From Terriglobia bacterium (lineage in GTDB: Bacteria > Acidobacteriota > Terriglobia > Acidiferrales > UBA7541), in contig JAIQGC010000011.1 of assembly GCA_020072805.1 (NCBI GenBank), positions 1-53,610 of the forward strand: a DNA stretch of 53,610 nucleotides. The letters are read 5' to 3'. This document shows, piece after piece, positions 1 through 53,610 of this stretch. Under the pieces are notes generated by a model. It made no database searches. It saw nothing but the letters and a program-made list of their open reading frames with translations, and was not told the origin of the DNA. Made by a program: the position numbers and the translations under genes. The stretch's first letter is position 1; every line of letters starts with the position of its first letter.

Positions 1-3000
1 GATGCGGACGGGGCCAGCGGCGACGGCGCCGGGCTGCTGCTGTCCATTCCCGAGGAGTTTTTCCGTTCACGAGCAGCCGAAGAGGGCATCACGCTGCCGG
101 CACAGTTCGGCCTGGGCGTGCTCTTTACGCCGCCGTCGCGGGAAAAATGGGCGCGCGAGTCGGTGGAAACCGCCGCGGCCGAAGAGCGCCTGAACTTCCT
201 GGGCTGGCGCGAGGTTCCCGTGCAGGGCGATGCCGTGGGCAGCCAGGCGCTGGGTTCGATGCCGCGCATTTTGCAGTTTTTCATCGCTCCGCCGGACACC
301 GCTCCGCTGGATCCCACGTTCGAATCGCGGCTGGCGCGCCTGCGCAAACGCGCGGAATCGCTGGTTCCCGAGGGAGCTTATTTCTGTTCGCTGTCTTCGC
401 GCACGGTGGTCTATAAAGGCCTGCTCACTCCGGGGCAGTTTCCGCGATTCTACAGCGATCTGCGGGACACGTCCTTTGAAACCACGTTCGCGATTTTTCA
501 CCAGCGCTATTCCACCAATACGCAGCCGTCCTGGCATCTGGCCCAGCCCTTCCGCTACATCGCGCACAACGGCGAAATCAATACGATCGTGGCCAACCGC
601 CGCTGGCTGCGCGCGCGCGAGCGCGGCCTGCGCGCCCAACTGGGCGTGGACTCCTGGTTCCGGGTGATCGAGCCCAACGTCAGCGATTCCGCCAGCATGG
701 ACAATGGCTTCGAGATTGAACTCCTGCTGGGGCAGTCGCCCGACCGTGCCTTGCTGCGCCTACAACCCCCGGCCTTTGAAAATGATCCCTCGGTTCCGGC
801 TGAGGCGCGCGCGGCTCTGGAAACGCTGTGCGGCTCGGAGGCTCCCTGGGACGGCCCGGCGGCGCTCATCTTCAGCGACGGCGAATACGTCGGCGCGAAG
901 CTCGACCGCAACGGCCTGCGCCCGCTGCGTTATCTGCGCACGCGCGACGGCCTGGTGATTGCCGGCTCGGAAGCCGGGCTGATTGACGTTCCCGAATCGC
1001 GCATCGCCGAACGCGGCCGCCTGGGCCCCGGCGAAATGATTCTCGTGCATCCCGCTTCGGGAGAACTTTTTCGCTGGGCCGACGTGCTCGAACGCGTTGC
1101 CGAGTCCGCGCCGCCCACCCGCGCCGCTCTGCGCCGGCGCATTGCGCCGGGCGAATCCGCGCCGCAGCCGCCGCAAGAGCCGCAGCGCATGGCCGCCGCG
1201 ATGGGCTGGACCGATGACCAGTTCAAAGTTCTCTTTTCCGGCCTGGCCAAGGGCAAGGAAGCCGATTGGAGCATGGGCGACGACGCCCCGCCCGCGTTTC
1301 TTTCCTCGCAGCCGCGCCCGCTCTGGGATTACTGCAAGCAGCGCTTCGCTCAGGTCACCAATCCTCCCATTGATCCGCTGCGTGAAGCTCACGTCATGTC
1401 GCTCGACCTGCACCTGGGCGGCAACGTGGTGCTGGGCTCACCGCTGCTGGATGCCGCGCAGCTGGCCGAACTCACGGCGCTTTCCGGCCCGGTGCGCCGC
1501 GTGGATTTTACTTTTTCTGTTGCAGACGGCGTCTTGGGCGCGCGACGTACTCTTTCCTCCCTCTCCGCTACCCCGGTAGAGGTCGGCGCGCGCCCGGGGC
1601 TCATCCTGCTCACCGATCGTGCCGCGGGCGCGGAGCGTTGCGCTCTGCCCGCGCTGCTGGCCGTCGCGGCCGTATGGAAGACGATGGTCGCGGCGGATCT
1701 GTGGGATGTGCCCCTGGTGGTGGAAACCGGTCAGGCGTTCGACACGCATCACATCGCGCTGCTGGTGGCCGCGGGCGCTTGCGCCGTGCATCCGTGGATG
1801 GCGCTGCATTTCGCCGCGGGCGCCGAGGCGGAGGCTCCGGCCCGTTATCGCAAGGCGCTGGAAGCCGGACTGCGCAAGGTGCTCTCGCGCATGGGCATCT
1901 CCACGCTGGCCAGCTATCGCAACAGCCATCTGTTTGAGATCGTCGGTATTGAAGAAGACGCCTGCGCCGAATTTTTCGAAGACGCCGCGTGCTACCTAGG
2001 CCGCAAGCGCCTCGACAGCGTTCTCGAAGACTACCTGCGCGTGCATTCCGCCGCCTGGTCCGCCGAAGCGTCCGCCTTGCCCGATTGCGGCTTGTACCGT
2101 TACCGCAAGGGCGCCGAGCGTCACGCCAGTTCTCCGGACGTCGTGCGCCGCATGCAGGCGCTGGTGAAGTCTCCGGACGCCGCCAATTTTGAAGCCTTTG
2201 AAAAGCTGGGCATTCGCTCCGAGCCCATCTCCGTCCGCGACATGCTCGGGCTGGTTCCCGGGCGCACGGTTCCTCTCGACGAAGTGGAATCCGAGCACTC
2301 CATCCTGCGCCGGTTCAGCACGCAGGCCATGTCGCTCGGTTCGCTCAGCCCGGAGGCCCACCGCACGCTGGCGCTGGCGATGAACCAGCTCGGCGCGCGC
2401 AGCAATACCGGCGAGGGCGGGGAAGATCCGGAAATCTACCGCCGCGAACCGGCCGCCGCCAACAAAATCAAGCAAGTTTCTTCCGGACGCTTTGGCGTAA
2501 CCGCCGAATACCTGGTCAACGCCGAGGAACTGGAAATCAAGATGGCCCAGGGCTCCAAGCCCGGCGAGGGCGGGCAACTCCCCGCGCACAAGGTCACCGC
2601 CTACATCGCGCGCATCCGCCACGCCGTGCCCGGCACGCCGCTGATTTCGCCGCCGCCGCATCACGATATTTACAGCATTGAGGACCTGGCGCAGCTCATC
2701 TACGATCTGCGCGCCATCAATCCGCGCGCGCGCATCGGCGTCAAGCTGGTCTCCGGCACGGGCGTGGGCATCATCGCCGCGGGCGTGGCCAAGGCCGGCG
2801 CGAACGTCGTCACCATCAGCGGACACGACGGCGGCACGGGTTCCTCGCCGCTCAGCTCCATCAAGAACACCGGCCTGCCCTGGGAACTGGGCTTGCGCAG
2901 CGCGCACGAAGTTCTCACGCGCACGGGCATGCGCTCGCGCGTCACGCTGCGCGTCGACGGCGGCCTGAAGTTCGCCCGCGACGTTGTGCTCGCTTCGATT

Positions 3001-4206
3001 CTCGGCGCCGATGAATTCGGCTTCGGCACCGCCGCGCTGCTGGCCATCGGCTGCGTCATGGCCCGCCAGTGCCACCTGAACACCTGCCCGGTGGGCATCG
3101 CCACGCAGGACGAAACGCTGCGCGCGCGCTTTGCCGGCAAGCCGGAAATGGTGGCCGCGTACTTCCGCTCGGTCGCGCACGAAGTTCGCGAATGGCTCTC
3201 CCGCCTGGGTGTGCGCTCTCTCGATGAACTGGTCGGCGACGAAACCCGCCTGCGCGCGCGCTCGACCGAGGACGCCGGCTGGCTCAAGACTTTCCTGAAT
3301 CCGCCGCCGCGCACCGCCAGTGGCCGCGTCGAATGCGCCCCACGGCAGGTTCCCGACGGTTACGACATCGTCTGGCACCCCGGCCGTGAAGGCGGAGGGC
3401 GCACCAGCGTCATCACCCTGCGCAACTCTCATCGCACCATCGGCGCGCGCTGGACCGGCGAATTCGTCAAGCGCACTGCCGCCGTTCCTCCCGCACCAGC
3501 CACGGGCGAAAAGCATCTGGCCGCGTTCCGCGGCGTGGTGGGGCAGAGCTTCGGCGCTTTCCTCGTTTCCGGCATCACCTTGCAGCTCACGGGCGAGGCC
3601 AACGACTATGTCGGCAAGGGATTGTGCGGTGGCACCATCGCCATCAGCGCCGGCGCTCGCGCTTCGCGGCGCGGCGACGTCCTCGCCGGCAATACGATTC
3701 TCTATGGTGCGACCTCCGGCCAGCTCTTCGTCGCCGGGCGCGTGGGCGAACGCTTCGCCGTGCGCAATAGCGGCGCTCTGGCCGTCATCGAAGGCGCTGG
3801 GCAGCATGCCTGCGAATACATGACCGCCGGCGTTGCGGTGATTCTCGGCTCGACCGGATTGAATTTCGGCGCGGGCATGACCGGCGGCCTGGCCTATCTC
3901 GCTTCCGACGCCGATCACGGCCTCAACCGCGATTTTGTTTCCATCCTCCCGCCGCAGAAGGAAGAAGAGGAGTGGCTGCGGATGGTTCTCCGCGAACACG
4001 TGCGCCTGACGGGCAGCCCGCGCGCCGCCAAGCTTCTTGCTCAAAAAGACGCGCTGCCTCTGTGGCGCGTTCAGCCCCATCAGCTTCCTTGTTCGCTCGA
4101 AACCACCTGGGAGCCGGTTCTCGCGCGCCTCCGTGGCGAGCCCATCGCTTCCGCGCCTTCCCTGGATGGCCCTTCTTCCGTCACGACGGCCGCCGTTGGC
4201 GTTTAA
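1..4206 (+). CDS. gltB: glutamate synthase large subunit, 5'-truncated by window edge
   Basis: The reading frame is open from base 1, so the gene begins upstream of the window. 1401 codons are visible against about 1500 in the family, so only roughly the first 100 residues, including the N-terminal nucleophilic Cys of the class II amidotransferase domain, are missing. Visible in order are the rest of the glutaminase domain (HQRYSTNT, AHNGEINT), the central domain, the FMN-binding synthase barrel (GEGGEDPE, GGTGSSPLS), the 3Fe-4S cysteines at residues 1018, 1024 and 1029 (CVMARQCHLNTC) and the C-terminal Gly-rich beta-helix domain. The enzyme makes two glutamates from glutamine and 2-oxoglutarate together with GltD, which is not in this window. 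Family assignment is secure. Confidence 0.97.
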   Translation, partial: DADGASGDGAGLLLSIPEEFFRSRAAEEGITLPAQFGLGVLFTPPSREKWARESVETAAAEERLNFLGWREVPVQGDAVGSQALGSMPRILQFFIAPPDTAPLDPTFESRLARLRKRAESLVPEGAYFCSLSSRTVVYKGLLTPGQFPRFYSDLRDTSFETTFAIFHQRYSTNTQPSWHLAQPFRYIAHNGEINTIVANRRWLRARERGLRAQLGVDSWFRVIEPNVSDSASMDNGFEIELLLGQSPDRALLRLQPPAFENDPSVPAEARAALETLCGSEAPWDGPAALIFSDGEYVGAKLDRNGLRPLRYLRTRDGLVIAGSEAGLIDVPESRIAERGRLGPGEMILVHPASGELFRWADVLERVAESAPPTRAALRRRIAPGESAPQPPQEPQRMAAAMGWTDDQFKVLFSGLAKGKEADWSMGDDAPPAFLSSQPRPLWDYCKQRFAQVTNPPIDPLREAHVMSLDLHLGGNVVLGSPLLDAAQLAELTALSGPVRRVDFTFSVADGVLGARRTLSSLSATPVEVGARPGLILLTDRAAGAERCALPALLAVAAVWKTMVAADLWDVPLVVETGQAFDTHHIALLVAAGACAVHPWMALHFAAGAEAEAPARYRKALEAGLRKVLSRMGISTLASYRNSHLFEIVGIEEDACAEFFEDAACYLGRKRLDSVLEDYLRVHSAAWSAEASALPDCGLYRYRKGAERHASSPDVVRRMQALVKSPDAANFEAFEKLGIRSEPISVRDMLGLVPGRTVPLDEVESEHSILRRFSTQAMSLGSLSPEAHRTLALAMNQLGARSNTGEGGEDPEIYRREPAAANKIKQVSSGRFGVTAEYLVNAEELEIKMAQGSKPGEGGQLPAHKVTAYIARIRHAVPGTPLISPPPHHDIYSIEDLAQLIYDLRAINPRARIGVKLVSGTGVGIIAAGVAKAGANVVTISGHDGGTGSSPLSSIKNTGLPWELGLRSAHEVLTRTGMRSRVTLRVDGGLKFARDVVLASILGADEFGFGTAALLAIGCVMARQCHLNTCPVGIATQDETLRARFAGKPEMVAAYFRSVAHEVREWLSRLGVRSLDELVGDETRLRARSTEDAGWLKTFLNPPPRTASGRVECAPRQVPDGYDIVWHPGREGGGRTSVITLRNSHRTIGARWTGEFVKRTAAVPPAPATGEKHLAAFRGVVGQSFGAFLVSGITLQLTGEANDYVGKGLCGGTIAISAGARASRRGDVLAGNTILYGATSGQLFVAGRVGERFAVRNSGALAVIEGAGQHACEYMTAGVAVILGSTGLNFGAGMTGGLAYLASDADHGLNRDFVSILPPQKEEEEWLRMVLREHVRLTGSPRAAKLLAQKDALPLWRVQPHQLPCSLETTWEPVLARLRGEPIASAPSLDGPSSVTTAAVGV

Positions 4207-4264
4207 GCGGCGGAGGGAAGTTCGCCCTCGCCAACAAGAAAGACTTTTTCGCCCCGGAATCGGC

Positions 4265-4270
4265 TATAAT
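4265..4270 (+). promoter_or_regulatory. -10 box of the LysR gene promoter
   Basis: A perfect TATAAT lies 20 nt before the ATG of the LysR-type gene, implying a 5' leader of only about 13 nt. No convincing -35 hexamer is seen at the expected distance; a T-rich stretch occupies that place. Assignment is from sequence match only. Confidence 0.45.
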
Positions 4271-4290
4271 TCTTCCGTACCTTCTTAGTT

Positions 4291-5241
4291 ATGGACTTCG
4301 ACCAGCTCACTACCTTCGTGCAGGTGGCCAAGCTCGGGAGCTTCTCCCGCGCAGGGCAGAAGGTGTTCCGTTCGCAGTCCGCGGTCAGCGCGCAGATCCG
4401 CCAGCTCGAACAGCACTATGGCGCCAAACTGCTCGACCGCACCGCCCGCTCCGTCCATCTCACGCCCGCCGGCGAAGCCCTTCTCGATTATGCCGTGCGC
4501 CTGCTGCGCCTGCGCGACGAATCGCTGCAGGCCGTGGCCGACCGCAGCTCTTCCGTGCAGGGGCCGCTGGTCTTTGGCGCCAATGAGGCCACCTGTCTCT
4601 ACCTCTTGCCGGATATTTTCGCTGAATACCAGAAGCGCTATCCGCTGGCGCAGATCAGCATCTACCGCAATTTCAGCCACAAGATTCTGCAGCGCATCGA
4701 GGACGGCTCGATTGACGTGGGCATCGTCACGCTGCCTGTGCGCTCGCCCAACCTGCGCATCCATCACCTTTTTCGCGACCGGCTGATGCTGATGGTCAGC
4801 CCGCGCAACCCGCTGGCCAACCGCAGCAAAGTCACCCTGCGGGAAGTTGCCGAACAGCCGCTCATTTTTCCCAAGACCGGCTACACCCGCCAGGTCCTCG
4901 ATAAGATGTTTCGCCCGTACCGCTCGCGCGCCCATGTGGCCATGGAACTTCCCAGCATCGGCATGATCAAAAAATTCGTCGCCGCCAATGCCGGCGTCTC
5001 CTTCATCAGCGATGCCTTCGCCCGCGACCAGGTCAAGGCCGGCGAGGTTAAGCTGATTGCGGTCGAGGGCGTGGAGTTGTACCGCGAGCTCGGCCTGGTC
5101 TACCGCCGAGACCGCAGCCTGCCGCGCACTGCCCAAGCCCTTATCGCGCTCATCCGCGAGCACCGTAAGGCCCACCCTTCGGCCAGTTCCACGCCGGGTG
5201 AAGCGCAAACTGGAAAAGCGCATTCCAAGCGGCCGTCCTGA
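4291..5241 (+). CDS. LysR-family transcriptional regulator
   Basis: A 316-residue protein of normal LTTR length. The N-terminal winged helix-turn-helix (about residues 3-62) has the family signature FSRAGQKVFRSQSAVSAQIRQLE and LLDRTARSVHLTPAGE. The remainder is a two-lobed LysR substrate-binding domain (from about residue 90, PLVFGANEA..YLLP, IDVGIVTLP). It follows gltB by 84 nt with its own TATAAT box, so it is probably a separate transcript. The ligand and target are unknown; proximity to gltB makes nitrogen control possible, but no regulator-specific evidence is visible. Confidence 0.93.
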   Translation: MDFDQLTTFVQVAKLGSFSRAGQKVFRSQSAVSAQIRQLEQHYGAKLLDRTARSVHLTPAGEALLDYAVRLLRLRDESLQAVADRSSSVQGPLVFGANEATCLYLLPDIFAEYQKRYPLAQISIYRNFSHKILQRIEDGSIDVGIVTLPVRSPNLRIHHLFRDRLMLMVSPRNPLANRSKVTLREVAEQPLIFPKTGYTRQVLDKMFRPYRSRAHVAMELPSIGMIKKFVAANAGVSFISDAFARDQVKAGEVKLIAVEGVELYRELGLVYRRDRSLPRTAQALIALIREHRKAHPSASSTPGEAQTGKAHSKRPS

Positions 5242-5293
5242 GGCGGGATTGCAGGACAACTGAAACTGAAAATCCAGGCAATACATAGAGTTG

Positions 5294-5333
5294 AGATTCT
5301 TCGCGTCCCGGGGCGGGACGCTCAGAATGACAG
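5294..5333. repeat. dispersed REP-like element, copy 1
   Basis: The segment begins AGATTCTTCG and ends TCAGAATGACAG, enclosing a perfect 7-bp hairpin (GCGTCCC at 5303-5309, GGGACGC at 5315-5321). The same ends occur in inverted orientation at 27662-27697. It sits between the convergent LysR gene and the secreted-protein gene, followed by a T-rich run, so it may also act as a bidirectional terminator. Confidence 0.55.
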
Positions 5334-5362
5334 ACGTTTTTGTTTTGGCGGATTTGCTGCGG

Positions 5363-6451
5363 TTACTGCGCGTGGAAATCCAGGCTAGCGATGGTCCGCG
5401 AAATCACGTTCTCCTGAATCTGGATGAGGTCGGAATCCGCGAAGGTGATGCCCAGGATGGTGAAATACTCCTTGCCGCGCGCCACCACCACCAGCCGCCC
5501 CGACCAGTCGTGCTCGCTCTCCACCCCGCGGTAACGGATCTCCACCGCCGGCAATCCGCCCACCTGCGTTTTCTTTTTTTCCAGGTGCCGGTAGTTTTCG
5601 TATCCTTCGCGCAGCCGCTCTTCGATGGCGGCAGCCGCGGCGTCCAGCGGTTCCTTCGCGGTTTCCAGTCCGGCGATCAGCATCGTCGAGTGGTCTTCCG
5701 TGCCCATGGCCACCACGGCATTGGGCAGGGCCCGGCGCGCGTCCTCGATCAAATGCCATCCCGGAGCCTTGTAGAAGCGGAATCCGTGCGTGTGGTTGGT
5801 GTAGATGTTGCCTTGCACGTCTTCACGAACCTGCGGCGGTTGCGCAACCGGCGGCAAAGCCGGCGATGCCGCCGGCGAGTTTGCCGGGGACGATCCGGCC
5901 GAAGAAGCGCTGGCGGTGGCTGGCACCGGCGCGGCGGCGGGCGCGGTTGGCACGGACACACGCGTCGCCGGCGCGGACGACGAATCCGGCGTCATCGGTA
6001 TGGTTTGCGCGGGCGGCGCGGAGGAAGCCGCCGTTTTTTCTTCCTTTTTTTCTACTTTCGCGGCGGGAGGAGGGGAATCCGCGGCCTTCTCGGTTTTGGT
6101 TTCCGCTTTCCCGGCCGGCGCGGGCTCTATTCTTGGCGTTTCGCGCTTCTCGGACTTGTCCGAGGCGTTTTCTTTCTCGGCGGCGGGCTTGCCCGTTGGT
6201 TTTTCTCCCGGTTTGGCCGCCGCTTTCGGTTTCGTCTTCGAAGGAAGGATGCTGGCAATCTTGCTCTTCTCGATGAGCACGAATCCAAAGTCGGTCTTGA
6301 CCTTGAACATGTTCTCTTCGAAGCTGACGATTTCGCCGCTAATGGTCTTGCCGCTGCGCAGGCGGATCTCGTCCGCCGCGGCGGGCCAGGCCAGGCCCAG
6401 CAGTGCCGTAAGCAACGCGATACGCGCCGGGAGCCGTGCGGGGACACTCAT
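5363..6451 (-). CDS. secreted protein with N-terminal small beta domain, Lys/Ala/Pro linker and C-terminal PsbP/DUF1795-like domain
   Basis: A 362-residue protein if started at the ATG at 6451, which directly precedes a clear signal peptide (MSVPARLPARIALL..WPAAADE). Residues about 25-75 form a short beta-rich module (RLRSGKTISGEIVSFEENMFKVKT) typical of periplasmic proteins that sense or bind at the envelope. About 130 residues of Lys/Ala/Pro/Ser-rich linker follow, then a compact C-terminal domain (about 210-362: HGFRFYKAPGWHLIED) resembling PsbP/DUF1795 folds. An in-frame extension upstream of 6451 exists but lacks a signal sequence and overlaps the neighbouring small gene, so it was not used. 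Function unknown. Confidence 0.8.
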   Translation of the reverse strand: MSVPARLPARIALLTALLGLAWPAAADEIRLRSGKTISGEIVSFEENMFKVKTDFGFVLIEKSKIASILPSKTKPKAAAKPGEKPTGKPAAEKENASDKSEKRETPRIEPAPAGKAETKTEKAADSPPPAAKVEKKEEKTAASSAPPAQTIPMTPDSSSAPATRVSVPTAPAAAPVPATASASSAGSSPANSPAASPALPPVAQPPQVREDVQGNIYTNHTHGFRFYKAPGWHLIEDARRALPNAVVAMGTEDHSTMLIAGLETAKEPLDAAAAAIEERLREGYENYRHLEKKKTQVGGLPAVEIRYRGVESEHDWSGRLVVVARGKEYFTILGITFADSDLIQIQENVISRTIASLDFHAQ

Positions 6452-6489
6452 GAAAAAAGTATGGCCCGCGCTGTGCGCTCCCGCAAGGT

Positions 6490-6801
6490 TTACGCGCGCG
6501 GAGGTGTCCGGCGCGCCACCTCCGCCAGCAGCGCGCGCACCCGCGCGGCCAGGCGCTCTAGTTCCGCCAGCGCCGCGCCCAGCCGCGCGCGGCTCTCCTC
6601 CGGCAATTGCCCGCGCAACTGCCCCAGCGCCAGGGCCTCCCCCAGCAGCCGCAACTGCGCGCGGTTGCGCGGATTCAGCCGCTCCCACAGACGCCGCTTC
6701 GCGCTGCGATTCCGCCCCAGCCATTCCTCGCCGGTGCTCTCCGGACGGCCCGCGGCTGGCTCCGCAAGCGTTTCTCTGTTCTCCGTGCTTTGCCGAATCA
6801 T
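6490..6801 (-). CDS. small charged helical protein, hypothetical
   Basis: A 103-residue ORF (MIRQSTENRET..) preceded by GGCAGGAAC eight bases before its ATG, a plausible ribosome binding site. It lies 49 nt after dnaE2 and 38 nt before the secreted-protein gene on the same strand, so it may belong to one operon. The sequence is rich in Arg, Glu, Ala and Leu and predicts mostly helix (RLGAALAELERLAARVRALL). No family is recognised. Because long open frames are common at this GC content, it could be spurious; the spacing and ribosome site argue for it. Confidence 0.5.
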   Translation of the reverse strand: MIRQSTENRETLAEPAAGRPESTGEEWLGRNRSAKRRLWERLNPRNRAQLRLLGEALALGQLRGQLPEESRARLGAALAELERLAARVRALLAEVARRTPPRA

Positions 6802-6850
6802 GATCGTTCCTGCCGTAACTGAATACTGACAACTGAAAACTCTCTGCCCC

Positions 6851-9800
6851 CTACCGCAGCGCCTCCAGCCTCTCGCAGCGAATCAGCCCGCCCGGCTCGA
6901 CCCGCCCGCTCACCCGCAGCGCCCGCGTCTCAAACGCCAGCCCGCCGTAGCGTTCGTACACGCCGGGAAAAAGCACGGCCTCGAAGAGTCCGCGCTGGTC
7001 CTCCAGAGTGAGAAACATCATGTTGCGCCGGTTTTTCGTGCCCACCTGGCGGTAGGTCACCAGCCAGCCGCACAGTTCCGCGCGCTTGCCGCGCAATTCT
7101 TCCAGCGCATCGCTCCAGACCTCGCCGTTGCGCGGGAAAAAATCCAGCGGGTGCCCGCTGACGCACACCTCCAGAATCTCCCGTTCGTAGCGCAATTTAT
7201 GTTCCGCGGTGTACTCCGCCGCGCGCATCTCCGGCGGGGCGAGTCCGTCCTCTTCCTGCGCCCCAGCAAAGAGACCCGGCGCGGCGGGGAGCAGTCCGCC
7301 GTTTTTGCGCAGCAGGTTCCAGCGCCACAGCATCTCCGGCCGGGTCATCGCGCACACTTCGTCCAGCGCGCCGCATTTCACCAGCGCCTCGAGTTCATCC
7401 CGCTCGAGCGGCACGCGCCGCAGAAACTCCTCGAGCGAACGGAACGCCCCGCCGGTCTCTCTCTCCCGCAGGATGGCCGCAATGGTCTCCCCGCGCAGCC
7501 CCCGCACCTGCATCAGCCCCACGCGCATCTCCGTTTTTTCTCCCGCGCGGGCCTCCGCCGTGTACTCCCGGCGCGAATGATTCACCGACGGCAGGCGCAC
7601 CGTGATTCCCCAGCGCTTGGCCTCCTCGACGTACGCCGAAACGTGATAGAACCCGGCTCCCGCACTGCACATCGCCGCCAGAAACTCCGCCGGATGGTGC
7701 GCCTTAAGATAGGCCATGCGGTAGGAGAGGTCCGCGTACGCCGCCGCGTGCGCCTTGCAGAAACCGAAGCCGGCGAATTTTTCCACCATCTGCCAGGTCT
7801 CTTCGCGGGCCTTCCCGGCCAGGCCCATCCGTTCGGCGGCCTTCAGGAATTTCGCGCGCAGCCGTTCGCGCTCGCGCAGCCCGGAAAACTTTGCCGCCGA
7901 GCGCCGCACGATGTCCGCCTCCGCCAGCGACATGTTTCCTACCGCCTGCGCGATGCGCATTACCTGTTCCTGATAGATGCATACGCCCAGCGTGTCACCG
8001 AGAATTTCCTTTAGAGACGGATGCGCATACGCGACCGGTTCTTCTCCGCGCAGGCGCTTCAGGAACAGCTCCTTCGAGCCGTATTCCGAAGCTCCCGGAC
8101 GAATCAGCGCCAGCGCCGCGGCGATTTCCTCGAGCGTGCGCGCGCGCATGGTGCGCAGCAGACCGCGCATTCCCGGCGACTCAATCTGGAAGACGCCCAG
8201 GGTGCGCCCCGCCGCCAGCATCGCGCACGTCGCGGGATCATTCTCCGGGATGGCCGCGAAATCGATTCTCTCGGCGCGCGTTTGTTCGATGTTGGCGAGC
8301 GCCAGCGACATGGTGGTCAGCCCGCGCTGTCCCAGCAGGTCCATCTTGATCAATCCCAGCGCCTCGACCGCGTTCATGTCGTATTGCGTCACCACGATGC
8401 CTTTTGCCGCGCGTTCGAGAGGCGCCAGTTGCGTGAGCGGCTGCGCGGCAATCACCGTGCCGCACGGGTGAATCCCCAGGTGCCGCGGCGTCTCGTCCAG
8501 CCGCTCGGCCACCTCCAGAATCGTGCGCCACGGCTCGTCGTTCACCGGCAGATGGCGGCATTGCGGCAGCGCGGCGATGGCCGCGCGAATCTCGCGCACC
8601 GGCCGGTGCGGCAGTTTTCCGGTGAACTGGCGCACCTCGCCCGGGGCCACGCCGAAGACCTTGGCCACCTCGCGAATGGCCAGCCGCGCCTGCATGGTGA
8701 TGAAACTCCCGATCATGGCCACGTGCTCGGCGCCCCAGCGGCGGTAGACGTATTCGAGCAACTCGTCGCGCCGCGCCCCGCAAATATCCAGGTCGATGTC
8801 CGGGCAGTCGCCGCGCTGCTCGTTGAGGAAGCGCTCGAAATAAAGCCCCCAGCGCAGCGGGCAGACCGAGGAGATTTCCAGGCAATAGGTGACGATCGAG
8901 CTTGCCGCCGAGCCCCGCGCCACCGCCGGAATCCCGCGCGCGCGCGCTTCACGGGCGATGTCCCACACCAGCAGGAAATACGGCGCCAGCCCCAGCTTTT
9001 CGATCACTTCCAGCTCGTGTGTCAGCCGCGCCAGCACTTCCGGACGCAAGGGGTTGACCGCTTCGCGGTCAGGCGTGAAATCGTAGCGCCGCTGAGCCCC
9101 CGCAAAGCTCAGCTTCCACAAATACGAAAATGGCGTTTCCCCCTGCGGCACCGGAAACTCCGGAAAGATCGTTCGCCCCAGTTCCAGTTGCAGATTGGCG
9201 CGTTCGGCGATCTCCTCCGTCGCCCGCAGCGCCTGCGCTCCTCCCGGCTGCTCGGCAAAGAGCCGCTCCATCTCCGCCGCCGGCTTGAACCAGGCCTCGC
9301 CGCTGGTGATTTCCGGTGGTCCCACCGTTGTCAGCAGCCCGCCCGTGCGGATGGCGTTGACCACGCGGTGATGCAGATGCTCTTCCGCCCGCAAAAAATG
9401 CACGTTGTTCGTGGCCACCAGCGGTACGCCCAGCTCCCGCCCCAGCCGTTCCGCCGCCCGCAGCGCCCGCCCGTCGCCGGGCCCAAGCATGCGCACCTCG
9501 AGGTACAGAGCGTCGCCGTAGATCTCTTTCAGCAGGGCCTGTGGGCTGGCGGCAGGTGACTGGTGACTTGTGACTCGTGACTCGTGGAGGGAGGACTTTG
9601 TAGCGCCGGGCTTTAGCCTGGCATTTTCGGAGAGTGCAGGATGACTGCCAGCAATCGCAATCACCCCGGCGTTGTGCTGCGCTAGAACGTCCAGCGGAAC
9701 AGCCGCCCCGCTCAACTGCCGCTGCGTCACCAGCCGGCACAAATTGCCGTATCCTTCGGCATTCGCCGCCAGCAACACCAGCGGCACGCACGCCGCATCC

Positions 9801-10054
9801 CGCATTTCGCATTTCGAATTTCGAGTTTCGGTTTTCGGAATTGGCAGCGCCGCCTCCAGCGCCGTCCCCACAACCGGCTTCACCCCCGCCTTGCGCGCCG
9901 CCTGATAAAACGGCACCGCCGCATACAGCCCGTCCGTGTCCGTCAGCGCCACCGCCGGCATCTTCTGCTCCGCCGCCGCGGCCACCAACTCCTCCGGCGA
10001 ACCCACCCCGCGCAGGAACGAATAGTGGCTGTGACAATGGAGATGGGTGAACAT
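6851..10054 (-). CDS. dnaE2: error-prone DNA polymerase III alpha subunit
   Basis: A 1067-residue C-family polymerase. The start at 10054 gives the standard beginning (MFTHLHCHSHYSFLRG), the PHP domain metal motif. The polymerase active-site motif PDIDLDI lies at residues 418-424; the helix-hairpin-helix and OB regions follow in normal order. DnaE2 works in damage-induced translesion synthesis, usually with ImuA/ImuB; here the upstream partner is a DinB-type polymerase. Two stretches absent from typical DnaE2 proteins interrupt the PHP domain: residues about 71-87, encoded by AT-rich heptamers, and about 142-171, encoded by a palindrome plus TGACTCG heptamers. Both keep the reading frame. Confidence 0.95.
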   Translation of the reverse strand: MFTHLHCHSHYSFLRGVGSPEELVAAAAEQKMPAVALTDTDGLYAAVPFYQAARKAGVKPVVGTALEAALPIPKTETRNSKCEMRDAACVPLVLLAANAEGYGNLCRLVTQRQLSGAAVPLDVLAQHNAGVIAIAGSHPALSENARLKPGATKSSLHESRVTSHQSPAASPQALLKEIYGDALYLEVRMLGPGDGRALRAAERLGRELGVPLVATNNVHFLRAEEHLHHRVVNAIRTGGLLTTVGPPEITSGEAWFKPAAEMERLFAEQPGGAQALRATEEIAERANLQLELGRTIFPEFPVPQGETPFSYLWKLSFAGAQRRYDFTPDREAVNPLRPEVLARLTHELEVIEKLGLAPYFLLVWDIAREARARGIPAVARGSAASSIVTYCLEISSVCPLRWGLYFERFLNEQRGDCPDIDLDICGARRDELLEYVYRRWGAEHVAMIGSFITMQARLAIREVAKVFGVAPGEVRQFTGKLPHRPVREIRAAIAALPQCRHLPVNDEPWRTILEVAERLDETPRHLGIHPCGTVIAAQPLTQLAPLERAAKGIVVTQYDMNAVEALGLIKMDLLGQRGLTTMSLALANIEQTRAERIDFAAIPENDPATCAMLAAGRTLGVFQIESPGMRGLLRTMRARTLEEIAAALALIRPGASEYGSKELFLKRLRGEEPVAYAHPSLKEILGDTLGVCIYQEQVMRIAQAVGNMSLAEADIVRRSAAKFSGLRERERLRAKFLKAAERMGLAGKAREETWQMVEKFAGFGFCKAHAAAYADLSYRMAYLKAHHPAEFLAAMCSAGAGFYHVSAYVEEAKRWGITVRLPSVNHSRREYTAEARAGEKTEMRVGLMQVRGLRGETIAAILRERETGGAFRSLEEFLRRVPLERDELEALVKCGALDEVCAMTRPEMLWRWNLLRKNGGLLPAAPGLFAGAQEEDGLAPPEMRAAEYTAEHKLRYEREILEVCVSGHPLDFFPRNGEVWSDALEELRGKRAELCGWLVTYRQVGTKNRRNMMFLTLEDQRGLFEAVLFPGVYERYGGLAFETRALRVSGRVEPGGLIRCERLEALR
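9556..9587. repeat. TGACTCG-type heptanucleotide array inside dnaE2
   Basis: About four tandem 7-bp units (TGGTGAC, TTGTGAC, TCGTGAC, TCGTGGA on the plus strand). On the coding (minus) strand they read in frame as HESRVTSHQSP. The same units recur at 10058-10160 and 11412-11466. Confidence 0.85.
9603..9622. repeat. palindromic element inside dnaE2
   Basis: GCCGGGCT-TT-AGCCTGGC forms an 8-bp stem with one G-U pair, directly beside the heptamer array and read as part of the in-frame insert (residues about 144-150, NARLKPG). From memory the GCCGGGCTTTAGCCNGGC core is a dispersed palindrome in Acidobacteriota genomes; this window has only one copy. Confidence 0.45.
9801..9844. repeat. AT-rich heptanucleotide array inside dnaE2
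   Basis: About six tandem 7-bp units on the plus strand (GCATTTC, GCATTTC, GAATTTC, GAGTTTC, GGTTTTC, GGAATTG). On the coding strand they give the in-frame insert PKTETRNSKCEMRD at residues about 73-86 of DnaE2. Related units occur at 15400-15488. Confidence 0.85.
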
Positions 10055-10057
10055 GGG

Positions 10058-10160
10058 TTTCGTGACTCGTGACTCGTGTTTCGTGACTCGTGACCAGCGC
10101 AGAGACACTCGCGCCTTGTGAACTCTTCCACGAGTCACAAGTCACCAGTCACAAGTCACG
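10058..10160. repeat. inverted pair of TGACTCG heptamer arrays between dinB and dnaE2
   Basis: A direct array (TGACTCG units, about 10058-10095) is followed after some 35 nt by an array of the complementary units (CGAGTCA, AAGTCAC, CAGTCAC; 10130-10160). In the dinB-dnaE2 transcript the two arrays can pair into a long hairpin in the leader just upstream of the dnaE2 start at 10054, where a ribosome binding site would be expected. Confidence 0.8.
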
Positions 10161-10196
10161 TTCAAGGTAGGGAGGGGAAGTAAAATCCAGTTACAA

Positions 10197-11543
10197 CTAC
10201 CGGGACAAGCACGGCGTCGAAAGCACCAGCCCATCGGGCTTGGTGGCATAGTGCTCGCGCAGCTCGAGGCCCTTGCCGTAAAAGACCGCGTTCCAGCCGT
10301 AGCGCCCGCGCACGCTGTCCACGCCGCGGTTGAGCACCTGCCGCCGGTTGGCGTCCACGTCGAAGAGCAGTTGCTGGCGGCGGTCCGCTTCGAGGTTCGT
10401 CACGCTGACGCCCACCAGGCGCACGGCCACGCGCCGGGTAAACATCTCGCCGAAAAGCCGCTTGGCCGCGCCCAGCAGTTCGCGCTCGTCGTTGGTCGCC
10501 TGCGGAAGGCGCACGGTGCGCTGTTCGGTCAGGTGATCGGCGTAGCGCAGGCGCACGCCGATGGTGCGCGCCTGCCGCCGCCCGTCGCGCAGCGTCGAGC
10601 CGATGCGCTCGCTGAGGTATTCCATCAGCCCGCCCAGAAATTCCGTGTCAATCGTTCCGCCCTCGATGGTGGTTTCCCGCGAAATGGATTTCGCCGCGCC
10701 CGCCGCTCCGCGCGCAGCCTCGACCGCGCGCTCGTCCACTCCCCGCGCGCGCTCCCAGATCTGCCGCCCCACGGCCACGCCAAAAACCGCCTCCAGCGCC
10801 GCCATGGGTATCCGCCGCAGCTCGCCGATGGTGCGCACCCCGCGCTCGGCCAGCGTGGCCGCATGCGCGTGCCCGATCCCCGGCAGCTTTTCCGCCGGCA
10901 GCGGCGCCAGAAACTCCTCTTCGCCGCCCGGCGCCACAATGTGCAATCCGCGCGGCCGCTTGATGCGCGAAGCGATCCCCGCCACGGTTTTGCTCGTCGC
11001 CGCTCCCACGGAAACTCCCAGCCCGGTCTGCTCGAGCACCTCCGCCTGCATCCGCCGCAGTACTGCGGGGAAGTCCGGATAGAGCCGCTCCGTGCCGCGA
11101 AAATCCAGATAGAAATCGTCCAGTGCCGCCGTCTCCACCGCCGGCGTGTAGCTCTCCAAGATCCGCCGCACCCGCTCGGCGAACCGCGCGTAGTGCTCGT
11201 ACTGCCCCGGCACCACCACCGCTTTCGGGCAGATACGCAGCGCCTCGCGGAAACTCATCGCCGTGCGCACCCCGCGCAGTTTGGCCTCGTAGCTCGCCGA
11301 AGCCACCACCCCGCGCCCCACCAGCACGGCCTTCCCCCGCAGCCGCGGGTTGAGCACCTGCTCGACCGAGGCGAAAAATGCGTCCACGTCCACGTGGACG
11401 ATGCCGGGGAGAGGTGACTGGTGACTCGTGATTCGTGACTCGTGATTCGTGACTCGTGACTCGTGGCAGGACGCTAGCTCTATAGCCTCCCGCCGCGCTT
11501 CCGTTCCCTTAACAGGGATGATCGTTTCTTCGCATACGTGCAT
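10197..11543 (-). CDS. dinB: Y-family DNA polymerase IV with repeat-encoded N-terminal extension
   Basis: A DinB polymerase (448 residues from the ATG at 11543). Palm motif I is IVHVDVDAFFASVEQ with Asp52 equivalent to E. coli Asp8. Motif III, normally SIDE, here reads ALDD (Asp142, Asp143), so the second catalytic carboxylate is Asp instead of Glu. HhH, thumb and little-finger regions follow in order. The first 48 or so residues are an extension absent from most homologues; 18 of them (HESRVTNHESRITSHQSP) come from a heptamer array. No ATG, GTG or TTG lies between 11543 and the core except a GTG that would remove strand beta-1. A start at 11657 is also possible. Upstream of dnaE2 on the same strand, 142 nt apart; TTGACT/TATAGT promoter at 11701-11728. 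Confidence 0.9.
   Translation of the reverse strand: MHVCEETIIPVKGTEARREAIELASCHESRVTNHESRITSHQSPLPGIVHVDVDAFFASVEQVLNPRLRGKAVLVGRGVVASASYEAKLRGVRTAMSFREALRICPKAVVVPGQYEHYARFAERVRRILESYTPAVETAALDDFYLDFRGTERLYPDFPAVLRRMQAEVLEQTGLGVSVGAATSKTVAGIASRIKRPRGLHIVAPGGEEEFLAPLPAEKLPGIGHAHAATLAERGVRTIGELRRIPMAALEAVFGVAVGRQIWERARGVDERAVEAARGAAGAAKSISRETTIEGGTIDTEFLGGLMEYLSERIGSTLRDGRRQARTIGVRLRYADHLTEQRTVRLPQATNDERELLGAAKRLFGEMFTRRVAVRLVGVSVTNLEADRRQQLLFDVDANRRQVLNRGVDSVRGRYGWNAVFYGKGLELREHYATKPDGLVLSTPCLSR
11412..11466. repeat. TGACTCG-type heptanucleotide array in the dinB N-terminus
   Basis: About seven tandem 7-bp units (TGACTCG and TGATTCG alternating). On the coding strand, three heptamers equal seven codons, giving the periodic peptide HESRVTN-HESRITS-HQSP just before the polymerase core. 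This is the longest of the arrays of this type in the window. Confidence 0.88.
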
Positions 11544-11700
11544 GGCAACCCCCGGCAGGGAAGCGCAGGCCGCCGCCAGCGTGCCCCCGGCGGTTTTCCA
11601 GCCCGTGCGCACGGGAATCAACGGGCGGCGGCCGGCTCGGCGGGTCTTATCGACCATGGAGCCGGCACGCCGCCCGCTCCCGTTTCCTCTACCAGCCCTC

Positions 11701-11728
11701 ACTATAGCGAAGAAAAAGCGAAAGTCAA
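11701..11728 (-). promoter_or_regulatory. sigma70-type promoter for dinB
   Basis: On the minus strand TTGACT (11723-11728) is separated by 16 nt from TATAGT (11701-11706). Transcription would begin near 11694, which rules out any dinB start upstream of that point. No recognisable LexA palindrome was found next to it. Confidence 0.55.
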
Positions 11729-11778
11729 TAGGTTTCCGTCATTTTGCTTCTCCACTATTCTTCAGTGGGCTTTCCTTC

Positions 11779-11806
11779 TTGTTCTTCGCGAGGGTAGAGC
11801 TATAAT
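11779..11806 (+). promoter_or_regulatory. sigma70-type promoter for the toxin-antitoxin pair, probably leaderless
   Basis: TTGTTC (11779-11784), a 16-nt spacer and a perfect TATAAT (11801-11806). The antitoxin ATG follows only six bases after the -10 box, so the transcript would begin at or next to the start codon without a Shine-Dalgarno leader. Confidence 0.6.
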
Positions 11807-11812
11807 CGGCCC

Positions 11813-12052
11813 ATGCCCCGCCACACAGAGGACATTCTCAAAGAAGCGCTGACGCTGCCCGCCGAAGCGCGGGCGGCCTTGGCCGATTCGTTGCTGGACA
11901 GCCTCGATACAGAAGTAGACGCGGATGCGGAAGCCGCTTGGCAGGCGGAGATCCACAGGCGTCTTGCGGAACTCGATTCGCAGGCGGTCTCGCTGGTCTC
12001 CTGGAGCGAAGTGCGCTCCCGTCTGAAGTCCGCGCTTTCCCATGAGCGGTAA
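11813..12052 (+). CDS. antitoxin, addiction-module component family
   Basis: A 79-residue acidic helical protein (MPRHTEDILKEALTLPAEAR..LADSLLDSLD) matching the TIGR02574/PF09720 'addiction module component' type, whose C-terminal end (EIHRRLAELDSQAVSLVSWSEV) wraps the partner toxin. It precedes a ParE/RelE-type toxin sequence, the standard order for this family. Expression probably comes from the TATAAT box six bases upstream. The protein is complete; its partner appears damaged. Confidence 0.85.
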   Translation: MPRHTEDILKEALTLPAEARAALADSLLDSLDTEVDADAEAAWQAEIHRRLAELDSQAVSLVSWSEVRSRLKSALSHER

Positions 12053-12097
12053 AGCCGTCGATTCCACCCGGAAGCCTCTGATGAAGCCGAAGCTGCG

Positions 12098-12343
12098 GTG
12101 ATTTGGTACCACGAGCGAAGCGCGCGTGCAGCGGAAGCGTTTGTGGCGGAACTGGAAAGAGCCATTGCTGCCATTGCCACGGCTCCCCAGCGATGGCCCC
12201 GCTCCGAGGAAGGAGTCCGGCGTTTCCCGCTCCTGCGCTTTCCCTTCTGGGTGATTTACCGCGAAACGTCAGACTCCATTCGAATTGTAGCGGTGGCCCA
12301 TGCGCGCCGGCGGCCCGGTTATTGGCGTGCGCGGAATTTCTGA
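12098..12343 (+). CDS. ParE/RelE-family toxin, N-terminus apparently lost by a 1-nt frameshift
   Basis: From the GTG at 12098 this gives 81 residues with the conserved toxin features WYHERSARAAEAFV, P-x-RWP, FPFWVIYRE and the C-terminal VAVAHARRRPGYW. The homologous frame stays open further upstream and reads RFHPEASDEAEAA, the usual start region, but it meets the antitoxin stop at 12050-12052 without a start codon. A natural start (ATG at 12042, overlapping the antitoxin stop) opens MSGKAV in another frame and ends at 12101. Adding one base near 12059 would join MSGKAV to RFHPEAS. The toxin is therefore either a pseudogene or a shortened protein from GTG. Confidence 0.7.
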   Translation: MIWYHERSARAAEAFVAELERAIAAIATAPQRWPRSEEGVRRFPLLRFPFWVIYRETSDSIRIVAVAHARRRPGYWRARNF

Positions 12344-12399
12344 AGAACGCAAAATGTGTTCCGTGGGGCAGGAAAACCTCCGCATCCTTGCGGAAAAAG

Positions 12400-14694
12400 C
12401 TAGAACACCCGGCCCAGCCGGAAAAACCACTTCTGGTGCCCGGTATCGCCGTAGCTTCCCCCGATAAAAATTGGGCCGAAGACGGTTTCCGCCAGAAACC
12501 CGGCGGACATATCGTCGGGCAGGCGCGGCAGGGGCGCTCCCGTGCTGGTCGCCCCGTTCACTTTGCCGATTTCGTACTGCACCGTGAAATAGAGCTTGCG
12601 GGCCACGAAGCGCGGCAGCGTGATCAGGCTGCGCATATAGCCCGCCTGAAAAAGAAAATACTGATTCCCGCGCATCTCGTTGAGCCCGTACGCCCCCAGC
12701 CGTTCGGGACCGCCGAGAAAAAACTGCGGCAGGCCGGTCTGTTCGTAGCCGAACGTCGTACCTCCCGAGGACAGCAGGAAAAACGAAGTCTTCTTCGTCG
12801 CCGGCGCGAAAAGGCCGGTGCGCAGTTCGAGAGAAGGGAAGTTGCCCGCCGAGCCGGGCGCCTTCTTATACCAGTGAAAATTCATGTCCGCACGCACGCC
12901 CCGCCGCGGGATCACCGGGCTGTCCGTCCAGTCCGTGCGGAAGCGCACCCGCGCTCCCCGCCAGTCCTCGTTCACGGCCGGCAGCAGCGGCGTGCCGCTG
13001 CGCAGTTTGTCGCTGTAGTACCCGCCTTCATAGCCGACGCGCAGTTCGTTGAAGCGGTTGAACGCATATCCCAGGTCCGCCGCGGTCTCCGCCCGGTTCA
13101 CGCGATATTCCGCCTGCGGGTCGTTCTGCGCGTAGATTTTCAGCGCGGCGTTGCTGCCCCCGGCGTTCAGCGAGAGAAACCAGCGGCTCCCCGCCGTGAG
13201 CGGGTGATAATATTCCGTGTACAGCCCATACTGCGAACCCAGCAGAAAATCCGTGCGCCATTCCGAGCGGTACCCGCCCAATCCCTGAAAGGTCAGCCGC
13301 GTTCCCAGCGTGAAGCTCACATCGCCGGCCTGCGACCCGGACAGTTCCAGCCCCGGCTGCAGCGTGGGCGGCGCGTAGTTCTTCTCCTCCATGTCGATGA
13401 GCAGGCCCGGCCGGCCGTTGCGCTCGGTCAAGCGGTATCCCGCGCGGTCGAAGCGCCCCAGGCCCGTCAACTGCGTGAGGTCGGCGGCGATCTTTTTTTC
13501 ATCCAGCGGCCTCCCGATGTGTTTGCGCAGCGAATGTTCAATGGCCCGCGCGGCTTCCGCGCTGGTTCCCTGCACCTCGATGAACTGCGGCGCCGGTACG
13601 CTGCGCACCTTGCGCGCTTCCCGCTGCTTCACGTACTCGTCCCACGCCGCATCGTCCAGCGCGTACGGCGCGAGCAGCGGCGCTTTGGCCTCCGCCGCTT
13701 GCACTCCCAGCCCGATGATCTCCCCGATCTTTTCGTAGACCGTCGAGATCCGCTCGCCCAGGTCCACGCGGATCACCAAATCCGCGCTGGCCAGTCCGTG
13801 CCGCTCGTTTTCATCCACCATGATGTCCGCGGAGCGGTCCATCACCTGCACCAGCGACTGCAATTTCTTCGCGTCCGGATCTTTGGTGTCCAGGTGCACG
13901 GCAATCACGATGTCCGCGCCCATCTTGCGCGCCACATCCGCCGGCAGGTTGTCCACCAGCCCGCCGTCCACGTAAATCCTGTCTCCCGAAAGCACCGGAT
14001 TGAGCACGCCCGGCAGCGCCGACGTGGCCCGCAGCGCCTCGCCCAGCGGCAGCGGGTCGTCGTCCGGAAAGACCACTTTCTTTCCGCTGGCCAGTTCCGT
14101 GGCCACGCACCGGAAGGGAGTCGGCAGCGTGTCGTAGTTGGTCACCCGCGAATAGGCGATCGTCTCCCGCGCGATCACCAGCCCGCCGTTGTGCCCGCTG
14201 TTCAGCGCCGGCGGCAGGCTGGCTCCGTGACGCAATCCCAGCACCATCGCGTTGGGATACGCGCGCTGGTCTTCTTTCCTCCGAAAAGATAAATCGCCAT
14301 AGGCCATCTGCGTTTCGAAGACCTGATCCCAGTCCGTGCTGGACACCAGTTCGCGCAGCTCCTCCGGACTTTTCCCCGCCGCGTAGAAGCCCCCCACGAG
14401 TCCGCCCATGCTCGTTCCCGCGATGTAGTCCACCGGAATGTGGTGCTTCTCGAACCACTCCAGCACCCCGATGTGCGCCATTCCCAGCGCCCCGCCGCCC
14501 TCCAGCGCCAAACCGATCTTCGGTCGCGCCTTCGGCTTGAGCGTCTCCGCCGCCGCAGGGGCAGGAGGCACCGCGCCCGCCGCGGGGTTGGGCGCGGGGT
14601 TGGGCGCCGGTTCCTGGCCGCGCGCGGCTCCGCCCAGGGCCAGCCCCAGGAGCACAACTACGGCGCATGTTTTGGTCTTGAGCGTCAATTGCAT
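12400..14694 (-). CDS. patatin-like phospholipase fused to POTRA and outer-membrane beta-barrel (PlpD/type Vd-like)
   Basis: A 764-residue protein with a signal peptide (MQLTLKTKTC..GGAARG), a Pro/Ala-rich linker and a patatin domain from about residue 58. The oxyanion loop GGGALG (66-71), nucleophile Ser95 in GTSMGG and catalytic Asp243 in DGG are all present. A POTRA-like segment follows (about 380-460) and then a BamA/TpsB-type barrel that ends in Phe, as required for outer-membrane insertion. The layout matches PlpD and other type Vd autotransporters, in which the lipase is exported through its own barrel; family members cleave phospholipids. Monocistronic as far as visible, and convergent with the toxin gene. 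Confidence 0.92.
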   Translation of the reverse strand: MQLTLKTKTCAVVVLLGLALGGAARGQEPAPNPAPNPAAGAVPPAPAAAETLKPKARPKIGLALEGGGALGMAHIGVLEWFEKHHIPVDYIAGTSMGGLVGGFYAAGKSPEELRELVSSTDWDQVFETQMAYGDLSFRRKEDQRAYPNAMVLGLRHGASLPPALNSGHNGGLVIARETIAYSRVTNYDTLPTPFRCVATELASGKKVVFPDDDPLPLGEALRATSALPGVLNPVLSGDRIYVDGGLVDNLPADVARKMGADIVIAVHLDTKDPDAKKLQSLVQVMDRSADIMVDENERHGLASADLVIRVDLGERISTVYEKIGEIIGLGVQAAEAKAPLLAPYALDDAAWDEYVKQREARKVRSVPAPQFIEVQGTSAEAARAIEHSLRKHIGRPLDEKKIAADLTQLTGLGRFDRAGYRLTERNGRPGLLIDMEEKNYAPPTLQPGLELSGSQAGDVSFTLGTRLTFQGLGGYRSEWRTDFLLGSQYGLYTEYYHPLTAGSRWFLSLNAGGSNAALKIYAQNDPQAEYRVNRAETAADLGYAFNRFNELRVGYEGGYYSDKLRSGTPLLPAVNEDWRGARVRFRTDWTDSPVIPRRGVRADMNFHWYKKAPGSAGNFPSLELRTGLFAPATKKTSFFLLSSGGTTFGYEQTGLPQFFLGGPERLGAYGLNEMRGNQYFLFQAGYMRSLITLPRFVARKLYFTVQYEIGKVNGATSTGAPLPRLPDDMSAGFLAETVFGPIFIGGSYGDTGHQKWFFRLGRVF

Positions 14695-14761
14695 GCCTTT
14701 CCTTGCAGTGTAGCGCGAAGTGTCTCTATCTCGGATGCTTCTTCTCCCGTTTTGTTTGTTC

Positions 14762-14792
14762 TTGACACGGGGCCGCCCCGCTGTTTTATCGT
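14762..14792 (+). promoter_or_regulatory. promoter with long spacer and internal dyad before the DUF1579-like gene
   Basis: A perfect TTGACA (14762-14767), a 19-nt spacer and TATCGT (14787-14792). The spacer contains the dyad CGGGG-CCG-CCCCG (14768-14780). A 19-bp spacer carrying a dyad is the layout used by MerR-type activators, but no MerR gene is nearby. Confidence 0.35.
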
Positions 14793-14870
14793 GGATGCGC
14801 CCCCTCGGGAGAGTTTGCGCTCCGCGCTTCGCTGCCCGATGCCGCTCATGAGTCGGAAAGGAGAATCGTC

Positions 14871-15377
14871 ATGAAAACGCTTCGTTCCGCGGGTCTTGCT
14901 GTCCTTCCCCTTCTTTTCGCTGTTTCCTTCCTTGCCGCTGCTCCCGCCCCCGCCCCCTCCGCATTCGACCAGTTGAAGTCGCTGATTGGAACCTGGGAAG
15001 GCGTCACCCCCGACGGCAAGTCCGTGCGCGTTACCTACGAAGCCGCTTCCGGCGGCACCGCGCTGCTCGAACGCCTCAAGCCCGCCGATGAACCAGAAAT
15101 GGTCACCGTCTATTCCCCCGACGGCGATCGCTTGGCCGTTACCCACTATTGCAGCGCCGGCAATCAGCCGCACATGCGCACCGAAGCGCTCGCCGGAAAC
15201 GAGAAGACGTTCAAGTTTTCCTTCGTCAGCGCCACCAATCTGGCCTCGCCCGATGCCGGCCACATGCGCGGACTCGTCCTCACCATCGTGGACCACGATC
15301 ATTTCACCCAGGAATGGACCTATCTCGAAAAGGGAAAAGCCGCCACCGAAGTCTTTCGTTACACGCGGAAAAACTAG
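14871..15377 (+). CDS. secreted DUF1579/lipocalin-like protein
   Basis: A 168-residue protein with a signal peptide (MKTLRSAGLAVLPLLFAVSFLAAA). The mature part begins FDQLKSLIGTWEG, the typical opening of DUF1579/THAP4-like beta-barrel domains, and continues with alternating strands (VRVTYEAASGGTALLERL, MVTVYSPDGDRLAVTHYC). Such small barrels bind hydrophobic ligands in some relatives; the ligand here is unknown. The start is preceded by GAAAGGAG with suitable spacing. Its 3' end converges on the desaturase gene across paired heptamer arrays. Confidence 0.82.
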   Translation: MKTLRSAGLAVLPLLFAVSFLAAAPAPAPSAFDQLKSLIGTWEGVTPDGKSVRVTYEAASGGTALLERLKPADEPEMVTVYSPDGDRLAVTHYCSAGNQPHMRTEALAGNEKTFKFSFVSATNLASPDAGHMRGLVLTIVDHDHFTQEWTYLEKGKAATEVFRYTRKN

Positions 15378-15399
15378 CGCGGCGGTAACCCAAAAACAC

Positions 15400-15488
15400 A
15401 AAACTCGAAATCCGAAACTCGCGGCGCCGTCCACCCTCAACGGCCCTTGCGAATTTCAAATTTCGAGTTTCGTCTTTCGAATTTCTTT
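15400..15488. repeat. inverted AT-rich heptamer arrays between convergent genes
   Basis: A short array AACTCGA-AATCCGA-AACTCGC (about 15400-15422) faces an opposite array GAATTTC-AAATTTC-GAGTTTC-GTCTTTC-GAATTTC (about 15450-15486). The two can form a hairpin in either transcript and end two bases before the desaturase stop codon. The units match those of the array inside dnaE2 (9801-9844). Confidence 0.78.
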
Positions 15489-15489
15489 C

Positions 15490-16332
15490 TTAGCGCAGCT
15501 GCGGCCTCTTCACGCCTCTCGCCAGCCCCAGCGCTTCCATCGTGCAGATGAAGTACCAGCCCACGTCCGGCTGCCACCAGCGCAGCCCCAGACGCGCCGA
15601 CCCCGCATAGGTGTGGTGGTTCCTATGCCAGTTCTCGCCCCAGGCGCCCACTTGCAGCGGGCCCAGCCACCACACATTCATGCTCGAATCGCCCTCTTGA
15701 TGACCCAGATGCGTCAGGCTGTTCACGAAGCACTGCATGTGCAGCGAATAGACCATGCGGATCGCGCCGATCCAGAAAAATCCCATCCAGCCCTGTCCCA
15801 GCAGCGGCCCGATCACCAGCGCCAGGAGAATCACCGGCGTCTCCAGATAGTCCCACGCCTTGTAGATTCCGCGGTCCAGCTCCGGGCACCACCTCTTCTT
15901 GTCCGCCGGCGCCGATTGATACAGCCAGCGCAGGTGCGCCCACCAGAACCCGCCCTGCTTGGGGCTGGAAATGTCGTCCGGCGTGTCCGTGCTGGAGTGA
16001 TGGTGCCGGTGATAGGCTACCCAGCTCACCGGATGCCCCGACCCGTTCAGGACCGCGAAGAAAATCAGGAACTGCTCGATCAGGGGATTCAGCTTGAGCG
16101 TTTTGTGCGAGAGCACGCGATGGTACGCCACCGTCGTCCCCAGACTTCCCAGCGCCAGGATGACCAGCGAAATTCCCAAAACCTTCAAGCTCGGCAGCGG
16201 AAAGAGAATTAATCCGATGATGGCCAAAACATGAATGAGGACGAGATAGGAAAGAGCTCTTGCGCCTCCCGGAGCGGGCTTCCAGAAGGGCTGTTCCCAC
16301 GGCCGCTTCACCTGCGTTGTGCTGTCTGTCAT
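15490..16332 (-). CDS. acyl-CoA/fatty acid desaturase (stearoyl-CoA 9-desaturase type)
   Basis: A 280-residue membrane di-iron desaturase. The three histidine boxes are intact: HRVLSH at 71-76, HRHHH at 108-112 and HRNHH at 236-240. Hydrophobic segments about 27-60 and 165-190 fit the four-helix membrane topology. It introduces a cis double bond in saturated acyl chains to adjust membrane fluidity. The start at 16332 (MTDSTTQ) gives the normal size; a longer in-frame extension upstream contains no expected domain. Monocistronic. Confidence 0.92.
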   Translation of the reverse strand: MTDSTTQVKRPWEQPFWKPAPGGARALSYLVLIHVLAIIGLILFPLPSLKVLGISLVILALGSLGTTVAYHRVLSHKTLKLNPLIEQFLIFFAVLNGSGHPVSWVAYHRHHHSSTDTPDDISSPKQGGFWWAHLRWLYQSAPADKKRWCPELDRGIYKAWDYLETPVILLALVIGPLLGQGWMGFFWIGAIRMVYSLHMQCFVNSLTHLGHQEGDSSMNVWWLGPLQVGAWGENWHRNHHTYAGSARLGLRWWQPDVGWYFICTMEALGLARGVKRPQLR

Positions 16333-16616
16333 GTTCACCCCTGGGTGCAATTTGGTCCTGCCTGGAGTTCTGCTGTTTCCGGAAGGCTGGGCGGTGAGGC
16401 TTTGCCGAGGATGATCACAATCGGGAAGGCGCTGCCTGCGTGCGGGCGCTCTGGCGATCTCGCAATTCAATCCTTGCCCGTCCGTCAGCCTGGGGAGAGA
16501 GTACCGCTCATCACAAAAAAACGGTGACCCACTCACCACTTTCAGTCTACCGTCTTTGCCATCCCCAGGCTACCGAATCCTCGAACTCCTATTTACGCTT
16601 GCGCACAGCCCGTGCG

Positions 16617-17588
16617 CTACGCTTCCTCGCCCGCCGCGATGGCCGCGCTCGCTTCCGAATTGGCCTCGTACTCCGGCGGCTCCGCCGGCCTGGCCTTGCG
16701 GTTGGCCAGCCCGAGCCCGCCCAGCACCATCGCCCCGCCCAGCACCAGCGTTCTCGTCAGCGGCTCGTGCAGCAGCGCCGCCGCCATCAGCGCCGTCATC
16801 GGCGCCTGCGCCAGCAGCGTCACGGATGTCGCCGTCGCCGGCAAATGCCCCATCGCGTAGGTCAGCCCCAGGTAGCCGCCCACCTGCGACACCAATCCCA
16901 GCCCCACCAGCGCCGCCAGCGTCCGCCCGTTCGGAATCCCCAGCGGCACCCGCATGGCCACATTCACCATCAGCAGAAACACGGTGCTTGCCCAGCTCGC
17001 CACGGACAGAAACTTCAGCGTGCTCGTCGTCGACCGCACCTGCTCGGTCACCATCAGGTACCCCGCGAAAAACGCCGCCGCGGCCAGCGCCATGGCGTCC
17101 CCCGTCCCCATGCTGGCCAGCCGGTCCTTGTCTCCCCACAAAATCACCAGCGAGCCGCTCAGCGCCATCGCCAGCCCGATCCAGAACGCCGCCGCGGGCT
17201 TCCTGCGGAACACCAGCCAGCTCAGCAGTCCCACGAACACCGGCGCGTTGTTCCCAAACAGCGTGGCGTTGGCCGCCGAGGTCCGCAAAATCGACGTGTT
17301 ATAGAACGCCAGATCAATCCCGAAGAACAGTCCCCCCAGCGCGATGATTCCCATCATCGCCCGCGTTAGCGGCTTGGCCGGCCCTCCCCGGTATTTCTCC
17401 GGCAGCAGCCACGCCGGCATCAGCACCACCGACGCGATCAGCATCCGGTAAAATGCCGAAGCCGGCCCCGGCATATCCGTCCAGCGCACCAGAATCGCCG
17501 ACCACGCGATGCACATCATCCCCGCCGCCAGCGCCACGTACGCCAGCGTGCCGCTCTTGCTATTCTCCGATTTGTTCCGTGCGTTCAT
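16617..17588 (-). CDS. DMT-superfamily transporter, two EamA domains
   Basis: A 323-residue inner-membrane protein with about ten predicted helices arranged as two EamA repeats (first repeat from about residue 15: AYVALAAGMMCIAWSAILVRW; second from about 165: GDAMALAAAAFFAGYLMVTEQ). EamA carriers export amino acids, nucleosides or other metabolites; the substrate cannot be told from sequence. The start at 17588 was chosen because the hydrophobic region begins soon after; upstream in-frame codons look non-coding. Divergent from the CoA-transferase-like gene with 176 bp between them. Confidence 0.9.
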   Translation of the reverse strand: MNARNKSENSKSGTLAYVALAAGMMCIAWSAILVRWTDMPGPASAFYRMLIASVVLMPAWLLPEKYRGGPAKPLTRAMMGIIALGGLFFGIDLAFYNTSILRTSAANATLFGNNAPVFVGLLSWLVFRRKPAAAFWIGLAMALSGSLVILWGDKDRLASMGTGDAMALAAAAFFAGYLMVTEQVRSTTSTLKFLSVASWASTVFLLMVNVAMRVPLGIPNGRTLAALVGLGLVSQVGGYLGLTYAMGHLPATATSVTLLAQAPMTALMAAALLHEPLTRTLVLGGAMVLGGLGLANRKARPAEPPEYEANSEASAAIAAGEEA

Positions 17589-17764
17589 TCTTCTCCCAGT
17601 ATCGCACACGCCCCGCTCGCCTGGCGCCGCTCTGCTTCCCTCGTTCCCGGCCAATCTGGCTCTTCCGCGCCTCTCTCGACGAATTCCGCCTCCGCTCCCT
17701 CCGTCTGTACTAGAATTCATCTTCGTCTTTTTACGGAAAATAAACAGAAAGGGCCCTCCACCCC

Positions 17765-18649
17765 ATGTCCGCCGCATCCTCACCCGCCACTCTTGAATCC
17801 CTCCGCCCCCTCGACGGCGTCCGCGTCGTCAATCTCTCCCTCAACCTGCCCGGCCCCGTCGCCGCCGCGCGCCTCCTGCGCATGGGCGCTCACGTCACCC
17901 AGATCGTCCCGCCCTCCGGCGACCCCCTGGAACTCTACAACCCCGCCTTTTACCGCTCCCTTCATGCCGGCCAGGAACTCCTTCGCCTCGATCTCAAAAT
18001 TCCCGACGACCGCGCCCAATTCGACGCCCTCCTCTCTTCTTCCGACCTTCTCCTCACCGCCTTCCGTCCCGCCGCTCTCGACCGCCTCTCTCTCGGCTGG
18101 GCCGCTCTCCATGCCCGCCACCCGCGCCTCTGCCAGGTCGCTCTGGTTGGTGATGCATCCGGTGCGGAGAACGTCCCCGGCCACGACCTCACCTATCAGG
18201 CCGAACGAGGCCTCGTCGCTCCGCCCGCCATGCCCCTCACTCTCGTCGCCGATATGGCCGGGGCCGAGCGCATGGTCACCACTGCCCTCGCCCTTCTCCT
18301 CGCCCGCGCCCGCTCCCAGCAGGGCAGTTGCGCGCAAGTCGCCCTGACCGCCGCCGCCGAAGACATGGCTCTCCCGCTCTATCAGAAAATGACCACTCCC
18401 GACGGCTTCCTCGGCGGCGGCTCTCCCTTCTACAACCTCTACCGCGCTCAGGACGGCTGGGTCGCGCTCGCCGCTCTCGAGCCGCACTTCCAGAAGCGTC
18501 TCCTCGCCGAATTGCAATTGGAAAATGTGGAAAAAACCGCCAGACGCGATGCGCTCGCCGCTATTTTCGCCGCACGCTCCGCCGCCGACTGGCAGCTCTG
18601 GGCCGCCCAGCGCGATCTTCCCCTCGTCGCCGTCCGCGTGGCCGCATAG
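17765..18649 (+). CDS. CaiB/BaiF (class III) CoA-transferase family protein, short
   Basis: Family features include LRPLDGVRVVNLSLNLPGPVAA at the N-terminus and VPGHDLTYQAERG with Asp141 at the expected catalytic position; members move CoA between carboxylates or racemise 2-methylacyl-CoA. At 294 residues it lacks some 80-100 residues of the usual 360-400, mainly in the middle and C-terminal parts. The Asp and N-terminal Rossmann-like region are kept, so it may be a compact active form or a degenerate member. No partner CoA-ligase or dehydrogenase is adjacent. The substrate is unknown. Confidence 0.8.
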   Translation: MSAASSPATLESLRPLDGVRVVNLSLNLPGPVAAARLLRMGAHVTQIVPPSGDPLELYNPAFYRSLHAGQELLRLDLKIPDDRAQFDALLSSSDLLLTAFRPAALDRLSLGWAALHARHPRLCQVALVGDASGAENVPGHDLTYQAERGLVAPPAMPLTLVADMAGAERMVTTALALLLARARSQQGSCAQVALTAAAEDMALPLYQKMTTPDGFLGGGSPFYNLYRAQDGWVALAALEPHFQKRLLAELQLENVEKTARRDALAAIFAARSAADWQLWAAQRDLPLVAVRVAA

Positions 18650-18805
18650 ATCCCCCCGCGCCTGACCCTCTCCGGACCGCCGCTCCCGCCCGGTGCTCTT
18701 TTCGCGCCGGTCCTCCGCGCGCCCCTTGTACCAATTCCTTGCCGGCGCTAGGTTTGCTTCAGAGCCGCTGCTCGGGCCGTGCGTTGCGCCGCTAGGAAAG
18801 GGAAC

Positions 18806-19456
18806 TTGTCCATCAACGAACGTCCTCAGCCCGCGCCCTCCGCCAAATCTCCGGCAACATGGGCCACGAAGATATTTCGTTTTATCCGCTGGAGCACCTA
18901 TGCAGGGGCCCTGCTCACCCTGATTCTCATCCTCCACAAATCACCCCCGCCGCCGGTGGAGTCCTCCTCGCAGGCTGCGGCCCGCGCCGAAGAAAAAATC
19001 CGCGCGCTCAATGAGTCTCTTGGCTCAGGCTCCCCCGCCACTCTCTCCCTCGATGAATCCGAACTCAATTCCTTTCTCGCCACCCACCTCGATCTTTCCG
19101 CCGCCCCGCCCCCCGCCGCCACGCCTGCCGAGCCCACCGAGGCTCAGGTGCGCTCTTCCGTGCGCGACGTCAAAGTGCAGCTCGTCGAAGACCGCATCCG
19201 CGCCTACGTCGTCTTCAATCTTTATGGCAAGGACCTCACCCTCGAACTCGAAGGCCGTCTGCGCTCCTCCGCCGGCTATCTTCAGTTCGACGCCACTTCC
19301 GGCCGCCTCGGAGCGCTGCCCATCCCGCAGTCCTCGCTCGAATCGGCCGTTCACCGCATGATGGATTCCCCGGGAAACCGCGAAAAGCTCAAGCTTCCCC
19401 CCGAGCTTGAGGACCTGCGCATCGAGGCAGGGCAATTGCTGTTCGTCTACAAATAG
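18806..19456 (+). CDS. membrane-anchored hypothetical protein
   Basis: A 216-residue protein if started at the TTG at 18806, which has AGGAAAGGG just upstream; an in-frame ATG at 18779 lies further up without such a site. One transmembrane or signal-anchor helix (WSTYAGALLTLILIL) is followed by an exported domain with a helical part (SSQAAARAEEKIRALNESL), a Pro-rich segment and beta strands (VRSSVRDVKVQLVEDRIRAYVVF, LTLELEGRLRSSAGYLQFDA). The ending resembles proteins that evaluate lipid- or peptidoglycan-binding folds, but no family is recognised. It converges on the beta-propeller gene. Confidence 0.7.
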   Translation: MSINERPQPAPSAKSPATWATKIFRFIRWSTYAGALLTLILILHKSPPPPVESSSQAAARAEEKIRALNESLGSGSPATLSLDESELNSFLATHLDLSAAPPPAATPAEPTEAQVRSSVRDVKVQLVEDRIRAYVVFNLYGKDLTLELEGRLRSSAGYLQFDATSGRLGALPIPQSSLESAVHRMMDSPGNREKLKLPPELEDLRIEAGQLLFVYK

Positions 19457-19472
19457 CCGGCCCGCGCCGGAT

Positions 19473-21140
19473 CTATTCCAGCGTCTGGGTGACGCGCAGG
19501 AAGCGGCGGCCATCCCGGGCCACGAATTCCAGGGTCTGGTCGTCAAGGAACTTCAAGCTGCCGATAAACAGATTGTCATAAAGCTTGCCTTCCAAGCCGT
19601 CGCAGACCACCATGTCCCGGTCTTTTTGCGCGCCCTCGACTTCATAGGCGAAATGATCTTTTCCCGGGCTAAACCGCAGGCTGGCAATATTTAGGGCGTC
19701 GTATTCCACTCCGGCTCGGCCGTCCAGCACCACCCGCCGCAGCGCCCGGCGCGTCTGTCCGGCCTTGAACTGGCTTCCTCCGCGCACGATCTGGTACGCC
19801 AGATGTTTTCCGTCGCTGCTCAGCAGGATGCTTTCGACGTAGCTCACTTCCCGTTTCCCGGGGAAACTCGCTCCCGGCTGCTGGTTGCGCACTTCCACGA
19901 AAAAATCGCCCCGCTTCCCGATGTAGGCGATATCCCGGGCTTCTTCCGTGATGGCGATGGGGCTCACGATGTCCTCGAAGCCGGGTCCGGCCACTCCGTC
20001 CACGTAGACCGCCACATCTCCCGTCCCGCGCCGTCCCGCGTAGATCAGTTTGCCGTCCGATGAGTACTGCGGGTCGGATACGCCGTGAAAATCCGGAGAG
20101 AGGTTGCTCACCCCGGTGCGAATCTGTTCCTGCACTCCGAACATTCCCTTCCAGCCCCCGCCGAATCCTTTTCCTTCGTAACGTTCCTTGATTTGCCCGT
20201 CCACCACGATCACTCCCTTCGTGGACTGTTTCTTGAATCCCCAGTTGGCGTCCGTGCCCCCATAGACGAAGTGCTTGCCGTCCGCGCTGTAGTCCAGGAG
20301 ACTGAGCACATCCAGGCCCGGACCCGGCGCGCCATCCACGACCCACGTCCAGTCCTTCCCCAGCCGCGCGGCCACCGCGACGTGTTCTCCGCCGCGATGA
20401 AACCCCCAGCTTTCGAAATCGTTCATTTCCGGCCCCAGCTCTTTCCCGTCCAGCGCCAGCACCCATTTCCCTTTGCGCTTCCCCAGGAAGGCGTAATGCT
20501 CGCCATCTTTGCTGAATTGCACGAACGAAATATCTTCAAATTCCGGCCCCACCTCTTCTCCATCGACGATGGGCCTGCATCTCTTTCCCTGGCACGCCCC
20601 GGCCGCGAAATGCAGCCCGCTGGGGCTGAGCACCGGCGCGGTCAGCCGCCCGTACTCCTGCGAGCGTTCCTGCCCATCCAGGACCAGCACCCACTTGGAT
20701 CTGCGTTTGGCGACGAAGGCCACATGCTGCTGGCTCTCGCTGAAGCGCAGATATTTCACCTCGTCGTATACACCGCCGCTCTGCTTGCCGTCGATCCGCA
20801 CGCTCTGTTTTCCGCCGTTCTTTTCCACCCAGGCCAGGTGATCTCCGGAACTCCGCGCGATCCCCACTTCGCTTCCCGCCGAGACTTCGCCCATCACCTC
20901 CTCGCGAATCCGCGAGGCAGGAAACGCGCCGCGCGTCATCGGGGCAGGGGGCGCCGCGGGAACTGTCTGCGGAACGGCCGCAGCCGGCGGCGGCGCTGGC
21001 TGGGACGGAGCCGCCGGGGGCGCCGGCGGAGCGGGCGGCTTCTCCGGCTCCTGGGCAGAGAGGCACGTGGCCAGCAGGGCCGCTGCTCCCATGGTCCGGA
21101 TGGCGGGATTCAAGAAGCTTGTAACGAGGAATTTGCGCAT
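19473..21140 (-). CDS. secreted WD40-like beta-propeller protein, hypothetical
   Basis: A 555-residue protein from the ATG at 21140, directly at a signal peptide (MRKFLVTSFLNPAIRTMGAAALLATCLSA). After a Pro/Ala linker (30-70) there are repeated beta units of about 45 residues built round 'F-S-x-D-G-x-H-x-A-x-x-x-K-R-x-x-K-W-V-L-x-L-D-G', for example HYAFLGKRKGKWVLALDGKE and HVAVAARLGKDWTWVVDG. These fit a WD40/PD40-type propeller in the periplasm. No catalytic motif was found. Its role is unknown; such proteins often serve as scaffolds at the envelope. Confidence 0.82.
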   Translation of the reverse strand: MRKFLVTSFLNPAIRTMGAAALLATCLSAQEPEKPPAPPAPPAAPSQPAPPPAAAVPQTVPAAPPAPMTRGAFPASRIREEVMGEVSAGSEVGIARSSGDHLAWVEKNGGKQSVRIDGKQSGGVYDEVKYLRFSESQQHVAFVAKRRSKWVLVLDGQERSQEYGRLTAPVLSPSGLHFAAGACQGKRCRPIVDGEEVGPEFEDISFVQFSKDGEHYAFLGKRKGKWVLALDGKELGPEMNDFESWGFHRGGEHVAVAARLGKDWTWVVDGAPGPGLDVLSLLDYSADGKHFVYGGTDANWGFKKQSTKGVIVVDGQIKERYEGKGFGGGWKGMFGVQEQIRTGVSNLSPDFHGVSDPQYSSDGKLIYAGRRGTGDVAVYVDGVAGPGFEDIVSPIAITEEARDIAYIGKRGDFFVEVRNQQPGASFPGKREVSYVESILLSSDGKHLAYQIVRGGSQFKAGQTRRALRRVVLDGRAGVEYDALNIASLRFSPGKDHFAYEVEGAQKDRDMVVCDGLEGKLYDNLFIGSLKFLDDQTLEFVARDGRRFLRVTQTLE

Positions 21141-21455
21141 GGGACTGCTCCCTGGAAAGCCCGCTCTTGATTGCTCAGGGATGAACACAGCCAGTTTCGA
21201 AGGAATGGTCATTCGTGACGAGCAGGCAGTCCTCTAATGGCCAATTTATTTGTTCTTGCAAGAGGGGAGCCATCCGCGAAGGCCGCTGCTCCTCGCAGGC
21301 CATTTAAATTCAACAGGTTGGTCCATCCGGTGAGGGGGTGAGAGGGAATTCGCCCATTTCCCGCGGCAATTCACAAGGCCTCTGCGTCAAACGGCTCACG
21401 GCGCCGAAAGTCTTGCTCTCGGCCGCTGTGCATGCGCGGTCTCTCGCGCACATCC

Positions 21456-21887
21456 TCATTCCTTTTCCGGATTCCCCTCCGCCTTGGCGAACTCCCGCGC
21501 CAGCTCCGCATGCTCCAGCACCACCGCCGCGTCCCTCTGCATAGCCGCGTAATATTTCCTCTGGAGAGTATCGCCCGTCTCCGTCGGCGTGAACATCTTT
21601 GCCGCCATCGCCACAAACCCCTTGGCCTCCGCTTCCCCAAGAAAAACTTCGCCGTCCAGCAGTTCGTCAATGCGCACTACGAACTCCGAGATCCCGTGCA
21701 GCCAGGCAAACTGCTCGTGGTCCACCACCAGGCGGAACAACTCCCCCGCGTTCACCCGCCCGTGCTCCTTTTCGTAATCCCGCCGCTCCATCTCCAGCAG
21801 CGCCTTGTGCACACGCAGCAGCGCCTGCCGCAGCGCGATCAACGGTTCTCGCCCCGCGCCGCCCCCTTTTCCCTCTCCCAGTGCCAT
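21456..21887 (-). CDS. conserved-looking hypothetical protein, helical
   Basis: A 143-residue protein started at the ATG at 21887, which follows GAGGTGGGCAGG, a good ribosome binding site. The sequence is largely helical ([57 protein letters not shown]) with no transmembrane segment. The pattern 'LLxLHKxLLDxER..YE..xG' recalls small cytosolic proteins seen in many bacteria, but I cannot name the family. Divergent from the DAHP-synthase gene. Confidence 0.7.
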
Positions 21888-22009
21888 CCTGCCCACCTCG
21901 CTCTCCTCTATTTTCCGCCACCCCGCTCCCCGATTTCCACTCCCCCCGCCCCTCCTTCTCCGCGTGACGCCGCGCCCTTTTTCAGGCAAAATAGAGACTT
22001 CCGGAGCAC

Positions 22010-22069
22010 ATGCCCACTCCTGGGGAGTGGGTTTTTTCATTTGCCAGCGGAGGAAAGGTTTTTTCTTAG
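22010..22069 (+). CDS. putative leader peptide of the DAHP-synthase gene
   Basis: ATG at 22010 after CCGGAGCAC opens a 19-codon [22 protein letters not shown], ending TAG at 22067-22069. It has one Trp and three Phe, a high aromatic fraction for an enzyme that starts aromatic amino-acid synthesis. Its early codons overlap the terminator hairpin and its stop touches the GGGGA before the DAHP-synthase start at 22081. The Shine-Dalgarno spacing is short. It is a candidate only: the overall frame through 22081 is also open, so alternative explanations exist. Confidence 0.35.
22013..22037 (+). terminator. intrinsic terminator/attenuator upstream of DAHP synthase
   Basis: Perfect 8-bp stem CCCACTCC (22013-22020) / GGAGTGGG (22024-22031), loop TGG, then six T (22032-22037). 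The gene upstream is transcribed the opposite way, so no plus-strand message needs to end here. The position, 44 nt before the DAHP-synthase ATG, fits a transcription attenuator. Confidence 0.6.
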
Positions 22070-22080
22070 GGGAACAGGCC

Positions 22081-23127
22081 ATGATTATCTCGATGAAGCT
22101 GCACGCCACCCGCGCGGAGATTGACGAAGTTCGCCGCCAGGTCGAGCACTTCGGCTACAAAGTCCATTCCATCGAAGGCGAAGAGCGCGTGGTCATTGGC
22201 GTCGTGGGCGTCGGCGATGTCACCGCCTGTTTCGAATCCGTCGAGGCCATGCCCCAGGTCGAAAACGTCGTGCGCATCTCCGCCCCCTACAAATTCGTCA
22301 GCAGGGAATTCCGCAAGGACCGCACCGTCATCCGCGTCAACGGCGCCGAAATCGGCGGCGCGGAATTCGCGGTCATGGCCGGGCCCTGCTCCGTCGAATC
22401 CGAAGACCAGATCATGCGCGCCGCCGAAGGCGTGGCCCGCGCCGGCGCCAAATTCCTGCGCGGCGGCGCCTTCAAGCCGCGTACCTCCCCCTACGATTTC
22501 CAGGGAATGGAGGAAGCCGGCTTGAAACTCCTGCAGAAAGCCAAGAAAGCCACCGGCCTGGCCATCGTCACCGAAATCATGGGCGACCGCGAAGTGGAAC
22601 TCGTCGCCCAGTACGCCGACATCATGCAAGTCGGCGCGCGCAACATGCAAAACTTCGTCCTGCTCAAGGCCCTGGGCAAGTGCGGCCGCCCCGTGCTCCT
22701 CAAGCGCGGCATGAGCAGCACCGTGAAAGAACTCCTCATGTCCGCCGAATACATCGTGGCCCACGGCAATTCCGAAGTCATCCTCTGCGAACGCGGCATC
22801 CGCACCTTCGAAACCGTCACTCGCAATACCTGCGACATCGCCGCCATTCCCGCCCTGCAGGAGCTCACTCACCTGCCCATCATTCTCGACCCCAGCCACG
22901 CCACCGGCCGGCGCAGCCTCGTTCCCGCGCTTTCCCGCGCCGGCGTGGCCATCGGCGCCGACGGCCTCATCGTCGAAGTCCACCCCGCCCCGGAAAAAGC
23001 TGTCAGCGACGGCGCGCAATCTCTCGATATCCCACAATTCCAGCAGATGATGCAGGACCTGCAACCCTACATCCAACTTTGGAACGACTCCCGCAAAAAG
23101 CAACTGACCGCCGCCGCGGCCCGCTGA
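22081..23127 (+). CDS. aroF: 3-deoxy-7-phosphoheptulonate (DAHP) synthase, type I-beta with N-terminal regulatory domain
   Basis: A 348-residue enzyme that condenses phosphoenolpyruvate and erythrose 4-phosphate, the first step of the shikimate pathway. Residues 1-75 form an ACT/ferredoxin-like domain of the kind that binds Tyr or Phe for feedback control in Thermotoga-type enzymes. The barrel carries AGPCSVES (100-107), [47 protein letters not shown] and [10 protein letters not shown]. The start at 22081 has GGGGA seven bases upstream. A terminator-like hairpin and a short aromatic-rich ORF precede it. The aroF symbol is used in the general sense of this subfamily. Confidence 0.95.
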
Positions 23128-23249
23128 TTCTTTTGCGCTCGGAACTTCCGGCGGCTTTCCAGCGCCGCCTCACCGTTTTGTTGCAAGCTGCGGCATCACA
23201 GTAAATTTGCCCCATTCCGGGCGAGAGAAGCCGGGTATCCCTGATCTCC

Positions 23250-24530
23250 ATGCACCCTACCGCCGCGGCGCCGCCGCCATCACCGCAAAAACCGTTCTAC
23301 GCAATTTTGTGGGTCCAGGTCGTGGTGGCCATTGTTCTGGCCGTCGCCCTCGGCTATTTCAGCCCTGCCAAAGCCATGGCCATGAAGCCCCTCGGCGACG
23401 CCTTCATCCGCCTCATCACCATGGTCATCACTCTGGTCATCTTCTGCACCGTCGTCTCCGGCATCGCCGGCATGCAGGACATGAAGAAAGTCGGCCGCGT
23501 CGGCGGCAAGGCCCTGCTCTATTTCGAAGTCGTCTCCACTCTGGCCCTCTTCATCGGTCTGCTTGTCGGCAATCTCGTGCGCCCCGGCGCGGGCTTCAAT
23601 GCCAATCCCGCCACGCTCGACGCCGGCGCCGTCTCCGCCTACGCCGGCCAGGCCAAAGCCCAGACCGTCACCGAATTCCTCATGCACATCATTCCCACCA
23701 CCGTGGTCAATGCCTTCGCCACCGGCGACATCCTCGAAGTCCTTCTCGTCTCCATCCTCTTCGGCCTCGCTCTATCCGCCATCGGCCCGCGCTGCAAGCC
23801 CCTTCTCTCTGTCTTCGACGCCCTGGCCCATGCCGTTTTCGGCGTGGTCAATCTCCTCATGAAGTTCGCCCCCATCGGCGCTTTTGGCGCCATCGCCTTC
23901 ACCGTCGGCAAATACGGCCTCGCTTCCATCGGTCCTCTGCTCAAGGTCATTGCTACCTTCTACATCACCTCTATCCTCTTCGTTCTCATCGTCCTCGGCG
24001 CCATTGCACGCGCCGCCGGCTTCCGCATTCTCAAATTCCTCGCCTATATCAAGGAGGAAATCCTCATCGTCATCGGCGTCAACGCCTCCGAACCCGCTCT
24101 CCCCTCGCTCATGGCCAAGCTGGAAAGCCTGGGCTGCTCCAAGTCCCTCGTCGGTCTCGTCGTCCCCGCCGGCTATACCTTCAACACCGACGGCAGCAGC
24201 CTGTACATGACCCTCGCGGCTCTCTTCGTCGCCCAGGCCACCAACACTCCCCTCACCCTGCTGCAGCAGTTGACCATTCTCGCCGTCGCCACGCTCACGT
24301 CCAAAGGCGCCAGCGGCGTTCAGGGCGCTTCCTTCATCGCCCTCGTTGCCACCCTCACCGTCGTCCCTACCATTCCCGTTGCCGGCATGGCTCTCCTTCT
24401 GGGCATTGACCGCTTCATGAGCACCGCCCGCGGGCTGGTCAATGTCATCGGCAACGGCGTCGCCACCCTCGTCGTGGCGCGCTGGGAAGGCGAATTCGAC
24501 CGCAAATCCCTGCAACGCATCCTGGGCTGA
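23250..24530 (+). CDS. dicarboxylate/amino acid:cation symporter (DAACS family)
   Basis: A 426-residue inner-membrane carrier of the GltP/DctA fold. Family motifs are visible: [22 protein letters not shown] near residue 48, [19 protein letters not shown] in TM7 and [19 protein letters not shown] in hairpin 2-TM8. These symporters take up glutamate, aspartate or C4-dicarboxylates with protons or sodium. The NTDG form of the usual NLDG/NMDG motif and the lack of neighbouring two-component genes do not allow the substrate to be decided. It follows DAHP synthase by 122 nt but is probably transcribed separately. Confidence 0.93.
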
Positions 24531-24669
24531 CAAGAAAAATCGTTCAGCGCTCCAGCGTATTTTTCGTTCCTACGTTCCCTGTTGTCCAATTCAGCACAGT
24601 GCGCCCCGGGCCGGCGTCCAATTGCCCGCCACCGTGAGATGCTCAAAAGACGCGACACAGGGCGATTCG

Positions 24670-25014
24670 ATGAATGCAAACTTTTTCCGTCGCCGCGGCT
24701 TTTCCCGCGGCTACACAGCCGGACTGGTTCTGCTGGCTTTTCTCGCGCTGGCTTATGCCTGGGTGAGCGCCCAGGCTCAAGGCACGGGTCCTGCGCTGCG
24801 GATCGACTTCGCGGGAAGCCGGCCCAAGCCTGCCGCCCCGGCCCACGCCGTCTCTGCCGGCGTGACCGGTCTGCCCTTGCGTCTGGACTTCGCCGGAAGC
24901 CGGGCTGTCCCTGTTCTTTCCCGTCTTACAACTGCGCCCGCGGGTTCTGTGGGAGCCCCCTTGCGCCTGGATTTTGCGGGTTCCCGGCCCAAGCCGCCAG
25001 CTCCCAGAAATTGA
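24670..25014 (+). CDS. small secreted protein with three LRLDFAGSR repeats
   Basis: A 114-residue protein with a signal peptide or anchor (about residues 14-36, YTAGLVLLAFLALAYAWVSAQA). The exported part is Pro/Ala-rich and carries three copies of a near-identical motif: ALRIDFAGSRPKP (42-54), PLRLDFAGSR (69-78) and PLRLDFAGSRPKP (97-109), spaced 27-28 residues. No family is recognised. It is followed 11 nt later by another secreted-protein gene on the same strand, so the two are probably co-expressed. Confidence 0.7.
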   Translation: MNANFFRRRGFSRGYTAGLVLLAFLALAYAWVSAQAQGTGPALRIDFAGSRPKPAAPAHAVSAGVTGLPLRLDFAGSRAVPVLSRLTTAPAGSVGAPLRLDFAGSRPKPPAPRN

Positions 25015-25025
25015 GGAAAACTAAA

Positions 25026-25676
25026 ATGAAAAAAGCGATCATGCTTTTCGCAATGCTCCTGATGGTGGCCGGCTGGCTGACCCTCCAGGCTCAGCAGTCC
25101 AGGCCTGTCACCTCCGTTCAGTTGCCCGCCTCGGTCAAGCCCTTGCCTCCGGGGGCCAAACCTGGCCCCGCGCCCAGCTCTGGGCCCAGCGCTCCGCCCG
25201 TGGACAATTCCCGGCCGGAGCCTTCCGCCCTCTATGGCTACGTCACCGTGATTGATCCCGCGACCAACCAGCGCTACATCGCCGATCCCAATGCCACAGC
25301 CAGCCAGCGCGGCGGCGGCCTTTCCTTTCCCATGCACGTTGTCTTTCGCCGAACGGCGGATGCCAGCCAGACATTCACGCGGGACTGGTCATCTGGAGCT
25401 TCTTACTACCGGAATCCTCCCGTGGCCGTCTGGTTCTGCATTCCCCTGATGCAGGATTCCATGGCGGGCGACTATCCGGTGGTCAACTATCGCGATGCCA
25501 AGCTGCATTACGATCCCGCGAAGTGGCGTTTTCTGCGCCTCGATATGGGGCCGGTGGGCTGGCAGGAGATGTCCGATACCGGCTCGACAACCAATGTTTC
25601 CGTTCCCGTGCGGCCCGTGGCCCAGTTCGCGGATCTGCCCGATTTCAACGCGTCCCTCTCCGGCCCGGCACGGTAG
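25026..25676 (+). CDS. secreted hypothetical protein
   Basis: A 216-residue protein with a signal peptide (MKKAIMLFAMLLMVAGWLTLQAQ) and a Pro-rich stretch (about 35-65), then a domain rich in aromatic residues (GYVTVIDPATNQRYIAD; WSSGASYYRNPPVAVWF; YDPAKWRFLRLDMGPVGWQEM). ATG at 25026 has GAGGAAAA just upstream. It lacks the DFAGSR repeat of the gene before it but lies 11 nt downstream in the same direction. I do not recognise the family. Confidence 0.75.
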   Translation: MKKAIMLFAMLLMVAGWLTLQAQQSRPVTSVQLPASVKPLPPGAKPGPAPSSGPSAPPVDNSRPEPSALYGYVTVIDPATNQRYIADPNATASQRGGGLSFPMHVVFRRTADASQTFTRDWSSGASYYRNPPVAVWFCIPLMQDSMAGDYPVVNYRDAKLHYDPAKWRFLRLDMGPVGWQEMSDTGSTTNVSVPVRPVAQFADLPDFNASLSGPAR

Positions 25677-25881
25677 CATCCCGCAGCCTCGCGCGGGCGC
25701 CTCCCAGGCTTCTTGTGCAAGCGGACTCGCTGCGCTCCAGTCCGGTGGAGCAGGAGCGGGTCTTTTTCTCCCTCTTCCCCCGTGCAGTTATCTCCGAATC
25801 TCGGCTCTTCAGCCGCGGCCCTCCTTCGGTCCATTCAGCGCGAATCTCTGAATCCAATAGCTTCAAATAAGCACAAACCCC

Positions 25882-25899
25882 TGTTCTGCATATTGAACA
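25882..25899. promoter_or_regulatory. possible operator dyad upstream of the IclR gene
   Basis: TGTTC (25882-25886) and GAACA (25895-25899) form an inverted repeat with an 8-nt spacer, 43 nt before the GTG start. IclR proteins commonly repress their own genes from such dyads. Arms are only five bases, so this is weak. Confidence 0.25.
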
Positions 25900-25942
25900 T
25901 TCATTCCACATTCTGTAACAATGGCATTGGAGGTTTTCTTTC

Positions 25943-26752
25943 GTGCCTGCTGCCAACCCCAACCCCAGCCCCGCCACCGCCGTCGAACGCGCCCTCAATA
26001 TGCTCGAAGCCGCCGCCCAGCGCCGCGACGGCCTCACCAATTCCGAAATCAGCCGCCGCCTCAATATCCCCAAGAGCTCCGCCAGCTATATCCTCCGCGC
26101 TCTCGAACGCCGCGGCTATCTTCGCCGCGACGCCGCATCCGGCCGTTACCGCCTCGGCCTGAAAGTCCTCAGCCTCGGCCGCGAGGCCCAGGCCAATTAC
26201 GATATCGCCGGCATCGCCCTCCCCTTCATGCGCTCTCTCGTGGACCGCGTGCATCTCACCTGCCATCTCGCCGTCCTCGACCAGGGCGAAGCCGTCTACA
26301 TCGAAAAGCTCGACGCCCCCGGCTTCTTCAAGGTGGATACCTGGGTCGGCCGCCGCATGTGCGTGCACTCCACCAGCGTGGGCAAGGCCCTGCTCTCCGC
26401 TCTTCCTCCGCAGGCCACCGAAGTCATCCTGCGCGAGAGCGGCCTCAAGAAGCGCACGCCGAAAACCATCGTCTCCCCCTCCCGCCTCCTCGCCGAACTC
26501 GATTCCGTCCGTTCCCGCGGCTATGCCGTGGATGACGAGGAAAATAATCTTGGCGCGCGCTGCATGGCCGCGCCCATTTTCGACGCCCGCGGGGGCGTCA
26601 CCGCCGCCCTCGGCGTCAGCGGCACCATCACCCAGGTCAGCCGGGCCGAAATGCCGCGCATCGCCGAAGCCCTCAAGGAAACTGCCCGGCGCATCTCCCG
26701 CATGGTTTTGCGCGAAGCCAGTCCCGCCGCCCCCGAGCGCAGGCCCGGTTAG
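25943..26752 (+). CDS. IclR-family transcriptional regulator
   Basis: A 269-residue protein. The N-terminal winged HTH (about 12-70: TAVERALNMLEAAAQRRDGLTNSEISRRL..SASYILRALERRGYL) and the C-terminal effector domain (about 85-255: AVYIEKLDAPGFFK, CVHSTSVGKALLSALP, GYAVDDEENNLGARCMAAPIFD) are complete. The start is GTG at 25943; no ATG lies nearby in frame. A glycerophosphodiesterase gene follows 145 nt downstream, but nothing shows it is the target. The effector is unknown. Confidence 0.94.
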   Translation: MPAANPNPSPATAVERALNMLEAAAQRRDGLTNSEISRRLNIPKSSASYILRALERRGYLRRDAASGRYRLGLKVLSLGREAQANYDIAGIALPFMRSLVDRVHLTCHLAVLDQGEAVYIEKLDAPGFFKVDTWVGRRMCVHSTSVGKALLSALPPQATEVILRESGLKKRTPKTIVSPSRLLAELDSVRSRGYAVDDEENNLGARCMAAPIFDARGGVTAALGVSGTITQVSRAEMPRIAEALKETARRISRMVLREASPAAPERRPG

Positions 26753-26897
26753 CTTCTCGCGGCAATGCACGGAGCGGCGCTGCTCCGCGAGCGGGCCTCT
26801 GCTAACATGGAAGGGCAGCCTGCGGCTCGGGGGCGCTCTTCAAACGCTTTTGGAAAAGCCCGCGGTCCTTCGCGCGCGCCAGGAGAATGAATCGTAA

Positions 26898-27638
26898 GTG
26901 CTGATCATTGCCCATCGGGGAGCTTCGGGCTACGCGCCGGAAAACACTCTGGCGGCCTATCAGCGCGCCCTGCAGGATGGCGCCGGCTTCATCGAGACCG
27001 ACCTGCACCTCACCCGCGATGCCCAGTTTGTCGCCATCCACGACGACACCCTCGAACGCACCACCAACGGCAGCGGCCGCGTCCAGGACTGGACTCTTGC
27101 CGACCTGCGCAAGCTCGACGCCGGCTCCTGGTTCAGCCCCGAATTCGCCGGCGAGCGCATTCCCACCCTCGAGGAAATTTTCGAATTTTCCCGCAGGCAC
27201 GACATGGTTTTTTATCTGGAACTGAAGCAGAAAGGCTCCATCGGCATCGAGCATGCCCTGGTCAGCGCCCTGCGCGACTCCGGCGAAATCCGCCGCGTCG
27301 TGGTCATCTCCTTCGACCCCCGCGTTCTCGAAACCATGGTCCGCAGCGAACCCATGCTCATGACCGGCCTCCTCTATGAAGGCACCCTGGAAAATCCCTT
27401 CGCCCGCGCCGTGTCCTCCGGCGTCCGCCAGATTGCCGCCCGCGAGGACCTCATCACTACCGCCTTCCTCGATCAGGCCCGCAAGCACGATATCCAGGTC
27501 GTCGGCTGGACCGTGAACGACCCCGCCCGGATCCATTCCCTGCTGGAAATGGGCGTGGCCGGCATCATTAGCGATTTTCCCGACCGCCTCCTCGTCGAAA
27601 CCCGCGACGCCGCCTCCAGGAAAAAAGCTGGCCGCTGA
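26898..27638 (+). CDS. glycerophosphodiester phosphodiesterase
   Basis: A 246-residue TIM-barrel GDPD that splits glycerophosphodiesters into glycerol 3-phosphate and an alcohol. Catalytic features are present: HRG (His6, Arg7), E-x-D metal ligands Glu33 and Asp35, and HDD (His48) followed by LERTTNGSG. There is no signal peptide, so it is cytosolic and UgpQ-like. The start is GTG at 26898, placing the first strand LIIAHRG correctly; an AGGAG lies 12 nt upstream, and a six-codon ATG ORF overlaps the start in another frame. The 3' end runs into a dispersed repeat. Confidence 0.92.
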   Translation: MLIIAHRGASGYAPENTLAAYQRALQDGAGFIETDLHLTRDAQFVAIHDDTLERTTNGSGRVQDWTLADLRKLDAGSWFSPEFAGERIPTLEEIFEFSRRHDMVFYLELKQKGSIGIEHALVSALRDSGEIRRVVVISFDPRVLETMVRSEPMLMTGLLYEGTLENPFARAVSSGVRQIAAREDLITTAFLDQARKHDIQVVGWTVNDPARIHSLLEMGVAGIISDFPDRLLVETRDAASRKKAGR

Positions 27639-27645
27639 CGCGCTG

Positions 27646-27718
27646 CTGAAAAATCCCACGACTGTCATTCCGAAGAGCCGCAGGCGACGAGGAATCTGCT
27701 ATTCTTCTGATTTTTCAG
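27646..27718. repeat. dispersed REP-like element, copy 2, inside a 10-bp inverted repeat
   Basis: CTGAAAAATC (27646-27655) and GATTTTTCAG (27709-27718) are perfect inverted repeats. Between them lies the inverse of the element at 5294-5333: CTGTCATTCCGAAGAGCC..GACGAGGAATCT (27662-27697). The element follows the phosphodiesterase stop by eight bases and ends in a T-rich arm, so it could terminate that transcript. Confidence 0.6.
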
Positions 27719-27920
27719 TAATCAGCACACCCCTCTTCGCATCACCGAAATTGAAAGGGTGAGAATGTCCCCTGCGTTTGCTACCATGTCCCAGCGCCCG
27801 AGGCCAAGCCCCACTTCACCACCCGCGCCACGAATCAGCTCCATCAATGTCAAAAAGTTTTCTCCCCCGGAATCGCACCATCCGATCCCGGACACTCTCA
27901 ACTCATGAGCCACTCTCCAC

Positions 27921-28106
27921 ATGCCCGATCCATGCCGCCTCGCCACCCCCGGCAGCGTGGCCGCCTCCTTCAACCCCGACGGCTTCCCCTGCGGCTGGGG
28001 CGTCGGTGCCTACGCCCCCAAAGAAAACTCCCAAGCCACCATCGAATTCTCCAGCCAATCCACCTTCGAATCCTCCTGCCGCCTCGCCACACCCCGCCCT
28101 CATTGA
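27921..28106 (+). CDS. possible small ORF or gene remnant
   Basis: 61 codons with GC-rich third positions, unlike the surroundings (MPDPCRLATPGSVAASFNPDG..). The tetrapeptide-rich phrase CRLATP occurs at both ends (residues 5-10 and 53-58). There is no ribosome binding site and no recognised family; an overlapping minus-strand frame is also open. It may be a fragment of a longer gene. Confidence 0.25.
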   Translation: MPDPCRLATPGSVAASFNPDGFPCGWGVGAYAPKENSQATIEFSSQSTFESSCRLATPRPH

Positions 28107-28264
28107 CCTGCCGGATACCCGGTATCTCGCTCTTGTCCCTTTGCCGGGTGCACAACTTTTCCCCTTTAAAAGCCAAGAGGCTCCGAGCGACAATCGAAGG
28201 CAGCGCCTTTGCAAGTACCGTAAGGCGCCCTGCATTTCATTAGTCGCCGCAGACGAGGTTATAT

Positions 28265-29200
28265 TTGAGACCTTCACGAGAGCCGCCGCAACACGGATAT
28301 CTAGTTCGCCTTATGTCCCCGATGGGAACATATCCAGAGGAGACATTTCTAGGGAGCAATGTGGCCCTCGGTATTGCACCAGACATCTGCTTTAGCATAG
28401 TTCGATTGCAGGACGAATGGGAGAACGCTGGTTTTTCGGAAGTCGACGCGCTGCTCCCTATCGAGGTCCCCTTGTTCGCCGCGCTTATGCTTGCAGTCGA
28501 CGATGGAAAGAGATACATACTCCCGTACCCCACGCATCAAAGTATCTGTCTGCGTGCGGTATCAGGCCACCAACTCGACGCGGCAGCAGTCGACGAAAGT
28601 CGGCAATGGATCCGCGCCTATATCAAAAGGCACAAGCTTGAAGGAGGCCTCGTGGACGCGATCCACAGGCCTCCGATCGGCGGCGGGGTGGAATACGATC
28701 TCATTCCAAGTAGTGACAGGGATACTCACAGAAACAAGATTCTCGGACTATTGCAGTCAGCGGACCAAGTTACGCTACGCGGCCTCTCGTCGCTAATCAA
28801 AGCAAATATGGCCTGGGAACATCGCGAGCTCAACGAAGCCGCCTGTGTATTCCTCTGGATTTCGCTCGATGCAATACACAGCCTCATCCTCCAAAGGCTC
28901 CGGAAAGAAGGCAAAGTCAATCCAACATCCCAAGATGTTTCCAACTACGTTGCAGCGCGCTATGGAGTCGAATTCGAGGAGTCTCTCTTTGAATACGACT
29001 ACGAGAATCGAATTCGGGTATTGCACCCGGACAATAGGTTTGGTGCAGAGGCGAGGCCACAGTTGGAAGCTGATGATTTTTACGAACTCCGGCATTTGGT
29101 CATCGAGCTTTTCCATTTTCTTATAACTGACACTCCGACCAATCCCGGACCCGGTCCCTATGAATTCAAGGGTCACGTATTTCACCAACGCCCGCTTTGA
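28265..29200 (+). CDS. hypothetical protein in a lower-GC accessory stretch
   Basis: A 311-residue frame from a TTG at 28265; the ATG at 28313 (MSPMGTYPEETF, 295 residues) is an equally good start. Codon use is less GC-biased than in the flanking genes, suggesting acquisition. The C-terminal half reads as a helical domain (SADQVTLRGLSSLIKANMAWEHRELNEAACVFLWISLDAIHSLI; DFYELRHLVIELFHFLI), similar in style to HEPN/ApeA-like or other abortive-infection-associated C-termini, but no R-x4-6-H catalytic motif could be assigned with confidence. A strong hairpin lies inside the gene at 28643-28674. Family not recognised. Confidence 0.65.
   Translation: MRPSREPPQHGYLVRLMSPMGTYPEETFLGSNVALGIAPDICFSIVRLQDEWENAGFSEVDALLPIEVPLFAALMLAVDDGKRYILPYPTHQSICLRAVSGHQLDAAAVDESRQWIRAYIKRHKLEGGLVDAIHRPPIGGGVEYDLIPSSDRDTHRNKILGLLQSADQVTLRGLSSLIKANMAWEHRELNEAACVFLWISLDAIHSLILQRLRKEGKVNPTSQDVSNYVAARYGVEFEESLFEYDYENRIRVLHPDNRFGAEARPQLEADDFYELRHLVIELFHFLITDTPTNPGPGPYEFKGHVFHQRPL
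28643..28674. repeat. strong inverted repeat inside the orphan ORF
   Basis: GGAGGCCT-C-GTGGA-CGCGA-TCCAC-AGGCCTCC: 13 paired bases with a single bulged C and a 5-nt loop. It encodes part of GGLVDAIHRPPIGG in the ORF. Perfect stems of this length are unusual in coding sequence. Confidence 0.6.
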
Positions 29201-29353
29201 GGAGGAGTTAAGCCCCCTATGAGGAGCTAACCACACGTCAGGTAAAATGGACTGCGCACCGGAATTATGGAGAGAAGGTATGACCCGTATCCACACCGAG
29301 AGCCATCCTCGTCTAAACTGAACCGCCGTGATCGCAGACTAGAGCTATAAGGG

Positions 29354-29665
29354 CTATCGCAATTTGCCCGTTCGCACAAACTGGATATTGATTGCTACGA
29401 GTTCGTCATCGAACCAGCCTATGAGGCGCCCAATGAACTTTTCGGACAAATAGAAGAGATCCTTTGGTTCTTTGGGATAGATTTGCGCGATAAGAATACC
29501 TTCAGCGCTTGCCACTTCGATGTATCCCTTCTTTACCTGGCTGTGCCTCAGACGTGACTTAGCCTTATTTGCCCAATACCACGTCGCGGCCTCATGGGTG
29601 ACCTTGTCACGAAGAAGTTTATAGGCATCAACACCTTGTCCAGGAACAACCTGTATCGAGATCAT
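29354..29665 (-). CDS. small hypothetical protein
   Basis: 103 residues from the ATG at 29665, which has a strong GGAGGAG eight bases upstream; an in-frame start seven codons earlier lacks this. The product is basic and soluble (MISIQVVPGQGVDAYKLLRDKVTHEAATWYW..GYIEVASAEGILIAQIYPKEPKDLFYLSEKFIGRLIGWF). Low GC and unusual codon use match the neighbouring orphan. The text alternates strands and helices as in a small alpha/beta domain; I do not recognise the family. Confidence 0.6.
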   Translation of the reverse strand: MISIQVVPGQGVDAYKLLRDKVTHEAATWYWANKAKSRLRHSQVKKGYIEVASAEGILIAQIYPKEPKDLFYLSEKFIGRLIGWFDDELVAINIQFVRTGKLR

Positions 29666-29876
29666 ATGAATTACTCCTCCGAGCACTCCCTTAAATTTAC
29701 AAGCAAGGGCCCATTGGTGAGTCCGGGCGAGGCGAATTTATTTCCAGGTGAGGGGTTAACTAGTCTTATCATTTGGAGATGAGCTTATCACAACTATCTT
29801 CGCAGTCATCTTAATAATCGTCCCCGGACTTTAGCCGTTCAATAGTAGCCCAGCCAATTGAGCAAGTACGGTTGAG

Positions 29877-30118
29877 GTGCCCCAGGTGCCGTTGTTGCAC
29901 CTGGGGGTTTTGATTTCGCTCTTCTCATCAACGCACGAAACTAAACGTAGTTAGTGGTTCTACCTACCTCCTCCTCTTCTCCATCTTCGCCTTCAGCTTC
30001 TCAATCCTCTTCCGCACCTTCCCCGTATCCCCCGCATGGGAAAAAATCTCCAAGTAACTCTCATACGACTCAATCGCCGCCCGATAAAATTTCTTTTCTC
30101 CTGCGCCTCCCTCAGCAG
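29877..30118. repeat. ~240-bp direct repeat, copy 1
   Basis: Contains a hairpin CCCCAGGTGC (29882-29891) / GCACCTGGGG (29899-29908) with loop CGTTGTT, then sequence closely matching 30854-31092 including the last ~50 codons of the downstream TPR-protein gene. The match ends near CAGCAG at 30113-30118. Confidence 0.8.
29964..30118 (-). pseudogene. truncated duplicate of the 3' end of the TPR-protein gene
   Basis: The minus-strand frame reads FYRAAIESYESYLEIF, then HAGDTGKVRKRIEKLKAKMEKRRR, almost identical to the C-terminus of the complete gene at 30937-31443. The upstream four-fifths of the gene, including its signal peptide and first TPR, is missing; an open frame runs on a few codons into unrelated sequence (start-like codon at 30161). 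It is a fragment left by duplication. Confidence 0.8.
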
Positions 30119-30154
30119 CCGGCAGGTCAGCACGAAAGTCAGTGACTCTAACAT

Positions 30155-30183
30155 TTGACACGACCTCGCCGCCGGGCTAGGTT
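30155..30183 (+). promoter_or_regulatory. candidate promoter of the methyltransferase gene
   Basis: A perfect TTGACA (30155-30160), 17-nt spacer and TAGGTT (30178-30183), with the ATG at 30191 seven bases later. As for the antitoxin gene, the transcript would be leaderless or nearly so. The -10 box is a weak match; a TATAAA at 30184-30189 is too far from the -35. Confidence 0.4.
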
Positions 30184-30190
30184 TATAAAT

Positions 30191-30811
30191 ATGCCCACGC
30201 CCACGCTCCAGGAGCAATTTGGCCAGATCGACATCTATCTTTTCGACCAGCTCCTGAAAGGCCGCATCTCACCCGGAATGCGAATCCTGGACGCCGGATG
30301 CGGTTCCGGTCGAAACCTCGTCTACTTCCTGCGGGAAGGCTACGAAGTTTACGCCGCGGACGCGGACGCGCAGTCCGTGGATAGCGTCCGCTCCCTCGCC
30401 CGGATGTTCGCGCCCGCGCTTCCGGCGTCGAATTTTCGAGTCGAAGCCGTCGAACAGATGTCTTTCGACGATGCCTGCGCGGATGTGGTCGTCAGCAACA
30501 CCGTCCTCCATCTTGCCCGCGACGACGCGCACTTCGAGTCCATGCTGCTGGGATCCTGGCGCGTTCTTAAGCCCGGCGGGCTCTTCTTCTGCCGCCTCGC
30601 ATCCACGATCGGCATGGAAAGCCAGTTCAAACGTATCCAGGGACGCCGCTTCCGATCGCCGGATGGCGCGGAGCGGTATCTGGTGGACGAAGCGCTGCTT
30701 GGCTCGATCGCCGAACGGTTAGGCGGCGAACTGGCCGACCCGTTGAAGACCACCGTTGTCCAAAATCAACGTTCGATGAGCACATGGGTAGTGCGGAAAA
30801 AACTGCTGTGA
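30191..30811 (+). CDS. class I SAM-dependent methyltransferase
   Basis: A 206-residue protein with the standard Rossmann order: motif I ILDAGCGSG (32-40), acidic residues at the end of strand beta-2 (YAADAD, Asp57/Asp59), motif VVSNTVLHLA after strand beta-4 and LKPGGLFFCRL in post-motif III. The size and MPTPTLQEQFGQIDIYLFDQLL opening are those of small stand-alone methyltransferases related to UbiE/TehB types. The substrate cannot be inferred. The gene lies exactly between two ~240-bp direct repeats and is oriented against the TPR gene. Start at 30191 (ATG). Confidence 0.88.
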   Translation: MPTPTLQEQFGQIDIYLFDQLLKGRISPGMRILDAGCGSGRNLVYFLREGYEVYAADADAQSVDSVRSLARMFAPALPASNFRVEAVEQMSFDDACADVVVSNTVLHLARDDAHFESMLLGSWRVLKPGGLFFCRLASTIGMESQFKRIQGRRFRSPDGAERYLVDEALLGSIAERLGGELADPLKTTVVQNQRSMSTWVVRKKLL

Positions 30812-30853
30812 GAGAAATAGGTGGCCCAGGCTGAATGATTGGGCAACTTTGGG

Positions 30854-31092
30854 GGGTGCCCCGGGTGCCGTTGTTGCACCTGGGGGGTTCTGGATTTGTT
30901 TGTCACCCACACCCGATACTAAACGCAGCCAATCTCCTACCTCCTTCGTTTTTCCAACTCCCCCTTCAGCTTCTCAATCCTCTTCCGCACCTTCCCCGCA
31001 TCCCCCGCATGCGGAAAAATTTCCAGATAACTCTCATACGACTCGATCGCCGCCCGGTAAAATTTCCTCTTCTCCTGCGCCTCCCCCAGCAG
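30854..31092. repeat. ~240-bp direct repeat, copy 2
   Basis: Same order as copy 1: hairpin CCCCGGGTGC (30859-30868) / GCACCTGGGG (30876-30885), loop CGTTGTT, then the 3' part of the TPR gene. The one stem difference from copy 1 keeps pairing as G-U. This copy adjoins the complete gene, so it is the parental copy. Confidence 0.8.
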
Positions 31093-31443
31093 CTTGTAGG
31101 GCAGCGCATACGTCGGCCGCGCGTCAATCGCATCCTTGAACCGGTCAATCGCCGCGTCGTACTGATGAATGCGCATGTAATGCTGCCCCACCTCGACGTC
31201 CTTCTCCGCGCGCAGCGGATCGTATTTCGGCTGCACCGGAACCTTGGCCTCCCCCGGTGTGATCCGCGTCTCGCCCTCCTCCAGCGGCCTCTTCGACGAT
31301 GACTCTCCCGGCTCGGTCATAGGCGCTTGCTTCTGCGCCGGTTTCTCCTCCGGCTTCTGCGCCCGCGCTTGCGTCCCGCCCAGCGCAATCGCCAGGCTCG
31401 CCGCCGCCCACATCAACCAGTCCATCCCTCGAATTGCTCTCAT
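30937..31443 (-). CDS. secreted TPR-containing protein
   Basis: A 168-residue protein with a signal peptide (MRAIRGMDWLMWAAASLAIALGGTQARA), a charged linker and two TPR units (EVGQHYMRIHQYDAAIDRFKDAIDARP; YKLLGEAQEKRKFYRAAIESYESYLEIFP) followed by a basic helix (KVRKRIEKLKGELEKRRR). It resembles BamD/YbgF-type periplasmic scaffolds in miniature, but the specific partner is unknown. Divergent from uvrC. Its 3' end is duplicated at 29964-30118. Confidence 0.85.
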   Translation of the reverse strand: MRAIRGMDWLMWAAASLAIALGGTQARAQKPEEKPAQKQAPMTEPGESSSKRPLEEGETRITPGEAKVPVQPKYDPLRAEKDVEVGQHYMRIHQYDAAIDRFKDAIDARPTYALPYKLLGEAQEKRKFYRAAIESYESYLEIFPHAGDAGKVRKRIEKLKGELEKRRR

Positions 31444-31544
31444 TTGCTACTCCCTCACTCCTATCGGATTCGCTTTAGTATGATAGAAGATGCCCGGCGC
31501 GAGAAGTCTGGCGCGAAATACTCGCCCCCGCCCGGCCCATCTCC

Positions 31545-33383
31545 ATGGACCTTTCCCAACAAGCCGCCAGCCTCCCCGAAAGCCCCGGCGTCTACATTTT
31601 CAAGGACGCCGCCGGCGCCGTCCTCTACGTCGGCAAAGCCAACTCCCTGCGCAACCGCGTGCGCTCCTATTTCCTGGAATCCCGCTGGACCGACGCCAAA
31701 ACCGGCACGCTGGTCCGCGAAATCGCCGTCCTCGAATCCATCGTCGTCGGCAACGAGCGCGAAGCCCTGGCTCTCGAAAACAATCTCATCAAGCAATACC
31801 GCCCCAAATTCAACGTCCTCCTCCGCGACGACAAGACTTACCCCTACATCAAATTTACCGCCACCGAAAAATTTCCCCGCGTCTATTTCACGAGAAAAGT
31901 CCGCAAGGACGGCGTCGCCTATTTCGGCCCCTATTTTCCCTCCAGCCTGGCCCGCCGCGTTCTCCATTTCGTCCACAAAAGTTTTCAAATCCCCTCCTGC
32001 ACCGTGGACCTCACCCGCCCGCACCCCCGCCCCTGCCTGCAATTCCACATCAGGCGCTGCCTCGGCCCCTGCGTCCCCGGCCTGGTCACCGACGCGGCCT
32101 ACGCCGAAGCCGCCGAAAGCGCCCGCCTCTTCCTCGCCGGCCGCCGCGACGAATTGATAAAAAATCTGGAATCCAGCATGGCCGCCGCCTCCGCCGAACA
32201 GCGTTTCGAACAAGCCGCCTCCATCCGCGACCTCCTGCGCACCCTCGAAGAGATCGAAGAGCGCCAGCGCATCGCTTCCGCCCAGGGCGATGACACCGAC
32301 GTCCTCGCCTTCTACGCCGAGCCTCCCCTCGTCGCCGCCAATCTCTTCCATCTGCGCGGCGGCCGCGTCGTGGACCGCCGCGAATTCTATTGGGAAGATC
32401 TTGCCGAATTCGACCCCGCCGAATTCGTTCCCTCACTCCTCAAGCAGCTCTATCTCGAAGCCGAACATCTTCCTCGCGCCATCCACGTCCCCGCCGATTT
32501 CGAAGACCGCGCCCTGCTCGAAGACGCCCTGAGCGACCGCGCCGGCCGCAAACTGGGAATTTCCTTCCCTCAGCGCGGCCCCAAGCGCGCCTTCTTCGAC
32601 CTCGTGCAAAAAAACGCCGAGCATTCCTTCGCCCAGCGCTTCCGCGTGCTCAAGCCCACTTCCCGCGCCATCTCCGAAGCTCTCCAGAACGCGCTCAACA
32701 TCTCCGAACTCCCCGAGCGCATCGAGTGCTTCGACATTTCCCACATCCAGGGCACCGACACGGTCGCCTCCATGGTCGTCTGGGAAAAAGGCCGCATGAA
32801 AAAATCCGACTACCGCAAATTCATTATTCAAGGCGCCGCGAGCGAAGGTTCTTCCCGCAACGACGACTTCGCCGCCATCAACGAAGCCGTCACCCGCCGC
32901 TACCGCCGCCTGATCGAGGAGAAGAAAAAATTCCCCGGCCTCATCCTCATTGACGGCGGCATCGGCCAGCTGCACGCCGCCGCGCAGGCACTGGAAACCT
33001 TGCAAGTGCTTAATCAGCCGCTCGCCAGCATCGCCAAGAAAGAAGAAACCCTCTACGTCCTCGGCCAGGAAAACGAGCCAATCAGCCTCGACCGCCACTC
33101 GCCCGTCCTCCATCTCGTCCAACAGGTGCGCGACGAATGCCATCGCTTCGCCGTCACCTTCCATCGCCAGCGCCGCGCCAAGCGCCAGACGCACACCGCG
33201 CTCAGCGAAATTCCCGGCGTTGGCCCGCGCACCGCCCAGCTCCTCCTGCGCGAGTTCGGCAGCGTCGCCAACCTCCGCCGCGCCGATCTCGACCAACTTT
33301 CGAAACTGGTCCCCCGCGCCCGCGCCGCAAGAATCCTCGCCCATTTGCAGGATCTTTCGGATCCTCATAACCGCTCCAGTTAA
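31545..33383 (+). CDS. uvrC: excinuclease ABC subunit C
   Basis: A 612-residue protein that makes both incisions in nucleotide excision repair with UvrA and UvrB. Domains in order: GIY-YIG nuclease (GVYIFKD at 15-21, LYVGKA at 27-32, and the Cys cluster region CLQFHIRRCLGPC), UVR helix (about 195-235), RNase H-like endonuclease (IECFDISHIQGTDTVASMVVWEKGRMKKSDYRKF; LILIDGGIGQL) and a C-terminal helix-hairpin-helix (LSEIPGVGPRTAQLLLREFG). Length is normal. ATG at 31545. It is not linked to other uvr genes here. Confidence 0.97.
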   Translation: MDLSQQAASLPESPGVYIFKDAAGAVLYVGKANSLRNRVRSYFLESRWTDAKTGTLVREIAVLESIVVGNEREALALENNLIKQYRPKFNVLLRDDKTYPYIKFTATEKFPRVYFTRKVRKDGVAYFGPYFPSSLARRVLHFVHKSFQIPSCTVDLTRPHPRPCLQFHIRRCLGPCVPGLVTDAAYAEAAESARLFLAGRRDELIKNLESSMAAASAEQRFEQAASIRDLLRTLEEIEERQRIASAQGDDTDVLAFYAEPPLVAANLFHLRGGRVVDRREFYWEDLAEFDPAEFVPSLLKQLYLEAEHLPRAIHVPADFEDRALLEDALSDRAGRKLGISFPQRGPKRAFFDLVQKNAEHSFAQRFRVLKPTSRAISEALQNALNISELPERIECFDISHIQGTDTVASMVVWEKGRMKKSDYRKFIIQGAASEGSSRNDDFAAINEAVTRRYRRLIEEKKKFPGLILIDGGIGQLHAAAQALETLQVLNQPLASIAKKEETLYVLGQENEPISLDRHSPVLHLVQQVRDECHRFAVTFHRQRRAKRQTHTALSEIPGVGPRTAQLLLREFGSVANLRRADLDQLSKLVPRARAARILAHLQDLSDPHNRSS

Positions 33384-33448
33384 CTCCCGCGGTTAGCCCT
33401 CCTTGTGCCCGTCTTTCCCTTGTGCTAGCTTGATTCTCGGAGGCTCCC

Positions 33449-33742
33449 ATGGCAGACAATGTTGGTTCGAAAGTCACTTATTTTCTCGTAGGTCTCGGCG
33501 TTGGAGCTTTGGTGGGAATCTTGTTTGCTCCCAAGTCCGGGGAAGAGACGCGCGAATATCTGGCCAAGCGCGCCGACGAAGGCAAGGATTTTGCGCAGCG
33601 CAAAGCCAAGGAATTGCGCGAGCGCGCCGAGGACCTGATCGAACGCAGCAAGGAAGCGGTCGGGCGGCAAAAAGAATCGCTCAGCGCCGCGGTGGATGCA
33701 GGGCGGGAAGCGTACCAGCGCGAAAAAGGAAAGTCGTCCTAG
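33449..33742 (+). CDS. YtxH-domain protein
   Basis: A 97-residue protein with one N-terminal transmembrane helix containing the family's glycines (VTYFLVGLGVGALVGILFAPKSGEETRE) and a long charged helix. The 'LFAPKSGxETR' junction is the YtxH signature. GGAGG precedes the ATG at 33449. YtxH proteins are linked to general stress in Bacillus; function is unknown. A second membrane-anchored helical gene follows 72 nt later, so they are likely co-transcribed. Confidence 0.9.
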   Translation: MADNVGSKVTYFLVGLGVGALVGILFAPKSGEETREYLAKRADEGKDFAQRKAKELRERAEDLIERSKEAVGRQKESLSAAVDAGREAYQREKGKSS

Positions 33743-33814
33743 AAGAAAGCAGGACGCGAACGGCGCAGTACGCGGTAAGCAGGTCCGGCAGGGAGCGGGC
33801 CTGGCGGGGTGCAA

Positions 33815-34327
33815 ATGCAGAACTGGCTAGCTGTATTCATCGTGGCGACTGCCGTCGCCGTTCTTCTCCAAACCGTCATTCTGGCGGCTCTGTATTTTCA
33901 ATTGCGCCAGCGCCTCGATCAGACCCATCGCCTGTTCACGGATCTGCATAACCGCGTGGGCCCCATCCTGACCCGCGTGCAGATTCTGCTGGAAGACACC
34001 CAGCCGCGCATTTCCGAAATGGTGGCGGACGCCGCGCACACCGTCTATCTGGCGCGCACCCAGGCGCAGAAAGTGGACCGCATCTTCACGGAAGCGACCG
34101 ACCGTCTGCGCGGGCAGCTGCATCACGCCGACCGCATTTTGACGGGGACGCTGGAAGCGGTCGAGGACGCTGGTTCGCAATTCAACCGCAACTTTTTGAA
34201 GCCCATGCAGAAAGTGACCGCGGTGGTGCAGGGAATCAAGGTGGGGCTGGATTTTTTCCGCTCGAAGCGCAGCGGAGCGCCTGCCGCGGAGCCGGCCGCC
34301 TCGGACCCGGAAGATCTGTTTATCTAA
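33815..34327 (+). CDS. membrane-anchored coiled-coil protein, DUF948-like
   Basis: A 170-residue protein from the ATG at 33815 (a GTG two codons earlier is possible). One transmembrane helix (WLAVFIVATAVAVLLQTVILAALYF) is followed by a long helix with heptad-like hydrophobic spacing (LDQTHRLFTDLHNRVGPILTRVQILLEDTQPRISEMVAD; VYLARTQAQKVDRIFTEATDRL) as in DUF948 proteins. It probably forms a unit with the YtxH gene upstream at the inner membrane. Convergent with mnmA. Confidence 0.8.
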   Translation: MQNWLAVFIVATAVAVLLQTVILAALYFQLRQRLDQTHRLFTDLHNRVGPILTRVQILLEDTQPRISEMVADAAHTVYLARTQAQKVDRIFTEATDRLRGQLHHADRILTGTLEAVEDAGSQFNRNFLKPMQKVTAVVQGIKVGLDFFRSKRSGAPAAEPAASDPEDLFI

Positions 34328-34374
34328 GCAAGTTTTGTCTAGGCACGTTCTCTTTGCCGGCGCTGCGCGGAGAG

Positions 34375-35535
34375 TTATTTGTCGCGCGCAATCCAGCCGC
34401 CGCCCAGCACGATTTCTCCTGAATAAAATACGGCCGCCTGCCCCGGCGTGATGGCGCGTTGCGGCGCGTCGAAGGTGATGCGCGCGCGCGTGGCGCCGAG
34501 CGCTTCCACGGTGGCTGGGGCGGCTTCGTGCTTGTGGCGGATTTTCACTTCCGCGTGCACGGGGGAATGCGGAGTTGCGCAGGCGATCCAGTTGACGCGC
34601 TCGACTTCGCAAACGGTCTGGCGCAGGGCGGCGTCTTCTCCTACGGTAACGCGGTTGGCGGCGGGGTCGATGGAAATGACGTAGAGCGGTTCGCCGGTGG
34701 ATACGCCCAGGCCTTTGCGCTGGCCCACGGTGAACTGATGCAGGCCGGCGTGGCGGGCGAGGACTTCGCCGTTCTGGCGGGCGATTTCGCCATCCGCGGC
34801 GGGGAGCGGAGAGCCTTGATCGCGCTGGTAGGCTTCGATGAATTGCGCGTAATTGCCGTTGGGCACGAAGCAGAGTTCCATGCTTTCGGGCTTGTCGGCG
34901 ACGGCCAGTCCGGCGGAGCGGGCCAGTTCTCGGGCTTCTTCCTTGGTGAGATCGCCGAGGGGGAAATCGGTGCGGGCGAGCTGTTCCTGCGTGAGGCCAA
35001 AGAGGAAGTAGGTTTGATCTTTGGATTCGTCGCGGGCGCGCAGAAGTTCGTAACGCCCTGTTTCGCGATTGTAGCGCACACGGGCGTAGTGGCCGGTGGC
35101 CAGGCGCTCGGCGCCGGCCTGGCGGGCCATGAGCAGCAGCGGCTCGAACTTTACGTCGGTGTTGCAGTTGGCGCAGGCGATGGGCGTGCGGCCTGAAAGA
35201 TATTCGGCGACGAAGGGGCGGACGACGCGCTCCTCGAACTGAGCTTCGAAGTTGACGACGTAGTGGGAAAAGCCGAGATGCTGGGCCACGCGCTTGGCGT
35301 CGTAGACGTCGTCGAGCGAGCAGCAGCGGCCGTGCGCGGGCGTTTCGCCCATGAGTTCGGGCAGGCGGCGCTGATTCCAGAGCTGCATGGTCAGGCCGAC
35401 CACTTCGCGGCCCTGGCGCAGGAGCAGCGCGGCCACGGCGGAGCTGTCCACACCGCCACTCATGGCCACGGCGATGAGGCCGCCCTCTTTGGTGGCGGGC
35501 CGCGGCGTCAGTTCGTTTTGTGATGCAACGTTCAT
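34375..35535 (-). CDS. mnmA: tRNA-specific 2-thiouridylase
   Basis: A 386-residue enzyme that adds sulfur to U34 of tRNA for Lys, Glu and Gln. The ATP PP-loop SGGVDSS is at 26-32; catalytic Cys124 (CANCN) and Cys222 (ELCFV) are present, with the RDESKDQTYFLFGL tRNA-binding motif. It receives sulfur ultimately from a cysteine desulfurase, and such a gene lies immediately upstream with a 15-nt gap, giving an iscS-mnmA operon. Start ATG at 35535; 386 residues is close to the usual 360-390. Confidence 0.96.
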   Translation of the reverse strand: MNVASQNELTPRPATKEGGLIAVAMSGGVDSSAVAALLLRQGREVVGLTMQLWNQRRLPELMGETPAHGRCCSLDDVYDAKRVAQHLGFSHYVVNFEAQFEERVVRPFVAEYLSGRTPIACANCNTDVKFEPLLLMARQAGAERLATGHYARVRYNRETGRYELLRARDESKDQTYFLFGLTQEQLARTDFPLGDLTKEEARELARSAGLAVADKPESMELCFVPNGNYAQFIEAYQRDQGSPLPAADGEIARQNGEVLARHAGLHQFTVGQRKGLGVSTGEPLYVISIDPAANRVTVGEDAALRQTVCEVERVNWIACATPHSPVHAEVKIRHKHEAAPATVEALGATRARITFDAPQRAITPGQAAVFYSGEIVLGGGWIARDK

Positions 35536-35550
35536 ATCGCTAATTCTATT

Positions 35551-36723
35551 TTACCGGCTTTCTCCGGCCTTGCGATAGGTGGGGGAGAGTTCGCGGAGTT
35601 GGGCGACGGCTGCGGGGATGACTTCCAAAGCAAACTCGATATCCGCTTCGGTGGTGTGGCGGCCGAGGCTGAAGCGCAGGCTGGCGCGGGCTTCTTCGGG
35701 AGGAAGGCCGATGGCGGTGAGGACGTGGGAAGGCTCGACCGCGCCGGAAGAGCAGGCGGCGCCGGTGGAGCAGGCCAGGCCTTTCAGGTCGAGGGCGATG
35801 ACCAAAGCTTCGCCTTCGAGGCCGGGAAAAAGGATGTTGGCGGTGTTGGGCGTGCGCGGCGCGGCGGCGGCGTTGACGCGGGCTTGCGGGACGCGCTCGA
35901 TGAGGCCGCGCTCGAGGCGGTTGCGCAGGGTTTCCGTTCGGCTGGCGGTTTCTGCGAGCGACTGGCGGGCGATGTCCGCGGCTTTGCCGAGGCCGGCGAT
36001 GCCGGGAACATTTTCCGTGCCGGGACGGAAGCCGCGCTGGTGATGGCCGCCGTAGAGAAGCTGGCGCAGCCGGGTGCCACTGCGGATGTAGAGAGCGCCG
36101 ACGCCCTTGGGGGCGTAAAACTTGTGGCCGGAGAGGGAGAGCAGGTCCACGCCGAGTTGCTCGACATGGACGGGGATTTTTCCGACGCTCTGCACGGCGT
36201 CGGTGTGGAAATAGACGTCGGCTTGCGCGGCGATTTTGCCGATTTCTTCGAGCGGCTGGATCGTGCCAAGTTCGTTGTTGGCGTGCATGACGGTGATGAG
36301 AACGGTTTCGGGGCGCAGCGCGCGGCGCACGGCTTCGGGGTCCACGAGGCCGGCGGAGTCGACCGGGAGATAGGTGACGGCGACGCCGGATTTTTCCAGG
36401 GCTTGGCAGGTGTTGAGGACGGCTTCGTGCTCGATGGCGGTGGTGATGACGTGCGCCACACCACTTGCCGCGCCGACGATCCCAAAGATGGCGTGATTGT
36501 CCGATTCGGTGCCGCCGCTGGTGAAGACGATCTCCTGGGGGCGCGCGCCGAGCAGCGCGGCGACGGAATCGCGGGCGGATTCGACCGCGGCGCGGGCCTT
36601 CTGGCCGAAGCTGTGGATGGAGGCGGCGTTGCCGTAGTCGGAGGAGAGGAAGGGCAGCATGGCGTCGAGCACCGCGGGGTCGACCGGGGTGGTGGCGTTG
36701 TGATCCATGTAGACGCGGTTCAT
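35551..36723 (-). CDS. iscS: cysteine desulfurase (IscS/NifS type)
   Basis: A 390-residue class V PLP enzyme that takes sulfur from cysteine as a persulfide. Motifs: MDHNATTPVDP at the N-terminus, SGGTESDNHA, HTDAVQSVGK, PLP lysine Lys201 in SGHKFYAPKG and active-site Cys324 in GAACSSG on the flexible loop. Organisation with mnmA indicates a role in tRNA thiolation; it may also feed Fe-S assembly since no isc scaffold genes are present. A NifS-like name would fit as well. Confidence 0.93.
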   Translation of the reverse strand: MNRVYMDHNATTPVDPAVLDAMLPFLSSDYGNAASIHSFGQKARAAVESARDSVAALLGARPQEIVFTSGGTESDNHAIFGIVGAASGVAHVITTAIEHEAVLNTCQALEKSGVAVTYLPVDSAGLVDPEAVRRALRPETVLITVMHANNELGTIQPLEEIGKIAAQADVYFHTDAVQSVGKIPVHVEQLGVDLLSLSGHKFYAPKGVGALYIRSGTRLRQLLYGGHHQRGFRPGTENVPGIAGLGKAADIARQSLAETASRTETLRNRLERGLIERVPQARVNAAAAPRTPNTANILFPGLEGEALVIALDLKGLACSTGAACSSGAVEPSHVLTAIGLPPEEARASLRFSLGRHTTEADIEFALEVIPAAVAQLRELSPTYRKAGESR

Positions 36724-37299
36724 GGGCGTGGATTCAGGATAGCAGGGGCGGAGGGGAAGAGGCGAGGATGGAAAGCGCGAAAGAGGGAATCCAGCGCAGG
36801 CTCAGGCTGGGGCGGGATGGACCGGCTGGCGGATGGGAGGTGGCGGCGTCGCGGGCCGGTTGAGCGGGACTGTTCACGACAAACACTCCAAAGGAGAGCA
36901 CATGAGTAACGTCTCTTCGATAGATCACCGAATGGTTCTCGGCTGAGTTGTGGCAAGCGCTTGAAAACTCGCATCCTTTTGCTAATCGGATAGAACAGGC
37001 GGATTCGGATTCACTAAGTACCATTACTCAGGAAGGTGACCAATCTCACTGAGGAAGGACTTTGCGTTGTGATAATAGTTAATTTGTGGGCAGACATGTC
37101 CTCCGGGCGATATGCCGGCATTGCGTGAAACGCCGATATATCCATTGACGTTCCTCGAACGCCCCCCGAGGACATTTACCGCTTGGAACCGCACTTCCAA
37201 GACACGCAAGCGGCCCACGAGCGGAACAATATCTTGATCATCCGCCAATTGTATTTTTTGCCCGGCCCTTGAACTAGAGATGGTTTCAAAAGGAGCAAG
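36724..37299. other. 576-nt intergenic region, lower GC
   Basis: Marks the change from GC-rich iscS to the lower-GC SYLF cassette. One short minus-strand frame (37024-37248) is listed separately. No tRNA, clear terminator or mobile-element end was seen. Confidence 0.4.
37024..37248 (-). CDS. doubtful small ORF
   Basis: 74 codons from a TTG (LADDQDIVPLVGRLRVLEVRFQ.., first codon read as Met). The product contains NVNGYIGVSRNAG and HVCPQINYYHNAKSFLSEIG, which look protein-like, but there is no good ribosome binding site and no recognised family. It may be the remnant of a longer gene in this lower-GC region. Confidence 0.22.
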   Translation of the reverse strand: MADDQDIVPLVGRLRVLEVRFQAVNVLGGRSRNVNGYIGVSRNAGISPGGHVCPQINYYHNAKSFLSEIGHLPE

Positions 37300-37998
37300 A
37301 TGATGAAGAATGTCTTCTCATTGATGGTTATGGTTACGCTGTTTTGCTTGCCTGCGTATGCGCAAAAGGATGAAAACAAGCGTATTACGAATGCCGGCAC
37401 GGTGATGACAGAGATTCTCAATATTCCAGACGATATTCCGGAGGATCTTCTGGACAAGGCGGAATGCGTCATCGTTCTGCCTTCGGTGAAGAAATTTGCA
37501 ATCGGATTCGGGGGCAGTTACGGCCGCGGCGTGATGACTTGCCGGAGTGGCAAGGAGTTCAACGGACCTTGGGGTGCGCCTTCCATGATGGCGCTCGAAG
37601 GAGGAAGTTTCGGTTTGCAATTGGGAGGCCAAGCGACAGACTTTGTCTTGTTGGTGATGAATCCGCGCGGGGCCGCTTCTATTCTCAGCAGCCAGGTCAA
37701 GCTCGGCGGCGACGTGACTGCTGCAGCCGGACCGAAGGGCCGCAGCGCTGCAGCCTCCACGGACGTCACCATGCGCGCAGAAATTCTGTCATATTCGCGT
37801 GCGCGAGGATTGTTCGCCGGGATCTCTCTGGAAGGCTCCACTCTCCGCCCCGATAACGATGGCAACGAGAGGCTCTACGGAAAGGGAACGACCGCGAAGG
37901 ATATCGTAATCAATGGTAAGGTTCGCCCGCCCGCCTCGGCCGATTCACTGCTCGCCACTCTGAACAAGAAGTCTCCGAAAAACAAGTCCGATAAGTAG
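37300..37998 (+). CDS. secreted SYLF-domain (lipid-binding) protein
   Basis: A 232-residue protein with a signal peptide (MMKNVFSLMVMVTLFCLPAYAQ) and a complete SYLF/Ysc84-type domain: IPDDLLDKAECVIVLPSVKKFAIGFGGSYGRGVMTCR, WGAPSMMALEGGSFGLQLGGQATDFVLLVMN, and YSRARGLFAGISLEGSTLRPD. SYLF domains bind phosphoinositide or other acidic lipids in eukaryotes; bacterial members are exported with unknown targets. AAAAGGAGC lies upstream of the first of two adjacent ATGs. Codon use is less GC-rich than the surroundings. It begins a three-gene cassette. Confidence 0.92.
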   Translation: MMKNVFSLMVMVTLFCLPAYAQKDENKRITNAGTVMTEILNIPDDIPEDLLDKAECVIVLPSVKKFAIGFGGSYGRGVMTCRSGKEFNGPWGAPSMMALEGGSFGLQLGGQATDFVLLVMNPRGAASILSSQVKLGGDVTAAAGPKGRSAAASTDVTMRAEILSYSRARGLFAGISLEGSTLRPDNDGNERLYGKGTTAKDIVINGKVRPPASADSLLATLNKKSPKNKSDK

Positions 37999-38068
37999 GG
38001 CTCAGTAGCGCAACACCGTGGAGCAATCCAGGCGGGGCTGCCTGTGAAGTGAAGGAGGTAAATCGCTC

Positions 38069-38260
38069 ATGCCTTTACTTCAAATCGTGATCGTTCTGAT
38101 TGTGGTGGGTATTCTGCTTTGGCTGGTCAACCGCTTCGTACCAATGCAGGGAACGATTAACTCCATCCAGAATGTAGTCGTGGTGATTGTTGTGGTGTTG
38201 TGGCTTCTACAAGTGTTTGGATTTTTTCGCTGGCTCCCAAGCATGCACTTTGGGACGTAA
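38069..38260 (+). CDS. Thivi_2564-type small membrane protein
   Basis: 63 residues, almost entirely two hydrophobic helices (LLQIVIVLIVVGILLWLVNRFVPM and VVVVIVVVLWLLQVFGFF) joined by a conserved-looking PMQGTINSIQN turn. This pattern fits the Thivi_2564 family of two-helix inner-membrane proteins. It has an ideal ribosome binding site, GAAGGAGGT, so strong translation is expected. It sits between two exported proteins in the lower-GC cassette; function is unknown. Confidence 0.85.
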   Translation: MPLLQIVIVLIVVGILLWLVNRFVPMQGTINSIQNVVVVIVVVLWLLQVFGFFRWLPSMHFGT

Positions 38261-38388
38261 GCGAAACGAAATGAACAAAAGCGCGAAAATCGGCAGGTAA
38301 TCTGCCGGAGACAACCATTTGAAACTATAAGCGCGCCCGGCTCACCGGACGAGGGGTGCATGAAATCATCGTAATGGAGGCAACACTC

Positions 38389-39024
38389 ATGAAACCAGTT
38401 GGACTAATCAGTTCAGGAGTTCTGCTCCTGCTTCTCGGAACTCTTGCTCCCACGTTCGCATATCAGGAGCAACATGAACAAGAGGCGAGGCCTCCGAAAC
38501 ATGAGAAGCAGGCTAAGCCTGAAAAGCAGCAGCAGAATAAGGGCCAGCATAAGGGGCGGCGGAAACAGGAGCAGCGGGCCAGGGGCCAGCAAGAGCGGCA
38601 ACGGCAACAACAGCGCCAGCAACAGGCCAGACGGCCTCCACAGCAACAGCAACATGGACAGCGAGGCGAACATCGGGGCGTCTGGCAGCAGCATCGCGCA
38701 CGTCGCTGGGAGGCCGAGCACCGCACCTGGCAGCAACGGGGCGGGTACAACGGCTATCGTATTCCAGAGGACCGTTACCGTGGGTACTTCGGTCCGAATC
38801 ACTGGTTCCGCATGTACAGGTATCCCGTGGAGATGTATGGCGGATATCCCCGCTTCCAGTACGGCGGTTTTTGGTTCGGTCTTGTGGACCCGTGGCCTGA
38901 ATACTGGGCGGACAACTGGTACGAAAACGATGAGGTGTATATCGTGTACTTCGAGGACGGCTATTACCTGTACAACCGAAGACATCCCCGGGATCGGATC
39001 GCAATCACTGTCTACGTGCACTAA
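38389..39024 (+). CDS. secreted Gln/Arg-rich protein with aromatic C-terminal domain
   Basis: A 211-residue protein from the ATG at 38389, where ATGGAGG gives a ribosome site and a signal peptide begins (MKPVGLISSGVLLLLLGTLAPTFA). Residues about 30-120 are a low-complexity Gln/Arg/Lys/His segment likely to be disordered and basic. The last 90 residues are rich in Tyr and Trp (YRIPEDRYRGYFGPNHWFRM; WPEYWADNWYENDEVYIVYFEDGYYL), a pattern shared by many small envelope proteins. Probably co-transcribed with the two genes upstream. Function unknown. Confidence 0.75.
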   Translation: MKPVGLISSGVLLLLLGTLAPTFAYQEQHEQEARPPKHEKQAKPEKQQQNKGQHKGRRKQEQRARGQQERQRQQQRQQQARRPPQQQQHGQRGEHRGVWQQHRARRWEAEHRTWQQRGGYNGYRIPEDRYRGYFGPNHWFRMYRYPVEMYGGYPRFQYGGFWFGLVDPWPEYWADNWYENDEVYIVYFEDGYYLYNRRHPRDRIAITVYVH

Positions 39025-39432
39025 CGGATCAGCGAGTGCGATGACATCGAAGCTGCCCAGCGGCAGCGGCTTTGCCAGTGGCGGTTTGAGCCAAGTAGCG
39101 TTAGCTATTTCTGCGGCTTGTGTTTTTCGTTTAGCTCCCTCAATTCCGTTTTTTGGGCACTCTTGAATAACCTCGTTGCCTTGCGACTGCATCATCTGCC
39201 GCTCTTGCGAGAAGCACGGGGTGCGGAAGAGCCAAACTATCTCTCATTGAATCATGATCCTGCGCACTCTTCTCAATCTTCTTTGGCAACGATCTTGGAA
39301 TATCTTGGGGTCGTTCTCCGTGCTACAGTTTGTGTTTCTGGGTGGCGGCGTGCAGGGGACAATGCCGGGATAAATTCCGCCCGGTCTCTACAAAAGCAGG
39401 GGAACGTATTACGGGAAGTTGGGGAGGATGAC
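39025..39432. other. 408-nt intergenic region before ubiD
   Basis: A run of open codons in the ubiD frame covers most of this stretch, but codon use and the lack of UbiD homology there argue against a longer protein. No convincing promoter pair was found; the ubiD ribosome site GGGGAGG is at 39421-39427. Confidence 0.4.
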
Positions 39433-40887
39433 GTGGCGTATCGGGATTTGCGGGAATTTGTGAAGAGGCTGGAGAAGGAAGGGGAGTTGAAGAGGATCGG
39501 GGTGGAGGTGGACCCGGTGCTGGAGATTACGGAGGTGACCGACCGAGTGACGCGGGCGGGAGGGCCGGCGCTGCTGTTTGAGAAGCCGCGGGGGTCGAAG
39601 GTTCCCTTGCTGATCAATGCGTTTGGGAGCGAGCGACGGATGAACCTCGCGTTTGGGGTGGATTCGCTGGAAGAGATTGCCGAGCGGATACGCGGGTTTT
39701 TGGATGTGCAGTCGCCGCAGGGATTTTTCGATAAGTTGAAGATGCTGCCGAAACTAGCGGAGTTGGGGTCATTTTTCCCGAAGAGCGTGAAGACGGGGCC
39801 GTGCAAGGAGGTCATCAAGCACGGGAAGGACGTGAATCTGGATGAGTTTCCGATTTTAAAGTGCTGGCCGCAGGATGGAGGGCGGTTTATCACGTTTCCG
39901 CTGGTGTTTACGAAGAATCCGGAGAATGGGAAGAGGAATGTGGGGATGTACCGGATGCAGGTGTTTGACCAGCGCACGACGGGGATGCACTGGCAGACGC
40001 AAAAACATGGGGCGGAGCATTACCGGCGGGCGCGGGCGGCGAATCCACAAGGGCGAATTCCGGTTGTGGTGGCGATTGGGGCGGACCCCGCGACGGCCCT
40101 GGCGGGGATGCTGCCGGTTCCGCCGGATATGGATGAAATGATGTTTGCGGGGTTCTTGCGGCGGGAACCGGTGGAGATGGTGGCGTGCGAGACGTGCGAC
40201 CTGGAAGTTCCGGCGAACGCGGAGATTGTGCTGGAAGGGTATGTGGGGCTCGATGAGCTGCGGGTGGAAGGACCGTTTGGCGACCATACGGGGTTTTACT
40301 CGCTGGAGGGGGATTTTCCTGTGTTTCACGTGGAATGCGTGACGCATCGCAAGGACGCGATATACCTGACGACGATAGTAGGTCCGCCGCCGCAGGAGGA
40401 CTACTGGATGGGGCATGCGGTGGAGCGGATTTTCCTGCCGGTGATGAAGATGCAGTACCCGGAGATCGTGGATATGGCCATGCCGGCGGAAGGGGTATTC
40501 CACAATCTGATGATTGTGGCGATCAAGAAGGCCTATCCGGGGCAGGCGCGCAAGATCATGAACGCGATCTGGTCGCTGGGGCAAGCCATGTTCACGAAGG
40601 TGATTGTGGTGGTGGACCATGACGTGAACGTGCATGACGCGCGGGAAGTGACCTGGAAGGCGCTGTGCGCGCTGGACCCGCAGCGGGATATCGAGTTTGT
40701 GATGGGGCCGGTGGATACGCTGGACCATGCGGCGCGGATGCAGGACTACGGATCGAAGATGGGGATTGACGCGACGAGGAAATGGGCGACGGAGGGATTC
40801 GCGCGGCCGTGGCCGGATGAGATCAAGATGGATGCGGTGATTAAGGCGAGAATTGACGCGATTTGGGGAAAGCTTGCCCTCAAATAG
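39433..40887 (+). CDS. ubiD: UbiD-family prenylated-FMN-dependent decarboxylase
   Basis: A 484-residue protein when started at the GTG at 39433, which follows GGGGAGG; it then opens VAYRDLREFVKRLEKEGELKRI, as in UbiD/MqnP-type enzymes. Conserved regions include GPCKEVIKHGKDVNLDEFPIL, NVGMYRMQVFD for cofactor binding, and GPFGDHTGFYSLE around the catalytic Glu-Arg-Glu network. The family decarboxylates aromatic acids, classically in ubiquinone or menaquinone synthesis, using prFMN made by UbiX, which is absent here. The substrate in this organism is not certain. No long N-terminal extension is supported. Confidence 0.93.
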   Translation: MAYRDLREFVKRLEKEGELKRIGVEVDPVLEITEVTDRVTRAGGPALLFEKPRGSKVPLLINAFGSERRMNLAFGVDSLEEIAERIRGFLDVQSPQGFFDKLKMLPKLAELGSFFPKSVKTGPCKEVIKHGKDVNLDEFPILKCWPQDGGRFITFPLVFTKNPENGKRNVGMYRMQVFDQRTTGMHWQTQKHGAEHYRRARAANPQGRIPVVVAIGADPATALAGMLPVPPDMDEMMFAGFLRREPVEMVACETCDLEVPANAEIVLEGYVGLDELRVEGPFGDHTGFYSLEGDFPVFHVECVTHRKDAIYLTTIVGPPPQEDYWMGHAVERIFLPVMKMQYPEIVDMAMPAEGVFHNLMIVAIKKAYPGQARKIMNAIWSLGQAMFTKVIVVVDHDVNVHDAREVTWKALCALDPQRDIEFVMGPVDTLDHAARMQDYGSKMGIDATRKWATEGFARPWPDEIKMDAVIKARIDAIWGKLALK

Positions 40888-41175
40888 TAACTGTCCCGGA
40901 GGCCAGTGGAAAAACGGGGCATAACCACAATGTATAGTGGTACCAGGACTATTTAAACGCTATATTTGCAGGACGCTGCCCGGAAACTGCCCGGAACTAC
41001 CGACAATACCCGCTATTCCTAGGACAACTACCCCCACGATTCCCTTGACGGCTGCTTCCTGCGGATGTGATAAGGGAGTCACGGCCTGCACCCGTCGGGG
41101 GAACGCAGCAGTGACGGGGGCGCGTCAGCGGAACGAGTTCCGCGATATTGGGGCGAAGAGCAAGAGCGCCAAGGG
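40888..41175. other. intergenic region upstream of the pil locus with a structured segment
   Basis: TTGACG (41045-41050), a 17-nt spacer and TGATAA (41068-41073) form a weak sigma70-like pair. Just downstream GTCAC (41078-41082) pairs with GTGAC (41111-41115), enclosing CTGC (41086-41089)/GCAG (41105-41108), a two-stage stem that would lie in the leader of the HTH-pilM transcript. Confidence 0.35.
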
Positions 41176-41385
41176 GTGGCGTTCCCTGTGAATGAATCGC
41201 GAGAAGTGATGAACGTGAGGCAGGCGTCGCAGTATCTGGGGGTTTCTCCGGACACGCTGTATCGCTACATTACCGAGGGAGATATTCCCGCGTTCAAGCT
41301 GGGCAACCGCTGGAAGCTGAGAAAGACGATTTTGGACCGCTGGATGGAACGGAAGATGAGCCAGTCGCACGCGAGGCGCAGGTAG
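41176..41385 (+). CDS. excisionase/MerR-type helix-turn-helix DNA-binding protein
   Basis: 69 residues from a GTG at 41176 (ATG at 41209 possible). The body VRQASQYLGVSPDTLYRYITEGDIPAFKLGNRWKLRKTILDRWM is a full HTH_17/excisionase-type winged helix. It lies 35 nt before pilM on the same strand, and such small HTH genes precede pil clusters in some related bacteria, so control of pilus genes is likely rather than phage excision; no integrase is nearby. Confidence 0.85.
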   Translation: MAFPVNESREVMNVRQASQYLGVSPDTLYRYITEGDIPAFKLGNRWKLRKTILDRWMERKMSQSHARRR

Positions 41386-41420
41386 TCGGGCAGGATTGAA
41401 ACGAGGGAAGAGGCCGCGAT

Positions 41421-42464
41421 ATGTTCGGCAAAAAGAGCAAGCAGTTAGTGGGATTGGATATCGGGTCCACGTCGATCAAGGCGGTGGAGCTGAAATCCAC
41501 CAAAGCCGGCTACGAGCTGGTGAGCTTCGGCATGGAAGCGCTGGCGCCGGACACGGTGGTGGACGGAGCCATCATGGACGCGCCGCAGGTGGCCAATACC
41601 ATCAGCAAGATTTTCGACACGCAGAAAATCAAGACGAAGAACGTGTCCACGTCGGTTTCGGGGCATTCGGTGATCGTGAAGCGGGTGCCGCTGCCGCTGA
41701 TGAGCGAGGAAGAGCTCTACGACCGGATCCCGGCGGAAGCGGCGCAGCACATCCCGTTCGACATCGCGGACGTGAACCTGAGCTACCAGCTGCTGGAGTC
41801 GATGGATTCGCAGATGGACGTGCTGCTGGTGGCGGTGAAGAAGGACAAGATTCTGAATCACACCAACGTGCTGGCGCAGGCGGGGAAGACGCCGGTGGTG
41901 GTGGATATCGACGCTTTTGCCCTGCAGAACTGTTTTGAAGTGAATTACGAACCGGACGCGGGGCAGACGGTGGCGCTGCTGAACATGGGCGCGAGCGTGA
42001 TGAACATCAACATCGTGCGCGGGGGGATCCCACTGTTCACGCGCGACGTATCGGTGGGCGGAAACCAGTACACAGATGCGCTGCAGAAGGAATTGGATTT
42101 GAGCTTTGACGACGCAGAGCGGCTGAAGCGGGGCGATCAGATCGCCAGCGTGACGGACGAGCAGAAGCACCAGATTCTGCGCAGCGTATCGGATATTTTG
42201 ACGCTGGAAATTCAGAAGACGTTCGATTTCTTCCGGGCCACGGCGAGCGGGGAAAATATCCAGCGGATTCTGGTGGCCGGGGGCACGGCGCGGGTGCCGG
42301 GACTGATCGACCTGTTGCGGGAAGAATTTGCGATGTCGGTGGAGGAGCTGAATCCATTCCGGAAGGTGCTCGTAAATCCGGCGAAACATTCGGATGACCA
42401 AATCCGGGAGCTGTCTCCGCGGCTGGCGATTGCCGTGGGGCTGGCGCTGAGGAGTTTTGACTAG
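41421..42464 (+). CDS. pilM: type IV pilus assembly protein PilM
   Basis: A 347-residue actin/FtsA-like ATPase that binds the cytoplasmic tail of PilN. Visible motifs are LVGLDIGSTSIKAVEL at residues 9-24, the adenosine-binding GGTARVPGLIDLLREEF near 290 and the C-terminal PRLAIAVGLALRSFD. Length fits the family. It begins the pilMNOPQ series; pilN follows two bases after its stop. Confidence 0.96.
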   Translation: MFGKKSKQLVGLDIGSTSIKAVELKSTKAGYELVSFGMEALAPDTVVDGAIMDAPQVANTISKIFDTQKIKTKNVSTSVSGHSVIVKRVPLPLMSEEELYDRIPAEAAQHIPFDIADVNLSYQLLESMDSQMDVLLVAVKKDKILNHTNVLAQAGKTPVVVDIDAFALQNCFEVNYEPDAGQTVALLNMGASVMNINIVRGGIPLFTRDVSVGGNQYTDALQKELDLSFDDAERLKRGDQIASVTDEQKHQILRSVSDILTLEIQKTFDFFRATASGENIQRILVAGGTARVPGLIDLLREEFAMSVEELNPFRKVLVNPAKHSDDQIRELSPRLAIAVGLALRSFD

Positions 42465-42466
42465 CC

Positions 42467-43114
42467 ATGATTCGCATAAACTTACTGGGGCAAGCGCGGC
42501 CGAAAGCCGGCCGCAAGGCGGTGGACCTGGGCGCGGCGCTGCCGGCGGCGCTGATGGGCGCGGGGGTGCTTTTCGGGGGCGCCGTGCTGGCGTTTTATTA
42601 CACGACGCTGCAGAAGGATTTGAACAAGGCCCAGGATGACGTCAAGAGACTGAAGGCGGAAAAGACAAATCTGGAGCGGATTAAACAGGAAGTGGAAAGT
42701 TTCGAGGCGCAGCAGAAGGTCTTACAGCAGCGGGTATCGATCATCGAGCAACTGCAGCGGGACCGCACGGGCGGGCAGGAATTAATGGACGCGGTGGCCA
42801 ATACGGTGTCGCGGACCGAGAATTTGTGGCTGACGACCATGACCAAGAAGGGCAAGTCGCTGACGGTGAACGGGGTGGCGGCGTCGCTGAATTCGGTGGC
42901 GAATTTCATCACGCAACTGAAGAGGTCGGGATATTTCGAGAAGATCGAGATCAAGCATTCGACGCAGGATGATAAGGCCACCGGGATCGAGACGTTCGTC
43001 TTCGAACTGAGCGCGGATATTGCACCGCCGGCGCCCGCGGCGACGGCCAAGCCGGCGAATGCGCCGCAGGCTGCGCCGGCGAAAAAAGCCGCCAGTCCGG
43101 CGAAGAAAGGATAG
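42467..43114 (+). CDS. pilN: type IV pilus assembly protein PilN
   Basis: A 215-residue inner-membrane protein. The N-terminal MIRINLLGQARPK is the conserved PilM-binding tail, followed by one transmembrane helix (about 22-46) and a coiled coil (QKDLNKAQDDVKRLKAEKTNLERIKQEVESFEAQQ) with a small periplasmic ferredoxin-like fold. The last 35 residues are an Ala/Pro/Lys-rich tail unusual for PilN. It starts two bases after pilM and is followed by pilO. Confidence 0.93.
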   Translation: MIRINLLGQARPKAGRKAVDLGAALPAALMGAGVLFGGAVLAFYYTTLQKDLNKAQDDVKRLKAEKTNLERIKQEVESFEAQQKVLQQRVSIIEQLQRDRTGGQELMDAVANTVSRTENLWLTTMTKKGKSLTVNGVAASLNSVANFITQLKRSGYFEKIEIKHSTQDDKATGIETFVFELSADIAPPAPAATAKPANAPQAAPAKKAASPAKKG

Positions 43115-43123
43115 GGGGGCGCC

Positions 43124-43759
43124 GTGGCGAATCCGTTTCGGGACATGTCGGTGTTCATGCAGGCGCTGGTGGCGGTAGCCATCGCGGTGGTGATTGTTTT
43201 GCTGGGTCTGTACGTGCCGTTCTCGCCGGTCTATACGGCGCGCGAGGATCTGGACCGGGCGGTGGCGGAGCGCACCACGCTGACCACGGAAGTGTCGCAG
43301 TTGCAAGTGTACCGGCAGCGCTACAGCGAATTGAAACAGCAGATGGATGCGCTGGCGAAGCAACTGGAGACGCTGCGAACGATCGTGCCGGAAGATAAGG
43401 AAGCGGACGAATTTATCCGGCTGTTGCAGGGAGCGGCGGCGGCGGCCACGGTGCAAGTGCGGCGAATCACGTCGCTGCCGGTGGTGGCCAGACAGATTCA
43501 CTACGAAATGCCGTTTGAAATCCAGGTGGATGGCAGCTACTTCAATGTGCTGGATTTCTTCACGAGGCTGAGCCGTCTTTCGAGAATCATCAACGTGGGA
43601 GACTTGTCGTTTACGGACGCGGAGAAGAAGGGGAAGTACACCTTTCGTCCGGGAACGACGGTGCAGGGAACGATGACGGTGACGACATTTTTCGCAAAAC
43701 CAACCGAGGCGGCGCCGGCGGGCGGGACGCTCCCCAAGCCACCGGCGGGAAAGCCGTAA
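43124..43759 (+). CDS. pilO: type IV pilus assembly protein PilO
   Basis: A 211-residue bitopic protein with a transmembrane helix (about 15-36, VAVAIAVVIVLLGLYVPF), a coiled coil (AVAERTTLTTEVSQLQVYRQRYSELKQQMDALAKQLETL) and a periplasmic pseudo-ferredoxin domain (YEMPFEIQVDGSYFNVLDFFTRLSRLSRIINVGDLSF). It pairs with PilN to connect PilM to the secretin. The start codon is GTG at 43124. Tail is Pro/Gly-rich. Confidence 0.93.
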   Translation: MANPFRDMSVFMQALVAVAIAVVIVLLGLYVPFSPVYTAREDLDRAVAERTTLTTEVSQLQVYRQRYSELKQQMDALAKQLETLRTIVPEDKEADEFIRLLQGAAAAATVQVRRITSLPVVARQIHYEMPFEIQVDGSYFNVLDFFTRLSRLSRIINVGDLSFTDAEKKGKYTFRPGTTVQGTMTVTTFFAKPTEAAPAGGTLPKPPAGKP

Positions 43760-43779
43760 GAGGGGTCAGGCGAACAATT

Positions 43780-44733
43780 ATGATGCGTGCAGCGCAGAGA
43801 TTGATGGTGGGGATGGTGGTCATGCTGGCGGGGAGTTGTGTGTATGGGCAAGAGAGCCCCTCCACGCAAAAGCCCGCGGCAACGGTGCCGGCAACGACGC
43901 CAGCAGCTCCGACGGCGGCGGCAACGGTTAAGAAGGACGAGACCAAGAAAGCGGATGCAAAGAAGATTGTAAAGAAGAAAGCCGGGGCGAAGAAGGCCGC
44001 GGCCGGAACGAAGCCTGCGCAGGGCGCGGGACAGACGGGAAGCGCGGCCGGGAAGGCCGCAACGCCGGCAAGCAAACCCGCAGCGCCGGCAACAAAACAG
44101 ATTGTGCCGGCGAGCAAGCCAGCGGCCCCGGCGAGCAAGCCGGTGGTTCCCGCGGGTAAGACGGCGGCGCCCAGCGCGCCGGCCGCAAAAGCGATTGTGC
44201 CGGCCGGGAAGGCGGCGGAGAAGGCCCAGGCCGGGAAGCCGAAAGCTCCGGCGAAGGGAAAGACGCCGGAGAAGGCTGCGGCGAAACCAGCGGCAGCGCA
44301 GGCAAAGCCCGCGATGGATATCGGGAAGACGCCGGCGCCGTCAGGGGCCAAGCCGGAAGCCGGCGGAGCGCCAGCGAAGGAGGAACCGGCGGAAGGGAAA
44401 GTGATCCGGCGGGATCCATTCCGGGCGCTGATAGGGACGGATAAGACGGGAACAGGGATATCGAATCTGCCGCCGGGGATAGCAGGGTTGCAGGTGAACG
44501 GGCTGCGGCTGGATGGGGTGGTGAGGGCGCCGAACGGAATGATCGCGGTGGTATCGAACGATCAGGCGCGGACGTATTTCCTGCGCGAAGGGGATCAGTT
44601 GTACGACGGCCGAGTGGAAAAAATCATGATGGACAGCGTTTCGTTCCACGAAGTCAGCAAAGATGCGTTTGGAAGGGCAGTGGAACGTCAGGTGATTAAG
44701 AGGATTTACTCCAGACCAGGAGAAAAGCAATGA
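43780..44733 (+). CDS. pilP: PilP-like pilus lipoprotein-type linker with long Lys/Ala/Pro region
   Basis: 317 residues with a signal peptide (MMRAAQRLMVGMVVMLAGSCVYG; Cys20 is present but no clear lipobox follows). Residues about 30-200 are a degenerate repeat of Ala, Lys and Pro (KPAAPASKPVVPA) that probably spans the periplasm. The C-terminal 115 residues are the PilP beta-domain: RRDPFRALI, LPPGIAGLQVNGLRLDGVVRAPNGMIAVVSNDQART, FLREGDQLYDGRVEKIMMDSVSF. It contacts PilQ. It overlaps pilQ by ATGA at 44730-44733, indicating translational coupling. The linker is much longer than in classical PilP (about 175 residues). Confidence 0.88.
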   Translation: MMRAAQRLMVGMVVMLAGSCVYGQESPSTQKPAATVPATTPAAPTAAATVKKDETKKADAKKIVKKKAGAKKAAAGTKPAQGAGQTGSAAGKAATPASKPAAPATKQIVPASKPAAPASKPVVPAGKTAAPSAPAAKAIVPAGKAAEKAQAGKPKAPAKGKTPEKAAAKPAAAQAKPAMDIGKTPAPSGAKPEAGGAPAKEEPAEGKVIRRDPFRALIGTDKTGTGISNLPPGIAGLQVNGLRLDGVVRAPNGMIAVVSNDQARTYFLREGDQLYDGRVEKIMMDSVSFHEVSKDAFGRAVERQVIKRIYSRPGEKQ

Positions 44734-46805
44734 AGACGAATGGGGCAGCCGGAAGGCTGGGCTGCAGTTTGCTGGTGATATTCGTGCTGATGGCGGGCGG
44801 GTGGAGCGCCAGGGCGCAGGAGCACGGGGGCCCGGCGAGGGGCGGTGCGGTGATCTCGAGCGTGGCGATCACGCAAGCGGGGGAGCGCGCCAGCGTGCGC
44901 GTGGAAGGCGAAGGCCTGCAGGAAGCGCGGGCCATGCGCATGGAGAATCCCAACCGGCTGGTGCTGGATTTTGCCGGGACGAGGATGGCGGTGGAGAAGA
45001 CGGAGATTCCTGGGGTGTCGGCTCCCGTGCTGGGAGTGCGCCTGGGGCAGTACAAGCCCACGGTAGCGCGGGTGGTGATCGACCTGACGACCCATGCGGA
45101 GTACGAAGTGACCCGCGATGGCGGCGGGGTGGTGATCCTGATCAAGGGCGGAGCGGCTCTTCCCGCGGCAAAAGAGGACGTGGCCGCAGCGCAAACCGGG
45201 GATAGCGGGACACAGAAGATTCCAATGCACTTCGGGGTGGCCGCACCGAGGATACGGGCAAGTGCCGCGAGAAGGAATGGGAAAGCGGGACGCTTTGGGG
45301 CGCCCAGCCTGAAATATGCGCTGCCCAAAGAACTGACGCAGCCGCTGCAAGCACTGGCGATTCCTGCCGGAAAGCCGGCGCGACCGGCGCAGGAACCACA
45401 GCCGCAACCGCAGCAGCCGGCACCGGTGGTGCCCGCAGCGCCTGCGGCACAGCAGGCGGCGGCGCCGAGTGCGCCCGCGGGAACGCAGCAGGCCGCGACG
45501 GGACCGATCACCATGGCCTCGATCACGCAGGGCGGAAAATACACGGGCGAGCCGATCTCGGTGAATTTGAAGGACGTGGACCTGAAGGACTTCTTCCGGC
45601 TGATTCATGAAATCAGCGGATTGAACGTGATTCTGGACCCCGCGGTGAAGGGGACGCTGACCATCGTTCTGGACGAAGTGCCGTGGGATCAGGCGCTCGA
45701 TCTGGTGCTGCTGAACAACGGCCTGGACAAACAAGTGAGCGGAAACGTGCTGCGGATCGCCACCCGGGAAACCTTCACGAAGGAAGCGAAAGTCCAGCAG
45801 GAAATGCAGAAGGCCCAGCAGGAAGTGGTGGAGCCGGTGACGGTGACACGGGTGCTGAGCTATGCGAAGGCCAAGGATATGGAGCCGACGCTGAAGAAGT
45901 TCCTGAGCGCGCGGGGAGACATTTTTTCCGACGCGCGGTCGAACCAGCTGATTATCCGGGATATCCCGTCGACGATCCCGGTGGTGGATAATTTGCTGCG
46001 GCAACTGGACCGGAAATCGCAGCAGGTGGAGATCGAGGCGCGAGTGGTATCGGCTTCGCGGTCGTTCGCGCGGGATTTGGGCGTGCAACTGGCGTTCGCG
46101 GGAACCACGACGAATGGGCGCAACGTATTCGGCGGAAACCAGGCGGTGGGGTCGAGCACATTGATTTCCCCGGCGGGCGTTCCACCGCCACCGCTGACGG
46201 TTGGCGGGAGTAGTTCGGGAGGAGGCGTCATGCCGCTGGTCTACAACCTGGCGGCGGGAGCCGCGACGAGCGGGATGGTGTTCGGGCACCGTTCGCCGAA
46301 CGCGGCCGTGGATCTGTTCATCAGCGCGGCGGAGGCGAAGGGCGTGGGGAAACTGCTCTCCAAGCCGAAGATCATCACGCAGAACAACGAAAAGGCCACG
46401 GTGAAGCAAGGTACGAAAATCCCCGTGCAGACCATGGTGAACAACACCGTTGCCATTCAGCTGATTGACGCGGTGCTGAAACTGGAAGTGACGCCGCAGA
46501 TCACCGCGGACGGCACGGTGTACATGGAAGTGATGGTGGAAAACACGCAGATAGACAACGGAATTGCGCGAGTTCAGGGCGTTCCGGCGTTGGACACGCA
46601 ATCGGCGGAAACCAAGATTACCGTTCCGGACGGGCAGACCGTGGTGCTGGGCGGAATCATCGTTTCGCAGCAGCGCGTGGACATCAACCAGGTGCCCTTG
46701 CTGGGCAGCATGCCGGTCATCGGGCATCTGTTCCGACGTCAGTCGGTGAGCAACTCGTCGCAGGAGCTGTTCTTCTTCCTGACCCCGCGGGTCATCCCCG
46801 GGTAA
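44730..46805 (+). CDS. pilQ: type IV pilus secretin PilQ
   Basis: A 691-residue outer-membrane secretin with a signal peptide. The N-terminal AMIN domain (about 38-125: VAITQAGERASVRVEGEGL, NRLVLDFAG) binds peptidoglycan; a Pro/Gln-rich linker (about 205-265) leads to secretin N1 (VSVNLKDVDLKDFFRLIHEISGLNVILD), N0-like domain and the C-terminal secretin barrel (NAAVDLFISAAEAKGVGKLLSKPKIITQNNEKATVKQGTKIPVQT, DGQTVVLGGIIVSQQ, VPLLGSMPVIGHLFR). It forms the pore through which the pilus passes. Last gene of the block, ending before the hairpin at 46832. Confidence 0.95.
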   Translation: MKTNGAAGRLGCSLLVIFVLMAGGWSARAQEHGGPARGGAVISSVAITQAGERASVRVEGEGLQEARAMRMENPNRLVLDFAGTRMAVEKTEIPGVSAPVLGVRLGQYKPTVARVVIDLTTHAEYEVTRDGGGVVILIKGGAALPAAKEDVAAAQTGDSGTQKIPMHFGVAAPRIRASAARRNGKAGRFGAPSLKYALPKELTQPLQALAIPAGKPARPAQEPQPQPQQPAPVVPAAPAAQQAAAPSAPAGTQQAATGPITMASITQGGKYTGEPISVNLKDVDLKDFFRLIHEISGLNVILDPAVKGTLTIVLDEVPWDQALDLVLLNNGLDKQVSGNVLRIATRETFTKEAKVQQEMQKAQQEVVEPVTVTRVLSYAKAKDMEPTLKKFLSARGDIFSDARSNQLIIRDIPSTIPVVDNLLRQLDRKSQQVEIEARVVSASRSFARDLGVQLAFAGTTTNGRNVFGGNQAVGSSTLISPAGVPPPPLTVGGSSSGGGVMPLVYNLAAGAATSGMVFGHRSPNAAVDLFISAAEAKGVGKLLSKPKIITQNNEKATVKQGTKIPVQTMVNNTVAIQLIDAVLKLEVTPQITADGTVYMEVMVENTQIDNGIARVQGVPALDTQSAETKITVPDGQTVVLGGIIVSQQRVDINQVPLLGSMPVIGHLFRRQSVSNSSQELFFFLTPRVIPG

Positions 46806-46831
46806 GAAACGGTTCGAACCGAGGGAAATTG

Positions 46832-46864
46832 ATGGAGGAGATTTCGGTCTCCTCCATTTCCTTT
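46832..46864 (+). terminator. terminator hairpin after pilQ
   Basis: A perfect 10-bp stem ATGGAGGAGA (46832-46841) / TCTCCTCCAT (46848-46857), loop TTTCGG, followed by TTCCTTT. It lies 26 nt after the pilQ stop. The ATG and GGAGGAG inside the stem look like a start region but are paired. Confidence 0.6.
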
Positions 46865-47947
46865 ATGAGGGATTCTTTTTCAATTCGAGGCAGGGAGCTG
46901 CGCAAACTGCTGCAACGGGCGGGGCTGGACGCCTGGGTGGTGGCCGAGCCGGCGAACTGGTACTACCTTACGGGATTCACCGGGGAAGCGGGAATGCTGG
47001 TGGTGTCGGAGGGGGAGAGCGCGCTGGTGACGGATGGGCGCTTTACGAGCCAGGCGCGGGAGGAATGCCACGGGCTGAGGGTGGTGGAACAGAAGGGGGC
47101 GTTGGGCGAGGCTGTGGGGAAGTATTTACAGTCCAAAAGACTCAAGCGGATTGGCTACGACCCCGGGCGGATGAGCGTGGAACAACTGGGGAGGCTGCGC
47201 AAGGGCGCCGGGAAGAATAAGGAGTGGAAGGGCCGGAAGGGGCTGGTCGAGGGGCTGAGGATGGTGAAGGAGCCCGGAGAACTGGCGCAGATGCGCAAAG
47301 CGGCGGCGCTGGCCGACGCGGTCCTGAGCGGGGTGCTCAAGCTACTGAAGCCCGGGGTGAGGGAATTGGAGATCGCGGCGGAAATTGAGTACCAGATGCG
47401 CCGAAAAGGGGCCAACGGGGCGGCATTTGAGAGCATTGTGGCCTTTGGGGAGAGGTCGGCGCTGCCTCATGCCGGGCCCACGGAGCGGAAGTTACGGAAA
47501 AATGAATTGGTCGTCCTGGACCTGGGTGCTATACTCGGCCATTATTGCAGCGACATCACCCGGACGGTCTATTTAGGGCGCGCCCCGGGGCGCATCCGCG
47601 GATGGTATCAGGCGGTTCTGGAGGCCCAGGAAGCGGCCATAGGGGCAATCGGGGCCGGGGTGGAATGCGGGAAAGTGGATGAAGCCGCGCGGAAAGTACT
47701 GGCGGGGCATGGATTGGAAGAGAGATTCATCCATAGCACGGGGCATGGGCTGGGATTGGAAGTACACGAGGAGCCCAGACTGGCTCGGGGCCAGAGGAGC
47801 AGGCTGGCGGCCGGGAATGTAGTCACCGTGGAACCAGGGGTTTATGTGCCGGGGGTAGGGGGCATACGCATCGAGGATGATGTGGCGGTGCATGAGGGCG
47901 GAATAGAAGTGCTCACCCGCAGCAAGCGGGAATTCACCGAGATCTAA
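46865..47947 (+). CDS. pepQ: M24-family aminopeptidase, Xaa-Pro type
   Basis: A 360-residue metallopeptidase that removes N-terminal residues before proline. N-terminal creatinase-like domain (YYLTGFTGEAG) and C-terminal pita-bread domain with all five metal ligands: Asp in VVLDLGA, Asp in CSDITRT, His in HSTGHGLG, Glu in VTVEPG and Glu in RIEDDVAV. The ATG at 46865 is preferred over the ATG at 46832, which lies inside the terminator hairpin. It precedes accB by six bases. Whether it is PepP or PepQ is not certain. Confidence 0.9.
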   Translation: MRDSFSIRGRELRKLLQRAGLDAWVVAEPANWYYLTGFTGEAGMLVVSEGESALVTDGRFTSQAREECHGLRVVEQKGALGEAVGKYLQSKRLKRIGYDPGRMSVEQLGRLRKGAGKNKEWKGRKGLVEGLRMVKEPGELAQMRKAAALADAVLSGVLKLLKPGVRELEIAAEIEYQMRRKGANGAAFESIVAFGERSALPHAGPTERKLRKNELVVLDLGAILGHYCSDITRTVYLGRAPGRIRGWYQAVLEAQEAAIGAIGAGVECGKVDEAARKVLAGHGLEERFIHSTGHGLGLEVHEEPRLARGQRSRLAAGNVVTVEPGVYVPGVGGIRIEDDVAVHEGGIEVLTRSKREFTEI

Positions 47948-47953
47948 AAGGGT

Positions 47954-48490
47954 ATGAAACCGAAAAAGGGAAAAAAAGGAACAGGCGCGTTCTTCGAAGG
48001 GCCGGATGTGCGGCAAGTCGAGGAAGTGCTGCGGGTGATGAAGGAGAATAACCTCGAGGAGTTTGAGTATTCGCGAGGGGACGTAAAGATCCGGCTGAAG
48101 AAGGCCGGGAGCGGGGCGGCGGGGATGGTTCGGCATGGGGCGCCGGAAATCATCGTGGCCAGCGCCCCGGCGGAGGAAGCCGCCAGCGCGGCGCCGCGGG
48201 GAGGCGGTGCGGCGGCCGGGGAAGGGCGGGCGACGGAGGATCTGCACATCGTGAAGTCGCCGATCGTAGGGACGTTTTATGCTTCGCCGAGCCCGGGAGC
48301 GGAACCGTTCGTGAAGGTGGGATCGCACGTGGAGAATGGGCAGACGCTGTGCATCGTGGAAGCGATGAAGCTGATGAATGAGATCGAATCGGATGCCAGC
48401 GGGGAAGTGATGCGGGTATTCGCGGAAAACGGGCAGCCGGTGGAATACGGCCAGCCCTTGTTCGGGATCCGGCCCAGCCGGAAGAAGTAG
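47954..48490 (+). CDS. accB: acetyl-CoA carboxylase biotin carboxyl carrier protein
   Basis: A 178-residue protein. The C-terminal 80 residues are the biotinyl domain with the biotin lysine Lys139 in EAMKLMNEI and the thumb region [13 protein letters not shown]. The N-terminal part has a helix ([19 protein letters not shown]) and the Ala/Pro-rich linker typical of BCCP. It carries CO2 to AccA/AccD in fatty-acid synthesis. It is followed by accC after 13 nt, as in most genomes. Confidence 0.96.
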
Positions 48491-48503
48491 CCATCAAGAG
48501 ATC

Positions 48504-49853
48504 ATGTTCCAGAAAATTCTTGTAGCCAACCGCGGGGAAATCGCCCTGCGGGTGATTTGCGCCTGTAAAGAACTGGGGATATCGACGGTCGCGGTGTATT
48601 CGGACGCGGACCGCAACGCGCTGCACGTGCGTTTCGCGGACGAGGCGGTATGCATCGGGCCGGCGCGCAGCAGCGAAAGCTATCTGAACATTCCGCAGGT
48701 GATCAGCGCGGCGGAGATCACCAACGTGGACGCCATCCATCCGGGATACGGGTTCCTTTCGGAAAACGCCAACTTCGCCAAGGTGTGCCAGGCCTCGAAA
48801 ATCACGTTCATCGGGCCGCGGCCGGAGATTCTGGAGTTGATGGGGGAAAAGGACCGGGCGCGGCGGGAAATGAAGTCGGCGGGAGTGCCGACGGTGCCGG
48901 GCAGCGACGGAGTGATCGAGGACGAAGCGCAACTGGTGAAGGAAGCGGAGAAAATCGGCTATCCGCTGATCCTGAAGGCTTCGGCGGGAGGCGGCGGGCG
49001 GGGGATGCGCGTGGTGCGCAATCTGGAAGAGCTGGTGCCGGCCTACCAGACGGCGCGGAACGAAGCGCAGCAGGCCTTTGGAACGCCGGACGTGTATGCG
49101 GAGAAGTTTCTGGAGAGGCCGCGGCACATCGAGTTTCAGGTGCTGGGAGACGAACACGGCAAGGTGATCCATCTGGGCGAGCGGGAATGCAGCATCCAGA
49201 GGAGGCACCAGAAGCTGGTGGAGGAGTCGCCCTCGCCGGCGATCGACGCGCGGAAGCGGGAAGAGCTGGGCGCGGTGGTGGTGAAGGCGCTGGAGAAGGT
49301 GGGCTACACCAACGCCGGGACGGTGGAGTTTTTGATGGACGAAGACGGGTCCATCTATTTCATCGAGATGAATACGCGGATTCAGGTGGAGCACCCGGTG
49401 ACCGAGCGGGTGACGGGAGTGGACCTGATCAAGGCGCAGATCAAGATTTCGGCGGGCGAGACGCTGGAAGCGGCCGCGGGGCAGGTGCATTTCAACGGGC
49501 ACGCGATCGAATGCCGCATCAATGCGGAGGACCCGGAAACGTTCGTGCCCTGCGCGGGGCGGATCACGGCCTACCAGCCGCCGGGAGGAACGGGCGTGCG
49601 GGTGGATTCGGCGGCGTATACGGGAGCATACATTCCGCCGTACTACGATTCGCTGATCGCCAAGCTGATCACCCACGGGCGGGACCGCGCGGAGGCCATT
49701 GCGCGGATGAGGCGCGCGCTGGAGATGTTCGTGATCGAGGGGATCAAGACGTCGATTCCGCTGCAGAGGAGAATTCTGGCGGACCCGGAGTTCGCCGCGG
49801 GGCGGCTGGATACACACTTCCTGGAACGGATGTTTGCCGCCGGGGGGAAATAG
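48504..49853 (+). CDS. accC: acetyl-CoA carboxylase biotin carboxylase subunit
   Basis: A 449-residue ATP-grasp enzyme that carboxylates the biotin on AccB using bicarbonate and ATP. Motifs visible: [36 protein letters not shown]-binding [46 protein letters not shown] and [13 protein letters not shown]. Size matches the E. coli subunit (449). Encoded with accB; thiE starts six bases after it. Confidence 0.97.
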
Positions 49854-49859
49854 TTCACG

Positions 49860-50486
49860 ATGCGACTTGTGCTGCCGCGGCTCTATGTCATACTCGACGC
49901 CGCGCTGACGGGCGCAAGGGTGGCGGAAGACGCCCGGATGCTCACGGAGGAGGGAGTCAGGTTGATCCAATACCGGAGCAAGACGGGTTCCGCGCGTGAA
50001 CAGCTTGCCGTTTGCCGCCAACTGGCGGAGATTTTTCAATCCCAGAAAACAACTTTCATCGTGAACGACCGTGCGGACGTGGCCGTGCTGTGCGGGGCCG
50101 GAGGTGTGCATGTGGGACAGGACGATTTGAGCGTGGAGGACGCGCGGAGCGTGGCGGGGGATACGTTGTGGGTGGGAGTGTCCACGCACAATCTGGAGCA
50201 GGTGCGGCAGGCGGCGAAGACTACGTCGGATTACGTGGCGGTGGGGCCGGTGTATGCGACGGGGACGAAGGAGAATCCCGATCCGGTGGTGGGCACGGAA
50301 TTGATCCGGCAGGCGCGGCGGGAGACGGAGAAGCCGCTGGTGGCCATCGGCGGGATTACGCTCGAGCGGGCCGGAGAAGTGATGGAAGCCGGGGCGGACG
50401 CGGTGGTGGTGATTTCAGACATTTGGAAGGCTCCCGATGCACGGGAGCGGGTGCGGCAATACCAGAAACTGCTGAGCCGGAACTGA
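49860..50486 (+). CDS. thiE: thiamine-phosphate synthase
   Basis: A 208-residue TIM barrel that joins hydroxymethylpyrimidine-PP and thiazole-phosphate. Motifs: LIQYRSKTGSAREQL, FIVNDRADVAVLCGAGGVHVGQDDL, GVSTHNLEQ, DYVAVGPVYATGTKENPDPVVG and LVAIGGITLERA. It is the only thiamine gene in the window and sits in the acc series rather than a thi operon; no TPP riboswitch (CUGAGA box) is seen upstream. Start at 49860 is six bases after accC. Confidence 0.93.
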   Translation: MRLVLPRLYVILDAALTGARVAEDARMLTEEGVRLIQYRSKTGSAREQLAVCRQLAEIFQSQKTTFIVNDRADVAVLCGAGGVHVGQDDLSVEDARSVAGDTLWVGVSTHNLEQVRQAAKTTSDYVAVGPVYATGTKENPDPVVGTELIRQARRETEKPLVAIGGITLERAGEVMEAGADAVVVISDIWKAPDARERVRQYQKLLSRN

Positions 50487-50510
50487 GCGGGCGGCAGCGC
50501 GAGGGAAACG

Positions 50511-52061
50511 ATGGCGGAGAACGCGAGAGGCACGGTGCAGGCAGCGGCGGGGCCGGACGGCGGGTTCGTCCGGGCCATCGGGCTGTTTGACGGGACGATG
50601 ATCGTGGTGGGGTCGATGATCGGGTCGGGAATCTTCATCGTGTCGGCGGATATTGCGCGGCAGACCGGGTCGGCGGGGGGCCTGCTGCTGACGTGGATCA
50701 TTACAGGACTGCTGACGGTGGCGGCGGCGCTGTCGTATGGGGAACTGGCGGCGCTGTATCCGCATGCGGGCGGGCAGTACGTGTATTTGCGGGAGGCGTT
50801 TTCGCCGCTGCTGGGATTTTTATACGGGTGGACGCTGTTCCTGGTGATTCAGACGGGAACGATCGCGGCGGTGGCCGTGGGATTCGCGCGGTACCTGGGA
50901 GCGCTGGTGCCGGGGATTTCGCCGAATACGTGGATTGTGCCGCCGGTGGCGATCACGGCGAAGTATGCGGTGAGCCTTTCGGTGCAGCAGTTGGTGGCGA
51001 TTGCCATGGTGCTGACGATCACGTTTTTGAATACGCTGGGGGTGCGGCTGGGGAAGCTGATCCAGAATATTTTTACGAGCGCGAAGACGCTGTCGCTGAT
51101 CGGGCTGATTCTGCTGGGCGTGTTCGTGGGGCGAAACGCGGCGGCCATGAGCGATAACTTCCGGCACTTGTGGGCGGTGCGAGGAGCGGTGGGAATCGAG
51201 CCGGGGGCGGATTTTCTGCGCGGGTGGGGGTTGCCGTCGGTGACGGCGGCGAGCGGGTTCTTCGGGCTGTTCGTGGCGTTTTCGGTGGCCCAAGTGGGCT
51301 CGCTGTTTTCGGCGGATGCCTGGAACAACATCGGGTTCACGGCGGCGGAAGTGAAGAATCCCAAGCGGGACGTGGCGCTTTCGATGGCGTTCGGGACGCT
51401 AATCGTGATTACGCTGTATGTGCTGGCCAACGTGGCCTACCTGATGGTGTTGCCGCTGGGGGGGATTCAGGGAGCGCCGGAGGACCGCGTGGCGACGGCA
51501 GCGCTGAGCGCGATCTTCGGCGGGACGGGCGCGGCGATCATGGCGGTGGCCATCGTGATTTCGACGTTCGGGTGCAACAACGGGCTGATCCTGGCGGGGG
51601 CGCGGGTGTACTACACGATGGCCCGGGACGGGCTGTTCTTCCGGGCCACGGGGAAGCTGAACGGCAAGCGCGTGCCGGGGAATGCGCTGGTCTATCAGGG
51701 GATCTGGACCAGCATTTTGATTTTGCTGCGGACGCGGCACGTGAGCGGGGCGGGCGTGGTGAGCTACGGGAATCTGTACAACGACCTGCTGGATTATCTG
51801 GTGTTCGCCGTGCTGCTGTTTTATGTGGTGACGATTGCGGGGCTGTTCGTGCTGCGCAGGAAGAGGCCGGAGGCGGAACGTCCATACAAAGCATTTGGCT
51901 ATCCGGTGGTACCGATGATGTATATTGTGGCGGCTGCGGGGATCATGTTCGCACTGCTGCTCTACCGGACGCAGACGGCGTGGCCGGGGCTGGTGATTGT
52001 GATGATGGGCGTGCCGGTGTACTGGCTGTGGTCCCGGAAGAGCGCGGCGGATCCGGCATAA
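50511..52061 (+). CDS. APC-superfamily amino acid permease
   Basis: A 516-residue inner-membrane transporter with about 12 helices. The unwound TM1 motif GSMIGSGIF (34-42) marks the APC fold; later DAWNNIGFTAAEVKNPKRDV is typical of the TM6-loop region of LAT/YfnA-like members. The substrate is probably an amino acid, not further resolvable. Start ATG at 50511 after GGGAAACG; it follows thiE by 24 nt. Confidence 0.93.
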   Translation: MAENARGTVQAAAGPDGGFVRAIGLFDGTMIVVGSMIGSGIFIVSADIARQTGSAGGLLLTWIITGLLTVAAALSYGELAALYPHAGGQYVYLREAFSPLLGFLYGWTLFLVIQTGTIAAVAVGFARYLGALVPGISPNTWIVPPVAITAKYAVSLSVQQLVAIAMVLTITFLNTLGVRLGKLIQNIFTSAKTLSLIGLILLGVFVGRNAAAMSDNFRHLWAVRGAVGIEPGADFLRGWGLPSVTAASGFFGLFVAFSVAQVGSLFSADAWNNIGFTAAEVKNPKRDVALSMAFGTLIVITLYVLANVAYLMVLPLGGIQGAPEDRVATAALSAIFGGTGAAIMAVAIVISTFGCNNGLILAGARVYYTMARDGLFFRATGKLNGKRVPGNALVYQGIWTSILILLRTRHVSGAGVVSYGNLYNDLLDYLVFAVLLFYVVTIAGLFVLRRKRPEAERPYKAFGYPVVPMMYIVAAAGIMFALLLYRTQTAWPGLVIVMMGVPVYWLWSRKSAADPA

Positions 52062-52146
52062 AGCATGAGGACCGATAGGGATGAGCGGCGCTCGGGCGGA
52101 TGGGGCGCTGTAAAATCAGAACACAAGCGGTAAGGAGGGAAAGCGG

Positions 52147-53610
52147 ATGGGCAATCCACTCTTTGCAACGAAGTCGATGGACCGGCTGCTGAGCGAGGCC
52201 GGAGAAACGGGCGAGCACAGCCTGAAGAGGACGCTGGGACCGTTCCAACTGACGGCTCTGGGAGTTGGGGCGATCATCGGGGCGGGAATTTTCGTGCTGT
52301 CGGGATTGGGAGCGCACTACGCGGGCCCGGGGCTGATGCTGTCGTTCGTAATTTCGGGGCTGGGCTGCGCGTTCGCGGGGCTGTGCTACGCGGAATTCGC
52401 CGCGATGATTCCGCTGGCGGGAAGCGCGTACACGTATGCGTACGCCACGCTGGGGGAGCTGTTTGCGTGGATTATCGGGTGGGACCTGACGCTGGAATAC
52501 GCCATGGGAGCGAGCACGGTGTCGTCGGGCTGGTCGAACCACTTTATCGAGCTGCTGAACATTTTCCATATCAAGATGCCGCTGTGGCTGGCCTATGACC
52601 ACTGGACGGGGTTGCGCACGGCGGAAAATATCGTGGCGCGGCAGATGGCGCACACGGCGGACCCGTCGCTGGTGCCGGGGACGCAGGCGTACCTGGCCAA
52701 GGTGGGAGGGATTTTAGCGGCGCATTCTCCGGAGCTGGCGCAGCGGGCGCATGATCTGCTGGCCGCGCCATCGATATTCGGGGTGGAGATCGGGTTTAAC
52801 CTGCCGGCCTTCGTGATTGCGCTGGTGATCACGGCGATTCTGGTGATCGGCATCCGGGAAAGCGCGCGGTTCAACGCCACCATCGTAGTGATCAAGGTGT
52901 CCGTGGTGCTGTTCGTGATTGCCCTGGGGGCCAAGTACATCAACGGAGTGAACTGGGGAAGCGACTGGCATTCGTTCGCGCCCTACGGGTTCAGCGGGAT
53001 CGGGGCGGGCGCGGCGTACATTTTCTTCGCCTACATCGGGTTTGACGCGGTATCCACGACGGCGCAGGAGGCCAAGAATCCGCAGCGGGACCTGCCCATC
53101 GGGATTATCGCTTCGCTGATAATCTGCACGGTGCTGTACATCTCGGTGGCGGCGGTGCTGACGGGGATGATGCCGTGGCAGGAAGTGAATATCGAGGCGC
53201 CGATTGCGCACGCATTCATGGACCGCGGGCTGACCACGGCGTCGCATATCATCACCCTGGGAGCGCTGGCGGGACTGACCAGCGTGATGCTGGTGATGCT
53301 GCTGGGGCAGACGCGGGTGCTGTACTCGATGGCCAACGACGGGCTGCTGCCCAAGAAGTTCTTCGCGGAGATCCATCCGAAGTGGCGGACGCCGTGGAAG
53401 AACACGATGCTGGTGGGGCTGCTGGCGGCCATCGTGGGCAGCGTGACGCCGATTGACGATATCGGGAAAATGGTGAATATCGGGACGCTGCTGGCGTTCG
53501 TGATCGTGTGCGTGGCGGTGATGGTGCTGCGCAGCACGAATCCGGGGCAGGCGCGGCCGTTCCGCACGCCGTGGGTCCCGCTGGTGCCCATCCTGGGCAT
53601 CGCCTTCAAC
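52147..53610 (+). CDS. APC-superfamily permease, cationic amino acid type, cut by window end
   Basis: 488 codons are visible to the last base with no stop, so the 3' end is missing. The start at 52147 has TAAGGAGGG upstream. TM1 motif GAIIGAGIF is at 41-49; ALGAIIGAGIFVLSG and the phrases GFDAVSTTAQEAKNPQRDLPIGI and LGQTRVLYSMANDGLLP are typical of CAT/YfnA-like amino-acid permeases. It forms a tandem with the preceding permease, 85 nt apart; the two are only distantly similar, so they are not a recent duplication. Confidence 0.92.
   Translation, partial: MGNPLFATKSMDRLLSEAGETGEHSLKRTLGPFQLTALGVGAIIGAGIFVLSGLGAHYAGPGLMLSFVISGLGCAFAGLCYAEFAAMIPLAGSAYTYAYATLGELFAWIIGWDLTLEYAMGASTVSSGWSNHFIELLNIFHIKMPLWLAYDHWTGLRTAENIVARQMAHTADPSLVPGTQAYLAKVGGILAAHSPELAQRAHDLLAAPSIFGVEIGFNLPAFVIALVITAILVIGIRESARFNATIVVIKVSVVLFVIALGAKYINGVNWGSDWHSFAPYGFSGIGAGAAYIFFAYIGFDAVSTTAQEAKNPQRDLPIGIIASLIICTVLYISVAAVLTGMMPWQEVNIEAPIAHAFMDRGLTTASHIITLGALAGLTSVMLVMLLGQTRVLYSMANDGLLPKKFFAEIHPKWRTPWKNTMLVGLLAAIVGSVTPIDDIGKMVNIGTLLAFVIVCVAVMVLRSTNPGQARPFRTPWVPLVPILGIAFN

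Follow-up and report, generated by a model that had tools for sequence, protein, structure and literature searches.

A terminator before a DAHP synthase gene in Terriglobia as the probable remnant of a ribosome-mediated attenuator

The stretch of DNA analysed here (the window) is 53,610 nucleotides of contig JAIQGC010000011.1 from a Terriglobia bacterium (assembly GCA_020072805.1). Its plus strand carries a DAHP synthase gene at 22081..23127, which contains a ferredoxin-like domain (PF18152) and a DAHP_synth_1 domain (PF00793). The nearest upstream gene, of unknown function, is divergent (21456..21887, minus strand), and a gene for an SDF dicarboxylate symporter follows downstream (23250..24530, plus strand). 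The upstream region holds, all on the plus strand, a -35-like GTGACG (21964..21969), a -10-like CAAAAT (21987..21992) and a GGAG (22003..22006) that is Shine-Dalgarno-like at short spacing, lying 3 nt 5' of the ATG of a 19-codon ORF (22010-22069). The ORF encodes Trp7, Phe9, Phe11 and Phe18, and its stop is separated from the gene by 11 nt. Within it, CCCACTCC-TGG-GGAGTGGG at 22013-22031 forms a perfect 8-bp stem directly followed by six T (22032-22037); a second run of six T is found at 22059..22064. An intrinsic terminator is thus present before a biosynthetic gene, with 49 nt between the stem and the start codon. The first-pass annotation had described the aromatic ORF ending just before DAHP synthase and the overlapping hairpin with six U, and all of this was borne out.

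Taken alone, a single terminator-like site is weak evidence, because five such sites were counted in 21400-23300 against 2.1 (sd 1.4) in shuffles. The 85-nt stretch 21998-22082 was found to fold with z = -2.47. The core of the stem, CCCACTC/GAGTGGG, is intact, and the 3.98-Mb window genome (G000, 99.77% complete) contains CCCACTC-N2..9-GAGTGGG once, at 22013-22031. The composition of the ORF peptide is unremarkable: its best nine-codon window holds three aromatics, a level equalled or exceeded in 77 of the 256 regions that lie upstream of other long open frames at the same set of loci.

Relatives of the DAHP synthase gene were collected at 111 loci (several being the same place twice), giving 84 distinct upstream regions. 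Loci L079, L053, L083, L094, L104 and L107 were skipped in the leader scan owing to a partial match or a short upstream region; the rest comprise 64 orthologs at >=65% identity and 14 loci with lower identity. At least five aromatic codons among nine were found in 42 of the 64 orthologs, against 0.9% of dinucleotide shuffles and none of the 256 other upstream regions; at least four were found in 51 of 64, against 9.1% of shuffles. L080, one of those 51, has no terminator and is probably a chance case. The orthologs with fewer than four aromatics are L002, L003, L032, L043 (whose leader starts beyond the 330 nt taken upstream), L057, L058, L063, L068, L071, L074, L084, L085 and L101. A terminator-like hairpin precedes 54 of the 64 orthologous genes, against 7.1% in shuffles; L093 was scored without one despite a visible CCCACTCGG hairpin. 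These 54 include four without the core motif, L003 (a hairpin with no proper T-run), L032 (another hairpin), L085 and L091, so that the core motif itself stands before 50 of 64 orthologs, the window included. Among the 14 loci below 65% identity, four have at least four aromatics, two have at least five and three have a terminator. The relatives L068, L071, L074, L080, L085 and L101, which lack the aromatic leader, were observed to share an approximate upstream motif, TACACCA with (A)GTGGTG some 5-8 nt further on.

The family has a common layout, with an aromatic-dense short ORF (for example MICVAHSYWFRFSGPPD, MNARLANSYWWYRFTWHPSGWRGVFL and MRRSAHNSFRFWYWFSA), a G-rich segment, a hairpin of the form CCCACTCG-loop-CGAGTGGG or similar that is followed by a T-run, and then the gene. 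Phe and Tyr are encoded in 48 of 48 leaders and Trp in 47 of 48; the leader thus appears to read each of the three aromatic amino acids, fittingly for the enzyme that opens their common pathway. Start sites were scored in 47 of the 48 loci used for the pairing analysis below. In 38 of these 47 loci, against 9% in shuffles, a TAnnnT hexamer ends 4-12 nt 5' of the leader start codon; one locus has a Shine-Dalgarno-like sequence before the leader. The position of the hexamer and the near-absence of Shine-Dalgarno sequences indicate predicted transcript starts at or close to the start codon, and the leader is therefore probably leaderless or nearly so. A rare Arg codon is kept inside the aromatic run: CGA followed by TTT or TTC occurs in 40 of 48 leaders, CGATTT is invariant (columns 48-53) in alignment A1, which comprises the leaders of 25 of the 26 genus-group loci (L047, with a longer leader, was left out), and CGA accounts for one of 130 Arg codons in six window genes. 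The conserved CGA is a candidate pacing codon or RNA constraint.

The segment that follows the aromatic codons can pair with the 5' arm of the terminator, as in CGAGTGG-c-GTTGGT with ACCAAC-CCACTCG outside the genus. Applied to the leader alignments, RNAalifold returned the terminator and, in A1, two pairs at columns 75/83 and 76/82. Because mutually exclusive helices cannot show in one consensus, duplexes were tested locus by locus, in 48 loci with L080 and L091 excluded. Of the 48 loci, 26 have an antiterminator duplex (2:3) better than in shuffles at p<=0.05, and 20 have one at p<=0.01. Counted by hand, the p<=0.05 cases number 19 of 22 loci outside the window's genus group and 7 of 26 within it. 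For the 1:2 pairing, which would free the terminator, support is weak, with p<=0.05 in 13 of 48 loci and p<=0.01 in five. The terminator core is nearly invariant and offers no covariation, the outer pairs alone varying with compensation; the near-invariance is plausibly explained by segments 2, 3 and 4 sharing the same letters. Taken together, the anatomy of the intact family is consistent with switching by the logic of the trp attenuator.

Two covariance models, R2 built from 25 genus-group leaders and R1 from 22 others, were used to follow the family across genomes. R2 gave a full-length match in 31 of 36 genus genomes. The five without one are G000, where the window hairpin alone gave a weak partial match (19.6 bits; 18.9 bits with R1), G009, G007, G005 and G014; the last two have no close ortholog (best identities 51% and 48%), their genomes being 86% and 63% complete. 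About 100 of the 299 class genomes, counted by hand, have a full-length R1 match with E<1e-6, that in G287 not lying before DAHP synthase. DAHP synthase is the next gene at 12 of 12 genus loci and at 29 of the 30 best class loci, the remaining one, L146, having too little DNA 3'. Leaders of the same logic in other letters were also seen before DAHP synthase in two Planctomycetota (L096:2671-3000 and L097:489-818), with GYWYGLTFWF and KYWFGFWF and, for segments picked by eye, 13-pair antiterminators of -27.6 and -22.2 kcal/mol; these are perhaps convergent with the acidobacterial ones.

What does the window retain of this family? No aromatic leader was found 5' of its hairpin, the best nine-codon window there holding two aromatics, and neither R1 nor R2 matched a leader in the window. 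Nor was an antiterminator for the 5' arm of the hairpin found upstream in the window, the best duplex being equalled by 109 and 165 of 500 shuffles. Elsewhere in G000, no intact leader was found by R1 or R2. The other R1 match in G000 is a terminator after an aldehyde dehydrogenase-like gene, and of the weak R1 matches elsewhere in G000, G007 and G009, the three examined (L188-L190) were read as lying before genes other than DAHP synthase. For two of the paralogous DAHP synthases of the window genome (L113 and L114), inspection of the upstream sequence by eye revealed no aromatic leader.

In the gene tree, G000 groups with G009 and G007 (loci L003 and L032) with support of 100/99, and the sister group of this trio (99/95) consists of the other 27 genus rows, all of which come from genomes with a full-length R2 match. 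Of the six outgroup rows, four have the leader, and none was recognised in L057 and L058. Since the trio forms one clade and the 27 sister rows and four outgroup rows bear the leader, the simplest reading is that the leader was lost once; the case for loss over gain rests on these four outgroup rows together with the wide spread in the class. The neighbourhood has changed as well. Among the 111 loci, the divergent gene and the SDF symporter are neighbours in the window, L003 and L032 only, apart from a 28% symporter match in L109, and of two ORFs found upstream at L034, one has counterparts at 20 and the other at 19 of 30 genus loci, with neither present at the trio loci; some of the loci compared have short flanks. 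The gene has therefore been moved or its surroundings replaced, with the break falling between antiterminator and terminator, and we infer this relocation to be the cause of the leader loss. An assembly artefact is unlikely, the arrangement being common to two other genomes.

The GTGACG-17-CAAAAT pair (21964-21992) is common to the window, L003 and L032 in both sequence and spacing, and its -10 element ends 20 nt 5' of the hairpin. A consensus promoter scan of 21400-23300 listed no promoter-like site, the pair falling below its threshold; we take the shared pair as a putative new promoter that replaced the old one. The hairpin itself has fared differently among the three. In the alignment the T-run is gone in L003 and L032, and hairpin and T-run occur together in the window alone; read by eye, both relatives still allow a stem of 6-7 pairs, that of L032 with a G-U pair and mismatched ends. 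The eighth stem pair is C-G in the window and G-C in relatives; together with a stem left intact after the leader loss, this could point to continued use. Directly after the decayed hairpin, L003 carries a REP-like palindrome, GTTGACCGCnnnGCGGTCAC, and L032 a slightly altered form; 178 copies were counted in G009, 157 in G007 and 72 in G005, with 0-7 in the other 33 genus genomes, among which G000 has none. The ORF at the same start site is open for 17 codons in both relatives: in L003 (ATG; MPAHSKRALLTASRSQK) it encodes no aromatics, and in L032 (TTG; MPAPSQWEWLTALRSPR) it encodes Trp7 and Trp9. Its stop lies 66-67 nt before DAHP synthase in the two. Translation of the short ORF in the window clade is possible on this evidence.

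Overall, the window hairpin and its T-run are probably the terminator (segments 3:4) of a classical ribosome-mediated attenuator that has lost its front part, a reading we hold with good though not full confidence. In the intact family, whose mechanism is read from anatomy, the transcript would begin with the leader start codon or a few bases 5' of it. The leader has about 14-33 codons, and its core strings together Phe, Tyr and Trp codons. A ribosome passing the aromatic codons would leave CCCACTC to pair with GAGTGGG, and transcription would stop. When aromatic amino acids are scarce, the ribosome would stall, CGAGTGGCGTTGG or GCGAGGGGCG would be free to pair with CCCACTC, and with the antiterminator formed, RNA polymerase would read on into DAHP synthase. 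In the window clade the gene has new neighbours, and the leader, the antiterminator arm and presumably the old promoter are gone, so that in the window the remaining terminator would stand about 20 nt behind the new promoter-like pair. Because leader and antiterminator are lost, the window hairpin cannot sense amino acids by the classical route. Most likely, it is today either a leaky brake under no regulation or a relic that is tolerated. The three-genome clade is thus a natural experiment on the fate of a biosynthetic gene whose attenuator was cut in two.

One alternative is that the hairpin was kept for another job after the leader loss, for instance to shield the mRNA at its 5' end or to adjust how much the short ORF is translated. 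The perfect window stem, and the stems that can be drawn in L003 and L032 despite their lost T-run, would fit such a role. However, only three sequences bear on it, the L032 stem is imperfect and palindromic repeats directly follow in both relatives, and we regard this alternative as unlikely.

The first-pass annotation had proposed a compact attenuator, in which a ribosome translating the 19-codon ORF and stalled at Trp7/Phe9 would cover the hairpin and allow read-through when aromatic amino acids are scarce. In its favour, an ATG stands at the hairpin base behind a closely spaced GGAG, the 3' arm and T-run supply codons for Trp and Phe, and the ORF at this start site is open in L003 and L032. 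However, in all 50 loci that carry the core motif, this frame yields [E/G]W[V/A/G]F as it crosses the terminator 3' arm, so that Trp7 and Phe9 come with the terminator, that is, with its 3' arm and T-run. The test needs GAGTGGG or GGGTGGG, which fixes [E/G]W; its free observations are the motif in 50 of 54 loci and Phe two codons later in 50 of 50. Phe11 and Phe18 derive from the T-rich tail and the second T-run, and a start codon lies within 30 nt upstream of the terminator frame in 10 of 50 loci, being ATG in the window alone. The Trp/Phe peptide is thus, as far as sequence can tell, largely a by-product of the hairpin's own letters. L003 has none of the aromatic codons, and both relatives lack the T-run. 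In addition, judged from general rates, polymerase setting out from the nearby predicted transcript start would already have arrived at the T-run by the time a ribosome could load. The proposal of a stalled ribosome as sensor was not upheld and is very improbable here. A leader embedded in the hairpin also gave way to the classical design of the relatives, whose aromatic leader lies upstream of the hairpin and was lost in the window. What stood of the attenuator idea is that the hairpin descends by homology from an aromatic-reading attenuator before DAHP synthase; what fell is the 19-codon ORF as its sensor. Conservation in relatives, to which the annotation had pointed, is likewise divided: the hairpin core is widely kept and the ORF start partly kept in L003 and L032, whereas the aromatic codons are inconsistent and the U-run is lost in both.

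A related possibility is that the orphaned terminator found a new use in this lineage, its W-V-F codons being turned by the ATG at the hairpin base into an embedded sensor and hence a one-hairpin attenuator. Because the ORF is kept open in L003 and L032, this embedded-sensor reading was given more weight, and descent by loss of the leader less, than they would otherwise have had; even so, it has very little probability, like the compact design. Translational coupling by the 19-codon ORF was ranked low, its stop lying so far from the gene in L003 and L032; in the available excerpt of one source (PMC4833913), short leader ORFs peak at a stop-to-gene distance of 11 nt. Finally, a chance terminator-like sequence unrelated to the family is extremely improbable: such sites do occur in about 7% of shuffled upstream regions and the window matches the terminator part of the family element only, but the exact 7+7 family core lies in the same place before the same gene and at no second place in the genome, and the nearest upstream gene is divergent, so that the hairpin is not the terminator of a plus-strand gene, nor is there a T-run on its minus side.

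A second candidate attenuator was seen in the same genome. In G000 (L182, reverse strand, ORF from base 1118), an aspartokinase gene is preceded by a terminator and a short ORF rich in Thr, MISTSAKRITTATTTSKTSTTWMCTIFAFGAGRNS, and the window organism probably uses attenuation. A classical-looking arrangement, with a Thr/Ile-rich leader and a strong terminator before aspartokinase (AA_kinase), was found in G035 (L160:124-262) and G034 (L159); in L160, a semialdehyde dehydrogenase gene follows aspartokinase. Searched at the DNA level, the G035 copy found matches in 34 of 36 genus genomes, in G005 and G020 around the terminator only, and none in G000, whose own copy is too diverged.

How does the acidobacterial family relate to known systems? 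An Rfam search of the window and 11 relatives returned one tRNA only and no leader at gathering score, Trp_leader (RF00513) included; this model scored 18.3 bits in L034 against a gathering threshold of 41. No description of the family was found in Rfam or the searched literature, which took in few subscription journals and not the comparative survey of Lopatovskaya et al. (2010). The intact family is apparently an undescribed case of classical ribosome-mediated attenuation, absence of a description being no proof of novelty.

The E. coli trp and pheA attenuators combine a leader peptide, mutually exclusive 1:2, 2:3 and 3:4 pairings and an intrinsic terminator. By its anatomy, the intact family shares with these systems, as far as the available part of PMC11802643 describes them, a leader of regulatory codons and the terminator, and would share the exclusive pairings, for which 1:2 is weakly supported. 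Unlike them, it stands before another gene and would read all three aromatic amino acids. The S. meliloti trpL, in the available part of PMC7298713, is a leaderless attenuator RNA that begins with the ATG of the leader itself, much as is predicted for the intact family. However, trpL is the Trp leader of trpE(G), and the acidobacterial transcript starts are predicted ones. For C. glutamicum, an attenuator of aroR-aroF was reportedly described by Neshat et al. in 2014. It is likewise ribosome-mediated and lies before DAHP synthase, with aromatic codons (Phe-Tyr-Phe) in its leader, according to the available parts of PMC4046766 and PMC11802643. The likeness is one of description: C. glutamicum belongs to a different phylum, the acidobacterial leaders combine Phe, Tyr and Trp in long runs, and the window copy has no leader. 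Among the described systems found, and as these sources portray it, aroR-aroF would be the nearest functional analogue to the acidobacterial family.
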